Shown: in pieces, positions 1 through 64,000 of the stretch
Numbering within the stretch: position 1 is the stretch's first letter
How the letters are laid out: every line of letters begins with the position of its first letter
Source: Methanoregulaceae archaeon
Lineage (GTDB): Archaea; Halobacteriota; Methanomicrobia; Methanomicrobiales; Methanospirillaceae
DNA length: 64,000 bases
Assembly (NCBI GenBank): GCA_015660965.1
Contig: JACTVG010000003.1
Location: 62,001-126,000, forward strand
Direction of reading: 5' to 3'
Notes under the pieces: generated by a model
Databases searched by the model: none
What the model saw: the letters and a program-made list of their open reading frames with translations, nothing else
What the model was told of the DNA's origin: nothing
Program-made: the position numbers and the translations under genes

Positions 1-28
1 GCTTTTTAGATCTTTACACTTAGAACAG

Positions 29-1303
29 TTAGGACTTTTTGGGGGGGTAATGGTCTTTGCAATACGTTTTGCCATCGCTCCCAACAAATGGGGGTAGCTC
101 TTTTTTTCCGCAAACAGAACAGGCATGTGACTCTGGGAAATCAGTATCGCTCAATCGGATTACACCAACCTCTTGCATTCTTGTAGATTTTTCTTCCATT
201 GAATCTTTACTGACAGCAATATCCCGTTTATCATCACTTATATGGCTTTTCGCTATATCAGACGGTGTTGGAGAAATGACGTCGGAACCGCTTACCATAT
301 TTCGACTCGCACTCATCTCGTAAATTTTTTTCAGGTAGGATAGCTGTTCCTCCTCAAGCTTTGCTGGTCGGGTTATAAATTGTTGAAAGAGAGATTGGGC
401 ATTCTTCGGGTTCGGTATTCCATAAAGACAATCAAGGGGGTATCGTGATGCTTCCTCGCGACCTCGTGCATACCCAATCATCGCTCCCATACTATCCTTC
501 TGTCCTGTTGCCCCAACTCCCCTAATCGATGTTTCTGCCCCCCAACGAGCGATAGTCTGTGGAATTACCGTTCCGTAGTTAAACATGGATCCAAAAAAAT
601 CCTGCTCCATGACAATCCTGCCAATTTGGATGTGGGGGATCATATGCTCCTGTTTTTTCCAAACGCCACCTGACATCCACACGCCATCCTTTGTGATGGT
701 GTATCGGATTGATCGCCGGAATTTTTCGGACCATGCGATAGCAATAATGGTTCCAATAACACTGAATGGCTGAACCAGGAACGCTATCCATTGGAGAAAT
801 AGTATCAAGTAATTGCTTGACATTGCTGGAGGGTATCCCGTCACATTTGCCACCAATATTCCAATCACGGTGCTCATGCCCAAGGTTAGTGCTGTACCTG
901 TCCACATTTCAGTGATTCGTAATACCCACCCGATACACGCGAAAAGAATGAATATTCCAATCGGGGCGACCATGAAGATCGTAATAGTCGTTGCATCAAT
1001 CATACCTGCAGAATATTGATTCATGAGGGATGTTGGATGAAGATTCATGAAACCCGGTACTCCAGAAGGAACTGACGGGATTGTCGTAGTTACTATCGAA
1101 GTAACTGTTGATGATGCTAAATGGAAGATACTATCCAGAAGCATTCTTGTAAAAAATGATACAATAACAAGGATTATCGGCGTGAAAGCCATCAGATATT
1201 TGTAAATAAAACTTTTGAAAACCGGACTGGTGGAAAGAAGAACCAGGTCATTACTCTCATCTGGATTGTGATTAGGATCGATATGTGTTACTTGACCTTC
1301 CAT
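29..1303 (-). CDS. Multi-pass membrane protein with PH-like domain and C-terminal zinc-knuckle
   Basis: A 424-residue protein with about four hydrophobic segments (roughly residues 36-60, 103-127, 138-160 and 166-192). These are followed by a stretch beginning FRRSIRYTITKDGVWMSGG that resembles the bacterial-type PH domain (bPH_2, YdbS-like). A polar linker then leads to a C-terminal CSVCGKKELPPF...CKDH motif that could bind one zinc. The ATG start follows a long AT-rich leader and I see no strong Shine-Dalgarno. It stands alone and is divergent from the ABC ATPase at 1519. Function is unknown. bPH proteins are generally envelope-associated, and that is all I infer here. It resembles other zinc-ribbon or PH-like plus TM proteins nearby only in layout. 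Confidence 0.75.
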   Translation of the reverse strand: MEGQVTHIDPNHNPDESNDLVLLSTSPVFKSFIYKYLMAFTPIILVIVSFFTRMLLDSIFHLASSTVTSIVTTTIPSVPSGVPGFMNLHPTSLMNQYSAGMIDATTITIFMVAPIGIFILFACIGWVLRITEMWTGTALTLGMSTVIGILVANVTGYPPAMSSNYLILFLQWIAFLVQPFSVIGTIIAIAWSEKFRRSIRYTITKDGVWMSGGVWKKQEHMIPHIQIGRIVMEQDFFGSMFNYGTVIPQTIARWGAETSIRGVGATGQKDSMGAMIGYARGREEASRYPLDCLYGIPNPKNAQSLFQQFITRPAKLEEEQLSYLKKIYEMSASRNMVSGSDVISPTPSDIAKSHISDDKRDIAVSKDSMEEKSTRMQEVGVIRLSDTDFPESHACSVCGKKELPPFVGSDGKTYCKDHYPPKKS

Positions 1304-1518
1304 TCTTCAACCCCAATGTGTAATTGAAAATATCTAATGAAATTTATTCCTATGTTGTTTTCAAAATATTGGACAATCTCTGGATCCATCAGCACTTCAA
1401 GTAATATTACCTGAACGCTTGTTACACTTCAATACCTCGCTGAAGGTAAGTTCAATTCGTGAATATTGTTATAACTGAGATAATAACCCAATGAGATCAA
1501 CCAGTGTAGTTAGAAACA

Positions 1519-2334
1519 ATGAGAAAACATCGTTCCTTACAGAAAGCCCATTCATCTCCATTATTGGAATTCGGGAATGTCACGGTCATAAAAGGTGACA
1601 AAAAAGTTCTGGATTCTGTATCGGTAACGATCTATGAGGGCGAGAATATCGCAATCCTCGGGCCCAATGGGTCGGGAAAATCATCGTTCATAAAAACAAT
1701 TACAAGAGAATACTATCCGCTTGTGCAGGACAATGATGTTACCTTTCGGATCTGGGGGCGGGATCAGTGGGACGTCTTTGATCTCCGACCTCTGCTCGGT
1801 ATTGTCTCAAATGAGTTACAGTATCGGTTTACCCAAGACATGTCCGGTATGGATGTGATCATATCAGGATTTTTCAGTAGCATCGGTCTCTTCCGGCAAG
1901 AAGTAACTGAGGAAATGGCAAGAAAAGCAGACGAGATCCTTGCGTTTCTGGAAATCGATCACCTCAAAGACCGACCAATGAATGAGATGTCATCCGGGGA
2001 AGCTCGACGATTTTTGATCGGTAGGGCATTGATTCATGATCCTAAGGCACTCGTTCTTGATGAACCAACCAACAGCCTAGATTTGCATGCACGCCATACG
2101 TTCCAAAATATTCTCCGGAAAATAACACGGTCCGGGATAGGTCTCATCTTGGTAACGCATAACCTTCAAGATATCGTTCCTGAAATATCCCGCGTCATTT
2201 TGATGAAAGACGGCATGTTTTATAAAAATGGCCCGAAAACGGCAATCCTCACGGATGAAAACATAGGTTTACTTTTTAATGTCCCGGTCCACATAAAACA
2301 AGAAAACGGGTATTATTTCGCAACGGTAAACTGA
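1519..2334 (+). CDS. ABC transporter ATP-binding protein, ModF-like
   Basis: A 271-residue ABC ATPase. Walker A is GPNGSGKSS (about 48-56), a degenerate signature SSGE lies at about 158-161, and Walker B/ALVLDEP is at about 177-183 followed by TNSLD. The H-loop (LVTHNLQDI) is present. The region around VTFRIWGRDQWDVF resembles the COG1119 (ModF) ATPases, which have been linked to molybdate handling. No permease or binding protein is adjacent, so this is an orphan ATPase and its substrate cannot be told. The ATG start is the first in frame. The signature SSGEA lacks the canonical Gln (LSGGQ), as is common in this subfamily. Confidence 0.85.
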   Translation: MRKHRSLQKAHSSPLLEFGNVTVIKGDKKVLDSVSVTIYEGENIAILGPNGSGKSSFIKTITREYYPLVQDNDVTFRIWGRDQWDVFDLRPLLGIVSNELQYRFTQDMSGMDVIISGFFSSIGLFRQEVTEEMARKADEILAFLEIDHLKDRPMNEMSSGEARRFLIGRALIHDPKALVLDEPTNSLDLHARHTFQNILRKITRSGIGLILVTHNLQDIVPEISRVILMKDGMFYKNGPKTAILTDENIGLLFNVPVHIKQENGYYFATVN

Positions 2335-2441
2335 TGCGGTACATGGGTTGAATCAAAATGATATCGTTGAAATCAGTTGAATTATATATTAAAGAAACCC
2401 TCAAATCGATAATGTTCATTCACCAAGTTTTTAGCACTATA

Positions 2442-3653
2442 TTACGCACGTGAACGATAAGGAATCAATTTATCCATGATCGTATATATGGCACCGGACT
2501 CTAATATAACGATCACTTGAAGACGATCCGTTCCTCTAGTGCCCTGCAACGTGATCTCAGACAGTTGTTGGTCGAAATTAAGTTTCCCTTGGGTAACCGT
2601 ACCATCGGATCTTGTCAGGATCACCTGGTTGTCCTTAACAAATCCTTGCCCTGGACCACCACCGAATTTAACATTGATTTCAGCAGTGATGGAATTCTTT
2701 TCAACCTCAAGGTAAAGCTCGTTTCCTTTTGGTAATACTTGGGTCGGGGCAGTCGTTAGCGTCGCAGTATTTATTCTTGTATTCTGGCTTCGATAATCTA
2801 CAGTCATAGTATCTGAAGAATTCGGAAAAAGTAATCCCCCACCTCGCTCGTTTTGTGAGCTAGTGGGACTCTGGGACGGTGAAGCAATCATCGGGATGAT
2901 TAAATACAGTGCAATGAGCACAACAATCAGCATGCCTGTACCAACAAGCACCCGCCTCTTTTGCGAGAAGATTGATCGTGGTGAAGGCTCCTTAGGTGGG
3001 ACTGGCTTTGGTATTGAAACTGGCTGAACCGTCTTTTGTACTACTGGAGAGGGCACCACTGGTGATGATTCAAGAGCTGATGTTGAAGATACAGGAGCAC
3101 CGCATGCATCACAGAATTTTGCGTTTGGCGAAAACGGTGTCTTGCAGGCGGAGCAGACCGATGTTTCCCTGCTCTGTGCAAGAATATTCTCAATTGTTCC
3201 GGCAAGTTCATCAAAATGGTTTTCGAGAGGGGGTGTAACAGCATCAAGCCAATGACGGACACCGATGAGGTACTCCATTGACCGCGAGGGCTGGATATCT
3301 TCGATTCGGAATGGAACAATATTACGTCCTTTGTTTACGGCATTCGTTAATTCCCTGATAACATGGGGAGAGTTATTCGCATGCGACGAAAATATCAAAA
3401 CAACAATGCGACATTGTTCAATTGCTTTGACAATCGAATCCGGAAAATCGCTCCCAGGGGGTACATCTCGAGGAGCAATCCAGCACTTGATATTTCGGGA
3501 TTCAAGTTTGGCGCATATCGCATCTGCAACCGGCTTGTCTTTCTGTGCATAGCTGATGAATACGTCATTGCGGGGGGGATTAGATCGATTCAATTCATCA
3601 GAGATCAACATACAAGACTCAATAGTGGTTTTAACGTACTCTACGATATTCAC
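2442..3653 (-). CDS. Membrane-anchored TIR-domain protein with zinc ribbon
   Basis: A 403-residue protein with domains in this order. An N-terminal TIR domain (about 29-140) starts DVFISYAQKDK, continues with the CWIAPRDVPPG box, and has E101 in the SPHVIRELTNA helix, the position of the catalytic Glu in NAD-cleaving TIRs. A double-CxxC zinc ribbon (C167, C170, C181, C184) and a Pro-rich linker follow. One TM helix (about 235-257) and a beta-rich region of about 145 residues, presumably outside the cell, complete it. The start is GTG at 3653, with an ATG at 3611 possible. It lies 32 bp downstream of the PAS/RyR gene on the same strand, so the two are probably one operon. TIR domains can act as NADases or as scaffolds, and the sequence alone cannot decide which applies here. 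Confidence 0.85.
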   Translation of the reverse strand: MNIVEYVKTTIESCMLISDELNRSNPPRNDVFISYAQKDKPVADAICAKLESRNIKCWIAPRDVPPGSDFPDSIVKAIEQCRIVVLIFSSHANNSPHVIRELTNAVNKGRNIVPFRIEDIQPSRSMEYLIGVRHWLDAVTPPLENHFDELAGTIENILAQSRETSVCSACKTPFSPNAKFCDACGAPVSSTSALESSPVVPSPVVQKTVQPVSIPKPVPPKEPSPRSIFSQKRRVLVGTGMLIVVLIALYLIIPMIASPSQSPTSSQNERGGGLLFPNSSDTMTVDYRSQNTRINTATLTTAPTQVLPKGNELYLEVEKNSITAEINVKFGGGPGQGFVKDNQVILTRSDGTVTQGKLNFDQQLSEITLQGTRGTDRLQVIVILESGAIYTIMDKLIPYRSRA

Positions 3654-3685
3654 TGTTTTGGTGATCTTTGGACGGATATTTGTTA

Positions 3686-4774
3686 CTACGATCCTAACCG
3701 TACAATTTTCAGGTTCACTTTTGCAAGGATACCAGGCAATGTACGTATGGTATTTCGATCTTTTTCTTTCTGTAGTTCAGAGAGTTGTTCCCATGGCACC
3801 AGACAATCATGTGTTTTTGTTGCATGGTTTACGTTAGACCCGTATTTCCAGCCTTTGGATACTCGTTCATTCATCCATCGTTCATGTTCGTATCGTGCAA
3901 GTACTTCAATTTCATCGTTTGAGAATTTAAAAGGGGGTTCATTTTTTTCGGAAGAAAACCCGATTGCGCATTGGATCAAGTGTAATTTTCTCCAGATACC
4001 ATCGACCTGTTTGAGATTGGAGTCCTGTATGTTTCTGGGTAATTCGTTCCAGGGAAGCATCGAAGGATTTGTTTGAGGATTTATTCCCAACTTTTTCTGC
4101 TGTTCGAGATACTCTTCATGAATTGCCCGTGCCACGAGCTCGTGTGTTCCCTTGAAACCAACATCGTAATACTTTTTGAGGACGTTTCTAACCTTTTCTG
4201 ATTCGACCCACCCTTTATCGAGATTCGATATAAGATTGTCGATAAGTTTTGTTTGTTTAAGTATTTTTTCTTGATAGGACCCCTCTTCAAGAGTTACTAA
4301 TCCTGTTATTATTTGAATGGGGTTGCGAATTTGATCATTTAAGATTTGAAACTGCTCCATATTTTTTTCAATTTGTTCATAGGCATCTCGTTTCAAGCGC
4401 TCCATTTCGACTTGTTCGGTGATATCCAACCCAAATACAATGGCTCGTTGTATGTCTCCTTTTGTCTGTTTGTATGGTATTATATCAAATTTCAGGGTTT
4501 TTTTACCAGAATTTTGGATATCAATAGTGCAAATTAATCCTGTTTTTATTTCACGGCTTGTTATAGTCGTATGAATATCTTGTAAAAATTCATCCTTTTC
4601 GTCAGGGAATAAACACACGATGTTCTTTTCTCCGGTCTGAACGTTCGCTGATTTGAACAAATCCTCACACGCACGGTTTTCCCACACGATGGTTCCGTCG
4701 TCATTGACAAAAAAAAGGAGTGCTGGAAGCGTATTTAAGAGATTATTAAAATTTTCATCATTTTCTTCAATCAC
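3686..4774 (-). CDS. PAS domain protein with tandem RyR domains
   Basis: A 362-residue soluble protein. A PAS domain spans about 10-120 (LPALLFFVNDDGTIVWENRACEDLF). A helical segment at about 125-200 contains ILNDQIRNPIQIITGL, which looks like a histidine-kinase DHp helix with the His replaced by Asn. No ATPase domain follows. Two RyR-type repeats come next: about 206-270 (VARAIHEEYLEQQ...LPWNELP) and about 282-358 (LARYEHERWMNERVSKGWKYG...LVPWEQL...KEKDRNTIRTLP). The second is a very good match to the prokaryotic RyR domain (PF02026). The GTG start has a GAGGGATC ribosome site just upstream. It is the first gene of a probable two-gene operon with the TIR protein. The ligand is unknown. Confidence 0.85.
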   Translation of the reverse strand: MIEENDENFNNLLNTLPALLFFVNDDGTIVWENRACEDLFKSANVQTGEKNIVCLFPDEKDEFLQDIHTTITSREIKTGLICTIDIQNSGKKTLKFDIIPYKQTKGDIQRAIVFGLDITEQVEMERLKRDAYEQIEKNMEQFQILNDQIRNPIQIITGLVTLEEGSYQEKILKQTKLIDNLISNLDKGWVESEKVRNVLKKYYDVGFKGTHELVARAIHEEYLEQQKKLGINPQTNPSMLPWNELPRNIQDSNLKQVDGIWRKLHLIQCAIGFSSEKNEPPFKFSNDEIEVLARYEHERWMNERVSKGWKYGSNVNHATKTHDCLVPWEQLSELQKEKDRNTIRTLPGILAKVNLKIVRLGS

Positions 4775-4936
4775 ATTGATCCCTCAACTTTAGCAATTGA
4801 TTGTTATACAGAAAACCCACTATTTATGAAAATTTTATCTAAACAGCATTCGGTAACTCTGTATTTGTACTTATTGAATTACATAAGACCAAAAAGGATG
4901 CATTATGGGATTAATTTTGCAAAATTTAAAAAAAAT

Positions 4937-4963
4937 CATAGTGAGAACTGGATCCTCACTATG
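4937..4963 (-). terminator. Hairpin plus T-run terminator
   Basis: A perfect 9-bp inverted repeat (CATAGTGAG / CTCACTATG) with a 9-nt loop. On the minus strand it is followed by a run of eight T residues and further AT-rich sequence. It lies about 120 bp downstream of the stop codon of the minus-strand secreted-protein gene ending at 5086. It looks like an intrinsic-type terminator for that gene. A role as a protein-binding palindrome is also possible. Confidence 0.5.
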
Positions 4964-5085
4964 GGAAGGAAACTAAAGGGGAATTACTCGTTGCTGGTAT
5001 CCCCTTGCGAAAGAATTCACACCGCTTAAGTTGCTGAGCCATCTGGTAGGATGGTGGCGGGGTTCACGATTGTGCTAGCTGTACT

Positions 5086-5547
5086 TTATGGACTTGTGCT
5101 TCCCGTTGTGCTCGGGTTGTTTGCCGCTTTTAGTTTCCCGTAGTGATCCTTGATGGAGTCCCGCATCTCTTGAAGATACTGCTTCCAGAGTTCCTTGAGA
5201 TCGTTGTTGATTGTCTTTAATGCATCTTTGTCCTTGTTGTTCAGAGCGGTCTGAAGTTCAGTGCCCTTTGCGCTGATAAAATTTAAAGTGTTCTGCATCT
5301 GTGTGGTGTCAATACCATATTTGTTGAGGATTACGATGACATCGGTCGCATGCTGGATGTGTAAGTTAAATTCCTGCATCCGTTCTGTCACATGATTATT
5401 CCAGAGATCGTCTTTCAATCCCTTATCAATTGCATTCGCATTGACATTGGTTCCTTGCCCGACTGGTGCTGCCGCTGCCGGAAGAACCAGCATGCCTACG
5501 AGGCAGAAAGCTAGGAATACTCCTTTAACGATTGTTTGTCTATTCAT
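5086..5547 (-). CDS. Small secreted helical protein
   Basis: A 153-residue protein that starts at the ATG at 5547 (MNRQTIVKG), because an excellent AAGGAGGA ribosome site sits about 8 nt upstream. The reading frame is open 20 codons further up, but no comparable signal exists there. An N-terminal signal peptide (VFLAFCLVGMLVLPAAAA) should be cleaved after AAA. The mature part is almost entirely predicted helix with many Lys, Asp and Gln (LKDDLWNNHVTERMQEFNLHI), ending in a Ser/Thr/Pro tail. I do not recognise a family. It appears monocistronic with a terminator-like hairpin downstream. Confidence 0.75.
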   Translation of the reverse strand: MNRQTIVKGVFLAFCLVGMLVLPAAAAPVGQGTNVNANAIDKGLKDDLWNNHVTERMQEFNLHIQHATDVIVILNKYGIDTTQMQNTLNFISAKGTELQTALNNKDKDALKTINNDLKELWKQYLQEMRDSIKDHYGKLKAANNPSTTGSTSP

Positions 5548-5718
5548 GGTTTTTGTTCCTCCTTTGGGTTGGTGTGGGTGTTCCACGCACCCTGATCCTT
5601 GGTTCATTGCAGGAGCTTATGTATTGATGAAATGGGTTTGATTCTAGGTTTGAACCAGAAAGGGGAATGGTTGAACTAAGTGGTTACATGCTGTCCAAGA
5701 GAGAGAAAAAAGCGATGG

Positions 5719-6597
5719 TTATGATAATATAATATCAGTTGTTTCGATTTCGTGACTTGTGATATCTTTAGCAGTGACATTATAGGATCCTGGTGTCGTG
5801 ATGCTCAATACATGGAGAGAATGAATCCAATTATTATCGGAATTCACTGAACTGGTTCCGTGATACCATACAAAATTTCCTTTCACTGAATTGATAGTTA
5901 CTTCAATAGTTTTTCCGGCAGTGTCGGTACCAGAGACCGTTATTATATCTCCTACATGGAAAAGCCGGTCGCCAGAAACTGTCATAGTAACGGATCCTTT
6001 CTCTGCTTTCACAGTTGTCCGATCATAGGAGTTCTTAGTAATATCCATAACCGTTATCGTATAGGAACCGGGTTGAAGTGTATAATCCGTTGACCATTGG
6101 TAATTCCACGTTTCTAAGGAACAAATTCCAGAAGAAAGTAGGGTTCCACTCATGTTTTGATTGAGATTTGATATCAATTGGATTGTATCCCCGGTAATAC
6201 ATGTTCCTGAAAATGAGATGGGATTACCGATGAAAATAGAATTCTTATTCGTCTGAATCGTAACGTTTCCATCGCGTTGAGGTGGTAACTTCGTACTTGT
6301 TGGGACAGGTTGAGTAGTGACAATGGGTGTCGGAACTGGCGTTATTACCGATTTACTTTGAGAAGACGATGTTGGCATTCCAATAATAACTGCAGCAATT
6401 CCGGCTACGATAATAATGACTACAATGCCAATAATGATTTTTAATGCCGGGGTCCACTTTTTGTCCATTCCAACAGGTTTGATCTTGAATGTCCCAACTT
6501 TTGCCAGATCCGCTCCACAATGATTACAGAATTCGGCATCATCTGGATTTTCTTTACCACACGCGTTGCAGTACATAACAATTGAACGATTATCCAT
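5719..6597 (-). CDS. Zinc-ribbon membrane protein with Ig-like extracytoplasmic repeats
   Basis: A 292-residue protein. The N-terminal zinc ribbon (YCNACGKENPDDAEFCNHCGADL) is followed by a basic stretch and a TM helix at about 50-72 (IIIGIVVIIIVAGIAAVII). A Ser/Pro/Thr linker then leads to two similar beta-rich segments of about 85 residues (ITGDTIQLISNLNQNMSG and VSGTDTAGKTIEVTINSV). The second half repeats the pattern of the first (SISFSGTCITGD versus ITVSGTDTAGK; PGSYTITVMDITKNS versus PGSYNVTAKDITSHE), so it is an internal duplication. This layout is common in Methanomicrobiales and the function is unknown. The start could also be the internal ATG at 6576 (MYCNACG). Confidence 0.75.
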   Translation of the reverse strand: MDNRSIVMYCNACGKENPDDAEFCNHCGADLAKVGTFKIKPVGMDKKWTPALKIIIGIVVIIIVAGIAAVIIGMPTSSSQSKSVITPVPTPIVTTQPVPTSTKLPPQRDGNVTIQTNKNSIFIGNPISFSGTCITGDTIQLISNLNQNMSGTLLSSGICSLETWNYQWSTDYTLQPGSYTITVMDITKNSYDRTTVKAEKGSVTMTVSGDRLFHVGDIITVSGTDTAGKTIEVTINSVKGNFVWYHGTSSVNSDNNWIHSLHVLSITTPGSYNVTAKDITSHEIETTDIILS

Positions 6598-6760
6598 CGC
6601 CTACTAATAAAAATATCTATTATAATGTGTTAAAATCAAAAATTCGGTTCGTTATTTTTCTTTTATAGTTTACTTACACTTCAAACACTACAGGATGTTT
6701 AACCCCCCGGTTCAATCAATGCCCTTGATAGGTATGAGAATAACTTCGCCTATTTTGCCA

Positions 6761-6814
6761 ATATATATTGCATTCCCGCCAACCACCGTATCAGGAGAGT
6801 CGTTCAAAGGAGGA
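6761..6814 (+). promoter_or_regulatory. TATA box and strong ribosome site for the 6824 gene
   Basis: ATATATATTG at 6761-6770 fits an archaeal TATA box. About 40 nt on, AAGGAGGA (6807-6814) sits 9 nt before the ATG at 6824. The first ATG after the ribosome site (6817) runs into a stop after five codons, so 6824 is the sensible start. Confidence 0.45.
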
Positions 6815-6823
6815 ATATGAACA

Positions 6824-7120
6824 ATGACAAACGTTAGAGATATGATCAAACAGGTTGAGATTGTCTTTTATGACCATGAGTACCCCCTGACTAAAAAGGA
6901 ACTGGAGGGTATGCTCAAAATTCTCAAAACCATTTACATTCACAACAAGCTGAACAGAGCAATGCACCACACACCAACTGCAATTGCGTCAAAAAAAAGT
7001 GGAGTTTTCCGCAACACAATCTCGAGTTATATATGCACCACATTGAAAAACGTCAACAGATACTCAGTACGGCACTCATTTGTCACTCATGAATTGTTTG
7101 CAGTTCAAAGCACATCCTAG
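6824..7120 (+). CDS. Small hypothetical protein
   Basis: 98 codons with a strong AAGGAGGA ribosome site. The first 50 residues (MTNVRDMIKQVEIVFYDHE, then a Lys/Leu-rich helical stretch) look like genuine protein. The second half (SSYICTTLKNVNRYSVRHSF) is poorly protein-like, so the gene may be truncated or frameshifted at its 3' end. No family is recognised. The AT-rich intergenic DNA around it shows no other gene. Confidence 0.5.
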   Translation: MTNVRDMIKQVEIVFYDHEYPLTKKELEGMLKILKTIYIHNKLNRAMHHTPTAIASKKSGVFRNTISSYICTTLKNVNRYSVRHSFVTHELFAVQSTS

Positions 7121-7249
7121 CCCTAGTTCAACTCTTTTCAAGCATTCGGCCTCAAGTCATCCCTTGTGGACCATAACCTGTCTGTATAGAAAAATAGACG
7201 ATACTAAAATGCTATACGTATGTACTTACCATAAAATGTGGAATATTTC

Positions 7250-7516
7250 ATGACAACAGTATACCCTTCCAAGGAGATAGCACTCGGCGCTGGGTGTATT
7301 TTAGTAGATCTTACGGTAGACGCATGGAGAAAAATCAAGCCGAAAAAAAAGAAGCTAGCTTTTGTCCCTGACAAGACCGGGGAAGATGCTTGTGAAATCG
7401 AAGTCTATACCATAAAAAACAGAAAGGGTGAAAATATAGAACTTGGCCTCACCCCAACCAAAAAAGGTTTTGAATTATGGATAATCATGCCAGATGGCTC
7501 TGTTAAAAAGACATAG
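7250..7516 (+). CDS. Small hypothetical protein
   Basis: An 88-residue protein from the ATG at 7250 (a GTG at 7238 would add four residues). The sequence has a hydrophobic opening (KEIALGAGCILVDLTVDAW), a very basic patch (KPKKKKLAFVP), then an alternating beta-like C-terminal half (CEIEVYTIKNRKGENIEL, FELWIIMPDGSVKKT). It is probably soluble. I do not recognise it. It is convergent with the membrane protein at 7638, and a hairpin lies between them. Confidence 0.6.
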   Translation: MTTVYPSKEIALGAGCILVDLTVDAWRKIKPKKKKLAFVPDKTGEDACEIEVYTIKNRKGENIELGLTPTKKGFELWIIMPDGSVKKT

Positions 7517-7594
7517 TGTGAATACAAGATATCAGGCACTTTCAGCCAATCTAAAGTTCTTTTTCGTGTATATACACAAATGTAATAAAAGAAA

Positions 7595-7620
7595 AATGGA
7601 GAACCAAAAAGCTCTCCATT
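7595..7620 (-). terminator. Hairpin terminator between convergent genes
   Basis: A perfect 8-bp inverted repeat (AATGGAGA / TCTCCATT) with a 10-nt loop. On the minus strand it is followed by TTTCTTTTATTA, so it most likely ends the minus-strand gene at 7638. A perfect 12-bp palindrome GTGTATATACAC lies 17 bp further on (7566-7577). Confidence 0.45.
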
Positions 7621-7637
7621 GTTAGCTTCCAATTCTT

Positions 7638-8051
7638 CTATTTTGCAAAAAGCAACGGCGGTAATAATGTGAACAGAGTGACCAAAATCGTACCCCAATA
7701 GGGCTGATACCATGAAAACATCACAAATGGCCCGCCAAGCGTATAGACCCAGATTACAAACGCCGCCGTTGATATAACGATCTGGGTTGTTGCCATAGGT
7801 AGTAGGTCATGGGATGTCGTTTTCCAGGTATAGAGTGCGGTTAGAGCAATCAGAATTACGAATACAATCCATTGTGTTGTGAGAGTGGGGGGATGTTCCA
7901 CGGACATGAAAATAGCGTTGATGCTGATAAACGCTGCAACAATTTCTGCGGGGATATAATTGAGGATCTTTTCTGTTATATCCTGATCGGGCAATGTTTG
8001 CACGATTTGTTTATCCGCTTTGGTAAATACTCTCCGAGAAATTTCTATCAC
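7638..8051 (-). CDS. Four-TM small membrane protein
   Basis: A 137-residue protein with about four hydrophobic segments (IVAAFISINAIFMSV, WIVFVILIALTALYTW, IVISTAAFVIWVYTLGG, YWGTILVTLFTLLPPLLFA). A charged N-terminus (ISRRVFTKADKQ) is probably cytoplasmic. It starts at GTG (8051) with no clear ribosome site. The family is unrecognised. It is divergent from the PH-like protein at 8173. Confidence 0.65.
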   Translation of the reverse strand: MIEISRRVFTKADKQIVQTLPDQDITEKILNYIPAEIVAAFISINAIFMSVEHPPTLTTQWIVFVILIALTALYTWKTTSHDLLPMATTQIVISTAAFVIWVYTLGGPFVMFSWYQPYWGTILVTLFTLLPPLLFAK

Positions 8052-8172
8052 CGACGAAGAATATGTATACCTTGATAATTAAGATTATCGGTAAATTAAA
8101 AAAAGATCGGTGTGTCTGTAAAAGTATATTGCTCCGAATAACGCACGTACACAAAATAATGCAGAGGGTAAT

Positions 8173-9177
8173 ATGGCATATCCTTTTCTTTCAAAAGATG
8201 AGCCCATTATTCTGACAGCGCAGGATGTTGTTGTAAGTGGCGTCAAGATGGAGGCGATCCTTACAAACAAACGGTTCGTTCTTCTTGAGAGTAGGGAGAA
8301 TCAAATTCTTCATGAGGATATTCCGCTTGCGACTATAAGTTCTGTAATGACTAGAGAGAACTCCCTGCGAGAAGCGTCCCTAACCCTCTTTACAACCATT
8401 CCCAACGGTGAGACAAAGCCAGTAGAGATTGTATTTATCCAGCGACCCGGTGTTTTAAAAAAACAGGATCGCGACCGGTTGGTGACAAAACTCAAAGAAT
8501 ACTGCCCTTCATTAGAGACAGAGGAAATCAATCCCAAACAACCGTTTTTGAGCCAAGGTTCGGGAACAGGTCCTGCCGCTCAATCCCCAGAACAAAAACT
8601 TACTCCTACAAGCTTATCAAAACCACCCAAGCCCCCGAGTCCTGTTGAAGCTTTTCTCGACCGGATACCTCTCATGGCGATTCCTGCTCTATTAGTCATT
8701 ATCGTTGCAGTTGTTGGAGGAGCTTTTACTTATATTCAAATATTGCACGAAAAACCAATTGATCATTCTGGTCTTGCACCCATTCACACGAACACTATAC
8801 AAACAATAGCGATTCCCGCTCCAACCACTCCCCCACTAATCCAACAAAATTTCACATCACAGGTTATCCCAAGAACTATGTCACCGCTTCAGCTCACTAT
8901 TCCCACAACTGGTGTCTGGGTAGCAGTGAAATATGTGGGGAATTTTACGGGATCGGTTGGTGCAGGTGGGATCCTGCAAGCGATTAATGCCACAGGTGAC
9001 CAAGTATATCGCGTTCCTGCACATCACGATATTGTTGACGTATCGATCATGAAGGAAGACGGTTCAGGTACGATGCTTGCTGTCGAGATCTATAATAACG
9101 GAGTGATGGTTACACGTCGCAATATGACGGCCCCTTGGGGTTTAATTGACATCCATTTAGATTTGAAGAAAATATAA
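8173..9177 (+). CDS. PH-like domain protein with single TM and secreted C-terminal domain
   Basis: A 334-residue protein. The N-terminal 110 residues (FLSKDEPIILTAQDVV...VKMEAILTNKRFVLLES...IPLATISSV) have the pattern of a PH-like domain of the type that opens many archaeal membrane proteins. A Pro-rich linker, one TM helix (about 173-193, MAIPALLVIIVAVVGGAF) and a beta-rich outer domain follow. The outer part includes TGVWVAVKYVGNFTGSVG, which is typical of a methanogen membrane-protein tail. ATG start after GAGGGTAAT. Function unknown. Confidence 0.75.
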   Translation: MAYPFLSKDEPIILTAQDVVVSGVKMEAILTNKRFVLLESRENQILHEDIPLATISSVMTRENSLREASLTLFTTIPNGETKPVEIVFIQRPGVLKKQDRDRLVTKLKEYCPSLETEEINPKQPFLSQGSGTGPAAQSPEQKLTPTSLSKPPKPPSPVEAFLDRIPLMAIPALLVIIVAVVGGAFTYIQILHEKPIDHSGLAPIHTNTIQTIAIPAPTTPPLIQQNFTSQVIPRTMSPLQLTIPTTGVWVAVKYVGNFTGSVGAGGILQAINATGDQVYRVPAHHDIVDVSIMKEDGSGTMLAVEIYNNGVMVTRRNMTAPWGLIDIHLDLKKI

Positions 9178-9351
9178 CTCCCCAATTCGATTTCCTATAA
9201 AAAAAATTTGCCGCACCCGCACACACTTCGGACACAACCATCCCAAACGTTTTCTCTGTTTTTCGATTCTGATTAATTAACAAGACATTGTTTTTTATCA
9301 TCTGCAAAAATATGTGGCGGGACTTATCGTTATTCCCCCCACCTGAAAAGG

Positions 9352-9357
9352 TATATC
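9352..9357 (+). promoter_or_regulatory. TATA-box-like element upstream of pilin gene
   Basis: GTATATCAAC lies about 28-30 bp upstream of the ATG at 9385. With archaeal spacing (TATA about 26 nt before the start site) this predicts a transcript that starts within a few bases of the start codon, that is, nearly leaderless. This is consistent with the absence of a ribosome site. Confidence 0.35.
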
Positions 9358-9384
9358 AACATAAAATCTAATTTAAACGTGTTT

Positions 9385-9774
9385 ATGGATGAAAATGCAG
9401 TGTCGGAAGTACTTGCAGAGATTTTGATTGTTGCACTTGTCGTGATTATTGCCGCAATTATTGGAGCAATGGTCTTTGGTCTAGTGCCTTATCTACAAAA
9501 TACAAAAGTTGTTGGTATAACTGCAACCCGGTTTAACCAAAGCAATATCACTGTTACATACAGTGGAGGTCAGAATCAAGGGGATTTATATTGGTTGAAC
9601 ATTTCAGTCAATGGTAATTACATTCGGTCGATGGGTACCCTTGGAGGCACAACGCCCGTGATTGTAGGCAATTCGACACTGATTCCAGGTAGATTACCCG
9701 GTCGGGATCACGTCGTAATTGTAGGTTCATTTTCTAATGGATATCAGCAAGTGCTTATTGATACATACGTATAA
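9385..9774 (+). CDS. Archaeal type IV pilin N-terminal domain protein
   Basis: A 129-residue protein. The start MDENAVSEVLAEILIVALVV is the classic archaeal pilin-like N-terminus: a short charged leader, the AVSEV motif, then a 20-residue hydrophobic helix. A beta-rich domain follows (TATRFNQSNITVTYSGG, LYWLNISVNG). Such proteins are processed by a class III signal peptidase and assembled into pili or anchored in the membrane. A GTG six bases upstream (9379) is an alternative start. A small ORF follows 30 bp downstream. Confidence 0.8.
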   Translation: MDENAVSEVLAEILIVALVVIIAAIIGAMVFGLVPYLQNTKVVGITATRFNQSNITVTYSGGQNQGDLYWLNISVNGNYIRSMGTLGGTTPVIVGNSTLIPGRLPGRDHVVIVGSFSNGYQQVLIDTYV

Positions 9775-9804
9775 TTTTTCACCCCACTTTGGGAGTTATG
9801 CGAT

Positions 9805-9957
9805 TTGAGTAATGATACGAAGAATTCAAATAAAAATGCCTTAAAACAGAGAATTGAATTGGAAGATTTAGAGGACATTTCCGATTTAAAGTTAAAAGAG
9901 ATTATATCGAAGATCGCCGAAGAAGAGTTAATCGATCAATTAGGAAAAAATCAATAA
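9805..9957 (+). CDS. Small acidic helical protein
   Basis: 50 codons starting at TTG (9805). A GGGAG ribosome site lies at 9791-9795, 9 nt upstream. The only nearby ATG (9798) stops after four codons. The product is highly charged and helical (RIELEDLEDISDLKLKEII, then a run rich in Glu and Lys), with no Cys and no TM. It follows the pilin gene by 30 bp and may be cotranscribed with it. No family recognised; it is supported by coding-like composition and the ribosome site only. Confidence 0.45.
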   Translation: MSNDTKNSNKNALKQRIELEDLEDISDLKLKEIISKIAEEELIDQLGKNQ

Positions 9958-10080
9958 TTTACATAGTAGGGCGTTAAAAGATACATAGTTCCTTTAAACT
10001 GTTGCTGGACCGGCCATCTAAAAATATCAACTTTCACTAGTTACCCAGTGCAATTGAATTGTGGAAAAGATCAGAGATAA

Positions 10081-10745
10081 TTACCTAGTTATTTTGAGTT
10101 TATGATCTGCATCCTGAAATAGAATATCGGCTTTTGTTGTGTCAGCAGATATAACAACACCATTCGGAAAATCAAGGGATGTTACGATTTTTCCTAACCA
10201 ACTGGATATGAGAGGAAATACCGCGATATCCTGAGTGACAATAATCAGCATATCCCCAGAACGAATGACCGAATAGTTTAGAACGGTCTTGAGTATTTTT
10301 TCAGCATACTGATCCGGACCCCAAAGAATACCAAGAGAAATGTTCCCTTCCATCCAATTCTTCATCACTTGCGAATACCCCCGTTCTTCCCGAAGAGCGA
10401 TGTACGTGTTCATATCAATAATGGGGTTATAAACTCATGTGCATAACCGAGATCCGTTGAGAGAATTGCGGAAGAATACCCCCCTCGTATAGCTCGTGCG
10501 GTCATTTCGCATCTTTTGACACTATTATAACTAAGGAAAATTCGTTTGTTTGGACTGATTTGTCGTAGGGATGCTCCGAATTCACGAGCCATTCTAATAC
10601 CTTCCGGTGTAATTTCCACCGCTTCTCGTAGATGGTCAGGAATTCCTTGAAATGATGGTCGTTTCGAATGCCGAATGAGAGCAACGATCCGAGCATTTTC
10701 CGAAACATCTTTTAACAGATTTAAGATGTATTTGCAGAAGATCAT
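10081..10745 (-). pseudogene. Histidine phosphatase family gene split by a frameshift
   Basis: Two overlapping reading frames together make one histidine phosphatase. The upstream half (10410-10745, 111 residues) has the phosphohistidine motif LIRHSKRPSF. The downstream half (10081-10413, 110 residues) resumes at DMNTYIALREERG-like sequence and ends with the second core strand. The upstream frame stops at TGA only 4 nt inside the ATG of the second, and one extra base there would fuse them. The second catalytic His is replaced by Gln (IVTQDIAVF where the family has a TH or SH pair). I therefore read it as a decayed gene; coupled translation of two halves is a less likely alternative. A GGGGT ribosome site precedes the first ATG. 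Confidence 0.6.
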
Positions 10746-10995
10746 TCACAACCCCAATTATTGGTATCGGAACCCTATTACAAGTTTACGATTGTGGATA
10801 ACCGTGCTTATACATCACTGTCATGCATACGGCTTTTAAACCTGGGTTATTTTTAAAAATTCACCTGTTTAATTATTAACAATCGATGTTATGATCTTAG
10901 ACGTTCACTTTTTATTAAATTCTTCAATTTATCCGTACTTTCAAATTAGAGATATGATCGTATGACGTGTCCCATTTTTTCATGTAAATACGATA

Positions 10996-11784
10996 TTATG
11001 AAACTAGTGCATTCATTTGAGCCAAAATATCAGATAGATTTCTATTTTCAGTTGAAAGCGCTGACGATAGCTGATTCACTTCTCCGAGCAAAATACCAAC
11101 TTGAATCGCTTCAGCATCCATTGACTTTTTATAATTCTGTCCGTCTTGGGTGATGGGTTTACCAACATAATTACTGTTGTAATAATTGACCATTTGTTGA
11201 TAATTTGCTCTTTGAGAGTTGTATAGAGCAACTTTTTGGTTATATTCATCTTTTAAATTGTTAATTTTAACAACTTCGTCATTGTAATTTGTTTCAAGAG
11301 TTAAATAGGACTTAAATTGTTTTGGTGTGATGAAGCCCCACCCCTTATAATAGCGGGAATTATCTTGAACCGCGTAGCCACCGGTTGTTTCTAAAGCTAA
11401 CCACGAATTTGAAGCCACTTCAGCAAGAATCCATGCATGATCTGCTTCACTTATGTTCGAAATGTCTTTGTTTACATTACCAACTTCAATTTTGGAGTTA
11501 ATGCCTTTTGTCTTTAAAATATCCCAGACATCACTTGCCATATCTCCGCAAACGTAAATATTATTGGCAAAATAGGTGTGGTCTTTGTGATAATCTGCGA
11601 TGACTTCTTTAGCTATTCGAATATTTTGTTCTTTTTGAGTTTCGAATGATAATGGCGTAACATATGTTGGTGTCGCATAATTCTGTGATGGAGTGTTATA
11701 CTGATCATTACTTGTATTGTTGACACAGCCTACAATGAGAATCAAGAATAATAATAAAAGTAAAAATGAAAGCGAATTTTTCAT
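10996..11784 (-). CDS. Lipoprotein with transglutaminase-like fold
   Basis: A 262-residue protein. The signal peptide ends in a lipobox with C20 (LILIVGC). The core has C79 in NIYVCGDMASDVWDILKTKG, H116 in EADHAWILAEV and an acidic residue in LALETTGG (E132). That is the Cys-His-acid order of transglutaminase/papain-like folds. The C-terminal 100 residues form a long helical coiled-coil-like region (YNQKVALYNSQRANYQQMV). It is likely anchored on the outer face of the membrane. Whether it is a protease, a transglutaminase or inactive is not clear. The neighbouring divergent gene at 12091 encodes a predicted cysteine protease inhibitor. Confidence 0.7.
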   Translation of the reverse strand: MKNSLSFLLLLLFLILIVGCVNNTSNDQYNTPSQNYATPTYVTPLSFETQKEQNIRIAKEVIADYHKDHTYFANNIYVCGDMASDVWDILKTKGINSKIEVGNVNKDISNISEADHAWILAEVASNSWLALETTGGYAVQDNSRYYKGWGFITPKQFKSYLTLETNYNDEVVKINNLKDEYNQKVALYNSQRANYQQMVNYYNSNYVGKPITQDGQNYKKSMDAEAIQVGILLGEVNQLSSALSTENRNLSDILAQMNALVS

Positions 11785-11818
11785 TGGATTGATCCTTATT
11801 GATTTGCATAATTATATT

Positions 11819-12007
11819 TTAAAGAATTAAAGTTGTTGATACCGTTTCCAGGATCGGCAATTTCAACCAGAAATGCAATTCTGCAAGTAACTTCTTTCCT
11901 AGTGTTGCGGTCACATGTTTTTCGAAATGGTAGATCTGTCCTGACCTTGTTCTTGCTATGGGAGTTTCTTCAGTAAGTAGAACCGACAGACGTTTCCGGT
12001 CATTCAC
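11819..12007 (-). CDS. Doubtful small ORF
   Basis: 62 codons from a GTG start with GGGG just before it. The translation (MNDRKRLSVLLTEETPIAR, then HFEKHVTATLGKKLLAEL) is plausible protein but matches no family I know. It fills the otherwise empty 306-bp gap between the two lipoprotein genes. It may be a small gene or a decayed fragment. Confidence 0.25.
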   Translation of the reverse strand: MNDRKRLSVLLTEETPIARTRSGQIYHFEKHVTATLGKKLLAELHFWLKLPILETVSTTLIL

Positions 12008-12090
12008 TATCCCCTACCATAATAAATATCTTCAAAATTTTTTGAAGTTATAGGCATTTATTTAAAATTTAAAATGAAACCGTAAACTCT

Positions 12091-12582
12091 ATGAAATCAC
12101 ATCTTCACGTTCAACGACACATTCTCCCAACAATCTGCCTTATAACAGCGTTAATAATGATGTTACTTGCGTGTGGCTGTACGCAGCAATCCGCAGGGTC
12201 TTCAACCTCAATATCTCCTGTAACGATGACAACTCAATCTCTTGATCAAGGAAAGCAGATGGTAACGTTCAATGAGGCAAACGACGGATCAACAGTCAAT
12301 GTTAGCTGGACATCAAAGTTTGCTGTCACACTCGAAGAGAATCCAACAACGGGTTATTCATGGAATATGACGCTGTCTCCTGGACTTGAGCTTGTCTCAA
12401 ACAATTACATTGAAAAAACCCATGCCGCCGGAATGGTAGGTGTTGGAGGGACGCGTACTTGGATCATACAGGCAAACGACATCGGGAGCCAGAAAGTTAC
12501 TGCAATCTATAAACGCCCGTGGGAAGCTACAACCGGCAACGAAAAGCCCTATTCGTTGACCGTGAATGTCATCAAACTCTGA
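12091..12582 (+). CDS. Chagasin-type (I42) cysteine protease inhibitor lipoprotein
   Basis: A 163-residue protein. The signal peptide ends in a lipobox (LLACGC, Cys at 28 or 30). The mature domain has the three conserved loops of the I42 inhibitor family: NPTTGYSW (84-91), GVGGTRTW (117-124) and RPWE (142-145). I42 inhibitors bind papain-like cysteine proteases. It is probably anchored outside the cell. It is transcribed away from the transglutaminase-like lipoprotein at 10996, so a functional link is possible but unproven. Confidence 0.8.
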   Translation: MKSHLHVQRHILPTICLITALIMMLLACGCTQQSAGSSTSISPVTMTTQSLDQGKQMVTFNEANDGSTVNVSWTSKFAVTLEENPTTGYSWNMTLSPGLELVSNNYIEKTHAAGMVGVGGTRTWIIQANDIGSQKVTAIYKRPWEATTGNEKPYSLTVNVIKL

Positions 12583-12704
12583 AATTAAAGCGAACTGGTG
12601 ATATTGACATTCATCATCACTGATTTTCTTGTAGAGAATTCTCTTTCTCTTTATATCATGAAAAGAATCTTTATGATATTTTAAAAAAGTTGCCGGAAAA
12701 TGAA

Positions 12705-12974
12705 TCAGGTTGTATCCTTTTTTCCAGAAAGAATTTTCTTGGTCATAGTCATTATCCATTGACGGTTCAGGAACAAATGAACAGCCACAAAAACGCCAAG
12801 AGCGAGACCAGACCAATCATGAATGTCACTGATGAACGCCATCGGAAGTGGCAGTTCGTACAATCCCAGCATCCGCTGGAACAAACTGAATTTGAAAAGC
12901 CCGGTTACAAAACTGACGAGAAATGTGATACCCATTCCGAGATCAACACACCATTTGACGATTACTATCTGCAC
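12705..12974 (-). CDS. DUF4405 membrane protein
   Basis: An 89-residue protein with two or three TM helices and the DUF4405 pattern: a first helix ending in TGLFKF, then ISDIHDWSGLALGVFVAVHLFLNRQWI. The two His residues are spaced as in cytochrome-b-like haem binders. Start is GTG, since an in-frame stop lies four codons upstream. The domain occurs alone or fused in anaerobic archaea and bacteria. A role as a membrane haem protein is an inference from the His pattern. Confidence 0.7.
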   Translation of the reverse strand: MQIVIVKWCVDLGMGITFLVSFVTGLFKFSLFQRMLGLYELPLPMAFISDIHDWSGLALGVFVAVHLFLNRQWIMTMTKKILSGKKDTT

Positions 12975-13087
12975 ACGACCACACTATATCCTATTACCTG
13001 AGATTGAGTTCCAGGATAAAGGATTTTTGGAAACGGCAATATACTAATATATAATTATTGAACGAGTATTTGGTGAGGAGGGAGGTC

Positions 13088-13303
13088 ATGAAATTCGGTG
13101 AAAATAATGTTGCTATGGCGGATCGAACTATTAGGATTGCCATTGCAGTGATCCTCTTTGCATTTATCGTTTTAAAAGACGTTAAAGGCTGGTTAGTATA
13201 CCTTGTATTTATTATCGGGCTCATTTTCTTGATAACCGGTCTTGTAGGAACCTGTCCGCTGTATTCGATGTTCGGTATTGGCACAGCACCTAAGAAAAAG
13301 TAA
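13088..13303 (+). CDS. DUF2892 (YgaP-like) membrane protein
   Basis: A 71-residue protein with start ATG at 13088, chosen because GGAGGGAGG lies directly upstream. The sequence MKFGENNVAMADRTIRIAI, then two TM helices (VILFAFIVLKD and LVYLVFIIGLIFLITGL) and GTCPLYSMFGI, is the diagnostic DUF2892 pattern (inner-membrane YgaP C-terminal domain). The conserved CP near the end is present. Function is unknown. It is followed by a T6 run at 13318. Confidence 0.85.
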   Translation: MKFGENNVAMADRTIRIAIAVILFAFIVLKDVKGWLVYLVFIIGLIFLITGLVGTCPLYSMFGIGTAPKKK

Positions 13304-13352
13304 TCGAAAAATTTTCCTTTTTTAGTCAATTGACATAAAACCAAAAGAGGGG

Positions 13353-14768
13353 TTATGCACACTTAACGTCCTTAATAATGGCACTGATAACCATCGCAAC
13401 AATGCAGAATATGATGCCGAAAAGGAACGCAGCATGGAAACCTGCGGTAAGAATCTCCGGTGTATAATTGATTGTATGGAGTCGTGCAGCTTTACTAAGA
13501 ATGACCTGAACGGCAACTGTACCGAAGATCGCAACGCCCACTACTGATCCGGTGTTGCGTATCGTCATCATCACGCTGGAAACTCCACCCTCACCTTCCT
13601 TTTCACAAGAACCAAGGATTGCACTCATATTCGGTGGGAAGAACAACCCCATCGCAACCCCAAGAAGTGCAAGAGCACCAACAATGAATGCGAGGCTTGA
13701 GGTTTGGGAAAAGAGCGATAAAAGATAGAGTGCTACTGCAGCAAGTACAGCGGCGGATGTTGTTAGAATACGCGATCCAATTCGATCTGAAAGAGCCCCA
13801 GAAATTGGGCCAATCACCATCAATGCAATTGCAGGAATCGCGAGATAGAGACCGGCGATCTCAGTCGAGATCCCCTGCACCCTCTCAAAGAAGAACGGTA
13901 AAAGAAACTCTCCACCATTAAAGACCAGCATAAAAATCCCTCCGGCCATACTGCCGAGCACAAAGTTTCTGATTGTAAACAGACGCATATCGATGAGCGG
14001 AGATGTACATCGCCGCTCGTGGAAAATACCAAGGATCCAGAACACCGCAGAAGCCGCGAAAGAACCAAGGATAATCGGCGAAGTCCATCCATAGTCAATT
14101 CCCTTGTTAAGCGGGAAGAGAAGTGTTACGAGAGCAAGGAGGAAGAGGACTGCCCCAATAGCATCAAAATGTTCGGTTTTCTGGGATGGCTTATCAACTG
14201 GAAGGAACCGTGTTGCGAAAAAGACTGCCACAATCCCTACAGGTACATTGATAAAGAAAATCCAGTGCCAGCTTAGGTATTTAGTGATGATCCCACCAAG
14301 AATAGGTCCAGCAGCAATACCGAGCGAAACGATGGTTGCAAGAACGCCGAGCGCTCTCCCTCTTTTTTCCGACGGTAGGTAAACTATAATCATTGCAGGA
14401 GCAAGTGCTTCAAGTGCTGCAGCCCCGATTCCCTGGAACACGCGGAAGGCGATCAAATGTTCAATGGACATAGAAAGACCACAGAGGAGGGATCCTAACG
14501 TGAAGACAACAAAACCAGCAACAAACACCCTTCGGAATCCTTTCATGTCACCTAATTTACCGAATAAAAGTAGACATCCTGCTAGGATAAGGAGATACGC
14601 CATGATAACCCAGGATACCACCCCGATATCGATATCGAAATATTCAGCAATCGTTGGAAGGGAAATATTGACAATTGTCGAATCAAGTGATGCCATAAAC
14701 ACCGCAAACGCGATGATGGCAAGGATGGTACGATTGTCACGTACGGAAGATTCCAAACCCGGGGGCAT
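13353..14768 (-). CDS. MFS transporter, DHA2 (EmrB/QacA) drug:H+ antiporter family
   Basis: A 471-residue protein with about 14 TM helices. The N-terminus ILAIIAFAVFMASLDSTIVNISLPTI is the DHA2 signature, with Asp in TM1. Motif A appears as LFGKLGDMKGFRRVF and motif C as GIAAGPILGGII. It is probably an exporter of drugs or small metabolites. Start is taken as ATG 14768 (MPPGLESS); the frame is open to a TTG at 14834, but that adds a polar stretch unlike the family. It is monocistronic. A broken relative of the same family lies at 26587-26834. Confidence 0.85.
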   Translation of the reverse strand: MPPGLESSVRDNRTILAIIAFAVFMASLDSTIVNISLPTIAEYFDIDIGVVSWVIMAYLLILAGCLLLFGKLGDMKGFRRVFVAGFVVFTLGSLLCGLSMSIEHLIAFRVFQGIGAAALEALAPAMIIVYLPSEKRGRALGVLATIVSLGIAAGPILGGIITKYLSWHWIFFINVPVGIVAVFFATRFLPVDKPSQKTEHFDAIGAVLFLLALVTLLFPLNKGIDYGWTSPIILGSFAASAVFWILGIFHERRCTSPLIDMRLFTIRNFVLGSMAGGIFMLVFNGGEFLLPFFFERVQGISTEIAGLYLAIPAIALMVIGPISGALSDRIGSRILTTSAAVLAAVALYLLSLFSQTSSLAFIVGALALLGVAMGLFFPPNMSAILGSCEKEGEGGVSSVMMTIRNTGSVVGVAIFGTVAVQVILSKAARLHTINYTPEILTAGFHAAFLFGIIFCIVAMVISAIIKDVKCA

Positions 14769-14944
14769 GTCAATTGTGTTGATGTAAAACGGTATTATAC
14801 ATTTCTTGTTGTAATTCTGGTACAACAACAACAAATTTACACAATCTGCTTATCGCTAATGCGAATTGAGGCTAAAAAAAAGATACAATAGAGAGGAGAG
14901 GGGTGTTTGCGCATAATCACTGTTCAAAGAACTTAGAAAAATAA

Positions 14945-15349
14945 TTAGAGGAGTTTCTTACCTGCAGTCGGACCAGGCTTGCATTCGAAAACCTCTGTAA
15001 TCTTAACAATAACTAACGATCGTGCGGGAAGCGCCGGGTTCTTCACATTGAGTTTCGCCTTCATCTCATCGAATTCCTTCCCACTTGTTTTGACGCTAGC
15101 GGTTCCCTTAATCTGATAGCACCCTTTAACTTCGGGTCCCCAAACATAGAATGCGATTTTTGGATTGGCCTTCAAATTGGCAAGAGTTTTGTTCATGAAA
15201 TTATCTGTTATCCAGATCGTATCATCACTCACCAGCTCAATAACCCCAATTGGGATAACGTTCGGAGTTCCATCTTTTGCAGCTGTTGCAACAGGAAAAA
15301 TTTTCATCTTTCCAAATGCTTCCTTAATCTCTTGGGTCAACTTCACCAT
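14945..15349 (-). CDS. Pyridoxamine 5'-phosphate oxidase-like FMN-binding protein
   Basis: A 134-residue protein with the split-barrel FMN-binding fold. It shows FPVATAAKDGTPNVIPIG at the N-terminus, DDTIWITDNFMNKTLANLKANPKIAFYVW in the middle, and GYQIKG-type sequence (GCYQIKGTASV). This is the pattern of the small PNPOx-like proteins common in methanogens. These bind FMN or F420, and their substrates are mostly unknown. An AGGTGA ribosome site lies about 8 nt before the ATG. It stands alone. Confidence 0.8.
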   Translation of the reverse strand: MVKLTQEIKEAFGKMKIFPVATAAKDGTPNVIPIGVIELVSDDTIWITDNFMNKTLANLKANPKIAFYVWGPEVKGCYQIKGTASVKTSGKEFDEMKAKLNVKNPALPARSLVIVKITEVFECKPGPTAGKKLL

Positions 15350-15420
15350 ACTAAATTCACCTAATTATCCTACCAAATTGTAGGTGTATATACTTTAGTC
15401 TATTATCCATTTTCCATTCT

Positions 15421-16914
15421 TTAATGGTCGGAAATTTCATGACAGACCATGAATATTACATCACGTTTTACTTGATGGATGATATGTGCATATATTTTAA
15501 CTGGAATCTTCTTTTGAGATTTGGTGTTAAATATTGTCTCAACTGAGAATTCAGCCCTTTTATCACAATTTTCTTTCATATTTGCAACAATGTTTTCCGT
15601 ATCTGTAGCGAACATTGTACCGAATAAACTCCGCAAGGGGAGGTTGAGTAAATCCTCTCGTGTGTAGCCCAATATTGTACAGGCTATATCATTAACTTCT
15701 ATTATGGATTCTGGGTTGTCACCTTCAGGAAGAGAGAAGATAAAAATCATATCGATACTGTGCTTGAATAAAATTTTATATTGATCTTCACTTTGCATCA
15801 TACATGTTTTTACTTCCGTCAAAGCCTTTTCCAGTTCATTTATCATCCAATTGATAGATCGACCCAAGTGCCCAATCTCGTCATCTCCACCTGGTGTCAC
15901 TCTCATGGAAAAGTCACCAGCTACCGCCACACCACTTATCTCGCTACTCAAAAAAGCAATGCGAGAAAGTGTGGTGCTTTCTATCAATAAGAGAATTACA
16001 ACACCATATGACAGGCAGGCAATAAACAGAATGGTAATAAAATAGTTTGTAGTCAATTTTCCTTGGTTGTAAATATCTCGTGGAACAATTATCCGCAGAA
16101 TTAAAGCCGGGGAATTAAAAACATCGTTCACTCTTGCATAGGATGCAATTGATGTATCGTTTACAGGAATTATAAACTGAGGGGCGTTGTATTCAAAATT
16201 ATCTTCGCTTACTGCTTTTAGAAAATACGGTTCCCCTTTTGGGATTTGATTTTTCGCATCAATAATGTCACTTGGATTATTGGGATCGTTGATTTCAAAT
16301 TTTTCAACGGGTAGGTTTGTCAGTAAACTAAGGTGCTCTATTACTTGCCGGTCGAAATACCTGCCCATAAGAATGCTGCCAAGTACAGGTCCTTTATTTT
16401 CGTTTGCGTGAATCTGTCGCATCGTAATGAGCATTGGGCCATCAGAGAGAGATAAAATACCAGTTAAGCCATTGGTATCAGTACTTTCATACAATCTATT
16501 TTTCGGAGTGATGTATGTAAGCAGACTTTTTGGAAGTGGAATCTCTTGGTGAAGGTTAAGGTCATACATCTTTCCAGCGATAAGATTCCCTGAGGGATCA
16601 AAAAAAAGAATAGTGTTGAACTGCATTCGTTCAAAATTACTGTTATCGAGTAATGCATTCGCTGTGGAATTATTTGGAGTGGGAAAAAAAGCGTGCACAG
16701 ACTCCTTGTTCGTCCATTCACTTGTCATTGTGTTCATAAGGAGCAAATCGTTGCTCAAAGCGGTTATGACTCGATTCATATTATTTTCTGCACCTTTCTT
16801 TTCAAGGTCATTAAACCCTCCAATAACAATGACCTCAGACACAACGATAAGAACGAGGAGTAACCCAATAAGTGTAACACCGACGATAATTGCAGTCTTC
16901 TTACGGATATCCAT
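15421..16914 (-). CDS. CHASE4-HAMP-PAS membrane sensor without output domain
   Basis: About 497 residues from ATG 16914 (MDIRKKTAIIVGVTL); a GTG five codons upstream is possible. TM1 is followed by a CHASE4-type extracellular sensor domain (GGFNDLEKKGAENNMNRVI, FDPSGNLIAGK). TM2 (about 285-308), a HAMP linker (RVTPGGDDEIGHLGRSINWM) and one PAS domain (HSIDMIFIFSLPEGDNPE, ILGYTREDLLNL) follow. The protein then ends with no kinase, GGDEF or chemoreceptor domain. It must therefore pass its signal by protein contact, or it is a truncated kinase. No kinase remnant is visible after the stop. Confidence 0.8.
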   Translation of the reverse strand: MDIRKKTAIIVGVTLIGLLLVLIVVSEVIVIGGFNDLEKKGAENNMNRVITALSNDLLLMNTMTSEWTNKESVHAFFPTPNNSTANALLDNSNFERMQFNTILFFDPSGNLIAGKMYDLNLHQEIPLPKSLLTYITPKNRLYESTDTNGLTGILSLSDGPMLITMRQIHANENKGPVLGSILMGRYFDRQVIEHLSLLTNLPVEKFEINDPNNPSDIIDAKNQIPKGEPYFLKAVSEDNFEYNAPQFIIPVNDTSIASYARVNDVFNSPALILRIIVPRDIYNQGKLTTNYFITILFIACLSYGVVILLLIESTTLSRIAFLSSEISGVAVAGDFSMRVTPGGDDEIGHLGRSINWMINELEKALTEVKTCMMQSEDQYKILFKHSIDMIFIFSLPEGDNPESIIEVNDIACTILGYTREDLLNLPLRSLFGTMFATDTENIVANMKENCDKRAEFSVETIFNTKSQKKIPVKIYAHIIHQVKRDVIFMVCHEISDH

Positions 16915-17071
16915 ATTGATCAATGCCACCCACTAACGCATCTTAGAATATTCTTGTAATTTTTTAACAAGCGATTAATAATTATAAATATATTGATCGC
17001 ATCTTCAAACCGATTTTACAACAGATTGGGCAAAAGAATAATTGAAGAATTCTATGTTCGTCCACTAAAAT

Positions 17072-18364
17072 TCACTTCGGTTTATAGTAACCCCATTTCT
17101 CGAGAGCCTCTTTCAATTCTTTTGACTTCTTTGCCTTCTCATCCAGGGAAATTCCTTCGTTCCATGCTTCGATCGCTTGCATGGTCGCCTTCGCCCCGGC
17201 ACGGGTTCCCTTTGGATGACCGTGGATGCCCCCGCTTACTAGTAACACTAATTCATTGCCATATATATCGAGAACATCGGGTACGAGACCGGGATGCAGT
17301 CCTCCAGATGAAACCGGGAAAGCAGTTTTTATTCTTCCCCACTCTTGCTCAAGAAGCATGGTATCCACGGCTTTTGTCTTTTTCTCTCGGAGTACATCGG
17401 CAAGAATCATAGATTCCTTTTTTGACCCGGTAAGTTTTCCGACTGCAGTGCCAGTATGGATCTGACTAACTCCAATAAGCCGCATAATTTTTGCAAGGAA
17501 TTGCATGGTGATACCATGCTTTTTGTCTCGGTCAAACGTTGCATGCATCGCCCGGTGTGCATGGATAGCAAGACCGAGATCAGAACAGTAATCACGCATC
17601 GTCATAACACTTGCGGTCCCGCTAACCACCACATCAATCATCGCATAGTTCCATCCATAATCAGCGAGTATATCCGCCCGTTTCTTCATCAAATCCGTTT
17701 CAGCCGTGATGTTGATGAAAGCCGATTTCTTGTCACCGGTCTCGTGCTCAGCCCTGTCTCTCATCGGTGTAAGGAACTTTACGCGGTCTTCAAATCGGTT
17801 GAAAGATGTGGACGTCAGGTTCTCGTCGTCCTTGACAAAATCAAAACCACCCATCCACGTCTCATATCCAACCTTTGCATGTTCTCGTGCGGAAAACCCA
17901 ATTTTGGGTTTTGGTACTGCACCAGTGAGTGGCCGATCAGAGACGTTCATCATCTTCCGAATTCCATCAATGCCGAAGTGCGGACCCTTGAAGTTGCGCA
18001 AATAGGATTGTGGTAAGGCTACATCGATTAACCGCAGGTTTTTGATTGCTTTCATGCCAAAGATGTTGCCGGCAATTCCACTGAGCAGCTGAACGGCATT
18101 ACCTTCTTCCCAAAGAGATAACGGGTATGCAATTTTTACGAAATTCCCCTCAATCGAAAATGCAGTAGCCTGGAGTTTTTTCATCCGCGGTGGCATGGTA
18201 AACAGGGTTGTCCACGTGCCAGTCGAACTTTCCGAAGCGATCCGCCCAACCGCTTCTTTTTTGCTTATCCCAGCTGCAGGTTCAAAATAAAAAAGACAAA
18301 TGAGCTCGTCCTGTGCCGGCGTATAATTGAGATTGACGAATTCATTGTACCAATCAATAGCCAT
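17072..18364 (-). CDS. rbcL: Ribulose-1,5-bisphosphate carboxylase, form III
   Basis: 430 residues, the usual large-subunit length. Active-site residues are all visible: K152 in VPKPKIG, carbamylated K178 with D180/E181 in GGFDFVKDDE, H270-R271 in HAHRAMHA, H303 in IHTGT, loop-6 K310 in VGKLTGS, SSGG at 352-355, and SGGIHGHP at 377-384. It is therefore predicted to be a true carboxylase rather than a RuBisCO-like protein. In methanogens form III enzymes act in AMP salvage or, with phosphoribulokinase, in the reductive hexulose-phosphate cycle. No phosphoribulokinase or AMP phosphorylase is next to it. ATG start; monocistronic. Confidence 0.92.
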   Translation of the reverse strand: MAIDWYNEFVNLNYTPAQDELICLFYFEPAAGISKKEAVGRIASESSTGTWTTLFTMPPRMKKLQATAFSIEGNFVKIAYPLSLWEEGNAVQLLSGIAGNIFGMKAIKNLRLIDVALPQSYLRNFKGPHFGIDGIRKMMNVSDRPLTGAVPKPKIGFSAREHAKVGYETWMGGFDFVKDDENLTSTSFNRFEDRVKFLTPMRDRAEHETGDKKSAFINITAETDLMKKRADILADYGWNYAMIDVVVSGTASVMTMRDYCSDLGLAIHAHRAMHATFDRDKKHGITMQFLAKIMRLIGVSQIHTGTAVGKLTGSKKESMILADVLREKKTKAVDTMLLEQEWGRIKTAFPVSSGGLHPGLVPDVLDIYGNELVLLVSGGIHGHPKGTRAGAKATMQAIEAWNEGISLDEKAKKSKELKEALEKWGYYKPK

Positions 18365-18754
18365 AATTTTCCCTATATCATCAAAGGTATTGTCGAGTTA
18401 TAAATGTGCAGAATGGATGATTGACCATAAGAGTCGAACCTTTTTGGTTTACTGCATCAACCCGGATTCTAGCTCCTATACCCAGACCAGGGAAAATACC
18501 GCCAATCAATCCGATGCATCGTCTTTTTTTTTATAAATCAAAAACTACCATTTTTTTCTTTTCTTTCTGAATTTACTTTCGGAAAAACTGAAGAATCATT
18601 TATAATCAACCTTTTGAACTGAATTCTCCTATTATACATTAAAAGAGGGTAAGGTAATAATTTCTACAAATCCAAACTTCAAAAGAAAAAAAATTATAGA
18701 CTTTTCATTTATTTGTTTCTAGTTATATCGCACCGCTATCTAACACCTACATAT
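18365..18754. other. Intergenic region with no gene seen
   Basis: About 390 bp between the RuBisCO start and the small Cys-rich frame. It is AT-rich with several A/T tracts. The promoter of the RuBisCO gene should lie in the first 100 bp. I see no convincing ORF, tRNA or hairpin. Confidence 0.4.
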
Positions 18755-18907
18755 CTATCTTTTTAGGGGGCATTTGCCTTTATCCCAATAAGGACACTCC
18801 TTTTCGATACAATGGCCATAAGAACGTAATGTGTTGAGAGATTGTTCTGATAACACACTCCAATTTTCTAATGGTTTACTTGGTGTCGAACAAAACCACT
18901 TACCCAT
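18755..18907 (-). CDS. Small Cys-rich frame, possibly part of a frameshifted gene
   Basis: 50 codons from ATG 18907. The translation is MGKWFCSTPSKPLENWSVLS followed by a tail with C33, C38 and C46 (GHCIEKECPYWDKGKCPLKR), which looks like a metal-binding knuckle. Just upstream, in another frame of the same strand, lies SPCILCYPKHFDYGCINYC with four more Cys. The two frames together look like one eight-Cys protein broken by a frameshift near 18900. Alternatively both are chance frames. Confidence 0.35.
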   Translation of the reverse strand: MGKWFCSTPSKPLENWSVLSEQSLNTLRSYGHCIEKECPYWDKGKCPLKR

Positions 18908-19007
18908 GTGCAGTAATTGATACAACCATAATCAAAGTGTTTTGGATAGCACAAAATACAAGGACTTTTTATCAATGTCCTAAGGAGGATTACCTTTGAA
19001 AATAACC

Positions 19008-19982
19008 TTAAAATGTATTGGGTAAACCAGCTAGGGACTGTATCAGCATCTGGGTTTCGCGAGGTGTTCCGGTCGTATTGACTAGATAACATTTCGTCCG
19101 CTTCAGAAGATGGGTGATATACTTGTTTCGAATGGTTGTTTTATAGGAATTCTTTACAAGGAGATGTGGGTTGAAATAGTTGTTTTCTGTAAACAATTTC
19201 AATCCATCAATAGGACTGATCGGTTGAAGCACCTGTGAATCGTTCTTATCTCGTTTGAGGATTATGACGATCTTTATCGTGGTCAGGGGGAGAAGCCTTC
19301 CTTTTCCAACAACCCATCGGATGTCTGCAACTGCCCGACCTTCGGTATCATACCCACCCTGTTGAACGAGTCCTCCAAATTCTTTCCAAATAGTTGTAAG
19401 ATCCTCTCGGATGTAAAAATTCTTTTCTGATCCATATGCAAGGATATCAGATCCAAATACTCTTGAGAAGAACCAGTCATCCGATACAATTCGTGAATGT
19501 GGATCTTGGAGTAACCCATACGTCTGTGTTGTTTTTCCTGCTCCAGATGTTCCGACTATACAAAGACCTTTCCCATCAACGTCCACACATGCACCATGTA
19601 CGGAATAGACGTCATGCTCGTCTTCGAGAATATCCCCAGCAAGACTAAGTCCAATCGATTTTATCCAGCCGTAATAATCAAAATTAAAGAGGAATATGGT
19701 TTTTGAATAAGGATCAAAGAGAACGGTGTTGGGTTTATACGAAACGTCTTTGAACACAAAAAGTCTTCCATGTGAACGCACATTTTGTGACATCGAGTAA
19801 AAATTTTCCTGCCATGTTTCTTTTAGTACATGATCATCAGAGAGGAGCTTGATACAGCAACCATATATTTCGGATTTAATTTCATAACGTATTCTTGGAA
19901 GATATTGTTCAGTTAGACGCTCTTTTTCTTCCGTTGATATGAGGGATACTGTGTACATCATACGTCTCTCACGAAATTGCAT
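19008..19982 (-). CDS. HPr kinase/phosphorylase-like P-loop protein
   Basis: About 324 residues. The central Walker A GTSGAGKTT follows VHGACVDVDGKGLCIV, and DD (IVSDDWFF) lies about 20 residues on. This is the arrangement of the HprK C-terminal kinase domain: P-loop, then an Asp pair. The N-terminal 130 residues are not recognisable and may be a sensor or adaptor. Similar HprK-fold proteins occur in archaea without HPr, where they are thought to phosphorylate other targets. Start taken at ATG 19982; ATG 19961 with GAGAG before it is also possible. Confidence 0.7.
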   Translation of the reverse strand: MQFRERRMMYTVSLISTEEKERLTEQYLPRIRYEIKSEIYGCCIKLLSDDHVLKETWQENFYSMSQNVRSHGRLFVFKDVSYKPNTVLFDPYSKTIFLFNFDYYGWIKSIGLSLAGDILEDEHDVYSVHGACVDVDGKGLCIVGTSGAGKTTQTYGLLQDPHSRIVSDDWFFSRVFGSDILAYGSEKNFYIREDLTTIWKEFGGLVQQGGYDTEGRAVADIRWVVGKGRLLPLTTIKIVIILKRDKNDSQVLQPISPIDGLKLFTENNYFNPHLLVKNSYKTTIRNKYITHLLKRTKCYLVNTTGTPRETQMLIQSLAGLPNTF

Positions 19983-20214
19983 CTTCAATTAAATATCCGA
20001 TGTCTCTAATTAATAATATCCCGGTTATTTTTTGCCACGACTTTGTAATCGTAGAAGCGACCTGCAGTAAATGTAGAGTGACCAAGTAAATTGTGTAAAT
20101 GCAAGATGTGCTTAAAACTCGTCTAATTTGTAAATTACACAAAAATACATATCAATGGAAATTAAAAATGGAAATTAGAGGTTATTTGACTTTATAACCA
20201 GTTGGTTGAAGGAA

Positions 20215-20412
20215 ATGGAAAAAAAAGACAAAATTTTAGTGAGTTTTGGGTTTCTCCTGATCTTATTCCTAACGATCGTTCTCATTTTTTTCAGTGCATA
20301 CAAGATTATTATGATATATCATGATTTTACCTATGCGTTGTTGTCTGTTTTCGGTGCCTTAGGGGTATCAGTCGTTGCGTATTTGCTACTATTACGAGAA
20401 TATATTGAATAA
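20215..20412 (+). CDS. Two-TM small membrane protein
   Basis: 65 residues from ATG 20215 (a TTG at 20206 is possible). Two hydrophobic helices (VSFGFLLILFLTIVLIFF and LSVFGALGVSVVAYLLLL) with a short charged N-terminus. It precedes the SdpI-family gene by 44 bp on the same strand, so the two may form an operon. Upstream at 20127-20143 there is an imperfect palindrome TTTGT...ACAAA that could be an operator. Confidence 0.6.
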   Translation: MEKKDKILVSFGFLLILFLTIVLIFFSAYKIIMIYHDFTYALLSVFGALGVSVVAYLLLLREYIE

Positions 20413-20456
20413 GTGTTCAGAAAAACAAATGTTGCGATGCAATTATAAGAGATATT

Positions 20457-21107
20457 ATGAGAAAAAGTGAGATTGTTTGTGCTGCTCTGATTTTAATTTC
20501 CTTTATCGCTGGTATCTACCTCTACTCCCCGATGCCTTATCGAATGGCATCCCACTGGAACATTTCTGGTGATGTTGATGGGTATATGTCAAAATTCTGG
20601 GGGGTTTTTTTAGTACCACTGATTGCTTTTGGATTGTTTTTATTGTTTCTTATCATTCCCCATATTGACCCGAAAAAGCATAATATCGAACAATTTAGAG
20701 TTTATTATGACCGATTTTTTATTGTAATCATCGTTTTCATTCTTTATATATACCTACTCACACTTCTGTGGAATCTTAACGTCAGGTTCAATTTAATTCA
20801 ATTGATGACCCCTGCATTTGCTGTGTTGTTCTACTATTCCGGAGTAGTCATCTCACATGCAAAGATGAATTGGTTTGTTGGGATCAGAACACCGTGGACT
20901 CTCTCAAGCGAAAAAGTATGGAACCAGACCCATGCTCTTGGTGGAAAACTGTTCAAGATTACTGGCATTATTGCATTGTTAGGAATTATTTTTATAAATT
21001 ACGCTCTGTTTTTTATCTTAGTGCCGTTGATTGTTGTAGGAATCTACACGGTTGTATATTCTTACTTCGCATATAGAGAAGAGACAAAAATGGCGCAAAA
21101 ATCTTAA
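20457..21107 (+). CDS. SdpI/DUF1648 family membrane protein
   Basis: 216 residues and about six TM helices. The DUF1648 motif MPYRMASHWNISGDVDGYM lies at about 27-45. The SdpI signature NWFVGIRTPWTLSSEKVWNQTH is at about 138-159. SdpI of Bacillus is an immunity and signal protein against the SDP toxin; archaeal members have unknown roles. The small two-TM gene directly upstream is probably cotranscribed. Confidence 0.85.
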   Translation: MRKSEIVCAALILISFIAGIYLYSPMPYRMASHWNISGDVDGYMSKFWGVFLVPLIAFGLFLLFLIIPHIDPKKHNIEQFRVYYDRFFIVIIVFILYIYLLTLLWNLNVRFNLIQLMTPAFAVLFYYSGVVISHAKMNWFVGIRTPWTLSSEKVWNQTHALGGKLFKITGIIALLGIIFINYALFFILVPLIVVGIYTVVYSYFAYREETKMAQKS

Positions 21108-21303
21108 AATCAATAATACAATTCGATACCGTAATATTTTTGAATTATCTATCCGTCAAAATTAGTATTTAGTGTTTCGAGAGTGAAAAGTGTACGACTC
21201 TAGACGTATCGTCAACCTAAAGAAAAGACTTGGCGTTTTAAATTACACGATATAAGTCAATAAATATATATTAAGTTAAAGCTTTGTTCCTTCTATCTCA
21301 TCT

Positions 21304-21441
21304 ATGCCATATCCTAAGAAACCAAAAACAGAGAAGAAAATTTGTACTCTTTGTTATAACACGGGTATTGTTTACCATCCGAAGGGGGTAAAGGTCCCGT
21401 GTCCAAATGGCTGTTCAAGTTATTTTTCTAATAATCGATGA
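21304..21441 (+). CDS. Small zinc-finger protein
   Basis: A 45-codon protein. A Lys-rich start (MPYPKKPKTEKK) is followed by CTLCYNTGIVYHPKG and PCPNGC, that is, a CxxC...CxxxC four-cysteine zinc-binding motif resembling the DnaJ-type or glucocorticoid-like mini-knuckles. ATG start, TGA stop at 21441. No clear ribosome site, so it may be leaderless. Family not recognised. Confidence 0.55.
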   Translation: MPYPKKPKTEKKICTLCYNTGIVYHPKGVKVPCPNGCSSYFSNNR

Positions 21442-21484
21442 TATTTACATTACATTATGAGTGATTCACCAGATGAGGTGTGGA

Positions 21485-21748
21485 ATGTCAGGAATGTTCC
21501 AGACCCCAGAAGGTCAGGAAATGGTAAAGACCTTCCTAACATCTCCTGAAGGACAGAATATGATGATGAATTTTATATCAACTCCGCAGGGGAAACAGTT
21601 TTTGAGCAATGTCCTCCTGAGTATTCTAGATACGGTTAATGTTCCCCACTTGAAGCGAAAGGCACAATCAGAAAGCTTGCAGAGCAATATCTGCAGGGAA
21701 CTTCTCCATAATCACAATAACATTTTATCTGACGGTTTCTTATATTGA
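21485..21748 (+). CDS. Small protein with three 13-residue repeats
   Basis: 87 residues from ATG 21485, chosen because GAGGTG sits 5 nt upstream (the frame is open to a GTG at 21461). The N-terminal half is three tandem degenerate repeats: QTPEGQEMVKTFL, TSPEGQNMMMNFI and STPQGKQFLSNVL. Each is a polar turn followed by an amphipathic helix. The C-terminus is charged and featureless. No family recognised. It lies 16 bp upstream of the TspO gene. Confidence 0.55.
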   Translation: MSGMFQTPEGQEMVKTFLTSPEGQNMMMNFISTPQGKQFLSNVLLSILDTVNVPHLKRKAQSESLQSNICRELLHNHNNILSDGFLY

Positions 21749-21764
21749 TGAAAAGTGAGAGTGG

Positions 21765-22268
21765 ATGGTAGAACATAAGCTTGTCAAACTTGCAATTTCT
21801 TTTGGGATTTGCCTCCTTGCCGGTTATTTTAATTCATTGTATGTTCTTCCCTTGATTCCAACGTGGTTCGCTTCTCTTATAAGACCAGACTTTCTCCCAT
21901 CTGAATCGTATTTTGTCCCCATTGGACTGGTTGTGTATCTTCTACTAGGTTTTGCGCTATATTTTATCTGGCACTCTGATGCAAGAAATTATCATGAGAA
22001 ACGATTCTGCCTTTTTCTCTTCATTTTTAGTCTTTTTCTGAATGTGTTGTGGGCCTACACTTTCTTCGGGCTCCATTCACCCTTCATAGCACTTATGATA
22101 ATTCTCTTACTATTCGCGATTCTCATGTCAACAATATACCAAACGCTGAGTGTATCGTTCGGAGCCACCCTTCTTTTATTGCCTTATTTGGTCATCGCAT
22201 TCGTTGTTGCGTATACGAATTACTACATCGTTACAATGAACCCAAATCTCCCCTTTATCGTGATATAA
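21765..22268 (+). CDS. tspO: TspO/MBR family membrane protein
   Basis: 167 residues and five TM helices. The TspO signatures are visible: PTWFASLIRPDFLPSESYF before TM2 (the W..L.KP...P box), VVYLLLGFALYFIW, and LNVLWAYTFFGLHSPFIAL in TM3. TspO proteins bind tetrapyrroles and related ligands in membranes; the archaeal role is unknown. GAGAGTGG lies just before the ATG. Confidence 0.8.
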   Translation: MVEHKLVKLAISFGICLLAGYFNSLYVLPLIPTWFASLIRPDFLPSESYFVPIGLVVYLLLGFALYFIWHSDARNYHEKRFCLFLFIFSLFLNVLWAYTFFGLHSPFIALMIILLLFAILMSTIYQTLSVSFGATLLLLPYLVIAFVVAYTNYYIVTMNPNLPFIVI

Positions 22269-22409
22269 TAATAGAAATTGCCGAGCATTTAGTTCATTTT
22301 TCACAATTTTTAGTATATTTGGTAACCAATGTCATACACAATAATTATAGACTAACCAAGAATTGAAAAATTTAAAGTTTACCGCGTATTAGCTGTACTT
22401 TTTTGATAC

Positions 22410-22550
22410 CTATTTTAATTTACAACAATAACTAAAACACGACGCAATAACTGCGAAAATAAATGCCCATATTGGAGGTGTCCCCGTTAAAAAGAAACTT
22501 ACTAACACAACACAATAAATTGAGATGGCTGCAAGGTACTCTTGTACCAT
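22410..22550 (-). CDS. Single-TM small membrane protein
   Basis: 46 codons from ATG 22550 to TAG at 22410. The translation MVQEYLAAISIYCVVLVSFF then LTGTPPIWAFIFAVIASCFS is a convincing hydrophobic membrane protein with a TGTPP turn between two hydrophobic stretches. It sits in the otherwise empty 346 bp between tspO and the ABC permease. No ribosome site is obvious. Confidence 0.45.
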   Translation of the reverse strand: MVQEYLAAISIYCVVLVSFFLTGTPPIWAFIFAVIASCFSYCCKLK

Positions 22551-22614
22551 GTATAAAAATAGAATTCAAATTAATAAAACTATGTGAAACAGGTTTTTCG
22601 ATAAAAAAAAATTA

Positions 22615-23811
22615 TTATTCGGCCCTAAGTGCATCAATCGGGTCCATATTAGATGCTTTCCATGCAGGATACAACCCAGATACAAGACAGACAACAATCC
22701 CGATGATCATTCCGTAGGGAACATAGAGGATGCTTTCGGGCATAAAGAAATAAGTCGTATTGCCTATCATGGCACTCACGACTGAATACCCGATCACAAG
22801 ACTACCAAGTCCTCCAACACCCGCCCCAATGACACCAAGGATAAACGCTTCGTAGAGGAACATGCGACGCACTTCACCTTTTTCTGTACCGATGGATAGT
22901 AGGATGCCGATCTCCTGCACACGTTCGTTTACCGACATCATCATCACATTAAAGATGCTAACAGCAGCGACTACAAGCGATATGCTGCCAATCGCAAGGA
23001 TAAACGTGGTGATGGTTCCTAGAGTAGAAGAGATGGAGGAAAGACGAGAACTAGCATCCTGAATCCGGACAGTCTGTGTATGTTGGTTGACTTTTTTATC
23101 AATTGCCGCTTCCGTTTCATTTATTTTGCTAATATCTTGCACGATAACATTGACTTGATCATACACATCTTTCCCGCCATAATGATCGGTATACCAAGTA
23201 TCAGGTACAATAATTGCATTATCTGAATTGACACCATCAGGTGCAAATCCCCGTGTCGTTAGGATGCCCGCAACCCTGACTGTCGGACGAACTATTGTGG
23301 CGCAATTCTGTCCGATTTTTATCCTGCTTCCGATACCCATATTAAAGTTGGAGGCAATTGTGGGACCGACAAGCGCATCATTTGCTCCTTTGATATTTGA
23401 TCCTTGGTCGATAGTAAGGAACTTGGTTATATCATTCGGATCCATTCCATACATTGATCCTCTCCCATCCGTGGATCCAATAGTGAACTGGGTATTTCCT
23501 CTATGGATAGGAATAACGTCGTTTTGTCCCACAGAAGTCTTGATATCATTGAGCGTGCTTTTATCTATTCCCTGAGCGGCGGCGGCTGTGACTCCGGCCG
23601 TCGAGGTTGTCCTCACCACATCTGAAGAAATCATAATCGTGTTGACGTTTGCTGAGAGTTGCTGTTTTACCGAAAGCTGCATGTTGGTCCCGAGCATCCC
23701 CATGGATGAGATAGCAACGACACCGATCACAATCCCAATAGATGCCAGCAATGAACGTAGGAAATTCAGCTTAACACTTCGCACGGAGAGGTCAAAGAAG
23801 ATATCTTTCAT
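22615..23811 (-). CDS. ABC transporter permease, MacB/FtsX type
   Basis: 398 residues. TM1 is near the N-terminus (FLRSLLASIGIVIGVVAISSMGMLG). A large extracytoplasmic MacB periplasmic-core-like domain follows (about 45-265). The C-terminal FtsX part has three TM helices, the NERVQEIGILLSIGTEKGEVRRMFLYEA motif and ends in SGLYPAWKASNMDPIDALRAE. It overlaps the ATPase gene by 4 bp (ATGA). Together with the ATPase and the large secreted protein upstream it resembles the methanogen MacB-like systems, probably an exporter or mechanotransmission complex. Confidence 0.88.
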   Translation of the reverse strand: MKDIFFDLSVRSVKLNFLRSLLASIGIVIGVVAISSMGMLGTNMQLSVKQQLSANVNTIMISSDVVRTTSTAGVTAAAAQGIDKSTLNDIKTSVGQNDVIPIHRGNTQFTIGSTDGRGSMYGMDPNDITKFLTIDQGSNIKGANDALVGPTIASNFNMGIGSRIKIGQNCATIVRPTVRVAGILTTRGFAPDGVNSDNAIIVPDTWYTDHYGGKDVYDQVNVIVQDISKINETEAAIDKKVNQHTQTVRIQDASSRLSSISSTLGTITTFILAIGSISLVVAAVSIFNVMMMSVNERVQEIGILLSIGTEKGEVRRMFLYEAFILGVIGAGVGGLGSLVIGYSVVSAMIGNTTYFFMPESILYVPYGMIIGIVVCLVSGLYPAWKASNMDPIDALRAE

Positions 23812-24488
23812 GATGCGACTATCCTTCCATCTTCAAGTTCTATTATCCGGTGTGCATACTCTGCTATCTTTGGATCGTGGGTTACCAGGATGACCGTTTT
23901 TCCTTCATTATGCAACCCAACAAGGATATCCATGATCTGGAACCCCGTTTTTCTGTCAAGATTTCCAGTAGGTTCATCACACAACATAATCTTCGGATCA
24001 TTGACAAGTGCACGTGCAATTGCAACACGCTGCTGTTGACCACCAGAAAGCTGGTTGGGCCGGTGAGCACTCAGTTCCTCGTCAAATCCAACTGATTTGA
24101 GAACGGCTGCTGCTTTCCCAGTTGTATCGCGCTTTTTATATTTCAGGATGAGTGGATATTCAACATTTTCGTATGCCGATAAGAGAGGGATCAGGTAAAA
24201 TTTTTGAAAAATATATCCAACGGTATCCCTCCGGATGTGCGTCCGCTCCAAATTTGTCATATTGGAAACATTTTTTCCTTCAATATACAATTCCCCAGAA
24301 GTGGGTATATCTAGAATCCCCAGCTGGTTCATAATGGTAGATTTTCCTGAACCAGATGGCCCCATGATTGCCACAAACTCATTATCGTTAATATCAAGCG
24401 AGACATGATCGAGCGCTTTGAAATCACCGGATTCAAGATGGTATACCTTCGTAACATCAGCTAACCGGATGAGAGGGAATTCGCTCAT
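23808..24488 (-). CDS. ABC transporter ATP-binding protein, MacB/LolD type
   Basis: 226 residues from ATG 24488 (MSEFPLIRLADVTKVYHLES); the frame is open upstream but would overlap the preceding gene. Walker A GPSGSGKST, signature LSGGQQQRVAIARAL, Walker B IMLCDEPTGNLD and H-loop VTHD are all intact, and the D-loop GNLDRKTG is typical of LolD/MacB. It sits between the permease (4-bp overlap) and the secreted COG1361-like protein (11-bp gap) in one operon. Confidence 0.92.
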   Translation of the reverse strand: MSEFPLIRLADVTKVYHLESGDFKALDHVSLDINDNEFVAIMGPSGSGKSTIMNQLGILDIPTSGELYIEGKNVSNMTNLERTHIRRDTVGYIFQKFYLIPLLSAYENVEYPLILKYKKRDTTGKAAAVLKSVGFDEELSAHRPNQLSGGQQQRVAIARALVNDPKIMLCDEPTGNLDRKTGFQIMDILVGLHNEGKTVILVTHDPKIAEYAHRIIELEDGRIVAS

Positions 24489-24499
24489 ACTTAAACCTG

Positions 24500-25846
24500 T
24501 CAGCGCTTCTTCAACTTTGATTTCAACCATTTCCTTTTCATCCACAGTACGATTGCGATAATGACAATAATACCACTGGCAATGACAGGATAGAACGAAC
24601 TGAGACCGCCACCTCTGTTACCGCTAAATCCAAAGATGCCTCCGCCACCAGGAGCACCACCGCCGGCTCTCGCTGCAGATGCAGATGTTCCTGTTTGCCC
24701 AGCAGTCGAACCAGAACTACTAGTGCTGCCGGTACGGGTAACGGTAACGGTCGAACCTGAACCTGAGTTAGTCCTAAGATCAAGATTTTTTGTGACGTTG
24801 AATGTGTTGCCATTGGCATTTTTCCACTGGATTTGTACTGGAACGGATGATAGATCATCAGTTACAAAAGTGAGTGTAAAACTCGAAAAGTCATCAGATG
24901 CCAATGTGCCGATCGGATATTCCGAGTACGGTTCCACAGGTTTTGCAGGGGCAAGAACCGTGAGTACCATTCCTTGAGCACCAGTGATCCCTGCATTAGT
25001 TACATCACCAGTAAGTTGGTATGAGGACCCTTGAGAGACGACCGCAATGTCGTTGAGCACAGGTTTAGCAGCAGTCTTATCTTCCCCCAAATTAAGTGGA
25101 AGAACAACATCGGTTGTATGTTTGTTTTGCCCGTTTTGGAAGCTGACATGGAAGGTGACATTCGTTTCCTGATATGGCGTAACATCGAATGGGATTTCGG
25201 CATCAGATCCAGCACTTATAACACTGATAAACGATGTAGCCGGACTTATAATAACACCTTGTCCCTCTGGAGTGATGATAACATTCTTAATATCACCATC
25301 ACGAGGATTGACAATGCTCAGGTTGACCGTGTTGGTTGTTGACAATGCAAAATTATCGGGCTTTTGGGAGATAGATGCCTTAATATCTGTCGAATCCACT
25401 TCTATTTTGATCGGATAGTTAATACTATTACCTTGCTTTGTTCCAACGCTAAATGTTGGATAATAAGTTCCATCAGGCCCATCTACGGATATAAGGAAAG
25501 GAAGGTCCATTGTGGACCCTGGAGCAATATTCAAGTTTGCGCTAAACGCGTTACTGTTTTGGATATGAACGTGTGTTTCGATAAGACCTGGAACATCCAG
25601 TGCGATTGACTGATTACCTACATTTGTCAATTGCACATCAATATACCCAGTCTCGTGTGGATAATACACTTGAGGATCAATAGTAACCGATGAAACGTAG
25701 ACAAGAGATGCTAAATTTTGACCACCGGTCGAACTTCCTGTAATAACTAGACTAGTTGTACCAGTGTTTGTATTGCTTGCTGCACTTGCTATTGTAACAA
25801 GAGACAATACAAATATGTAACCGATTATGCGTAATGTCGTTGACAT
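24500..25846 (-). CDS. Secreted, C-terminally anchored COG1361-like protein
   Basis: 448 residues. A signal peptide (IIGYIFVLSLVTIASAAS) is followed by several beta-sandwich segments of the CARDB/NEW3 kind (YPHETGYIDVQLTNVGNQSIAL, VNLSIVNPRDGDIKNV, YQLTGDVTNAGITGAQGM). A Ser/Thr/Gly-rich spacer with GGGAPGGGGIFGFSGNRGGG, one TM helix and a basic tail end the protein. It is the first structural gene of the MacB-like operon. Such proteins (COG1361) are frequent partners of these ABC pairs in archaea and may be the extracellular adaptor. Confidence 0.8.
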   Translation of the reverse strand: MSTTLRIIGYIFVLSLVTIASAASNTNTGTTSLVITGSSTGGQNLASLVYVSSVTIDPQVYYPHETGYIDVQLTNVGNQSIALDVPGLIETHVHIQNSNAFSANLNIAPGSTMDLPFLISVDGPDGTYYPTFSVGTKQGNSINYPIKIEVDSTDIKASISQKPDNFALSTTNTVNLSIVNPRDGDIKNVIITPEGQGVIISPATSFISVISAGSDAEIPFDVTPYQETNVTFHVSFQNGQNKHTTDVVLPLNLGEDKTAAKPVLNDIAVVSQGSSYQLTGDVTNAGITGAQGMVLTVLAPAKPVEPYSEYPIGTLASDDFSSFTLTFVTDDLSSVPVQIQWKNANGNTFNVTKNLDLRTNSGSGSTVTVTRTGSTSSSGSTAGQTGTSASAARAGGGAPGGGGIFGFSGNRGGGLSSFYPVIASGIIVIIAIVLWMKRKWLKSKLKKR

Positions 25847-25848
25847 AA

Positions 25849-26085
25849 TTACTCCGTTTTGTTATGATCTTTCATCGCGATAGTTTGGATCGTATCATCG
25901 TAAGAAAAAATTTCCTCGACCGTAACACCGAAATAGTGGGCTATTTTGAAGGCGAGGTCGAGAGAGGGGATATATTTTCCTTTCTCAATAGCAAGGATGG
26001 TCTGACGAGTAACTCCGATTGCTAGGGCAAGGTCTTCCTGTGTAAGATCACGCATTGCCCTTTGAACTTTGATATTATTCTTCAT
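25849..26085 (-). CDS. XRE-family transcriptional regulator
   Basis: 78 residues from ATG 26085 with GGGAG at a good distance; an upstream open stretch has no ribosome site. The helix-turn-helix is TQEDLALAIGVTRQTILAIEKGKYIPSLDLAFKIAHYFGVTVEEIF. This is the small YozG/YgzD-like type found with DUF2178 proteins. It overlaps the DUF2178 gene by 11 bp and precedes the ABC operon by 2 bp, so it probably regulates that operon and itself. Confidence 0.88.
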   Translation of the reverse strand: MKNNIKVQRAMRDLTQEDLALAIGVTRQTILAIEKGKYIPSLDLAFKIAHYFGVTVEEIFSYDDTIQTIAMKDHNKTE

Positions 26086-26521
26086 CGGTCTCCCATTCTC
26101 CATATTTTCTGGCATAATAGATCCTGAACCCAACATACAGGAAAATCATGAGACAGAGCAAGCCGAGTTGAATATAACCCATTAGTCTCGGAGGTATGAT
26201 TTCAGGAGGGCGCTCTGGGGGAAATGATCTAGGAAACGCTGGTATGTGAAGAATTTCCATAACTGCACCAATGGAGAACGCACAAAACACTATCCAGAAT
26301 ATCTGAAATGTTCGCATTCCTGCCATCTGAGTAATCTTAGCGCTGCGTTCATCTTCGATAAAATCCGTAACCTTCCGCCTTACTAAATAAATCAGAATTA
26401 TTCCGATTATGAAGGCAATTATAATAATAATTGGAAGGTGGACTTCTATCGAATACCAAAAGATTGCAAGCAGAGCAAGGGCTATACAGCCAATGAAAAG
26501 GTAGAACGTGTTTTTCTTCAT
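26075..26521 (-). CDS. DUF2178 membrane protein
   Basis: 148 residues with four TM helices. The motif DFIEDERSAKITQMAGMRTFQIFW between helices 2 and 3 is the DUF2178 signature. Such proteins are regularly encoded beside a small XRE regulator, as here, and may sense membrane signals for it. ATG 26521 preferred over GTG 26527, since GAGTG lies just before. First gene of the operon 26521 to 22615. Confidence 0.8.
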   Translation of the reverse strand: MKKNTFYLFIGCIALALLAIFWYSIEVHLPIIIIIAFIIGIILIYLVRRKVTDFIEDERSAKITQMAGMRTFQIFWIVFCAFSIGAVMEILHIPAFPRSFPPERPPEIIPPRLMGYIQLGLLCLMIFLYVGFRIYYARKYGEWETDEE

Positions 26522-26586
26522 AGTCACTCTTTGTTAAGTAAATTAAACATTTAGTAATATAAACATAACTATTTGTACAAAATTGT

Positions 26587-26834
26587 TTACCTACTATAAA
26601 TATCAGCAATTCTACCAAACGGAACAAGAAATACTGCAGCTGCTAGACGGTTGCTGTTGCGACCCAGCTCATCATGACAGCATCCATCGCGAACTCTCCA
26701 CCCATCGTTGGGATTGCAATACTTACTGCAGAGAGGTCAAACGGAGTGAGAAAACCGGCAAGTATGGCTAAAAAAAGGGCGATTCGTTTTAGGTCAGGCC
26801 GGTCCATGATATCTTTATAATTGAGGGGGAGCAA
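26587..26834 (-). pseudogene. Remnant of an MFS (DHA2) transporter N-terminus
   Basis: The first frame encodes ALFLAILAGFLTPFDLSAVSIAIPTM...MMSWVATAT and stops. A shifted frame continues directly with AAAVFLVPFGRIADIYSR and then stops at 26587. Together this is TM1 and TM2 with motif A of an MFS transporter of the DHA2 type, truncated by a frameshift and loss of the rest. It is different in sequence from the intact transporter at 13353. Confidence 0.7.
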
Positions 26835-26846
26835 TCGCTACTGAAT

Positions 26847-27566
26847 TTACGTTAGCCATTTTGTCACATCATTGACCGGAGGTCTGACAGATGGAGGAAG
26901 TGGTGTTTGAGCATACCCAACCGCACACCCCATCAGTTCATATTTTCCTAAAGGGACCCCCAGAATATCACAGAATTTTTTGTCATCTGACATTTCACTT
27001 GTTACAGAGACCAGTTGGAAACCGAGCCCCAGTGCTGTCGCCTTCAACCACATATTCTCGAGACAGTGAGCAAGTGACTGTCTTTCGACAGATGGATAAC
27101 CCCGAAGTTCGGCAACAACAATATAGTATGGAGCGGTTCCAATACCAGGTACTTTGCCGCTTGATGTGATCATGTCGAGCCGCTTGGCGAACGTATCGAC
27201 ACTTTTCTTTAGTTCGGGATTATTGTTCATATCCTCTTCAACTGACTCAACCATTCTATGGATTTTGCTCATCACAAGCTTTGACGCCTCCGCCATGCTA
27301 TTTGACCCGTTTTTAATTACGAAGAACTGCCTGAAGTACTCTTTTCCAGTTCCTCCAATTGCTGCTGCAGCAAAGGGGGCTAAGAGTCCGGCACGGATGA
27401 TCCCGCGGATCATATCATCCGGTGGAACTTCTGGGTGAAACATGCGGTTTGACCGACGGCTGGTAAGAATCTCATCAAGGATTTCGTTTTTCTGAACTAC
27501 AGTGATCGTGCACATATTCTCAACAGAAGAAGAAATTTGCCGAACGGGTTCATGAAGGTTGCCCAT
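26847..27566 (-). CDS. Nitroreductase family protein
   Basis: 239 residues. ILTSRRSNRMFHPEVPPDDMIRGIIRAGLLAPFA is the N-terminal FMN-binding nitroreductase motif. The C-terminal half has SLAHCLENMWLKATALGLGFQLV, then ILGVPLGKYELMGCAVGYAQ. It is an FMN enzyme with an unknown electron acceptor. An extra 20-residue N-terminal leader (MGNLHEPVRQISSSVENM) is unusual, and the start could be the later ATG. Monocistronic. Confidence 0.85.
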   Translation of the reverse strand: MGNLHEPVRQISSSVENMCTITVVQKNEILDEILTSRRSNRMFHPEVPPDDMIRGIIRAGLLAPFAAAAIGGTGKEYFRQFFVIKNGSNSMAEASKLVMSKIHRMVESVEEDMNNNPELKKSVDTFAKRLDMITSSGKVPGIGTAPYYIVVAELRGYPSVERQSLAHCLENMWLKATALGLGFQLVSVTSEMSDDKKFCDILGVPLGKYELMGCAVGYAQTPLPPSVRPPVNDVTKWLT

Positions 27567-27593
27567 GAGGCAGCCATATATTTTTGTTAATTA

Positions 27594-27959
27594 TTATTTT
27601 CCGAACGAGAAATCCATTCGGTAATGATCAAGACATTCACCATCAAGCGTTGTTTCATAATTTCTAGATTGTCCTTGTCCGAGTGCGCCAATGAAGATTG
27701 ATTTGGAGTCTCGTATCGTTCCTGTTCTTGTATTGACGAGATTGAAAGTCAACCACACATTATCTGTGGATGCATTTCCAGAATTGTATACGTATCCGTT
27801 TATTCTTTCATAACACCCAAGCCCTATTGAAAAATCGTCTCCATATTTGTAATGATTATGTAGATCGCCGTGTGAACTTTCGCTTACGACTACACTTATA
27901 CAACCTGATATAGACACAATAGCGATTAAAAATACAATAATAAAAGCAATTTTTTTCAT
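27594..27959 (-). CDS. Small lipoprotein
   Basis: 121 residues. The signal peptide ends in lipobox ISGC (Cys 20). The mature part is beta-rich (YVYNSGNASTDNVWLTFNLV, GALGQGQSRNYETTLDGECL), resembling the small FxLYD/CARDB-like lipoproteins of methanogens. It has C53 and C109-type cysteines that could pair. The function is unknown. Confidence 0.7.
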   Translation of the reverse strand: MKKIAFIIVFLIAIVSISGCISVVVSESSHGDLHNHYKYGDDFSIGLGCYERINGYVYNSGNASTDNVWLTFNLVNTRTGTIRDSKSIFIGALGQGQSRNYETTLDGECLDHYRMDFSFGK

Positions 27960-28066
27960 GATTTTTTACCCAGTCTATATTCAATAAAAAATTCTTGTTC
28001 AGATTTATAGGTTTCTCGAATGATGAGATGATTGCTTTATGTAATAAAAAACCTCATATCTCATAA

Positions 28067-28160
28067 ATGAGTCTCTTCTTTGTGGACCTTTTCATTCTCC
28101 GGCATGGAAAAGCGGGGAGGTCGTCCAGTTGTTCCACTGATTCAGGTGAACTTCAATGCT
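28067..28160 (+). pseudogene. N-terminal fragment of a SixA-like histidine phosphatase
   Basis: The frame starts (ATG 28067 or GTG 28082) with VDLFILRHGKAG, the canonical RHG opening of SixA/phosphohistidine phosphatases, followed by STDSGELQ. After about 30 residues the similarity ends. The frame then runs into the 3' end of the convergent kinase gene. No second catalytic His is present. I read it as a truncated remnant. Confidence 0.5.
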
Positions 28161-28192
28161 TGCTCAATCCCAAACTTGGTTTAAGTTATATT

Positions 28193-29950
28193 TTACGATG
28201 GTTCTGTAGAACCTTTGAACCGGAACACACCTTTTGGAACCTCCATCTCAAACCTCGCTCCTTCTCCCGGTTCTCCTGTTTCGGTAATTGTAATAGCAGT
28301 AATAGCGAGAATTTCACGGATTAAAAATAGTCCAAGGCCAGTGTCCTTTCCAAACCCTTTATTGAAAATATTTCGTTTATCTTTGAGGGGAATACCGATC
28401 CCATCGTCTTCATAAATTAGGGTCAAACCGTTCTCATCCTCTCGATGTGTAAAACGAATTCTAGTGATTTTTTCACCGTAACGTATGGAGTTGTCAATGA
28501 GGTGGTATAAAACCTCGTCAAACAACGGATCTGCATAAATTTCAATATTCTTATCGCAGGGTTCAATTGGAATTTTATTATTCTTGAACAATGCAGTAGT
28601 GTTCAGAATACGAACATAAACATTTAGCCACGTCGGCTTTTTTACACCTATATCCTGATACTCCTGTGTAAACGATATTTGTCGGCCGATAGTTTCGGCT
28701 GCCTCTTTGGCTTTCTGAAGACTTAAAAGAGCATCTGGGTTATTAATTGCATTTTCTGCTAAGTTATGGTAGATGTTAATGACAGTTAGCTGATTGAGAA
28801 TATCATGTCGTGTGATGCTATTGAGTAACTGGAGCTTCCTATTCGCTCTTTCCAGCGCCACTTCCGCTCGTTTACGTTCAGTAATGTCATGTGCGATAAC
28901 CGCAGCACCAATAATCTTTCCTGCATCATTTTTTATTGGTGAGACAGAGAGAGAGACCCAAATGCTCTTTCCATCTTTTGCCATCCGTTCAGTTTCATAT
29001 CTTTCAACATCTACGCCTTGTTGAACTTTTTTAAGTATGAACGGGAGGTCATCTGCTCGAGTCGGCGGAAGTAATACATTGATTGATCTGCCAATAACCT
29101 CTTTTGCGGTATATCCGTACAGGTGTTCAGCACCCTTGTTCCAATCGGTAATGATACCTTCAAGTGTTTTTCCTATGATTGCATCGCTTGAAGATTCTAC
29201 GATTTCTGCAAGGCGTTTATGAATCTCTTGTTCTTGATTGTAAGTACGAACAAGATACGATACCACAAACCCGATAATAATAAAAATTCCAGCATGCCCG
29301 ATACTGGTGAGAATAATTCCTTGAGTGGTGACCAAAATTCCTTGCTGTGTATAAGGTACTGCCAAGACCATCGCAACGAATAAAGCTGAATATCCCGTGG
29401 CAGCAAAGACACCACGCTGAGGATAGAAATACGCCACAAGAATGATCGGAAAATAAAACAAGGGATCGAAAATGAGTGCGTGGCCAGCTAGGAGGAGGTA
29501 ATAATTTAACCCGAAGGCTAAAATTGACGTTATTAAAATAAGAATTGGAATAAAGACTGGTTTCTTAAACGAGAATTCGACGATATTTGCAAGACGTTTA
29601 TGGATCTCTTGCGGGTATCTGGTACTGAGAGAGGATACCACAAACCCAATGATAATAAAAATTCCAGCATGCCCGAGACTTGAAAGCGCAGTTTCTTGGG
29701 ATTCTGGGGGTATAACCATGACCATTAGAAGGTACAAAACTGCAAATGCTCCAGCAATAGAAACGCCGTGTCGAGGATAAAAATACGCAACAAGAATAAT
29801 TGGAATATAAAAGAGAGGGTCAAAGATGACCGTCTGGTTAGTGAGGAGCAAATAAAAATTCAGAATGATAGCTAGTGCCGAGGTAATAAAAATGAGGGCT
29901 GGAATAGACCGGGGAATTTTTTGGATTCTTTCTATTATGGTATCAGCCAT
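28193..29950 (-). CDS. Membrane PAS histidine kinase with duplicated sensor module
   Basis: 585 residues from ATG 29950; the frame is open to GTG 29989. Two tandem membrane modules of about 110 residues share near-identical blocks (VIFDPLFYIPIILVAYFYP / LIFDPLFYFPIILVAYFYP, and LGHAGIFIIIGFVVS / IGHAGIFIIIGFVVS). A PAS domain follows (SSDAIIGKTLEGIITDWNKG...PIKNDAGKIIGAAVIAHDIT). The methanogen H-box SITRHDILNQL with phosphoacceptor His, then N box (DNSIRYGE), G1 (DDGIGIP) and G2 (GLGLFLIREIL) complete it. It is an active kinase by motif. No response regulator is adjacent. Confidence 0.88.
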   Translation of the reverse strand: MADTIIERIQKIPRSIPALIFITSALAIILNFYLLLTNQTVIFDPLFYIPIILVAYFYPRHGVSIAGAFAVLYLLMVMVIPPESQETALSSLGHAGIFIIIGFVVSSLSTRYPQEIHKRLANIVEFSFKKPVFIPILILITSILAFGLNYYLLLAGHALIFDPLFYFPIILVAYFYPQRGVFAATGYSALFVAMVLAVPYTQQGILVTTQGIILTSIGHAGIFIIIGFVVSYLVRTYNQEQEIHKRLAEIVESSSDAIIGKTLEGIITDWNKGAEHLYGYTAKEVIGRSINVLLPPTRADDLPFILKKVQQGVDVERYETERMAKDGKSIWVSLSVSPIKNDAGKIIGAAVIAHDITERKRAEVALERANRKLQLLNSITRHDILNQLTVINIYHNLAENAINNPDALLSLQKAKEAAETIGRQISFTQEYQDIGVKKPTWLNVYVRILNTTALFKNNKIPIEPCDKNIEIYADPLFDEVLYHLIDNSIRYGEKITRIRFTHREDENGLTLIYEDDGIGIPLKDKRNIFNKGFGKDTGLGLFLIREILAITAITITETGEPGEGARFEMEVPKGVFRFKGSTEPS

Positions 29951-30166
29951 TAAAAGCTCAGCACTCTTGTAAGTATAAGAGAAATTCACTGAAAGGTATT
30001 AATGATTTTGGGATATCAGTTACGGCATCATCAGCAATCATTAGCGTTTACACTAATTCAAATCCATTGGAATTAATCTCTTTTCATCATCGGCTATATA
30101 GAGATGTTCCCTTTCTTTCCGACACACTTTTAAAAGTTTGATTTTAATTAATACCAATTTCATATT

Positions 30167-30182
30167 TTTAGGCCACCCGAAA
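30167..30182. promoter_or_regulatory. Second, degenerate DtxR-type operator
   Basis: TTTAGGCCACCCGAAA matches 14 of 16 positions of the perfect operator core 25 bp downstream (TTTAGGGCACCCTAAA). It lies immediately upstream of the TATA box of the dtxR-feoB operon, so cooperative binding by the regulator is plausible. Confidence 0.4.
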
Positions 30183-30188
30183 CCATAT

Positions 30189-30210
30189 ATATTTAGGGCA
30201 CCCTAAATAT
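30189..30210. promoter_or_regulatory. Perfect inverted-repeat operator of the dtxR-feoB operon
   Basis: A perfect 10-bp inverted repeat (ATATTTAGGG, 2-nt spacer CA, CCCTAAATAT). It overlaps the TATA-like CATATATATTTA (30184-30194) and ends 7 bp before the ATG of the DtxR-family gene. The TTTAGG...CCTAAA halves fit known DtxR/IdeR/MntR-type sites. Binding here would block the promoter, which implies metal-dependent autorepression of the iron operon. The regulator identity is an inference from position. Confidence 0.65.
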
Positions 30211-30217
30211 TCACACG

Positions 30218-30934
30218 ATGGCACAGGAACAGGTTGAGGAATATCTTGAGACGATCTATGATATCGAAACGAAGGATGGGACTGCGAAAACTACTGCAAT
30301 AGCAAAATGTTTGAATGTTGCTCCAGCGAGTGTAACGGAAGTACTCAAAAGTCTGTCGGAAAAAGGATTCGTTCAACACGAACCATACCGAGGTGCGACA
30401 CTTACAGAAAACGGAAAAAAGATCGCAGAAAAGATTAAACGCCGTCACCGGTTGCTCGAAGTATTCCTAACAAACGTCCTTCGCATCAGCAGAGAGAAGG
30501 TCCATGCTGAAGCATGCAAGATGGAGCATACCATCTCTAATGAGACAGAGAATGCACTCTGCCGGATGTTGGATGCCCCGGCACGATGTCCTCACGGAAG
30601 CCCGATTTTTCCTTGTAACAAGGGAGTGGCCAACTGTGCTGAATGCCAAGCAATCGCAGATACTGGCACATCTGAAACGCTCCGTCACAAAAAAGTCATT
30701 CCGATTACGGATCTGAATCCTACTCAGGAAGGACAGATTGCATTTATCCGTGGTGATTGTAAAGTTGTTCAGCGCCTCTCAGATCTCGGGCTCACACTCG
30801 GAACAAACGTTTCAGTCACAAGAAAGACTCCTTTGAACGGACCTGTTGAAGTATTTGTGCGGAGGACCAAGCTTGCAATTGATCATGCAATTGCCGAGAA
30901 TATATTTGTCGATACAGCAGGGACGGGGGGCTAA
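30218..30934 (+). CDS. DtxR-family metal-dependent regulator with FeoA-like domain
   Basis: 238 residues. Winged helix at 5-65 (AIAKCLNVAPASVTEVLKSL). Dimerisation/metal domain with H77, E81, and HAEACKMEHTIS supplying H96, C100, E103 and H104, the usual metal ligand set. A Cys-rich insert CPHGSPIFPCNKGVANCAEC follows. The C-terminal SH3/FeoA-like domain is about 160-232 (GQIAFIRGDCKVVQRLSDLGLTLG). Stop and FeoB start overlap (TAATG), so translation is coupled. It is predicted to repress its own operon through the inverted repeat at 30189. Confidence 0.9.
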   Translation: MAQEQVEEYLETIYDIETKDGTAKTTAIAKCLNVAPASVTEVLKSLSEKGFVQHEPYRGATLTENGKKIAEKIKRRHRLLEVFLTNVLRISREKVHAEACKMEHTISNETENALCRMLDAPARCPHGSPIFPCNKGVANCAECQAIADTGTSETLRHKKVIPITDLNPTQEGQIAFIRGDCKVVQRLSDLGLTLGTNVSVTRKTPLNGPVEVFVRRTKLAIDHAIAENIFVDTAGTGG

Positions 30935-32922
30935 TGAATGGCTGCGATGAGTGCAATAAACGCTCTCCAATTGATAGGAGCAAAATAAAAAATACAGAGT
31001 TCACGATTGCACTCGCAGGCAATGCAAACGTCGGAAAGAGTGCGACTTTTAACCAGTTGACTGGTGTCGACCAGATTATCGGTAACTGGCCAGGAAAAAC
31101 TGTCGAATTGGCAGAAGGACTTCTGCAATATAAGGGGCATCGAATCCGAGTAATTGATCTGCCCGGTATCTACTCGTTCACAACCTACTCAATGGAAGAG
31201 CTCGTCTCTCGGGAGTTTATTGCACTTGAACATCCGGACGCAGTAATCAATGTTGTCGATGCTTCGGCACTGGAACGTAACCTTTTTTTTACGATCCAAC
31301 TTATCGAACTTGCTCCATCTCTTCTTATTGCGGTCAATCAGATCGATCTGGCCGAAAAGAAAGGAATTACAGTCGACACAAAGAAACTCTCTGAACTCCT
31401 CGGGATTCCTGTTGTACCAACAGTCGCTATAAAAGGTAAAGGCATTTCATCTCTCACTGATGCAATTCTTAATCTTGTTAGCGCCTCCCCAGTACCTCCC
31501 GTTCTTCAATACGGGAAAGAAGTAGAGGAGCGAATAGCACAGATCATCTCTCAGCTTGGCGCTGTCAAGACAGCGTATCCAGTCCGCTGGACAGCAATCA
31601 AACTACTCGAACGAGATCCCGAGATCGTAAAAATTGTCGGTGCTCAAAATTCCCAAGTCGTTGAGACCGCTGATACACTCGCAAAAGAAATCGAGACAAT
31701 GCATGGTGAACCCGTATGCGTCGTCATGAGTGCAGAACGGTACCTGATTGCTGACCGGATCGTTAGTGAAGTAATTAAAATACGTACCCCTGTTGATGGA
31801 AAACCAAAAAAGAGCCTTACCGATTGGCTTGACCAAGTTGCTCTTCATCCAATCTTGGGATATCTCACCGTAATCGCAGTTATTGGCGGACTACTTGTTT
31901 GGACATTTCTTATTGGTGCCCAAATCTCCTCTTTTTTGACATCATTCTTATCCCATTTTGAGCGGTACGAGCCAGTGATTAATGGTTCATTACTGAACAT
32001 TCTCTGGAATGGGGCATTTTCCGGATTTGTCGCCGGAGTCACTCTTATCATACCATATGTACTCCCATTTTATCTGATTCTTGCCGTGATTGAAGATTCC
32101 GGTTACCTCACACGAATTTCGGTGATGCTTGACCGAGGCATGCATAAACTCGGTCTCCATGGTAAAGCGATTATCCCTCTAATCCTTGGGTACGGATGCA
32201 GCGTTCCAGCCTGCATGTCATGCCGGATCATGGAATCCCCCAAACAGAAATTACTGACCGCTTTTCTTGTCACACTTGTTCCCTGCACGGCTAGAACTAT
32301 TGTCATCCTCGGTCTAGTTGCAACGTTTGTTAATATATGGTGGGCACTCGCTCTTTACGCGTTTGACATTATTCTCATTATCGTTGTTGGAAGGATCGCG
32401 TTCAAAGCGGTACCTGGAGAATCAGTTGGACTGATTATGGAGATGCCAGATTATCACGTGCCGTCATTATCGGTCATTTTAAAACAGACATGGGCACGGA
32501 CACGCTCGCTTATCTGGATCGTTTTCCCAGCGTATATCGTTGGTAGTGCTGTGCTGCAGGCATTCTATGCAGCAGGACTCCTCAATCCGGTAAATACTTG
32601 GCTCTCACCGATAACAACTCTCTGGCTTGGACTTCCGGCAGTTGTCGGAATAACCCTCATTTTCGGGATTGTGCGAAAAGAACTGACAATTCTCACCCTT
32701 GCTGTACTTTTAGGGACAACGAACTTTGCATCGGTAATGACACCGGTCCAATTAATCGTTCTTGCACTCGTCACGATGCTCTACATCCCTTGTATATCTA
32801 CAATTTTAGTGCTTGCCTCAGAGTTCGGGTGGAGAAAATCTCTCTCGATTACTGGAATCGAGATTGTCTTGGCTTTAATAGTCGGAGGAATCATGTACCG
32901 GGTACTAAGTTTATTCATGTAG
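30934..32922 (+). CDS. feoB: Ferrous iron transport protein B
   Basis: 662 residues. N-terminal GTPase: G1 GNANVGKS (29-36), G3 DLPG (75-78), G4 NQID (135-138). Then the FeoB helical GDI-like region and the C-terminal membrane core with two Gate motifs, including LGYGCSVPACMSCRIM and LVPCTARTIVI, and the terminal YIPCISTI. It imports Fe2+ through the cytoplasmic membrane. Its FeoA partner function may be supplied by the FeoA-like domain fused to the upstream regulator, because no separate feoA is present. An N-terminal CDEC may add a metal site. Confidence 0.95.
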   Translation: MNGCDECNKRSPIDRSKIKNTEFTIALAGNANVGKSATFNQLTGVDQIIGNWPGKTVELAEGLLQYKGHRIRVIDLPGIYSFTTYSMEELVSREFIALEHPDAVINVVDASALERNLFFTIQLIELAPSLLIAVNQIDLAEKKGITVDTKKLSELLGIPVVPTVAIKGKGISSLTDAILNLVSASPVPPVLQYGKEVEERIAQIISQLGAVKTAYPVRWTAIKLLERDPEIVKIVGAQNSQVVETADTLAKEIETMHGEPVCVVMSAERYLIADRIVSEVIKIRTPVDGKPKKSLTDWLDQVALHPILGYLTVIAVIGGLLVWTFLIGAQISSFLTSFLSHFERYEPVINGSLLNILWNGAFSGFVAGVTLIIPYVLPFYLILAVIEDSGYLTRISVMLDRGMHKLGLHGKAIIPLILGYGCSVPACMSCRIMESPKQKLLTAFLVTLVPCTARTIVILGLVATFVNIWWALALYAFDIILIIVVGRIAFKAVPGESVGLIMEMPDYHVPSLSVILKQTWARTRSLIWIVFPAYIVGSAVLQAFYAAGLLNPVNTWLSPITTLWLGLPAVVGITLIFGIVRKELTILTLAVLLGTTNFASVMTPVQLIVLALVTMLYIPCISTILVLASEFGWRKSLSITGIEIVLALIVGGIMYRVLSLFM

Positions 32923-32979
32923 ATTGGTATACAGAAAATCTAGGATATATTTTTTAAAAAGCATCTGATCTGTATTTTC

Positions 32980-33792
32980 TTATTTTATCCCTGTGCCCTT
33001 GAAGAACGTATAGCAGAACGTCCCATCGGGTTCACAGGTGCGATAGAGATCGTGAATGCCCCGCTCCCACTCTGCTACACGAATCATACCTCGTTGCAGT
33101 GCCTCGTCCCGAACACCCTCAACCATCGCGATAAATGTATGTTTCGTGAATCCTTCGATAAGTAACGGATGTGAAGCGTCAATATAGACCAACCTGGGTG
33201 AAACAGTGACATCTTGAAATCCGGCACTAGAGAGAAGCGGATAAAGTTCACGCCCTATTAGTGCGTTGCCGCCAATTGCCCGCTGGAGAACAACAAGACA
33301 ATTAATAGCATTTCTTGCCGCTTCGCTATCAGGTGAGAAATATGCTGACCCGTGGTCACCTTCGATCACAGTGATCGTACCGTTGGATTTAAGGACACGA
33401 CGCAAACTAGAAAGCGCTCGTAATGGATCCGAAATGTGTTCGAGAACAAAACACGCAAAGATATGATCGAATGTTTCATCTGCGAACGGGAGTGAATAAA
33501 TGTCCGCTTGACCAAAGTCGACATTACTAATGCCTAAGGCACTGATTCGAGCTTTTGCCTGTCCAATTGAAGATTCTGAGATATCAATGGAGGTGATTTT
33601 TGATTTTGGGCTATTCTGTGCTAAAGGAATAGTTTGAGCACCAATACCACAACCAGCTTCAAGTATATAGCACCCTGCCAAGTAATGAGTATCATGATGC
33701 AAGAGGTCGGTGAGGGTTCGAGCTTGATCGATCAACCGTTCCGTTTCACGTTGCGAATATCCGTGAACATACCTGTTCATTATTGTTATCAT
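32980..33792 (-). CDS. Class I SAM-dependent methyltransferase
   Basis: 270 residues. Motif I is ILEAGCGIGAQTIPLAQ, motif II ITSIDISESSIGQAKARI, then VDFGQADIYSLPFADETFDHIFACFVLEHI. The opening RYVHGYSQRETERLIDQA is typical of a methanogen methyltransferase group with unknown small-molecule substrate. Two starts are possible: ATG 33792, or ATG 33780 which gives MNRYVHGYS. It is convergent with feoB. Confidence 0.85.
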   Translation of the reverse strand: MITIMNRYVHGYSQRETERLIDQARTLTDLLHHDTHYLAGCYILEAGCGIGAQTIPLAQNSPKSKITSIDISESSIGQAKARISALGISNVDFGQADIYSLPFADETFDHIFACFVLEHISDPLRALSSLRRVLKSNGTITVIEGDHGSAYFSPDSEAARNAINCLVVLQRAIGGNALIGRELYPLLSSAGFQDVTVSPRLVYIDASHPLLIEGFTKHTFIAMVEGVRDEALQRGMIRVAEWERGIHDLYRTCEPDGTFCYTFFKGTGIK

Positions 33793-33951
33793 TCTTTTCT
33801 TATTTTGATATATAATTCGAGATCTTGTTGTAACTGAAAAACTTAAAAAAAGGGTTGAATAAAACCTCTGGTAAGATTGAATACTTATATCCGAGTTTTA
33901 TATCTTATTCGAGACGTTTTAAACACTTGAGGAATTCGACAATACCATTAG

Positions 33952-34209
33952 TTATACGTGTATTTGAACTGCCTCATCGATTTTCATTGCCGGATGGATA
34001 TGTGCAACTCCAAGTTCGTGGAATGGAGCGGTGATTTTGAGCAACGACTCTGCATCGGGTGCATCGAAAATCGCAAGCGATTCGTGAAGTCCTATGAGTA
34101 AAACACGGTTTAGTAGCTTAACTTCTGATGGATATTTGAAGTGTTTCCACAGCTCCAGTACCTTATGAGCATGGCTGGGATCGAATTTAAACCAAAGAAC
34201 GAATAGCAT
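33952..34209 (-). CDS. DUF3303-like small protein
   Basis: 85 residues. MLFVLWFKFDPSHAHKVLELW, then SLAIFDAPDAESLLKITAPFHELGVAHIHPAM, resembles the DUF3303/dimeric alpha-beta-barrel small proteins. GAGGGTATTGAA precedes the ATG, giving a good ribosome site. Enzymatic function is unknown. Stands alone. Confidence 0.75.
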   Translation of the reverse strand: MLFVLWFKFDPSHAHKVLELWKHFKYPSEVKLLNRVLLIGLHESLAIFDAPDAESLLKITAPFHELGVAHIHPAMKIDEAVQIHV

Positions 34210-34457
34210 TTCAATACCCTCATTTTTCCGTTACTTATTCTGCACTGAATTGATCAAGTAGCTCTCCGAGCGTTTTGTTTCCATTACGGAGCGTCAGAGC
34301 AGTGATAGATGATTATTTATATTTATTATAAAATTTTCTATTTTTATTTTTAAAATAGATCAGACGACATGGAAGTGTTGGCCAACCTTCTAATTACTCG
34401 AGAATAAATACTCCTCGTAAGTAATCTTTCTACATTGATTGTATCTGGAGCAACACG

Positions 34458-35183
34458 ATGGCCGTGATGATAGAAACAAAAAATCTCATCAAAGTGTATG
34501 GCGACATAACTGCAGTCGACAACGTTACTCTCTCGGTCGAGAGAGGAGCACTTTACGGGCTTCTTGGACCTAACGGATCGGGTAAAACCACTATGATCAA
34601 AATGCTGACCGGTCAGATTCGCCCGAATGGCGGTTCGGTATCTGTAGTTGGCATCGATGTGATGAGAGATCCCATTGGGGTTCGGGAACGTGTAGGCATA
34701 ATTCCAGAGCAGGAAACACCGCCAAGCTTCCTCACTGCAACTGAATACTTAAACTTTGTCGCAGCTGTGAGAAAGATTCCAGATATTGATGAAAAAGCAG
34801 CGTGGTGGTTTGACTTTCTTGATTTCCGTGATAAAAAAGATGTACTCTGCAAGGATCTGTCTAGAGGTACTCGTCAGAAACTAATGTTTGCACAGGCATT
34901 CATCCATAAACCGGTGCTTGCATTGATTGACGAACCACTCATTAACTTTGATCCTATCATGCAACGGGTCGTTAAGGACTACCTTGGGGAGTATGTGAAG
35001 AAAGGAGGAACGATTTTTATTTCAACTCATATACTTGAGGTAGCAGAAGAGATCTGTTCTGGTTTCGCGATCCTTCATAAAGGTAAACTTCTCCACACCG
35101 GGTCAGTATCAGATCTAAAATCAAATAACCAACACCTCGATGACTTCTTCCTTTCGTTAGTACAGAATGGTGCCCATGCTTGA
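34458..35183 (+). CDS. ABC exporter ATP-binding protein
   Basis: 241 residues. Walker A GPNGSGKTT, Q-loop EQETPPSF, a degenerate signature LSRGTRQK, Walker B LALIDEPLINFD, H-loop STH. The latter two match the CcmA-type family. Followed in operon by its permease, overlapping it by 17 bp. GGAGC ribosome site. Substrate unknown. Confidence 0.9.
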   Translation: MAVMIETKNLIKVYGDITAVDNVTLSVERGALYGLLGPNGSGKTTMIKMLTGQIRPNGGSVSVVGIDVMRDPIGVRERVGIIPEQETPPSFLTATEYLNFVAAVRKIPDIDEKAAWWFDFLDFRDKKDVLCKDLSRGTRQKLMFAQAFIHKPVLALIDEPLINFDPIMQRVVKDYLGEYVKKGGTIFISTHILEVAEEICSGFAILHKGKLLHTGSVSDLKSNNQHLDDFFLSLVQNGAHA

Positions 35184-36582
35184 TTTATTCTGGAATATGA
35201 TGAAAGAGGAGTGGCGGGTTCACTCAACAATGTTCGGGAGCATAAGCTTTGCACTTTTCCCAATCATGATCTTTGCTATCGCCTTCATGGGATCTTTCCT
35301 TCTTCCTGTCTTCAAATCGGTTTTACCGATCCAAGACATGCTCATTATCACACATGGAAACTTTCTTCTTCTCGGTCTGATGGTCGGTGCGTTCGGGTTG
35401 CTTGGAAATGAAGTCATGAACCGAAGGTTCGGGCAGGCAAGTCTCCTTGCTTATTCTTCTCGGAGTCTTCCTCTTTCAGAACGGTTCATCTTCGCAAATT
35501 TTGTTGTTAAAGACACGGTCTATTACTTTGTATTCTGGGTGTTCCCGTTTATTGCCGGCTTCGCTCTCGCCACACCATTTACTCATATCTCTCCAATCTA
35601 CCCTTTAATTCTCTCGGTAACACTCACATCCTCATTCCTTTTTGGTCTATCTGGCGTCTTTTTCCTTTCGACAATTTATGTCAGGTCAAAACGTGTGTTG
35701 GGAATTGTCTTGGTACTTATACTCGTCATATTTGTGTTTGCATACAAGTTCGCTGGTATTAGTGTTACATCTCTATTTCCGCCACTTATCCTCTTTTATT
35801 CCTTTTCGTGGACGAACCTGATCATTACGTGTGCTGTAATTATCATTCCGTTCATCATTTCAATCGCACTTTTTATTCCCGAATTTACTGATACGACAAA
35901 AAGATATCGTAATATGCTTACTTCGATGACTCGGAAGTTGTGGTTCTTTCCTTACCCCCCGTTTTCTGCAAAAGACTTGATTGACATGCATCGAAGTGGA
36001 AGTGTTGTCGGTCAGACAATCTTTTCCTTTATCATTCCTCTTGCACTGATTTGGTTTTTCCTTTCAGCACTTACCGGTTTCCTTCCTGCGTATGGTATCT
36101 TTTTACAGTTTACTGTACTCACCGGCGTGATTGCATCGACAATGTACACTTGGCTTACCCAATTCGATTCCTTCACTTCATACTCATGTCTTCCTGTGAG
36201 TGTTAAGACAGTCATTGCCAGTAAGATCAATAGTTTTACAGTCCTTCAGCTCATTCCAATTGCGTTTATTTCCTTTGTCAGTTTCACAACCCATAACGTT
36301 CCATATCTTCTCCCAGCCCTAGTACTCTGCATTTCGATCTCATTTTATGCTCTTTCAGTGATAGTCTACATGACGGGACTCTCTCCGAATGTACTTCTTT
36401 ACGATGTAAAAGTCCTTTTCGTATATTTAATCAGTGTAGGATTTCCCGTTCTTGTCTTAGGTGCTCTATCATTCATAAATCCAAATTATGCACTTGGTTC
36501 GGTCCTCCTTTTTCTGCCTACGTTGTATCTCATAAAACTCGGGTTTACGAAATGGGATGTTCTAGACCAGCCGATATTCTAA
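35167..36582 (+). CDS. ABC exporter permease
   Basis: 471 residues with about 12 TM helices, consistent with a fused pair of permease halves. It has no conserved motifs beyond the ABC-2-like layout; the N-terminal amphipathic helix LDLFWNMMKEEWRVHSTMFG is typical. It begins inside the 3' end of the ATPase gene (17-bp overlap). A T7 run at 36594-36600, just after the stop, is probably its terminator. Confidence 0.85.
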   Translation: MVPMLDLFWNMMKEEWRVHSTMFGSISFALFPIMIFAIAFMGSFLLPVFKSVLPIQDMLIITHGNFLLLGLMVGAFGLLGNEVMNRRFGQASLLAYSSRSLPLSERFIFANFVVKDTVYYFVFWVFPFIAGFALATPFTHISPIYPLILSVTLTSSFLFGLSGVFFLSTIYVRSKRVLGIVLVLILVIFVFAYKFAGISVTSLFPPLILFYSFSWTNLIITCAVIIIPFIISIALFIPEFTDTTKRYRNMLTSMTRKLWFFPYPPFSAKDLIDMHRSGSVVGQTIFSFIIPLALIWFFLSALTGFLPAYGIFLQFTVLTGVIASTMYTWLTQFDSFTSYSCLPVSVKTVIASKINSFTVLQLIPIAFISFVSFTTHNVPYLLPALVLCISISFYALSVIVYMTGLSPNVLLYDVKVLFVYLISVGFPVLVLGALSFINPNYALGSVLLFLPTLYLIKLGFTKWDVLDQPIF

Positions 36583-36593
36583 AAATATATATG

Positions 36594-36600
36594 TTTTTTT
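36594..36600 (+). terminator. Poly-T terminator
   Basis: Seven consecutive T about 12 bp after the permease stop codon, the usual type of archaeal terminator. No hairpin. Confidence 0.4.
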
Positions 36601-36724
36601 CTATCAACCACAAACCTGTTGATTTCCCATTTTTGAATTAGCTTATACCTGTCTCAATAAAGATCATAAAATATCCTGCTCAAAAAAGAAAAAAATCGAT
36701 TCCCCCATAAACCCAACATAGACG

Positions 36725-36730
36725 TATATA
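36725..36730 (+). promoter_or_regulatory. TATA box of the nitrogenase-like operon
   Basis: TATATA at 36725-36730 lies 38 bp upstream of the ATG at 36763. The predicted transcript start is around 36752. A weak GGAAG lies between. The region from 36601 has no other signal that I can recognise. Confidence 0.4.
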
Positions 36731-36762
36731 CCACAAATACGAATTGGAAGATCGATCAAATA

Positions 36763-38184
36763 ATGAAAAAAGATCTATTAGTCTTTCACGGCAACCTGCA
36801 ACAATTGCTTGACAAAGTGGAAAAGGGCGAGATGATCCCCAAACTGCAGGCCTCGCACGCCCCCATGTGCAAATTTTTTACTGCATACTACGTCATCAGC
36901 GGCATCCGTCATGTTGTTCCCCTCGTGCACGGTCCGACCGGATGTCCATTATATATGTCTGACTTTGTCAGGACACGGGAATGCTGCGAGATACGCGGTG
37001 TCCCTCTCGAACCTACTGCCTGCACCACCCTTGATGAAAGTCACGTCATCTACGGGGGTGAGGGGAAACTTCTAGAAGCAGTGAAAGAAGCATACGCCAA
37101 GTATAACCCTGACCTCATCGTCATTCTCTCCTGCTGCTGTTCCGGGATAATCGGCGATGATGTCGAAAGCATTGCCCGCGAGGCAGAGAAGCTAGTCGGC
37201 TGCCGGGTGCTGGCGCTCCGCAGCGAGGGGTTTGGCGGTGACTTCCGGAGCGGCTATGAGGATGCGTTCAGGCTCATCATGGATCTGATGGAGCCCCCGA
37301 AAAAGATGATGAAAGGGACGATCAACATCCTCGGGGCCCGCTGGGGCCCTTCCCCCACGGAGTTCAACTGGGACATGGATGAGATCGAAAGGCTCCTTGG
37401 TGAAGTCGGAATAAAGATAAACGCCATTATCGCAGGAGGATGTACAGTTGAGCAAATTAAACATGCACGGGAGGTCGAACTGAATGCCTCGTGGTGCTAT
37501 GACTGGGGGCAGAAGCTGGGCGACTTAATGCAGGAACGGTACGGCATCCCTTATAGCAAGACCGGGCAACCCTACGGGCCTGAGGCCACAAAGGAATGGC
37601 TCCTTGGGGTAGCAACGCCTCTTGGCATGGAGAAGAAAGCGCTGGAGGTGATTGCGCGAGAGATCCAGAAGGTAAAGCCTGACCTTGCCTACCTGAGGCA
37701 GGCCCTCTCGGGAAAGACCGCAATCATCGAGATATCAGAATTTCCCGGGCCGATACGGGCGCTCTCACTTGCACGGATGGCGGCAGAGTTCGGTGCACAC
37801 CCTGTCGTTATCAACGTCCACCCGTATACGATCAAGGAGCGGATGCCAAGCATCAAGTTCCTGTTAGAGACCGGTGTCAATCCGGAGATTATCCTTACAA
37901 AAGGACTCTTCCGGCTGGGGACCTTCCGCTCATCAAAAGAGACCGAGGATGAGCTGGAGGCGATTGTGAAGGAGTATGATAACGTGATCTTTTTTGGAAA
38001 CGCTGGACGGTTCCCTCCCTGCCCGGTGGTGAACTTAACACTCATGAACCCAGCGTTCCAGCCCCAGTACGGTTTTCGGGGAATTGAGAACATCGCTGCC
38101 TTGGTCAGGCAGGCATTGGAGAACAAAGACCTCCCGCGGTCGCGCTTGTTCAGGGGGATGCTCTATGGAACCAGGACACGATAA
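36763..38184 (+). CDS. Nitrogenase-like component 1 subunit (NifD/NifE/NflD superfamily)
   Basis: 473 residues. It has the P-cluster-type cysteine triad of the family: C61 in VHGPTGC, C87 in PTACTTLDESHVIYGG (cf. the FGG motif), and C124-C126 in SCCCSGIIGDD (normally one Cys before a GxIGDD motif). SEGFGGDFRSGYEDA follows, then C-terminal domains that end in GNAGRFPPCPVVN. The catalytic FeMo-cofactor His and Cys of NifD cannot be assigned from sequence. It is GC-rich (sampled 63-73% in the cluster versus about 38% around). It overlaps the next subunit by 20 bp. Its exact group within the nitrogenase-like enzymes is open: Cfb- or Mar-like groups are candidates only. Confidence 0.85.
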   Translation: MKKDLLVFHGNLQQLLDKVEKGEMIPKLQASHAPMCKFFTAYYVISGIRHVVPLVHGPTGCPLYMSDFVRTRECCEIRGVPLEPTACTTLDESHVIYGGEGKLLEAVKEAYAKYNPDLIVILSCCCSGIIGDDVESIAREAEKLVGCRVLALRSEGFGGDFRSGYEDAFRLIMDLMEPPKKMMKGTINILGARWGPSPTEFNWDMDEIERLLGEVGIKINAIIAGGCTVEQIKHAREVELNASWCYDWGQKLGDLMQERYGIPYSKTGQPYGPEATKEWLLGVATPLGMEKKALEVIAREIQKVKPDLAYLRQALSGKTAIIEISEFPGPIRALSLARMAAEFGAHPVVINVHPYTIKERMPSIKFLLETGVNPEIILTKGLFRLGTFRSSKETEDELEAIVKEYDNVIFFGNAGRFPPCPVVNLTLMNPAFQPQYGFRGIENIAALVRQALENKDLPRSRLFRGMLYGTRTR

Positions 38185-39523
38185 CGAGGTGGCCGGGGCG
38201 GCACCCCAGTTTGCTGATACATGCACAGACCCGTACCTCCGGTGTGCATTCAACGGTGCCGCCCAAACAGCACTGGGGGTCTCTGGTTCCGCCCTGCTCG
38301 CCCATTCACCGCAGGGATGCGATTACCTTGTCAATAATGCATTTGCCTCGCAGGAATGCGATTACATGGAGACGATGACACTCTGTACCAAATTATGCGT
38401 GGACGAGATCGTGCACGGCGGTGAGGACGTTCTTGCCCGTACGATCCGGGACGCAAAGGATCTCCCCATCTCCACCCTGTTCGTGATCAGTGCGTGCGGG
38501 CCCGAGATTGTCGGCGACGACATCGTTGCCGTATGCGAGGCCCTGCAGCCGGAGGTGAGGTTCCGGCTCGTTCCGGTCCCGTGCGCCGGGTTCAGGGGGT
38601 CGCAGTACGACGGCATAGACATCGCGCTGGATACGATCTTAAAAAGACTGGTAAAGAACGATGTTGAAAAGATCCCGGGCACGGTCTGCCTTATCGCCCC
38701 CGGCGCGAACGCCAACCCAACGTGGATTGCAGACCTGGATTGGGTACGACAGATCCTTTCCCAGATGGGCGTCCGGGTTGTTGCCACGCTCACCCACAGG
38801 ACTCCCCTTTCCGACATTGAGAATGCAGCATCTGCCGAAACATCCCTCTTGCTAAGCCATGACGCCGGACAGAAAGCAGCGGATTATCTTTCTGAGACCT
38901 ATGGCATCAAACAGGTCTGTAGGGGGATACCCCTGCCCATCGGAATGACCAACACGCAGCGCTGGCTGACGGCGCTTGGGGAGCGGTTCGATGCGCTGAA
39001 AACAGCGGAGGTTATGGTTGCGGAAGGCGAGCGGATGGTGATGGCAACATGCCGGCGCAAGATGCCGATGGCGCGCTTCCTGTACCGGACTCCTGCCGCG
39101 ATCATTGCCGATGCGACGGTCGGGATCCCGCTGGTCCGGTTTGTCACCGAGGAGATGGAGATGACACCAGAACTCGTTGCCCTGTACACCTCCCAGCGTA
39201 CGGTCCGAGATCTGCTGGAACAGGAACTGAAAAGTCTTAAGCTTAACCCGAAGGTAGTTTATGGCACGGACGTGTATAAGACGAGAAGGAGCTTACTTGA
39301 GGTAAAGCCGAAGGTCATATTCGGAAGCACGATCGAACGGCATGCCAGCAAGGGGCTTCCTGTGGCGTATGTTGTCGAGGTGGTGAGAATAATGCGCCAG
39401 TTCAGGATGATTAATAGGGAATACTTTGGGTATACTGGTATCCTGAATCTTTTCGAATGTGTCCAGAACGAGTGGACGATGGGGTGGCGTTCAAAAGAGA
39501 GAAGATACGAGGCGAAGTGGTGA
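38165..39523 (+). CDS. Second nitrogenase-like component 1 subunit (NifK/NifN type)
   Basis: 452 residues from ATG 38165, which has GGGGGAT before it. It carries C52 in HSPQGC, C74 and C78 in TLCTKLCVDEIVHGGED, and C111 in SACGPEIVGDDI, the same three-segment Cys pattern as its partner, plus other Cys at 20, 27 and 65. The following SQYDGIDIA resembles the GGFRG(S)xxxG region. A heterodimer with the 36763 product is likely. The start of the NifH-like gene overlaps its stop (GTGA). Same high GC. Confidence 0.85.
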   Translation: MEPGHDNEVAGAAPQFADTCTDPYLRCAFNGAAQTALGVSGSALLAHSPQGCDYLVNNAFASQECDYMETMTLCTKLCVDEIVHGGEDVLARTIRDAKDLPISTLFVISACGPEIVGDDIVAVCEALQPEVRFRLVPVPCAGFRGSQYDGIDIALDTILKRLVKNDVEKIPGTVCLIAPGANANPTWIADLDWVRQILSQMGVRVVATLTHRTPLSDIENAASAETSLLLSHDAGQKAADYLSETYGIKQVCRGIPLPIGMTNTQRWLTALGERFDALKTAEVMVAEGERMVMATCRRKMPMARFLYRTPAAIIADATVGIPLVRFVTEEMEMTPELVALYTSQRTVRDLLEQELKSLKLNPKVVYGTDVYKTRRSLLEVKPKVIFGSTIERHASKGLPVAYVVEVVRIMRQFRMINREYFGYTGILNLFECVQNEWTMGWRSKERRYEAKW

Positions 39524-40377
39524 ACGAACATATGAGACAGATCGCAATCTATGGAAAAGGGGGCATCGGGAAAAGTACGATCGCCTCAAACCTGTCTGCG
39601 GCTTTAAACGAGATGGGGCACACGGTCATGCAGGTCGGCTGCGATCCCAAGAGAGATTCGACAAGGATCCTTTCCGGGGGGCGGTTTATTCCCGCAGTTC
39701 TGGAAGAGCACCGGGAACAGCTGAGGGTCGGGAAAGATGAATATGCGATCAAACTTGACAATATCGTTTTCAAATCGCCAGGCGGGATCTACCTTGTCGA
39801 GGCAGGAGGGCCAGAGCCGGGGGTCGGTTGTGCCGGGCGGGGCGTGCTGACAGCGCTGCAGATACTAAAAGACCTGAAAGCGTTTGAAACGTACAAAATT
39901 GATATTGCGATCTATGATGTGCTCGGAGACGTTGTATGTGGAGGGTTTGCAATGCCCATTCGTGAAGGCTTCGCAAAGGAGATCTACCTCATCTGTTCCG
40001 GCGGATTCATGAGCATCTATGCGGCAAATAACATTGCCCGGGCAGTTCAGCGTCTCGCCCGTCGGGGTGACACCGGACTTGCCGGAATAATCTGCAACAG
40101 TAACGGCGATGAAGCGTTCGAGCACGCAGTTATTCCGGAATTTGCCAAAAGATTAGGATGCACCTTTGTCGATTTTGTCCCTAGGAGCAATGTAATCCAA
40201 GCTTGTGAGCTCGAAGGCAAACCCGTTGTGGATCATTCTCCCAATTCTAACGAGGCAAGAATCTTTAGAGAATTGGCAAGAGCAATTATGAAAAATGAAT
40301 CCCGAGTTATCCCAATGCCCATAAATAATCTTGCCGAACTTGAAGACTTATACCGAAAGAGTGTAATTAAAAAATGA
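39520..40377 (+). CDS. NifH-like reductase (dinitrogenase reductase family)
   Basis: 285 residues. Walker A GKGGIGKST, then GCDPKRDST. The [4Fe-4S] ligand Cys are in GVGCAGRG and VLGDVVCGGFAMPIRE. The switch regions are typical of NifH/BchL/CfbC. It should deliver electrons to the two upstream subunits. Start taken at GTG 39520, whose GAGG (39509) is 7 nt upstream and which overlaps the preceding TGA; ATG 39532 is the alternative. The 5' two thirds are very GC-rich, and the last 200 bp drop to about 38%, so the gene looks like a transferred block with an AT-rich 3' end. Confidence 0.92.
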   Translation: MNEHMRQIAIYGKGGIGKSTIASNLSAALNEMGHTVMQVGCDPKRDSTRILSGGRFIPAVLEEHREQLRVGKDEYAIKLDNIVFKSPGGIYLVEAGGPEPGVGCAGRGVLTALQILKDLKAFETYKIDIAIYDVLGDVVCGGFAMPIREGFAKEIYLICSGGFMSIYAANNIARAVQRLARRGDTGLAGIICNSNGDEAFEHAVIPEFAKRLGCTFVDFVPRSNVIQACELEGKPVVDHSPNSNEARIFRELARAIMKNESRVIPMPINNLAELEDLYRKSVIKK

Positions 40378-40473
40378 AGTGTCTAGGAATGATGTTTTAA
40401 TAATGAGTTGGATACAACCAAGGTAGAGTTTATCTGAGTATACTAATCCGATCATTCTAATGTGGGGTATTCA

Positions 40474-41106
40474 ATGGAACCTGTTGATATTGATAAAATT
40501 TATCAAAAGGTACCTCTAGATAAAATCCCTTGGAACATTGAAACACCACCAAATGAACTCGTTGAGCTGGTCAGAAAAGAGAATATTCGGCCATGCAAAA
40601 CGGTTGATCTTGGATGTGGTGTTGGTAATTATGCAATATACTTAGCAAGTAAAGGGTTTGAAGTAACCGGAGTCGATAGTTCACCTACTGCAATAAAGAT
40701 CGCAAAGGAGAATGCACGAAAAAGAGGAGTCGATTGCAATTTTATTGTCGCTGATCTACTTGGTGATTTGCACAACGTGAAAGAAACATTTGACTTTGCA
40801 TATGACTGGGAACTTTTACACCATATAATGCCCGAAGACCGAGAAAAATACGTTAAAAATGTGCATAAAATCTTGAAGGCCAAAGCCCATTACTTTTCAG
40901 TTTGTTTTAGCGAAAAAGATCCTCAATTTGGTGGCATAGGAAAAATCCGCAGAACACAGCTTGGAACAGTACTCTATTTCTCCTCGGAGTCTGAATTACA
41001 GGATCTTTTTTCCCCATATTTTGTCATTAAAGAACTAAAAACAGTAAAAATCGCCGGTAAATTTGGATCTCATTGTGCAATTTACGCATTGTCTAAAAGA
41101 CGGTAA
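40474..41106 (+). CDS. Class I SAM-dependent methyltransferase
   Basis: 210 residues from ATG 40474 (GTGGGGT upstream). Motif I is TVDLGCGVGNYAIYLA, followed by VTGVDSSPTAIKIAKENA and FDFAYDWELLHHI. It resembles small-molecule methyltransferases. It lies about 100 bp after the NifH-like gene on the same strand with much lower GC, so membership of that operon is doubtful. The substrate is unknown. Confidence 0.85.
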   Translation: MEPVDIDKIYQKVPLDKIPWNIETPPNELVELVRKENIRPCKTVDLGCGVGNYAIYLASKGFEVTGVDSSPTAIKIAKENARKRGVDCNFIVADLLGDLHNVKETFDFAYDWELLHHIMPEDREKYVKNVHKILKAKAHYFSVCFSEKDPQFGGIGKIRRTQLGTVLYFSSESELQDLFSPYFVIKELKTVKIAGKFGSHCAIYALSKRR

Positions 41107-41178
41107 AAATTAAGTTGATCACATCTTTTGCATTGATTGTATGTGTTTATATTCAGTATTATTCTGGTAATCTGTCGC

Positions 41179-41853
41179 TCATACCGATGAGTCTTTCCGA
41201 CACTGTCGTGAGAGTCGATCGGCGTGCCAGAGAGGTTCTGGAAATCGATGAATTGTAATTGTTCGGAACACAAGGTCAACTGCTTGTGGAAGATCCACCT
41301 TATGCCCAGCCGAGATATAAACTGGCTTGACACCTTCTTTTGTCCTAACAGCCATACCAATAATTTCATTTTTGTCTTGTATGGGAGATTTTGATCCCTG
41401 CCGTTCACCAAGCACTGTTGCTGTTCCTGTGAGGAGATGATTTGCGACGCCAATTGTTGACACATCAAGAATGACACCCACATGGCTCGCAATGCCGATT
41501 CTACGGGGATGGGCATATCCTTGGCCGTTCAAAAAAATAAGATCCGGTGAAAATGTAAGTTTAAAAAAAGCTTCAACAATAGCTGGTCCTTCACGGAACG
41601 ATAAAAGCCCAGAAATATACGGAAAAGAGATGGGCTGTACAGCACACACCTTTTCTACCAATTCGAGATCGGGGAAGGTCATTACGACTATGACTGCATA
41701 AACGTTATCTTTAGTATATGAGGCATCAGCTCCCGCAACATATGTTATTTCATTCGTTTCAATTATTTTTTTAAAAATACATTGATTCCGCAGCTCATTT
41801 TGAATTGAACGAGCAACTTTTAGATCAACTGTAGTTATCAATTCTTTCCTCAT
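41179..41853 (-). CDS. nfi: Endonuclease V, with substitution of a catalytic Asp
   Basis: 224 residues. D43 in YVAGADASY and E88 in SFREGPAIVEAF are the first two metal ligands. The family third-ligand block (VDG.G.aHPR) reads LNGQGYAHPRRIGIASHVG, so the expected Asp is N109 (codon AAC). The C-terminal PEPLWHADRLSR His block is intact. Endonuclease V cleaves near deaminated bases or inosine RNA. Loss of this Asp would be expected to weaken catalysis. The ATG overlaps the stop of the acylphosphatase gene by 1 bp. Confidence 0.88.
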   Translation of the reverse strand: MRKELITTVDLKVARSIQNELRNQCIFKKIIETNEITYVAGADASYTKDNVYAVIVVMTFPDLELVEKVCAVQPISFPYISGLLSFREGPAIVEAFFKLTFSPDLIFLNGQGYAHPRRIGIASHVGVILDVSTIGVANHLLTGTATVLGERQGSKSPIQDKNEIIGMAVRTKEGVKPVYISAGHKVDLPQAVDLVFRTITIHRFPEPLWHADRLSRQCRKDSSV

Positions 41854-42128
41854 TACCAACGTATCCCAAATGTTTTGAATTCACGAGAAGAATCTGCCCA
41901 GATTACCGTTATGTCATCAACATGAATAACAGAATCCTCCGAAGCGTGCAATTGACGGATAAATTCTTGAAGGGAGTTCTCGTCACCTTCCCCAATTACT
42001 TCGACCAAACCATCTTCCTTGTTACGCACATAGCCACAAATCCCAATCTCTTGCGCACAGTTGGTCACATAATACCGGTATCCTACCCCCTGAACTCTCC
42101 CTTTTATGAATGCTGTGATCTTTTTCAT
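41853..42128 (-). CDS. acyP: Acylphosphatase
   Basis: 91 residues from ATG 42128. FIKGRVQGVGYRYYV holds the catalytic Arg in the GRVQGVGYR signature. GYVRNKEDGLVEVIGEGDENSLQEF provides the catalytic Asn. It hydrolyses acyl phosphates. A long open frame upstream has no plausible ribosome site and is rejected. Cotranscribed with endonuclease V. Confidence 0.92.
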   Translation of the reverse strand: MKKITAFIKGRVQGVGYRYYVTNCAQEIGICGYVRNKEDGLVEVIGEGDENSLQEFIRQLHASEDSVIHVDDITVIWADSSREFKTFGIRW

Positions 42129-42256
42129 CGCAATAAAACTCACAATCCACAAAATTAATTTTTGAACTATTTCGACTATATAGAACCTAAATCTGAAGGG
42201 ACCTCTGCCCTTATTGACTGGATTCTCCAAATAACATATTAATTCATATCCCGTTT

Positions 42257-43399
42257 TTATTTTCCAAAATATGCTGCGACTTTTTTCAGATTGTCTCGTA
42301 TAGGGAGACCCTGCGGACATTTTTCTTCGCATTCACCACATTCTTGGCACTGTGAAGCATACGCAGGAATTCCTGTTAGGAAACCCCCACACATCATGTC
42401 ATAGAAATGAGCCGATGTGTCCTTCGTTTCATAAATATGTGCTTGGTTAAATAATTCGAAGCATTCTGGGATATTTACATTTGACTGACAGGGAATACAG
42501 TACTTACAACCTGTACAAGGAATTTCTATCCTTTTTTTATACTCATCCTTGACTTCTTTAATAAGTGAGAGCTCTTTTTTTGTTAACGAGTTTGGCAGTC
42601 CATTATCCGCAGACGCTACATTTTGAACAACCTGATCAAACGTGGACATCCCTGAGAGAGTGACTGTTACCCCAGGATGGTTCCAGACCCATCGAAGCGC
42701 CCACTCAGCGGGAGAACGTCGAATAGCAGTTCGATTCCAGATTTCGCGGATTGTGGGTATTTCGGTAGATAATGCCCCTCCACGAATAGGTTCCATGACT
42801 ACAACCCCCACTCCTTTTTTTGCTGCGTATTCAAGTCCTTTAGTTCCCGCTTGATAGTCTTCGTCCATGAAGTTATACTGGATTTGACAGAAGGTCCATT
42901 CATAGGCTTTTACGATCTTCTTGAATAATTTCAATTGATCATGGAACGAGAAGCCCGCATATCGAATCCTTCCATCGGCAATAGCGTCATCAAGGAATTT
43001 TGTAAAACCAAGTGATGAAAGATTCTCCCAGAACGGTTTCGTGAGACCATGGACAAGGTAGAAATCGATATGATTGGTTTGTAAGCGTTCGAGCTGTTCA
43101 TTTAGGTATTTGTCCATATCTTCACGGGATTTGATCAGCCAGCTCGGAAGTTTGGTTGCAAGATTAACTCTTTTACGATACCCGTCCAAAAGCGCTCTGC
43201 CCACAAACGGTTCGCTCTCGCCATTATGATAAGGGTAAGCCGTATCAACGTAGTTTACACCATGGTCAATTGCGTATCTTACCATCTTCTTTGCTAAAGG
43301 TTCATTGATATGTCCATCTTCAAGAACTGGAAGTCGCATGCACCCAAACCCTAGAACTGACAGATTGGGTTCGGCTTTTTTCATCTTCCGATAAAGCAT
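42257..43399 (-). CDS. Aldo/keto reductase with C-terminal Fe-S motifs
   Basis: 380 residues. An aldo/keto reductase barrel (VLGFGCMRLPVLEDGHI, YVDTAYPYHNGESE, YLVHGL) ends at about 285. It is followed by a ferredoxin-like module: CTGCKYCIPCQSNVNIPEC and CQECGECEEKCPQGLPI, ligands for two [4Fe-4S] clusters. This is the widespread Fe-S oxidoreductase form of anaerobes with unknown substrate. ATG start; alone. Confidence 0.92.
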   Translation of the reverse strand: MLYRKMKKAEPNLSVLGFGCMRLPVLEDGHINEPLAKKMVRYAIDHGVNYVDTAYPYHNGESEPFVGRALLDGYRKRVNLATKLPSWLIKSREDMDKYLNEQLERLQTNHIDFYLVHGLTKPFWENLSSLGFTKFLDDAIADGRIRYAGFSFHDQLKLFKKIVKAYEWTFCQIQYNFMDEDYQAGTKGLEYAAKKGVGVVVMEPIRGGALSTEIPTIREIWNRTAIRRSPAEWALRWVWNHPGVTVTLSGMSTFDQVVQNVASADNGLPNSLTKKELSLIKEVKDEYKKRIEIPCTGCKYCIPCQSNVNIPECFELFNQAHIYETKDTSAHFYDMMCGGFLTGIPAYASQCQECGECEEKCPQGLPIRDNLKKVAAYFGK

Positions 43400-43544
43400 A
43401 AAACGTCACCATCTGTTTTTGTAAAGATTGAATTCCATTAAGCTGCGATTGGTCTTTCTTTGTTCATTAACTATTGTGGCTAACAACAAAAATGAGAGAA
43501 ATTTATATAATTTCAAAAGATTATGGAGTCATTGGTGATCACAA

Positions 43545-43799
43545 ATGGTCATGGTAAAGAAAAGGGATGGACGAACAGAACTATTCGTTCTTGAAAAGGT
43601 TGTCGTTAGTGCTGTAAAAACTGGAGCACCAATTGACTATGCGAGAACTATCGCTAAAGATATTGAGAAGATTGCAAAAGATGGAATTACTACTCAAGAC
43701 ATAAAGGGGAAAGTTCTCTCTATGCTTAAAACCAAGAACCCGGATTGGGAGAAGAATTGGTTAGTTTATGATAACGCAGTAAAAAAGCGGAAAACCTGA
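43545..43799 (+). CDS. Stand-alone ATP-cone-like protein
   Basis: 84 residues. MVKKRDGRTELFVLEKVVVSAVKTGAPIDYARTIAKDIE is the opening of an ATP-cone (the regulatory domain of NrdR and NrdD), including the KRDG start and the downstream GITTQDIKGKVLSML. Unlike NrdR it lacks a zinc ribbon, and unlike NrdD it lacks a catalytic domain. GGTGATCACAA is the ribosome site. A separate nucleotide-sensing partner is likely. Confidence 0.8.
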   Translation: MVMVKKRDGRTELFVLEKVVVSAVKTGAPIDYARTIAKDIEKIAKDGITTQDIKGKVLSMLKTKNPDWEKNWLVYDNAVKKRKT

Positions 43800-43908
43800 C
43801 TAACACTAAACAATTTGTCATGATGGTTAGAGAGAATATACTTGGATTAAAAAGAAGCAAATCGTATTATCAATAACCTTATCTTCTTTCTTCTCTGATT
43901 CCCTTTTT

Positions 43909-43928
43909 ACAAGAAGTTACAAGAAGTT
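43909..43928 (+). repeat. Tandem 10-bp direct repeat
   Basis: ACAAGAAGTT occurs twice in tandem directly upstream of the flavodoxin-like gene, whose ATG follows at 43936. It may include the ribosome site or an operator; it may also be chance. Confidence 0.35.
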
Positions 43929-43935
43929 GTGTCCC

Positions 43936-44604
43936 ATGAAAGTGATTGGATTAAATGCAAGTCCCAAAGGTAAAGAGAGTAACACCCTAAAGCTTGTTAA
44001 AGCCGTATTGAAAGGTGCGGAGCAAGAAGGTGCACAAACCGAACTTGTGGATATCTACAAATTGAAAATCGATTTTTGTACTGCCTGTGGCACATGTTAT
44101 GCAAAGGGGGAGTGCACTTTAATCGACGATTTCTCAGATCTTTTTGATAAAATGACGAATTCTGATGGAATCGTTCTTGGTGCACCTAACTATATTGATT
44201 CAGTACCAGCACCAATGAAAGCTGTTTTTGATCGTGTTGCTGACGCCATTCACTGCCAGATGTTTACAGGAAAATACGGTTGTTCAGTCTGCACTGCAGG
44301 TGGCAGTGGTCAGGATGAGGTTGTAGGATACATGAACCGTGTGCTTACCACACTTGGTGCAACTGTTGTTGGAGGAGTTGGCGTCGCTATTGGTAGGGAT
44401 CCGCTCGCACTGCAAAAAACTGAGAAGCAAGCATATGATCTTGGAATAAAATTAGCTCAGTCAATTCGTGGTGAGCACAAATATCCCGAACAGGATGAGA
44501 TTCACAAGCAGAAACGGGAATATTTCTGCCAACTTGTGAAGTATAATAAAGATAAATTTGCTCATGAATATGACTGGTATGTTCAGATGGGGTGGATGAA
44601 ATAA
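43936..44604 (+). CDS. NAD(P)H-dependent FMN reductase / iron-sulfur flavoprotein family
   Basis: 222 residues from ATG 43936. The flavodoxin-like FMN motif (MKVIGLNASPKGKESNTLKL) is followed by CTACGTCYAKGEC, the compact Cys motif of Isf-type flavoproteins. GAPNYIDSVPAPMKAVFDRV is the second FMN-binding loop. These are redox proteins of methanogens and other anaerobes. Stands before the DUF169 gene. Confidence 0.88.
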   Translation: MKVIGLNASPKGKESNTLKLVKAVLKGAEQEGAQTELVDIYKLKIDFCTACGTCYAKGECTLIDDFSDLFDKMTNSDGIVLGAPNYIDSVPAPMKAVFDRVADAIHCQMFTGKYGCSVCTAGGSGQDEVVGYMNRVLTTLGATVVGGVGVAIGRDPLALQKTEKQAYDLGIKLAQSIRGEHKYPEQDEIHKQKREYFCQLVKYNKDKFAHEYDWYVQMGWMK

Positions 44605-44668
44605 AGCAAATGAGAGTGATCGTTCAATAGAAGATCTAGATCAGCATATTAGATTTGGTTTGATTAAA

Positions 44669-45448
44669 ATGACTGAATTTACATTCAAGGAAATCGGGGA
44701 GCGCCTGTCATCAGCGTTCAGACTTACAGCAAGACCACTGGCTGTGTATGGGTCTGAAACCTTACCCATTGGAACAACCCACCTTTCGGATGTAAACCGA
44801 TGCTTTGCCGTGTCTCTCTATCAGATGGCGACAAAAAAAGATGTATCGGCTATCTATGTGAGTGCTGACTCACCTGAGGGGTGTTGTTTGGGGGGGCTCT
44901 ACCATGTTGGGTTTATTCCCGTTCCAGAAGACATAAAATATTTTATTTCTACGGGAAGGAAGGATGTCCGTGGCGGGGCTGCAGAATTCCTGAAATCTAG
45001 TCCTGAAATGGTGGATAGATGTAACAAGGTATCGGGCAAAATATCTCCACTGGGAAAGTATCTCATCATCCAAGCATGTGAAGCAGTACCTGATCACGAT
45101 CCCGGCGTTCGTTCTATCTGTTGTTTTGGTTATGGTGAACAGATTAGGAATATGGCGGCCCTTGTCCATTTTGACCGTGATGATCCATTCTCACCAGTGA
45201 TTGTTCCATGGGGATCAGCATGTTCTACCTTCATTACTTTTCCAGCAGGCATGGCAGAGAACACTCCGAAAAATACTGCCTTCATGGGACCGCAAGACCC
45301 AACCCAAAACTATATTCTTCCAGCTGAAATGATGGCTTTGGGTATTCCTGTTGGAATAGTAAAAAAAATGGTAAAAAATCTTGATGCCTCATTTGTTGTT
45401 AGGAGACCCCAAGTAGCATTTCCTAATCGGAGAGAAAAATCAAAATAA
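44669..45448 (+). CDS. DUF169 family protein
   Basis: 259 residues from ATG 44669 (GGTTTGAT upstream). TARPLAVYGSETLPIGTTHL, then CFAVSLYQMATKK and SPEGCCLGG, followed by FKS and RSICCFGYGEQIRNMAALVHF, show the DUF169 pattern with several conserved Cys. It may bind a metal or haem; the function is unknown. A second DUF169 gene is at 56317. Confidence 0.8.
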   Translation: MTEFTFKEIGERLSSAFRLTARPLAVYGSETLPIGTTHLSDVNRCFAVSLYQMATKKDVSAIYVSADSPEGCCLGGLYHVGFIPVPEDIKYFISTGRKDVRGGAAEFLKSSPEMVDRCNKVSGKISPLGKYLIIQACEAVPDHDPGVRSICCFGYGEQIRNMAALVHFDRDDPFSPVIVPWGSACSTFITFPAGMAENTPKNTAFMGPQDPTQNYILPAEMMALGIPVGIVKKMVKNLDASFVVRRPQVAFPNRREKSK

Positions 45449-45518
45449 TAATTTTTTATTAATCAACTATTTATCGATCAATGATAATGGGCATTTCATC
45501 AAGCAATTTTGTCAAGAC

Positions 45519-45707
45519 TTATAGATTAATTTGAAAAATCGTTGAAATTGCTCCATAAAGAATTGCACCAGATATAAACCACCCTATAACAAAATAAATT
45601 CCGAACTTCAATTTTCCAAAATAATATCCAATAATAAAACTTACAATAATATCTAAATAAACAGCAAGACCGGTAAAAACGTAAAGCGTCTGATTATAAA
45701 CTATCAT
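45519..45707 (-). CDS. Two-TM small membrane protein
   Basis: 62 residues. LYVFTGLAVYLDIIVSFIIG and FGIYFVIGWFISGAILYGAI are two TM helices with no other feature. Not recognised. Its sequence is AT-rich. Confidence 0.5.
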   Translation of the reverse strand: MIVYNQTLYVFTGLAVYLDIIVSFIIGYYFGKLKFGIYFVIGWFISGAILYGAISTIFQINL

Positions 45708-45832
45708 CGTAGTAAAATGAATAATGAGTATTAATTAATTTTCTGCATCTGCTTGCTGTCCTTTGGAAATCACAATACTGATGGATGCTCCTCGCATAAT
45801 ACTAAAATAGTTACTTATCTTAGTGAACAGTA

Positions 45833-46093
45833 ATGAACAAACAAGAAATGAATACCTTTTTTTTGGTTGGTGGGATTATATTCGTATTTATTGGTCTGAG
45901 CGCAGGATTTTTGTCAAATAGTTTTCAAACGGAACTTAAATCGTTTTTAATCGGATTTGTGATATCTATGGGTTTTTCTTTTATGATTATGAGCATTAGC
46001 TTTGAAAGTAATAATAAACAATTTCAAGAATTACAAAAACAATACGAAAAAATTTGGGATTTATTGAATGAAAATCAACCACCTTTAAGATGA
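45833..46093 (+). CDS. Two-TM small membrane protein with coiled-coil tail
   Basis: 86 residues. Two TM helices (FLVGGIIFVFIGLSAGF and FLIGFVISMGFSFMIMSI) and a charged coiled-coil tail (NNKQFQELQKQYEKIWDLL). Not recognised. Confidence 0.55.
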   Translation: MNKQEMNTFFLVGGIIFVFIGLSAGFLSNSFQTELKSFLIGFVISMGFSFMIMSISFESNNKQFQELQKQYEKIWDLLNENQPPLR

Positions 46094-46133
46094 AACCGTG
46101 CATTCTAGGAGGAATTAACTTATCGGACACATC

Positions 46134-46355
46134 TCAGGGTTGAAAATATAATCTCCTATACTCACGCCCAATACACATAAAATGTTGGTTTACCACTTGG
46201 CCATTACAGACGTAACATTGAGACTGATGCGGATCGCAAGGTCGTATCTCATTGTGTGATGATAAACCGTGTATTCCATGATGGTGCGAATACGCGGTAA
46301 CTGGGAAGATAAGCAACATCAGACAGATGACGACAAATAAATATTTTATTTCCAT
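46134..46355 (-). CDS. Small secreted His/Cys-rich protein
   Basis: 73 residues from ATG 46355 with GGAGGCAAT at a perfect distance. Signal peptide EIKYLFVVICLMLLIFPVTA, then a short His-rich stretch (SHHHGIHGLSSH) and CDPHQSQCYVCNGQVVNQHFMC: four Cys, probably paired or binding metal. Not recognised. Confidence 0.6.
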   Translation of the reverse strand: MEIKYLFVVICLMLLIFPVTAYSHHHGIHGLSSHNEIRPCDPHQSQCYVCNGQVVNQHFMCIGREYRRLYFQP

Positions 46356-46420
46356 ATTGCCTCCATTCATTTACTAGGTAATATTAATTCTCTTCCAAAA
46401 TATTCAAAAAAAAGGGAAAT

Positions 46421-46708
46421 TTAAAGATAAGTATCTATTTTCCTCTTTTTCCCAGTAGATTTACCAAGACGTGATTCTGAATATTCAAAAAGTTTTTCAG
46501 TAATTTTTTTATCAATTTCCTTTAGAAGGTGGGCTTTGAAAAAGCCTCTGGACTCTTCATATCCCGATTCAATCCATTCTTTGAGAATTTCAAAGTTCTC
46601 TTCCTTCTCATGTCCTTTTAGTAAATCGTGTTTTTTTTGTGATAATTCCATTTGGTCAATACAATAATCGGTTATATCCAATGTTAGGATCGCTCTTTTT
46701 TCAGTCAT
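46421..46708 (-). CDS. Small charged helical protein, second gene of a pair
   Basis: 95 residues, no TM, rich in Lys and Glu. AILTLDITDYCIDQ opens, then a long helix (SQKKHDLLKGHEKEENFEIL) and a basic C-terminus (RLGKSTGKKRKIDTYL). It starts at ATGA overlapping the stop of the 41-codon gene at 46705. Together they have the size and layout of a toxin-antitoxin pair, but I recognise neither family. Confidence 0.55.
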   Translation of the reverse strand: MTEKRAILTLDITDYCIDQMELSQKKHDLLKGHEKEENFEILKEWIESGYEESRGFFKAHLLKEIDKKITEKLFEYSESRLGKSTGKKRKIDTYL

Positions 46709-46830
46709 GGTTTCTTTACCTTCATAAATGCTTCAAAAATATCTGGATTTTCCTCTAGCACTTCAACGAGTGCATTCTTGATTTCTTCCCGGGTATAACC
46801 CGAGGGATTCTTCGATGTGTTTTGTTCCAT
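46705..46830 (-). CDS. 41-residue acidic protein, first gene of a pair
   Basis: MEQNTSKNPSGYTREEIKNA, then LVEVLEENPDIFEAFMKVKK. Acidic and helical with a short basic end. GTGAG just before the ATG is its ribosome site and a TATA box (TTATATAG on the minus strand) lies at 46882. It overlaps the next gene by 4 bp. Confidence 0.5.
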   Translation of the reverse strand: MEQNTSKNPSGYTREEIKNALVEVLEENPDIFEAFMKVKKP

Positions 46831-47048
46831 AATCTCACGTTCCTTTTCCTGTTTGCAGGCTAAAAGAGACTTCATCCAGTCCCTATATAAGCATTCTCGA
46901 AAACCACAATAAAGATTTGAATTTCAATTCCGAGCCTAAAATATACGTTGTATGAATACAACGGTTATCACAATATACATACAGTGAAAATATTGATACA
47001 TGGTAACGCGCAACAAAACATATATTACTCAATGTAATTATTTTTATT

Positions 47049-47342
47049 ATGTCAATTATTTCTTTTTTTAAAAAATATCATGAAAGAAATATGAATTATA
47101 TTGATGATCCGAATGACCTAAAAGATAAGGGCTTTAAAATTATGTATTTTGGTGCATTCGTAATGGTTGTTGAAGTTTTTTACAGTATCTAGTTTACAAG
47201 TCATGATATTGGTATTCTTGAAAGAATTATTTTGTATTTTCAAAATATTGCACCTGGAGTTACTATATTTTGTCTAGGTTTTACCGTATATGCATTCGGA
47301 GTAACTATAACATTTTATCAAAAATCCATTAAAAAAGAATAA
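47049..47342 (+). pseudogene. Small membrane protein gene interrupted in frame by TAG
   Basis: The frame from ATG 47049 reads MSIISFFKKYHERNMNYIDD and on through TM1 (FGAFVMVVEVFYSI), then a single TAG at 47190. It continues in the same frame, without shift, with FTSHDIGILERIILYFQNIA and TM2 (VTIFCLGFTVYAFGVTITFY) to TAA at 47342. The two halves make one two-TM protein of 97 codons. Either the TAG is a nonsense mutation or it is read through. Pyrrolysine is not expected in Methanomicrobiales, and no pyl gene is in the window. Confidence 0.55.
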
Positions 47343-47359
47343 AAAATAATACTAAACGC

Positions 47360-47677
47360 TCACGAATTATTTATCTTTAAGAGGATAATGTTCAACCAGA
47401 GTAACTTTCGATCAATATATTTTATATGATGAAACTGAGTGTGATGAGATACCCAGAATGTTGCGAGTATTAGAAACGAGATCGCATAGAGAATGACATC
47501 TGGAATTGAATTAATTAATATATCATGGGCAGACATTTTTGCAAGAGTATTGATTGTAAAGGGATACCCGGCACCTAAAACAAGGAGAGTCATACCGAAT
47601 GCAAAAATGCCATCTGTAAGAGATTCAATACGACCCTTACCAAAGCCAACGCCAATGATCTCCGGACTTTTCTCCAT
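47360..47677 (-). pseudogene. Truncated TMEM175-family (DUF1211) membrane protein
   Basis: 105 residues. RIESLTDGIFAFGMTLLVL is the TMEM175 K+ channel signature (R.E..tDgifA.a.TLLvl) and the second is FWVSHHTQFHHIKYIDRKLLWLNIILL. After WLNIILL the family continues for about 80 residues, but here the frame ends in KINNS. The C-terminal half is missing, so it is a truncated gene. The ATG has AAGGA upstream. Confidence 0.6.
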
Positions 47678-47926
47678 GTGTCCTTCTGTTTTTATCGTGA
47701 ATAAGCATTCAATTTTTGAAATAATAAAACCAGGATACCCAAATGACCCGAATTCTTAACATTAATAAAAATTAGAGCATTTACGATGGGGGAAATCAAA
47801 TGGCTATTCAAATTTTGTTTTTTTACATTACTTGAGTTTCTCTTCATATCTTGGCAAGACCCCATTACTAAATGCTGATATAAAATGACGAACATTGGAT
47901 TGTAAGTCCCCTGTACGGTGATTGGA

Positions 47927-48463
47927 TTATTCGTACATTGGTCCCGGTTCCGTTGGTGGTAGAGGGGGCATATGATCGATGACATTTTGGCCCATCACAG
48001 ATTTTAGAAATGCAACACCTCTATCTCCGACGCTGACGACTGCTTGGAGCGCCTCATCTAAATCCTTAATTGTGAAGCCAGGATGGAATGGATAAATATT
48101 TTTCAGGACAGTAAAACCGATAACTTGCCCACTTTCAATGACCCGACTAAAACCTGTAAGTGGAGAGGTAAATACCTGAGTCAGGTCAAAAATAAATTTG
48201 TGGTCTTGATTTTTATAGAAATCATTTAGCATTTTAATTGCGGCGTTGTCTGAAAGGGTGATCTGGAATGCGACAGTGAAATATTGGGAATCTTTTTGGT
48301 TTTCAAGAAGGATTGGAAAATTTCCGAATTTCAATAAAAATCCAAAAGTGTCTTTATCATCAATTTCCTGAGCAATTTCAACATCAACTGCGTTTAAATA
48401 ATCCTTAAGCATCGCCTTTACTTCGTCTTTTGATTTCAGAGTTGAGGTGGGTACATTCTCCAT
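47927..48463 (-). CDS. Soluble hypothetical protein (DUF2299-like?)
   Basis: 178 residues. An N-terminal helix (KDEVKAMLKDYLNAV) is followed by an alpha-beta domain (TFGFLLKFGNFPILLENQ, YFTVAFQITLSD, HKFIFDLTQVF), resembling small archaeal proteins of the DUF2299 kind, and a Pro-rich C-terminus (MPPLPPTEPGPMYE). Family assignment is weak. Alone. Confidence 0.6.
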   Translation of the reverse strand: MENVPTSTLKSKDEVKAMLKDYLNAVDVEIAQEIDDKDTFGFLLKFGNFPILLENQKDSQYFTVAFQITLSDNAAIKMLNDFYKNQDHKFIFDLTQVFTSPLTGFSRVIESGQVIGFTVLKNIYPFHPGFTIKDLDEALQAVVSVGDRGVAFLKSVMGQNVIDHMPPLPPTEPGPMYE

Positions 48464-48543
48464 AATGGATGATAGGATATAGGGTTATTAAAAAGCATTC
48501 AACAGGTGTAAAAATGTCAGAGATTCGCTCACAAAGAATCTGG

Positions 48544-49275
48544 TTAAATTTGAACTGTCATCCTCCGGAAAACTTGCGTGCTGATGCCAGTTATTAGAAT
48601 ACAAAGAACAACAAGTGAAACGATCTGTTGAATGGGGAGAGCCCCTGTATTAACAGCACGTATTGCATCAATTGCAAAGCTGAGCGGATTGAGAGATGCA
48701 ACAAACCGCAACCAAGACGGCATGACGCTGTAGGGCATCAAAGCGCTCGATGTGAAGAATAGCGGCATAGAAATCATCGCGTTTACGGCTGCATAGGAGT
48801 CGTGATCTTCGAGAAAGAGAGCAAGAGTTGTTGAGAATGCAGACAGTAGCATACCAAACAGGAATAGGATCAAGTACGTGAATCCATATTGGACTGGGCT
48901 ATAAATTGTCGCACCAATAAGAACTGCGATGACGAGAATAATAGTTGACTGGATTAGACCGCGAAGACTTGTAAAGAGTATTTTGCCGAAAAGGATATCC
49001 TCTCGCGGGGACGGGAGAGCAAGAAACTTATTGAGAAACCCAAGAATTTTATCAAACATCAGTAAAGTCCCACCAGATAGACCTGCAGAGAGCATTGTCA
49101 TGACAAGTATTCCCGGGGTAATGAAGTCAAGATAATTATCAGTAAATTTTATCGGTAGTGCGAGACCTACAAAAATAAGCCATGCGGCAGGCATCGCAAG
49201 CGAGGATACTACGTTGACTTTGCCCCTTATCCACCGCAGGAGATCTCTCTCAATATAATAAACGACACCTCTCAT
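48544..49275 (-). CDS. ABC-2 type transporter permease (DrrB-like)
   Basis: 243 residues with six TM helices. GGTLLMFDKILGFLNKFLALPSPREDILFGKIL is the ABC-2 permease signature loop. SLNPLSFAIDAIRAV near the C-terminus is also typical. It overlaps the ATPase by 4 bp (ATGA). Probable exporter of drugs or lipids. Confidence 0.9.
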   Translation of the reverse strand: MRGVVYYIERDLLRWIRGKVNVVSSLAMPAAWLIFVGLALPIKFTDNYLDFITPGILVMTMLSAGLSGGTLLMFDKILGFLNKFLALPSPREDILFGKILFTSLRGLIQSTIILVIAVLIGATIYSPVQYGFTYLILFLFGMLLSAFSTTLALFLEDHDSYAAVNAMISMPLFFTSSALMPYSVMPSWLRFVASLNPLSFAIDAIRAVNTGALPIQQIVSLVVLCILITGISTQVFRRMTVQI

Positions 49276-50228
49276 TTTCTCCTCCGCAACATGGTCCTGA
49301 ATTTGGTTTGGTCGAACCCCATCGGCTCTTCAACTTTGCCAACCGTGTGTAGGAAAACGTCGTCCAATGTGGGTTCACGCAGTGCAAGTGATCTTACTAT
49401 AACCCCGGTTTTAGTGAAAGCGTCGGCGAGGTGGGGGAGTGCCTCACGACCTTTCTCTGTAAGAAATGATGCCTCGTTGTTTGAGAATGAGAATAGTTTG
49501 ACTCCTTCGAGATCAGGATCTTTGAATTCTCCATCTATACGTGCAGTTATTACATCATTACCCAAACGGGATTTTAATGTCTGGGGTGAATCAAGTGCAA
49601 GGAGTGTTCCTTTACTGATGATACCAACACGGTCGCAGAAACGGTCAGCTTCATCCATATAATGTGTGGTGACAAATATCGTCATACCACCCTTTTTCAG
49701 CGCCGTTATATGTTCCCAAATCGTCGACCGAGCGGCAACGTCGAGACCAAGAGTTGGTTCATCAAGGAAAAGTACTTCTGGTTCATGTACTAGGGCTTGA
49801 GCGAGTTCGAGCCGTCGACGCATTCCTCCTGAATAGGTCTTGACAAGATCGTCGGCCCGATCTGTTAACTGCATCATTGCCAGCAATTCATCGATACGGT
49901 CTTTCGGATTTTTTATCCCGTAAAGTCTAGCGTATAGCAGAACATTTTCACGACCTGTGAGTTTGATGTCGACCGCCATGTCTTGAGGGACGTAACTCAA
50001 GGATCGTCTAACCTTTTCACCGTCTCTCACAATATCATGTCCTGAAACAGTCGCTGAACCTTCTGTAGGTCGTAGGAGCGTGGTGAGCATCAGGACGGTT
50101 GTAGTTTTACCAGACCCATTAGGACCCAATAGCGCAAACACTTCTCTATCAACTGATAGAGTAAGCCGGTTAACTGCACGCAGTGTTCCATAATATCTGG
50201 TTAAATCACGGGTCTCAATTGCGTTCAT
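49272..50228 (-). CDS. ABC exporter ATP-binding protein (DrrA-like)
   Basis: 318 residues. Walker A GPNGSGKTT, signature YSGGMRRRLELAQAL, Walker B VLFLDEPTLGLD, H-loop TTHYMDEAD. The C-terminal DrrA-like domain (about 230-300) ends in REPTLDDVFLHTVG, a diagnostic DrrA motif. It starts 14 bp inside the truA gene. Confidence 0.92.
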   Translation of the reverse strand: MNAIETRDLTRYYGTLRAVNRLTLSVDREVFALLGPNGSGKTTTVLMLTTLLRPTEGSATVSGHDIVRDGEKVRRSLSYVPQDMAVDIKLTGRENVLLYARLYGIKNPKDRIDELLAMMQLTDRADDLVKTYSGGMRRRLELAQALVHEPEVLFLDEPTLGLDVAARSTIWEHITALKKGGMTIFVTTHYMDEADRFCDRVGIISKGTLLALDSPQTLKSRLGNDVITARIDGEFKDPDLEGVKLFSFSNNEASFLTEKGREALPHLADAFTKTGVIVRSLALREPTLDDVFLHTVGKVEEPMGFDQTKFRTMLRRRK

Positions 50229-51024
50229 CGTTATTCCCAGAATTACCTAGAGCTGCACAAACCCGTTCCATCAGAGCGTGATGTCGACGCAGTTGGTCAA
50301 GATACATTACACTTCGGTCATCAGCTAGCATTGGTGTGAATGTAATTCCGCACTCTGTATCCCAGAGGATAAGGCCTTCAGCTGGTGCTGGTGGGATAGC
50401 ATGTTCCACCTCGTGTTCAAGCAGTGCCGCAATTGTTCCCTCATCCATCTGACCTGTTCCTATCTGCAAGAGAGCAGTTGCCATGCTCCGTACCTGATGC
50501 CAGAGGAAACTGTCTGCCGTTACTTCTAGGAAAACATACCCACGATCTTCTCCAAGCTTAATTGAAAGGATTGTTCGGTATGGATTTTTGTCTTTTACAC
50601 GGGCGAAGTTGGTAAAGTTGTGGTTACCAGAGAATTGCCCAACTGCTCGAGTTATCTTATCGATATCTCCAGGAGGCGCTGCAAAATAATAGCGATAGGT
50701 GCGAGATCTTGCATCGTATCTCGGATGGAAAGTGACTGGAACATCAGCATATCCTGTACACCAGCAATCTGGTGGAAGCTGTATGTTCAGAGCTGAAAGA
50801 GCACGTTCAGGATATTCTGTCGAAAAAGCAACAATCTGCCCCCTTGCATGAACACCACGGTCAGTACGTCCCGCTGACAAAAAACCCGCTTCTCGAAAAT
50901 CCGCAAAAAGGTCGAGACGTCGACATGCAGCAACAAATTCACCTTCGACTGTGCGGTGAGATGCCTGCATCTGGGAGCCAAAAAACCGTGTTCCGATATA
51001 TGAAATACGAAATGCAAGCCTCAT
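50215..51024 (-). CDS. truA: tRNA pseudouridine synthase A
   Basis: 269 residues from ATG 51024, which overlaps the TGA of the PHP gene (ATGA). [14 protein letters not shown] opens, [13 protein letters not shown] holds the catalytic Asp, and [10 protein letters not shown] is the third conserved block. It modifies U38-40 in the tRNA anticodon arm. Part of an operon with the PHP gene upstream and probably the ABC genes downstream. Confidence 0.95.
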
Positions 51025-51698
51025 TTCAGACGCATGCGCCGTGTTAATCGTGCAATCTTTCTCCACGTACTTTTCAATGATTGCCGTGTATATGTTCGCA
51101 GCGGCGTCTTGCGTCCGCCGCTAGATACTTTCCCTTCTCTTATTGCCTGTAGGATTGCCGGGACAGTCGGTTCAGCATCAATAAACGTCCTGCCAAAACC
51201 CACAAAGCGAGCATTGTGAGCGTCGCTCCCACCAACACAGGGTTTACCAAGGCGACGAGCAATTCGTGCAGCCTTCCGGTTCGCCGACCCAACAATATAT
51301 CGGCTGTTGAACGCTTCAACGGCGTCAACGATTACCATACCTACCTTTCCTTTCCTTGCAACTCCATGACGCCAAACATGGTAAGGATGGGGGAGAATGA
51401 GAACTGCACCAAGTCTGTGTGCGATTGCGACAGTGTCTCCCACATTGAGTCCAGATGGGATAAGTTCAGTGACTCCAAGGATAAGCAAATGTCCCTGTTT
51501 TGTGGAGACTTCTATCCCCGGAATAACAACTACTGACGTTTTACAAGTGAGCGCTTTTTTTGCTCCGTCGATGGTATCGTGATCCGTGATCGCTATAGCG
51601 TCGAGACCAACCTCTTCAGCTCGTCGTAAGATCTCTTCCACGCTACTCTCACCATCCTTTGAAAAATTGGTGTGAACGTGGAGATCGCAGGTCAGCAT
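51021..51698 (-). CDS. PHP-domain phosphoesterase
   Basis: 225 residues. [11 protein letters not shown] (motif I), ITDHDTIDG (motif II), [11 protein letters not shown] (motif III), GSDAHN (motif IV) supply the metal-binding residues of the PHP domain. Known members include nucleotide and phosphate hydrolases (YciV/RNase AM type). The C-terminus is very basic ([17 protein letters not shown]), suggesting nucleic acid binding. Divergent from 51740 with 41 bp between. Confidence 0.85.
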
Positions 51699-51739
51699 TA
51701 GATCATATCTTTTTTATCTATCGGATATTAAGGAAACTT

Positions 51740-53152
51740 ATGCGCATTCTCCTTCCAACAGGTTCCGCTACAGAAACAATCGTTCGGAAAGCTGCCAAAG
51801 ATTTTAATATGGATGTGGTTGTGACAGGAGAGATTGCATCATTTCTTACACCGCATCAGCTCCATTTGTTGATAAAAAAAGAGAAGTACGATATGGTAAT
51901 CGTTTCTGGTATGTGTACCGCATCTTTCGAACAGATCGAACGGGAGACTGGTGTGCCCATATATCGTGGACCACGACATGCGGCAGATCTTGAGTTAGTC
52001 CTTCCACTTCTCGATACTATTACACTTTCCCGGTCGATTCCCGCAGATGACTTCCTTACAGTAAAGAGAGCAGCAGAAGCATACCAACATATCAATACGC
52101 TTGAAATGGCGGCCGCTTTTGATTACATAATCCGCGGCACAAAGATTGGTGGAACATCAAGAATGAAAGTGCTTGCCGAGATAATGGATGCACATCGGCA
52201 AGAAGACATACATGGAGATGTAGAGCGGTTTTTTAATGCAGGAGCAGACATTGTCGATCTTGGGTTTGGGTTCGATGCAACACCGAAAGATGTGAAACGT
52301 GTTTTTACAGCAGTTGAAGATATTGACCGGCCACTTTCTATTGATACTCAGGATCCGTCGCTTATAGCGGTAGCGCTCGGACGTGTAGATCTTGTGTTAT
52401 CGCTCCAATCCAAAAACATCCCTATTGTTGGAAAGATGGTCGCCAAAGCTGGTGCAGCTGCTGTAATAGTTCCAGATGACCAGACACTCCTCCACAACAT
52501 CAACCTTGCAAAGAAGGCCGGTATCAAATGTATCATAATTGATCCACTTCTTCAGCCTGTGGGCTCCGGGTTCGTTTCCGCCCTAAAAAAATTCAAGAAA
52601 TCGATTTATCCTATCTTCTTTGGAGCGGGCAATGTGGTCGAGCTTTTCGATGCAGACTCTGTTGGAATTAACGCTTTACTCGGAGGTATTGCAATGGAGG
52701 TTGGAGTATCGATTATTTTTACGAGTGAACACTCTGACAAGACCCAAGGGTCGATCAGCGAGATGCGGAGGGCAACTGAGATGATGACACTTATGCACAA
52801 CCGGCCCTATCCCAAGGACCTTGGAATTGATTTGCTCAAACTCAAAGAGAAACGGCGCCGACGCGAACCACCACTCGAGTACGATAGTATTAATCCGGCC
52901 AAACCCATGACAAATGAGATTGAGTACGACCCAAAAGGCAACTTCCGTATAGGAATCGAAGGAGATACAATAGTTGCAGTAATAAATGGACGTGCAGTCA
53001 GAGGGAAACGGTGGCAAGATGTATTTTTTACAATCTTGAAGAATAATGATGTGTCGCTTTTCGACCATGCCGCTTATCTGGGAAGAGAATTGTACAAAGC
53101 AGAGCTGGCGATTCGTTTAGGTAGAAGTTTCGAACAGGATGGGGAATTTTAA
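51740..53152 (+). CDS. Dihydropteroate synthase-like protein
   Basis: 470 residues from ATG 51740 with AAGGAAA upstream. VERFFNAGADIVDLGFGFDATPKDV and PLSIDTQDP are pterin-binding-enzyme motifs. The protein has an N-terminal Rossmann-like domain and a C-terminal extension absent from bacterial FolP. This is the methanogen DHPS-like family (TIGR00284 type), thought to serve tetrahydromethanopterin synthesis; the reaction is not firmly established. Confidence 0.85.
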   Translation: MRILLPTGSATETIVRKAAKDFNMDVVVTGEIASFLTPHQLHLLIKKEKYDMVIVSGMCTASFEQIERETGVPIYRGPRHAADLELVLPLLDTITLSRSIPADDFLTVKRAAEAYQHINTLEMAAAFDYIIRGTKIGGTSRMKVLAEIMDAHRQEDIHGDVERFFNAGADIVDLGFGFDATPKDVKRVFTAVEDIDRPLSIDTQDPSLIAVALGRVDLVLSLQSKNIPIVGKMVAKAGAAAVIVPDDQTLLHNINLAKKAGIKCIIIDPLLQPVGSGFVSALKKFKKSIYPIFFGAGNVVELFDADSVGINALLGGIAMEVGVSIIFTSEHSDKTQGSISEMRRATEMMTLMHNRPYPKDLGIDLLKLKEKRRRREPPLEYDSINPAKPMTNEIEYDPKGNFRIGIEGDTIVAVINGRAVRGKRWQDVFFTILKNNDVSLFDHAAYLGRELYKAELAIRLGRSFEQDGEF

Positions 53153-53189
53153 AGTAATATTCAAAAGCGAACCCAATTTCATTAACTCT

Positions 53190-53197
53190 TTTATATC
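53190..53197 (+). promoter_or_regulatory. TATA box for a leaderless transcript
   Basis: TTTATATCC lies about 24 bp before the ATG at 53218 without a ribosome site between. Normal archaeal spacing puts transcription start at the start codon. Confidence 0.4.
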
Positions 53198-53217
53198 CTA
53201 TCGCTGACATTCTTTGT

Positions 53218-53499
53218 ATGACCACCCAGGTACGAGCTTTTCATATCCTTGTAAAAAGTGAGGATGATGCCCGGAAGATTATGAAACGTCTCAATGATGG
53301 CGAAGAATTTGCTAAAGTTGCTCGCAGGTTCTCTTCTTGTCCATCTGGCAAAAATGGTGGTGACCTTGGCTGGTTTGGTAAAGGACAGATGGCCCCAGAA
53401 TTTGAACAAGCTGCATTTGCTGCTGATGTTGGAAAAGCCATTGGTCCAATCAAGACGCAATTCGGATACCATGTCATTAAAGTTGCTGGTAAAAAGTGA
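53218..53499 (+). CDS. Parvulin-type peptidyl-prolyl isomerase
   Basis: 93 residues, the whole of a single rotamase domain. VRAFHILVKSEDDARKI, FAKVARRFSSCPSGKNGGDLGWFGKGQMAPEFEQAAFA and TQFGYHVIKV are the PpiC/parvulin motifs. Cytosolic prolyl isomerase, as in Thaumarchaeota and methanogens. Preceded by a TATA box for a leaderless transcript. Confidence 0.93.
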   Translation: MTTQVRAFHILVKSEDDARKIMKRLNDGEEFAKVARRFSSCPSGKNGGDLGWFGKGQMAPEFEQAAFAADVGKAIGPIKTQFGYHVIKVAGKK

Positions 53500-53622
53500 C
53501 GATTAGGTACTTATGTTAATTTACTAATTTTATTGGCGATAGACTACCGTTGCTATATTATTTTTTAATAATTTTCTTTTTGCGAGAGTTTTTTGCGGAC
53601 AAACACACGATCTAAGTACAGC

Positions 53623-53994
53623 ATGACCATCCACGGGATTAAGGGAGAACTTCTTGATCTCCTCTTTCAAATGGGACGCGATGCCCATCCTAACGAATTT
53701 GTTGCCATTTTGAAAGAGAACAAGGGGGTTATTGATGAAGTTAACTTGCTCCCAGGGACGGTGACAGGTGAATCTTCGGCATCCCTGCTATTTGATATGA
53801 TGCCACTATCCACTCACATAGCAGGTAGTTGTCACAGCCATCCAAACGGCATGCTTCTCCCTTCGGATGCCGATGTCCGTTTCTTTCCCAGAACCGGGAG
53901 ATACCATATCATTATTGGTTATCCATATAACAATACCAACTGGCGTTGCTTTACTGTTGATGGTCAGCTTTGTAAGATTGATGTGATTGCATGA
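53623..53994 (+). CDS. JAMM/MPN metalloprotease family protein
   Basis: 123 residues from ATG 53623. JAMM motif: E in HPNEFVAIL, then SCHSHPNGMLLPSDAD (H-x-H-x7-S-x2-D) with all zinc ligands. Related archaeal proteins remove ubiquitin-like SAMP modifiers, and this one may do the same. It overlaps the ribL gene by 4 bp. Confidence 0.88.
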   Translation: MTIHGIKGELLDLLFQMGRDAHPNEFVAILKENKGVIDEVNLLPGTVTGESSASLLFDMMPLSTHIAGSCHSHPNGMLLPSDADVRFFPRTGRYHIIIGYPYNNTNWRCFTVDGQLCKIDVIA

Positions 53995-54440
53995 AGAGAG
54001 TTGTTGCAACAGGTACATTTGACATCATTCACCCAGGTCACCTCTTCTATCTGGAACAATCGAAAAAACTGGGCGACGAGCTCTATGTTATTGTTGCACG
54101 AGACGCTAATGTGAAGCATAAACCCCATCCAATCATCCCCGAAGAACAACGTCGCAGGATTGTTGCAGCCCTTCGATGTGTTGATCATGCAATCCTTGGA
54201 GATAAAACGGATATGTTCCATCCAATTGAAGATATCCGTCCTGCAGTGATCACAATCGGATTTAATCAGCATTTTGATGAGGAAAAACTCAGGCAACAGC
54301 TTACTTCACGCGGGCTTTCTCCCCAGATTATACGAATTGGAAAATATGGGGATGATGAGCTCTGTAGTTCGCGTCTCGTTGTGAAAAGGATCATTGAAAA
54401 AAGAGGTGGTCAAGACGGGGTCTGGGATCAGTCCAGATAA
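53991..54440 (+). CDS. ribL: FAD synthase (archaeal type)
   Basis: 149 residues. VVATGTFDIIHPGHLFYLEQ includes the nucleotidyltransferase HxGH motif, KHKPHPIIPEEQRRRIVAAL and ITIGFNQHFDE are the further conserved blocks of RibL. It adenylates FMN to FAD. Start overlaps the JAMM stop (ATGA). Confidence 0.93.
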   Translation: MKRVVATGTFDIIHPGHLFYLEQSKKLGDELYVIVARDANVKHKPHPIIPEEQRRRIVAALRCVDHAILGDKTDMFHPIEDIRPAVITIGFNQHFDEEKLRQQLTSRGLSPQIIRIGKYGDDELCSSRLVVKRIIEKRGGQDGVWDQSR

Positions 54441-55129
54441 AAGGGACAATCTTTTGTCAAGCATTCCTTATTTAGGGCGGAGAATTGGCACGTAATTGGT
54501 GTTGTAATTGGCATAACGATACCAAGGTTTTCTCGAGTAAAGTCAGCAGCTGATCGGATAGCAAGAAACGAATTGCGCTTACAACATCTCGGACCACCAT
54601 GCATGGCAATCTTTTCAAGACTTTTTGCAGTGATGAGATTGGAGAGTTTCCATTCTTCTCGTGAGAGCGGGGTAGCTCCTGTGATAAGCGAGAGAAAAAT
54701 TCCGGTTCCAACCGCGGCCCCACAATCACCAAGAAATCCACAGAAACCGCCTTTTATCATTTCTGCTCTCTGCCGTGCTTGCCCAATTTTCTGGACTTTT
54801 GTATCCAAGTTTCCTTTAACATTATAATAGGCGGCAATGAGTGCTGCAGGTACTAGGAAATGGTGTTCGGGACCGTGCATATTTACTGTTGGATTTTTCA
54901 TTAGGGTTTGAGCGATGGCAATAGGATCTAGTATAGTTGTCGTTGTACAATATTTTTCGATAACATCTTCCGCCGGTAATCTGTGGCAGCGGTCGCAAAC
55001 AAAGTGTCCGTTTACACAGAGTGTAGAAGTATCCTGCACATCACTACAATATACGCATTTTGCACGTTTTGGGATCTCAAGATATGTAAGTTCCTTCCCG
55101 CAGACAATACAGCCACTCGATTTTTCCAT
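54428..55129 (-). CDS. DUF5714 domain protein with N-terminal zinc fingers
   Basis: 233 residues from ATG 55129. N-terminal double zinc-ribbon (GCIVCGKELTYL, CVYCSDVQDTSTLCVNGHFVCDRCH). Then MHGPEHHFLVPAALIAAYYN, and GGFCGFLGDCGAAVGTGIFLSLITGATPLSREEW, typical of DUF5714 of methanogens. Conserved His and Cys suggest a metal-dependent enzyme. C-terminal KECLTKDCPFY. It is convergent with ribL, overlapping 13 bp. Confidence 0.85.
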   Translation of the reverse strand: MEKSSGCIVCGKELTYLEIPKRAKCVYCSDVQDTSTLCVNGHFVCDRCHRLPAEDVIEKYCTTTTILDPIAIAQTLMKNPTVNMHGPEHHFLVPAALIAAYYNVKGNLDTKVQKIGQARQRAEMIKGGFCGFLGDCGAAVGTGIFLSLITGATPLSREEWKLSNLITAKSLEKIAMHGGPRCCKRNSFLAIRSAADFTRENLGIVMPITTPITCQFSALNKECLTKDCPFYLD

Positions 55130-55237
55130 GCACACACCATTGATATTAGTTCTATCTATGTTTTAGGAAAAAACATATTTGACAGGAAACATTTATTGAG
55201 TTTCACCCGCATCCTCTCAATACAGGAGTGTGTTGTG

Positions 55238-55876
55238 GTGCCGACCATTAAAACCGAAATATCAAAACTCAAGAGTCTCGCATGGGAAAAAGGGGCTGTT
55301 GCAAAACAGATTACGGTCACAGATATAATTGTCTCGCAATGGGTTCGGTTTAAGTGCCGGTATGGGTGCAAAGGATACGCAAAACATCTAGGATGTCCAC
55401 CTTATGCTCCTTCACCAGAAGAAACAAAACGAATGGTTAAGGAATACCATACAGGGCTCCTTATTAGATTTGATGGTGTTCCTGGCCACCCGAAATTTAC
55501 GGGAGATGATCTACCAGAAGATTTCCATCATTTTTATAAAGATCTAATTCTATGGGTGAACACAACCACCCACATGCTTGAAAAGACAGCTTTCTACGAT
55601 GGGTTTTACAAAGCATTCGCATTTGGCGGATATCCGTGTATTTATTGCGAGGAGTGTGTTGCTGAAGAGTGCGAAGGTGTTGTAGATGAGAGTATCCGCA
55701 GAAAATGTAGGCACATGGATATGGTTCGTCCAAGTATGGAAGCAGCAGGTATGGATGTATTTGCTACGGCGAAGAATGCTGGGTGGGAGCTTCAAACGAT
55801 CCCTTGTAAAAACAAGGAATACGGAAAAGTCATTCACAGTGATATAGTATCTATTGCTCTGTTGTTACTTGAATGA
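55238..55876 (+). CDS. DUF2284 metal-binding protein
   Basis: 212 residues from GTG 55238, chosen since AGGAG lies 9 nt upstream. Cys-rich motifs: FKCRYGCKGYAKHLGCPPYAPSP and FGGYPCIYCEECVAEECEG, plus RRKCRHMDMVRPSMEAAGMDVF. This is the DUF2284 pattern, likely binding Fe-S clusters. Located upstream of a ferredoxin and a DUF169 gene in the same orientation. Confidence 0.88.
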   Translation: MPTIKTEISKLKSLAWEKGAVAKQITVTDIIVSQWVRFKCRYGCKGYAKHLGCPPYAPSPEETKRMVKEYHTGLLIRFDGVPGHPKFTGDDLPEDFHHFYKDLILWVNTTTHMLEKTAFYDGFYKAFAFGGYPCIYCEECVAEECEGVVDESIRRKCRHMDMVRPSMEAAGMDVFATAKNAGWELQTIPCKNKEYGKVIHSDIVSIALLLLE

Positions 55877-55952
55877 ACGCATAATTGACATGTTTTTTAG
55901 GAGATTACGCCCAGATTTATTTAATAAAAAGAGATGTAAATAAGGGACTAGT

Positions 55953-56177
55953 ATGAAGGTTATCATTGATCGTTCCGATTGTGTAAGTTGTGGCACATGC
56001 TATGAGACATGCCCGACATTTTTCGAACAAAATCCTGATGATACGTTTAGTCAAATAATTGAAAAATTTCGCTTTAATGGAAATATTGGTGAAGGTATTC
56101 CCCCCCAAGATTTGGAGAATTGTGCGAAAGAGGCCGCAAATCTCTGTCCATCATCAATCATCCATATAGAAGAATAA
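55953..56177 (+). CDS. Ferredoxin, single [4Fe-4S]
   Basis: 74 residues. CVSCGTCYETCP with a distal CPSS supplies one [4Fe-4S] cluster; an additional Cys in NCAKEAANLCP fits the usual pattern of 3+1. There is a 35-residue insertion between the motifs (FFEQNPDDTFSQII). Possibly the electron carrier for its DUF2284/DUF169 neighbours. Confidence 0.9.
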   Translation: MKVIIDRSDCVSCGTCYETCPTFFEQNPDDTFSQIIEKFRFNGNIGEGIPPQDLENCAKEAANLCPSSIIHIEE

Positions 56178-56316
56178 TTCTCAATTATTTGTACTCAAAT
56201 TAAATTCATAAAACTAAAAAATTAAAAACTAAAATTTTTCCGTAACTATTTGAATGAGAAGGATAATCTAACTTTCAGCGAGATTAGATAATTATTCGAA
56301 ATTTACGAGGGATGAT

Positions 56317-57150
56317 ATGGAGAGTATTACCGCTGAAAAACTTCATCTTGATTTTCAACCTGTAGCGATTTTATGGTCCAATACAAAACCTGCAGGAGCA
56401 CTTCAATTGAAGCTTCATGCACAATCATGCATCATGTATCTCTTTGCCCAAGTCGTCACCAAAGGAAGGACCGCTGTCTTTGACCGAGAAACGTATGGAT
56501 GCCCCGGAGCACGTGCAGGATTGGGATTTGGTAATGGATATTACGATGCCTTCGGTGGAGCCGGCACTGAATTTATGGCTGCATTCTTTGTCAAAGGTAT
56601 GGAGAGTTGCAAGGATCCAGAGAGATATATCTCAATTGTCCAGCACATGCCAGAACGCGAGCGTGCTAAGTTTATCAAAGGTGAACGCCTCCACAAAAAT
56701 ATTGAAAAGGCAAAGAAATTCATGACTCAGGATCTACCGATTACTGATATCTCAGAGCGATATGTAATATTCACTCCACTAAGCAAGGTTGAGGCACATG
56801 AACGCCCGGTTGTAGTGATTTTTGTTGCAAACCCACTTCAAATAACTGGGCTTGTGACCCTAGTTGGAGCAGTACGTGAGGGAATCGATCCAATTCGGGT
56901 TCCACCAATGGCTGCTTGCCAGCAGATTGGGGCATTTGTTTACCACGAAGCTCAGCAGGTGCATCCACGTGCAGTCCTCGGTTACACAGACCTTGCAGCA
57001 CGTAAAAATGTTGGAAAAACGATCCCAGAAAATATGTTTACATTTGCGGTACCTTACCAACTTTTTAAAGACATGGAAGTGGAAGCAAAGGATGGTGTCT
57101 TTGATGGTCCAATCTGGTTAGATTTGACGGGATGCCAAAAAGTGAAATGA
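56317..57150 (+). CDS. DUF169 family protein
   Basis: 277 residues. VAILWSNTKPAGALQLKLHAQSCIMYL, then TAVFDRETYGCPGARAGLGFG is the DUF169 signature with conserved Cys. ACQQIG and IPENMFTFAVPYQLFKDMEV close the domain. It has possible metal-binding Cys. The second copy of the family here (other at 44669) with low similarity between them. Confidence 0.85.
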   Translation: MESITAEKLHLDFQPVAILWSNTKPAGALQLKLHAQSCIMYLFAQVVTKGRTAVFDRETYGCPGARAGLGFGNGYYDAFGGAGTEFMAAFFVKGMESCKDPERYISIVQHMPERERAKFIKGERLHKNIEKAKKFMTQDLPITDISERYVIFTPLSKVEAHERPVVVIFVANPLQITGLVTLVGAVREGIDPIRVPPMAACQQIGAFVYHEAQQVHPRAVLGYTDLAARKNVGKTIPENMFTFAVPYQLFKDMEVEAKDGVFDGPIWLDLTGCQKVK

Positions 57151-57216
57151 TTTTTTATTCATTCACTAATTTATTAATCGGGCCTCGATCAGATGCTTCC
57201 TTTTTTTGAGGGATCG

Positions 57217-58353
57217 TTAATGTCCATGTGAGTGGTGAGTGACTCTTCTTCGCCCGGGCATTGTCATCCATCTGCGTAATCCTGTGCAGTACTTCGCGGT
57301 AAATGCACCAACAATTGAGGTAATGATCACCATTCCGGCAATCGTAGTTGCAACGATCGGAGAACCGTAAAGTGCCGCTAATGCGATCGAAAACTCGCCC
57401 CTACCAATAGTATTACCCCAAATCTCGATACCCGCGAGTGCCGATTCGTGGATAAAAATACCAGTTAGTATACCAGAAATGAATTTACTCACTACCGCAA
57501 GAATACTGATAATAAGAATCACCATCATATTCACTCCACCGGCAAGATTGATGGTGATACCGAAAAATACGAAAAAAACTACTAAAAAGACGTCCTTAAA
57601 AGGTCGAGCGTGCATTTCAAATGCATCAGGATCCGTTGTTGCAAGGGCAGCACCGAGTGCAATAACCATCATCGTCTCAGGTACCCCAATATACATCGAG
57701 AACGACGCTGTAGTGAGCACTGCACCAAATGTGAAAAGAATAGGTAGTTCATCGGATCTGTCAAGTAAGCTGATAAGAAATTCCTTACCGTAATGAGCGA
57801 TGATATACATAATCCCTAACACCCCTGCAATCTTAATGAAAAAGAGCATGGGGTTTTGATCACCGGCTGAGATAATCGCTAGGAATAGAATAAGGGCGAG
57901 ATCCTCGAACATCATAAGCCAGATCACCGTCTCCGCCTCCCTCATCATCAATTTCCTGTTTTCGATTAAGGATGTGATCGCCATCGCCGTGCTCGAAATA
58001 TAAAACGCTGAAGCAATAACAAGCGATTCGAGAAGGGAAAAACCGAACATGTATGCAGCAACAAATCCGATGACCATGTTTATATTGAGGTCAATAACCC
58101 CGCTTGTTAAAACCGATGAACGATTCGCTGCGATCCGGTCAAGCTTTAGCTCAAGACCCATAAAGAAAAGTAAAAAAATTAGTCCCATCTGTGAAAAAAA
58201 GCGACTGATTTCATCGGAATTTACGAGTGCGAACCCGCTTTTACCAAGCAGAACTCCACCAATAATATAAAACGGAATTGGAGGAATCGAAAGATACTTA
58301 GTAATTAAAGCAAGCAAGACGCATAGGAACAGTGCGAGGACGATACCTTCCAT
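57217..58353 (-). CDS. Cation:proton antiporter, KhtU-like (CPA2)
   Basis: 378 residues, about 11-12 TM helices. PFYIIGGVLLGKSGFAL is the CPA2 gate region, GLELKLDR and SSTAMAITSLIENR the core motifs, GRGEFSIAL the last helix pair. Ends in a His-rich tail (HHSHGH). It should exchange K+ (or NH4+) for H+. Its ATG overlaps the stop of the KhtT-like gene (TAATG). Confidence 0.9.
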   Translation of the reverse strand: MEGIVLALFLCVLLALITKYLSIPPIPFYIIGGVLLGKSGFALVNSDEISRFFSQMGLIFLLFFMGLELKLDRIAANRSSVLTSGVIDLNINMVIGFVAAYMFGFSLLESLVIASAFYISSTAMAITSLIENRKLMMREAETVIWLMMFEDLALILFLAIISAGDQNPMLFFIKIAGVLGIMYIIAHYGKEFLISLLDRSDELPILFTFGAVLTTASFSMYIGVPETMMVIALGAALATTDPDAFEMHARPFKDVFLVVFFVFFGITINLAGGVNMMVILIISILAVVSKFISGILTGIFIHESALAGIEIWGNTIGRGEFSIALAALYGSPIVATTIAGMVIITSIVGAFTAKYCTGLRRWMTMPGRRRVTHHSHGH

Positions 58354-58838
58354 TAATCCACCATGACTTCGCGCTCGAACCTCTTGAGCTGGTCGGTCTC
58401 TCCGATCACGACAACAGCATCACCGGTTTCGAAAACGAACGACGGTGGGGGATTGATAATGTTTTTATCTTTGCGACTGACTGCGATAATCGTGACACCT
58501 GTTTTGGTGCGAATCTGAAGGTCTTCGATCGTCTTTCCTGCAATAGATTTTTGGATGAGGTACGTGTGGATGGTAATACGTAAGTCTGCAAGTGCCGAAA
58601 ATGCAATTTCAACACTTTCAGATTCTGCTTCAATTATCGCACCTGTGAGGATGTTGCCTAATCTTCGTGCCTCCATCGGCGTCATTTCCGCAGCACTTGG
58701 TGTATGACAACCTTTCTGAAGAGTATACATCTGAATAGTTGCCGTTTTCGTAAAGAAAATGGCGACAATGTCACCTTTGTCGGTCTCAAACTCATACTTT
58801 GTCCCGACACCGGGAAGATTCACCGATCGGAGAGCCAT
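58353..58838 (-). CDS. KhtT-like regulatory subunit with TrkA-C domain
   Basis: 161 residues from ATG 58838. SVNLPGVGTKYEFETDKGDIVAIFF is the KhtT N-terminal domain, and GKTIEDLQIRTKTGVTIIAVSR...FETGDAVVVIGETDQL is a TrkA_C (RCK-C) domain. In Bacillus, KhtT gates KhtU by binding cyclic di-AMP; whether that holds here is unknown. Operon with the antiporter. Confidence 0.88.
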   Translation of the reverse strand: MALRSVNLPGVGTKYEFETDKGDIVAIFFTKTATIQMYTLQKGCHTPSAAEMTPMEARRLGNILTGAIIEAESESVEIAFSALADLRITIHTYLIQKSIAGKTIEDLQIRTKTGVTIIAVSRKDKNIINPPPSFVFETGDAVVVIGETDQLKRFEREVMVD

Positions 58839-58932
58839 AGCGAACAATAGTGAATCGACGTCAAAGATATTTGAGGGTTATGAAGAGCAGTACTGTTTAA
58901 GTTTAGATATTACAAGAAAAGAGACGTGCCAG

Positions 58933-58953
58933 CGTCCCTTTAATTAAGGGACG
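58933..58953. other. Intergenic hairpin
   Basis: Perfect 8-bp inverted repeat CGTCCCTT/AAGGGACG around a 5-nt loop (TAATT), in the 353-bp region between khtT and porB. It is upstream of both genes so not a terminator. It may be an operator or part of a structured RNA. Confidence 0.4.
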
Positions 58954-58977
58954 GACACATTCAAGATAGAGGGGTTT

Positions 58978-59031
58978 GGAAGGGCGAATTCTATGGTTCC
59001 TCATCCATAGATTAGGTAGTTTTCGCCTTCC
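58978..59031. other. Two-stem structured element
   Basis: Outer arms GGAAGGGCGAA and TTCGCCTTCC pair with one bulged G. Inside is a perfect 7-bp hairpin TCTATGG/CCATAGA with an 8-nt loop. Located 160-215 bp before the porB coding region. It could be a leader RNA or a protein site; function unknown. Confidence 0.4.
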
Positions 59032-59191
59032 TCATAACAACATCCAGATCAGTGTAGTATAAACACCAGCCGTGCACTGTGAAAGTGACAGATTATAAGG
59101 AATGATACTTTTTTGGCAGATCGGTTACAAATAATGCTAGATTCGCAACTTTATTTTTCGCGAAAATAAACGACTGCAGGAGCCTGATAGT

Positions 59192-60073
59192 ATCACTGAA
59201 CTTCCCAAACAGGAATATATTTTAAAGTGCACATCTGCATGTGCCGGCTGTAGCGCATCGCTTTCTTTGCGATACATATTTAAAGCCGCAGGATCGGATA
59301 CCATTCTCGTCGTTCCAGCGTCCTGTACGAGTATAATCCAGGGTATTTATCCAAACACCGCTATGAACATTCCCGTTTATAATATTGCATTCGCTGCTGC
59401 CGCTGCATGTGCTTCAGGAATGAGTGAAGCTCTGCGTTCGATAGGAAAAAAGACCAATGTGATTGTATTTGCAGGTGATGGTGGGACAGTAGATATAGGT
59501 ATCCAATCAATGTCTGGTGCTTTTGAACGCGGTACCGATTTCCTATACATCTGTTATGACAACGAAGCGTACGGTAATACCGGTATGCAGAGATCAGGCG
59601 CAACACCGTTAGGTGCTAAGACAACAACAACCCCGGGTGGTAAGACACATGCAAAAAAGGATATCGATATGATCATCGCCGCCCATAACCCTCCATACAT
59701 GGCGACAGCCTGTGGTGCGTTTCCCCAAGACCTGTTCAAAAAGGTACAGAAGGCACTTACATTCCGTGGTCCCTCGTTTATTCACATCCTCACGCCTTGT
59801 CCACCCGGATGGAGATACTCGACTGAGAAGACTGTGGAAATTGGCAAGCTCGCGGTAAAATCAGGTATGTGGGTGCTTTACGAGCGTGAATACGGGAAAC
59901 TCTCAATCAGCAGTCCATCGAAGGTTGCCATTAAGAAACCAATCCCGCTTGAAGATTATCTCACCCCACAGGGCAGATTCAAGGGAATCGATGAAAAGAC
60001 TCTCAACATCCTCAAACAGCAGGTAGCTAAGAATTTGGAGCAGCTGGCACGAGAGGAGTCAGGAATATGCTGA
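59192..60073 (+). CDS. porB: 2-oxoacid (pyruvate):ferredoxin oxidoreductase, beta subunit
   Basis: Thiamine-diphosphate-binding subunit. VIVFAGDGGTVDIGIQSMSGAFERG is the TPP/Mg motif (GDG...), and YDNEAYGNTGMQ the NEAY.NTG motif diagnostic of PorB. C-terminal ILTPCPPGWRY is typical. The Cys motif of the N-terminal Fe-S cluster (CTSACAGCSAS) is encoded at about 59228-59260, upstream of the first conventional start (TTG 59267). A ribosome site AGGAG (59178-59182) precedes ATC at 59192, so I mark the gene from there; the open frame extends to a TAG at 59138. Either a non-standard start is used or the start was lost. First gene of the B-A-G-D operon. Confidence 0.8.
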   Translation: MTELPKQEYILKCTSACAGCSASLSLRYIFKAAGSDTILVVPASCTSIIQGIYPNTAMNIPVYNIAFAAAAACASGMSEALRSIGKKTNVIVFAGDGGTVDIGIQSMSGAFERGTDFLYICYDNEAYGNTGMQRSGATPLGAKTTTTPGGKTHAKKDIDMIIAAHNPPYMATACGAFPQDLFKKVQKALTFRGPSFIHILTPCPPGWRYSTEKTVEIGKLAVKSGMWVLYEREYGKLSISSPSKVAIKKPIPLEDYLTPQGRFKGIDEKTLNILKQQVAKNLEQLAREESGIC

Positions 60074-61179
60074 TGGTGTCAACTGGGAACAAAGCGGTAG
60101 CGATTGCGGTTAAACAAGTAAAACCGGAAGTGATTGCAGCATACCCTATCACACCGCAAACTGAGATTGTTGAACAGATAGCTGAGTATGTTACTACTGG
60201 AGAGTTGAAGAGTCGATACATCCCAGTCGAAAGCGAACATTCTGCAATGGCAGCTTGTATTGGAGCGAGCATTACTGGCGCACGAACCTTTACCGCGACC
60301 AGTTCGCATGGGCTCTTATACATGCATGAGATGACGAACTGGGCAGCGGGTGCTCGTGTGCCTATTGTGATGGCGAATGTGAATCGGGCATTAGGTCCAG
60401 GATGGAATATTTGGGCTGAACACACCGATTCCATCCAAGAACGTGATACTGGTTGGCTGCAAGTCTATGTGAGTACAGTGCAGGAAGCATATGATACAAC
60501 ACTGATGGCATTCAGAATTGCTGAGCATGATGATGTACTCCTCCCAGTTATGGTTAACCTTGATGGGTTTGCTTTAAGTCACATTATGCAGTCTTTAGAA
60601 ACCATTGATCTTGGTGATTTTATTCCACCACTCCATTTGCCTCATGCTATTGACCCAAAAAACCCCATGGGTTATGGCACTTTGACCGGTCCTGATGAAT
60701 ATTTTAAATTTCGTTGGGAGATCGAACGGTCGATGCGGGATTCAATGAAAATTATTCAAGCGACGGAGAAGGAGTACGCTGAACGTTTTGGAAGGACGTA
60801 TGGTTTCACTGAGGATTATCGCTGTGATGATGCAAAAGTCGTTATTGTCTCTATGGGCACATTAGGCAAGGAGGCAGAGGTCTCTGTTGATGTCTTGAGG
60901 AAAGAGGGCATTAAAGCCGGTTCAATGCGTTTAAGATGGTTCCGGCCATTCCCAAAACTTGACTTTGGTAGCAAGGACGTGGTCGTAATCGACCGGGATT
61001 ACTCCTTTGGATTTGGTGGTGTACTTGCAAATTCAATTCGAGCAAAGTGCGGAATACCGGTATACAGTGTGATCGCCGGACTTGGTGGCCAAGAAGTAAC
61101 CTATGATGATATTGCAGGTTTTGTAAGAGACCGCCGGATTGGGGATGAATTGTGGTTTGGAGTGGAGCCCAATGTTTGA
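60067..61179 (+). CDS. porA: 2-oxoacid:ferredoxin oxidoreductase, alpha subunit
   Basis: 370 residues. AAYPITPQTEIVEQIAEY is the pyrimidine-binding domain opening, ESEHSAMAACIGASITGARTFTATSSHGLLYMHEM follows, and NIWAEHTDSIQERDTGW is typical of pyruvate enzymes. C-terminal domain II with VVVIDRDYSFGFGG. Overlaps porB by 7 bp and porG by 8 bp. With B, G and D it makes acetyl-CoA into pyruvate for biosynthesis. Confidence 0.92.
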   Translation: MLMVSTGNKAVAIAVKQVKPEVIAAYPITPQTEIVEQIAEYVTTGELKSRYIPVESEHSAMAACIGASITGARTFTATSSHGLLYMHEMTNWAAGARVPIVMANVNRALGPGWNIWAEHTDSIQERDTGWLQVYVSTVQEAYDTTLMAFRIAEHDDVLLPVMVNLDGFALSHIMQSLETIDLGDFIPPLHLPHAIDPKNPMGYGTLTGPDEYFKFRWEIERSMRDSMKIIQATEKEYAERFGRTYGFTEDYRCDDAKVVIVSMGTLGKEAEVSVDVLRKEGIKAGSMRLRWFRPFPKLDFGSKDVVVIDRDYSFGFGGVLANSIRAKCGIPVYSVIAGLGGQEVTYDDIAGFVRDRRIGDELWFGVEPNV

Positions 61180-61699
61180 AGTCCGTATTCATTCTCGTGG
61201 CGGACAAGGTGGTGTTACTGCCGCACGCTTATTAGCTCTCGCTGCTATACGCGACAGGAAATACGCAAGTGCATTTCCATTCTATGGAGCGGAGCGACGT
61301 GGTGCACCGGTTGTTTCATTCGTTCGAATTGATGACAAACCTATAAAGGTATATAGTCAGATCCGAGAGCCAGACCTTGTTATTGTCCTTGATTCTAGCG
61401 TTATGGATGTTGTCGATGTACTTCACGGGTTGAAGAAAGGTGGGACGGTTGTAATCAACAGCGCTCATAAACCAAACTTTCCAGGTTATAAAACCTATAA
61501 TGTTGATTTGACCGATATCGCACTCAAGGCGAATCTCGTAGTCGCCGGAAGCCCGATCCTTAACACTCCTGTGCTAGGGGCACTTGCAAAACTTGGCCTT
61601 ATTACAGCTGCTTCAGCAAAGAAAGCAATTGCCGAAATGTTCACTGATGAACGCAATATCAAAGCTGCTGACGCCGCATTCCAAGAGATGGTCATATGA
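61172..61699 (+). CDS. porG: 2-oxoacid:ferredoxin oxidoreductase, gamma subunit
   Basis: 175 residues from ATG 61172 (GGAG upstream). IHSRGGQGGVTAARLLA and AFPFYGAERRGAPVVSFVRID are the gamma subunit motifs. Overlaps porA by 8 bp and porD by 4 bp (ATGA). Confidence 0.93.
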   Translation: MFEVRIHSRGGQGGVTAARLLALAAIRDRKYASAFPFYGAERRGAPVVSFVRIDDKPIKVYSQIREPDLVIVLDSSVMDVVDVLHGLKKGGTVVINSAHKPNFPGYKTYNVDLTDIALKANLVVAGSPILNTPVLGALAKLGLITAASAKKAIAEMFTDERNIKAADAAFQEMVI

Positions 61700-61947
61700 G
61701 TAAGCAGAAACGTCTTGCGATGAGCAACCCCATGGAGGGAGCATCGGGCAAGACAGGATCATGGCGTGTATTCCGACCGGTTGTTGATACAGAAAAATGT
61801 AATGAATGCGGATTGTGCGCAATGTACTGTCCTGACGCAGCTATTGATGAAGAACTCCAGGTCGACCTTAACTTCTGTAAAGGGTGCGGGATTTGTGCTA
61901 ATGAGTGCCCAAAGAAAGCAATCAAGATGGTAAGGGAAGAAAAGTAA
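61696..61947 (+). CDS. porD: 2-oxoacid:ferredoxin oxidoreductase, delta (ferredoxin) subunit
   Basis: 83 residues. Two [4Fe-4S] motifs: CNECGLCAMYCP and CKGCGICANECP. N-terminal NPMEGASGKTGSWRVFRPVVD is the standard PorD leader. Carries electrons to ferredoxin. Last gene of the operon. Confidence 0.93.
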   Translation: MSKQKRLAMSNPMEGASGKTGSWRVFRPVVDTEKCNECGLCAMYCPDAAIDEELQVDLNFCKGCGICANECPKKAIKMVREEK

Positions 61948-61973
61948 ATTTCCATCAAAATTATATCAAGATT

Positions 61974-62351
61974 TTATTGCGACTTCAATTCGTCTTTTGC
62001 AATGAATTCAATATCAATCTTATAAAAATGTGTAAACCCACAATTCCAACATTGAACTGTAAGATGCCGATGACCGACTACTACATCATGGGAACTATGA
62101 ACATTGCAGTTTCTGCAGTGTGCATCACTGACCAATTCCCATATATCGTGATCTCCAAGGTGCGTTAAAGTTCCAGGTTTGCTTAAATCTTCAAGCCTTG
62201 GAACGAAGACACGGGTTACCCCGCAATTATCACATGAAACCTGAGCTTTGTAAGGCACAGCCTTTATGACATGTTTGGTGATTTGTTTGCAGTGGTGACA
62301 TTGAGCGCGATGTGTCTTAAATATAAAATGATCATTCATGTGATCGCTCAT
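61974..62351 (-). CDS. Zinc-ribbon protein with three CxxC motifs
   Basis: 125 residues. CxxC pairs: CHHCKQ, CDNCGV, CRNCNV, CWNCGF, that is, four CxxC (two zinc ribbons), separated by a spacer with many His (HLGDHDIWEL, VVVGHRHLTVQC). It is small and basic and probably binds nucleic acid or protein. ATG 62339 (MNDHFIFK) is an alternative start. Not recognised. Confidence 0.7.
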   Translation of the reverse strand: MSDHMNDHFIFKTHRAQCHHCKQITKHVIKAVPYKAQVSCDNCGVTRVFVPRLEDLSKPGTLTHLGDHDIWELVSDAHCRNCNVHSSHDVVVGHRHLTVQCWNCGFTHFYKIDIEFIAKDELKSQ

Positions 62352-62377
62352 ATCATGGTACCTGAACGTGAGGGCTT

Positions 62378-62605
62378 ATGAATTTGACGTATCTTATACA
62401 ATTTAATGGAGAGGGAATCTCTTTTGAAGATAAGAAGAATCTGTTCAAAAGAGGATTTGGAAAAAATACTGGATATGGTCTCTTTTTAATACGCGAAATC
62501 CTTTCTATCACCGGAATTAGTATCAAGGAAACTAGTAATCCGGGTAATAGTGCACGGTTTGAAATTCTTGTACCAAAAGGATCATACAAATTTACGAATG
62601 TCTAA
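62378..62605 (+). pseudogene. C-terminal fragment of a histidine kinase
   Basis: 75 codons: GEGISFEDKKNLFKRGFGKN, TGYGLFLIREILSITGISIKET and FEILVPKGSYKF. This is the G1-to-end part of a HATPase domain and is closely alike to the end of the kinase at 28193 (GKDTGLGLFLIREILAITAITI...MEVPKG). There is no N, H-box or sensor part; G1 Asp is lost. It is a leftover of a related kinase. Confidence 0.7.
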
Positions 62606-62687
62606 ATGAGATAAACATTCAAAAACCGTATCCGATTTAAGAATCATTTTGAAAAAAATATGAAAAAAATATGGATGAGTAGTTAGT

Positions 62688-64000
62688 TTAGTAGTCGCCC
62701 ATACCGCCAGGTGGCATTCCACCCATTCCACCCATACCGCCAGGTGGCATTCCACCCTCAGGTCCTCCGGGAGCCTTGGATGATGCAATTACATCATCAA
62801 TACGCAGTATCATAACCGCAGCTTCTGTAGCAGATGAAATTGCCTGCGTCTTAACACGAAGAGGCTCAACTACCCCTGCTTTCAGCATGTCAGCCGCCTT
62901 ACCTTCAAATACATCCAGACCGAACGTCTTCTTGCCCTTCTTATGGGCTTCCTTGATCGCGACGAGCATGTCAATCGGGTCAAGTCCTGCATTCTCTGCA
63001 AGGGTTCTCGGAATTATCTCGAGTGCGTCTGCGAATGCATTGATAGCGAGCTGTGCCCTGCCCCCGACGCTTGCCGCGAACTCGTGGAGACGGAGCGAGA
63101 GCTCGGTCTCAGGTGCACCGCCACCGGCTACGACTTTATGGTCCTCAAAGACGACCCCGACAACACGGAGTGCATCATGGATCGCTCTCTCAAGTTCATC
63201 GACAACGTGCTCAGTTCCTCCACGGACGATAATAGATACTGCCTTGGGGTTCTTACACTGTTCGACAAAGGTCATCTCTTCGCCAGAGACCTTACGCTCT
63301 TCGACAAGTCCTGCATTGCCCAACTCTTCCTTATTAATTGCATCGATAGATGAAACAAGGCTGCCACCAGTTGCTCGTGCCAGCTTCTCCATGTCGCTCT
63401 TCTTAACACGACGTACAGCAAAGATACCAGCCTTTGCGAGGTAGTGCTGAGCGATATCATCGATACCTTTCTGACAGAAGAGAACATTTGCGCCGCTTTT
63501 GATAACCTTGTCGACAATGTTCTTAACCATGCGTTCCTCTTCATCGAGAAATGCTTGGAGTTGATCAGGGCTGGTAATGTTGATCTCTGCGTCAACTTCT
63601 GTTTTTTTGAACTCAACTGCTGCATTAAGCAGGAGGATCTTTGCGTTTATAACCTTCTTTGGCATTGATGGGTGAACGCGTTCTTTGTCCACGAGGACGC
63701 CTTCAATTATCTCAGAATCATCGACGCTGCCACCAGCTTTCTTCTCTACTTTAATATTATCGATATCAACGGTGCCGTCCTTATCGGCTACCATGGTAAC
63801 TGCTTTAACAACAAGTTCACAGAGAGCATCTTTTGATGCTTCGGCACCCTTACCGGTCATCGCGGTTTCCGCGATCTTTTTTAGCATCGGTTTGTCGGTT
63901 GCCTTAACATCAATAGCAATGTCCTTTAAGAACTCCTGAGCCTTCTCGGCAGCCTGTCGGTAACCCGCGGCAATGATTGTCGGGTGAACATCCTGTTCGA
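62688..64000 (-). CDS. thsA: Thermosome subunit (group II chaperonin), partial
   Basis: The 5' end lies beyond the right window edge; the open frame is continuous to 64000 ([20 protein letters not shown]). Motifs: [56 protein letters not shown], and the Gly/Met tail [19 protein letters not shown]. It folds proteins with ATP in a double ring. Inside, the repeated tail is encoded by two 27-nt direct repeats (62698-62724 and 62731-62757). Confidence 0.95.
62698..62757. repeat. 27-bp direct repeat in the thermosome tail
   Basis: Two identical 27-nt copies at a 33-bp offset encode the GGMPPGGMG repeats of the thermosome C-terminus. This is expected for the Gly/Met tail of group II chaperonins and is a likely site of copy-number change. 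Confidence 0.7.

Follow-up and report, generated by a model that had tools for sequence, protein, structure and literature searches.

A direct action of cyclic ADP-ribose (cADPR) on ryanodine receptors has long been disputed. In Thoeris, a ThsB protein with a TIR domain and a catalytic Glu is encoded adjacent to a partner for an ADPR-type ligand, namely ThsA (SIR2-SLOG) or an effector of the Macro-TM or caspase type. The TIR products 2'/3'cADPR are bound or cleaved by phage proteins with RyR domains (PMC13232231, preprint of May 2026), and binding occurs with nanomolar constants (PMC13232231). One of these phage proteins, the anti-Thoeris protein RyDEP, is a glycosidase with the catalytic dyad H75/D117 (PMC13232231). 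In animal ryanodine receptors, tandem RyR repeats form the Repeat12 (R12) fold with a nucleotide-binding pocket, and the R12 cleft is occupied by ATP and ADP (PMC12627627); binding of AMP-PCP or ADP alone to R12 was undetectable by ITC (PMC12627627). In PAS sensor histidine kinases, a PAS domain is followed by a DHp hairpin.

The locus described here has features of each of these systems. As in Thoeris, two adjacent genes encode a TIR protein with a catalytic Glu and a partner for a putative ADPR-type ligand, but the partner is a PAS-DHp-RyR tandem protein lacking SIR2, SLOG, Macro and caspase domains. The TIR protein scored 25 bits with the NCBIfam model ThcB4 (cut-off, 220) and matched the PADLOC model ThsB over the TIR part only (4.8e-06), and neither NCBIfam nor PADLOC contained a model matching the PAS-RyR partner. 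A described Thoeris type was rejected on the basis of the effector domains and these model scores. The RyR domain has the same H/W/H/D residues and spacing as RyDEP (PMC13232231), but it is host-encoded, fused to PAS and DHp, and located beside its own TIR gene. The RyR tandem corresponds to animal Repeat12, but the protein is soluble and has no channel, whereas relatives at three other loci (L045, L047 and L101) have a K+ pore. The order of PAS and DHp-like hairpin is that of sensor histidine kinases, but Asp147 replaces the His and the RyR tandem occupies the place of the HATPase. In the literature compared, outside which two likely sources remain, no paper on TIR-RyR gene pairs was found, and the RyDEP paper contains no mention of archaea or TrkA (PMC13232231).

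Gene layout and domain architecture

The window (the whole stretch of 64,000 nucleotides that was analysed) comes from a methanogenic archaeon, where it lies on contig 70 of an assembly of 2.43 Mb. The ORF list of the window contains two minus-strand ORFs separated by 32 bp, in agreement with the coordinates of the preliminary description (Table 1). The order with the RyR gene first is kept in adjacent orthologous pairs. The flanks of the pair in the window are unlike those elsewhere, the pair being adjoined in other genomes by unrelated genes (DUF460, AIR-synthase-like); because the flanks differ between genomes, the TIR/PAS-RyR pair itself was regarded as the unit. No third conserved gene beside the pair was found by comparison of the orthologous loci. 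Upstream of the pair in the window (5719-6597, minus strand), a further gene encodes a protein with a zinc ribbon, a TM helix and an outer domain, a layout like that of the TIR protein without TIR.

Table 1. Positions of the two genes and their predicted domains in the window
Feature	Position	Strand	Remarks
TIR - (zinc ribbon) - TM - outer beta domain protein	2442..3653	(-)	403 aa as called
C-terminal beta domain, aa 285-400, predicted extracellular	2454..2801	(-)	Kept in orthologues
Transmembrane helix, aa 235-253	2895..2951	(-)	Hydropathy peak 2.88
Zinc ribbon, aa 167-185	3099..3155	(-)	DZR E 8.6e-05, below cut-off
TIR domain, aa 31-149	3207..3563	(-)	TIR_2 7.5e-25; Foldseek TIR matches
Glu101, glutamate at catalytic position	3351..3353	(-)	Invariant in 9 orthologues
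Spacer between genes, 32 bp	3654..3685	(-)	Same strand, RyR gene first
PAS - DHp-like - RyR - RyR protein	3686..4774	(-)	362 aa
RyR repeat 2, aa 283-358, full ligand pocket	3701..3928	(-)	PF02026 2.2e-16 at aa 289-357
RyR repeat 1, aa ~207-282, divergent	3929..4156	(-)	Own conserved His219/Tyr222/Asn253
DHp-like helical hairpin, aa 119-191	4202..4420	(-)	Asp147 at His position, no HATPase
PAS domain, aa 13-122	4409..4738	(-)	PAS_4 2.3e-07

The TIR domain with E101 in place, noticed at first reading, was recovered by profile and by structure comparison; besides being invariant among the orthologues, this Glu is shared by 39 of the 40 TIR domains compared across the loci. The true start of the TIR protein is probably the ATG at codon 15, 14 codons further in, because the orthologues begin near there. 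The TM helix and outer beta domain proposed earlier are borne out by the hydropathy peak and by the beta strands of the structure model (pLDDT about 85-89 in the C-terminal domain), and each orthologue has one TM helix at the same place. The zinc ribbon stands as a weak match, and it is dispensable; it is missing from the orthologues L041, L048 and L052 and was rejected as an essential part. No Pfam match was obtained for the outer beta domain, and it was not named by Foldseek either, the matches of the TIR-protein model coming mostly from the TIR part; it may resemble archaeal pilin-type outer domains. The same domain was observed without TIR in many small single-TM proteins of Methanoregulaceae genomes, in several copies per genome. 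The pLDDT of the TIR-protein model was 58.9 overall and about 35-78 in the TIR part, and the NAD+ pocket was therefore judged by sequence only.

For the PAS-RyR protein, the AF2 model (pLDDT, 86.9; pTM, 0.51) leaves the domain arrangement uncertain, and its best PDB match was 9ls7_A, human RyR3 Repeat12 with AMP-PCP (Foldseek E 3.7e-08, 189 columns). Further Foldseek matches were to LOV kinases and to the PAS domains of NifL/FixL. The PAS domain and DHp-like helix of the preliminary description were found again by profile (PAS_4) and as a hairpin in the model, respectively. The claim of an Asn in place of the DHp His required correction. In the register of the H-box (S-H-E-L-R-T-P versus N-D-Q-I-R-N-P), the phospho-acceptor position is held by Asp147, which is invariant in the family. 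The HisKA match (0.016) is below cut-off, and with neither HATPase nor phospho-acceptor His the protein was rejected as a sensor histidine kinase. No recognisable output domain was found in it by domain search or in the model.

The two RyR-type repeats proposed from the sequence likewise agree with the model, in which the tandem matches the R12 fold over about 190 columns. The PF02026 profile check suggested beforehand gave 60.3 bits against a cut-off of 27.4, with repeat 2 alone detected; repeat 1 is below Pfam detection yet conserved in relatives. The repeats are not equivalent, the full pocket being present in repeat 2 alone.

Ligand pocket and partners of RyR domains

In an alignment with RyDEP gp78, the ligand residues H75/W78/H100/D117 correspond to H297/W300/H322/D339 of the PAS-RyR protein, and no gap falls between them. 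Profile comparison with RyDEP by hhalign gave 97.5% (E 8.8e-12), and the PW motif of repeat 1 was also covered. His297 was present in all 68 distinct RyR domains compared across the loci, Trp300 in 66, Asp339 in 56 and His322 in 41. All four residues are invariant in the PAS-RyR family, and channel-type RyRs are often without H322 or D339. The link between RyR and cADPR, taken in the preliminary description from animals, is backed by direct biochemistry on a phage protein (PMC13232231).

RyR domains in other loci are joined to a range of partners. The commonest fusion consists of two TM helices, a TrkA_N/RCK domain and the RyR tandem. In L045 (5645-7378), L047 (5174-7033) and L101 (4729-6453), a K+ channel pore (Ion_trans_2, TVGYGD filter) precedes TrkA_N/RCK and the RyR tandem, so that these proteins look like RyR-gated K+ channels; in L047, a TPR-TIR gene is located just upstream of the channel gene. 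A RelA/SpoT-type synthetase is fused to TPR and RyR in L083 (9972-12449), L100 (3964-6450) and L099 (3268-5757), loci that also contain TIR genes, and the proteins of L083 and L100 have a TRPM-type SLOG in addition. AAA or KAP NTPases are other partners. A SpoIIE phosphatase-RyR fusion is encoded in the genome of the window itself (L002, 553-2481, on the 3.5-kb contig 47) without a TIR there, and this contig may be an assembly contaminant. Since RyR is joined to many outputs, and several of these fusions lie in TIR loci, it behaves as an input domain. LSDAT_prok was found in one of 32 archaeal genomes; given this rarity, fusions of SLOG and RyR belong mainly to the bacteria in the present data.

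Two further loci were noted. In an Aminicenantes genome (L085, 8463-10115), a protein with TIR and a phosphofructokinase-like domain is encoded next to a TrkA_N-RyR gene. In L050 (genome G117, contig 1, 198500-218000), 20 kb contain several TIR genes (TIR-kinase, TIR-TPR and others) and a TrkA_N-RyR gene, as well as a stand-alone RyR protein of 102 aa that matches the whole PF02026 profile (3.8e-33).

Co-inheritance and neighbourhood of TIR and RyR genes

PF02026 is present in 24 of 149 related genomes. The PAS-RyR protein and the full-length TIR-TM-beta protein occur in exactly the same nine of the 149 (G000, G001, G003, G004, G005, G025, G032, G086 and G088, the PAS-RyR of G088 being a contig end that holds the RyR part only). 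The co-occurrence is thus nine of nine (Fisher 1.3e-14, without correction for relatedness), and eight of the genomes have the two genes side by side in a constant order, the exception being G005, where both are intact on different contigs (L034 and L060). Distances among the TIR proteins correlate with those among the RyR proteins (r 0.87, Mantel p 0.001), as would also be expected from shared vertical descent. The conservation of the pair, which the preliminary description had proposed to examine, is far beyond chance.

The association extends to other TIR and RyR proteins. In a set of 32 RyR-bearing archaeal genomes, each with 0 to 5 TIR genes, 22 of 43 RyR matches (some of them neighbouring repeats or genes) were less than 5 kb from a TIR, versus 0.30 expected, a roughly seventyfold excess to which 18 genomes contribute. 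A second set comprised 24 genomes, most of them from bacteria (Chloroflexota, Acidobacteria, Aminicenantes and others); here a TIR was less than 5 kb away from 13 of 36 RyR loci, versus 0.37 expected (about thirty-fivefold). These counts take the genomes as independent, and their significance is accordingly overstated. Such side-by-side TIR and RyR genes suggest that one makes a signal and the other binds it; at none of the loci were TIR and RyR found fused in a single polypeptide. A TIR within 5 kb is lacking for about half of all RyR genes, and RyR may therefore also read signals of other origin.

A proposed TIR-to-RyR signalling module

The two genes are read here, with moderate confidence, as one two-protein nucleotide signalling module of a Thoeris-like, TIR-to-RyR kind. 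This reading is based on the domain architectures, the R12 fold match, the identity of the RyDEP residues, the co-occurrence of the pair and the TIR-RyR neighbourhood. From these we infer a TIR activity, an RyR ligand, a topology, a role for PAS and an output partner. The membrane-anchored TIR, probably under control of the outer beta domain, would convert NAD+ to an ADP-ribose-type signal, which could be an isomer of cyclic ADPR or a related molecule. The soluble PAS-DHp-RyR-RyR protein would dimerise through the DHp hairpin and bind the signal in the cleft of its R12-type tandem via H297, W300, H322 and D339, acting as a dedicated receptor and switch for the TIR product, with PAS as a putative second input for redox or a metabolite. 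The earlier suggestion that the RyR repeats may read the TIR product is well supported by the retention of the pair and of all the RyDEP pocket residues, from which ligand binding appears plausible; the TIR also keeps its catalytic Glu and the TIR fold, and none of the three findings named beforehand as contrary to the suggestion was observed. A stress or antiviral role, also suggested earlier, is possible.

Alternatively, the PAS-RyR protein could be an off-switch, that is, a host RyDEP-like glycosidase or a sponge for the TIR product that stops or releases upon sensing by PAS. RyDEP is itself a glycosidase (PMC13232231), and its pocket, including the dyad H75/D117, is invariant in PAS-RyR proteins and often partly lost in channel-type RyRs; the lack of an output domain would also suit this role. 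However, well-conserved RyDEP homologues bound the ligand without cleavage (PMC13232231), so that the pocket residues do not imply catalysis. Moreover, RyR in the sister systems sits on effector-like domains, as suits a receptor, and the two-gene unit would be left with no effector if PAS-RyR were a mere eraser. An off-switch is hence considered rather unlikely. Within the module reading, a receptor or switch is somewhat preferred to a signal eraser because RyR is an input domain in the sister systems.

The RyR tandem could instead be a general sensor of ATP/ADP, its pairing with TIR serving joint control of NAD+ and energy with no messenger made and read. This idea was retained because R12 binds such nucleotides, weakly on its own (PMC12627627); human RyR3 Repeat12 has been crystallised with AMP-PCP and with ADP (PMC12627627), these structures head the PDB matches of the model, and a nearby TIR is lacking for many RyR genes. 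The absence of ITC-detectable binding of AMP-PCP or ADP alone (PMC12627627), set against the nanomolar affinity of phage RyR domains for 2'/3'cADPR (PMC13232231), speaks against it, as does a TIR neighbour in half of the cases, needless for a pure energy sensor, and we regard it as improbable.

A last alternative, that accessory or defence islands have merely brought two patchy genes together and the proteins have no joint function, is very improbable: both TIR and RyR are patchy accessory genes, and TIR is enriched in RyR-bearing relatives (22/24 versus 25/125 of the others), but the island-typical type I restriction specificity domain Methylase_S, about as numerous in the same archaeal genomes, lay within 5 kb of RyR in 0 of 51 matches, and neither the perfect subtype pairing, held even in G005 with the genes unlinked, nor the constant gene order would be expected from coincidence.

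The TIR-to-RyR module may be one member of a wider prokaryotic network, to which we give an even chance, in which TIR enzymes would make ADPR-type messengers and RyR domains would be their general receptors. The outputs of such a network would be K+ channels with a TVGYGD filter and RCK, (p)ppGpp synthetases, SpoIIE phosphatases, AAA/KAP NTPases and PAS switches. If the network is real, the animal axis of cADPR and ryanodine receptors would have a counterpart in prokaryotes, from which it may even derive. The pair in the window points to a class of receptors for TIR signals that is absent from the defence library searched, and it would explain the phage RyR domains, which may have been taken from such systems. 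It also offers a small system in which the question of cADPR and RyR could be tested with purified proteins.
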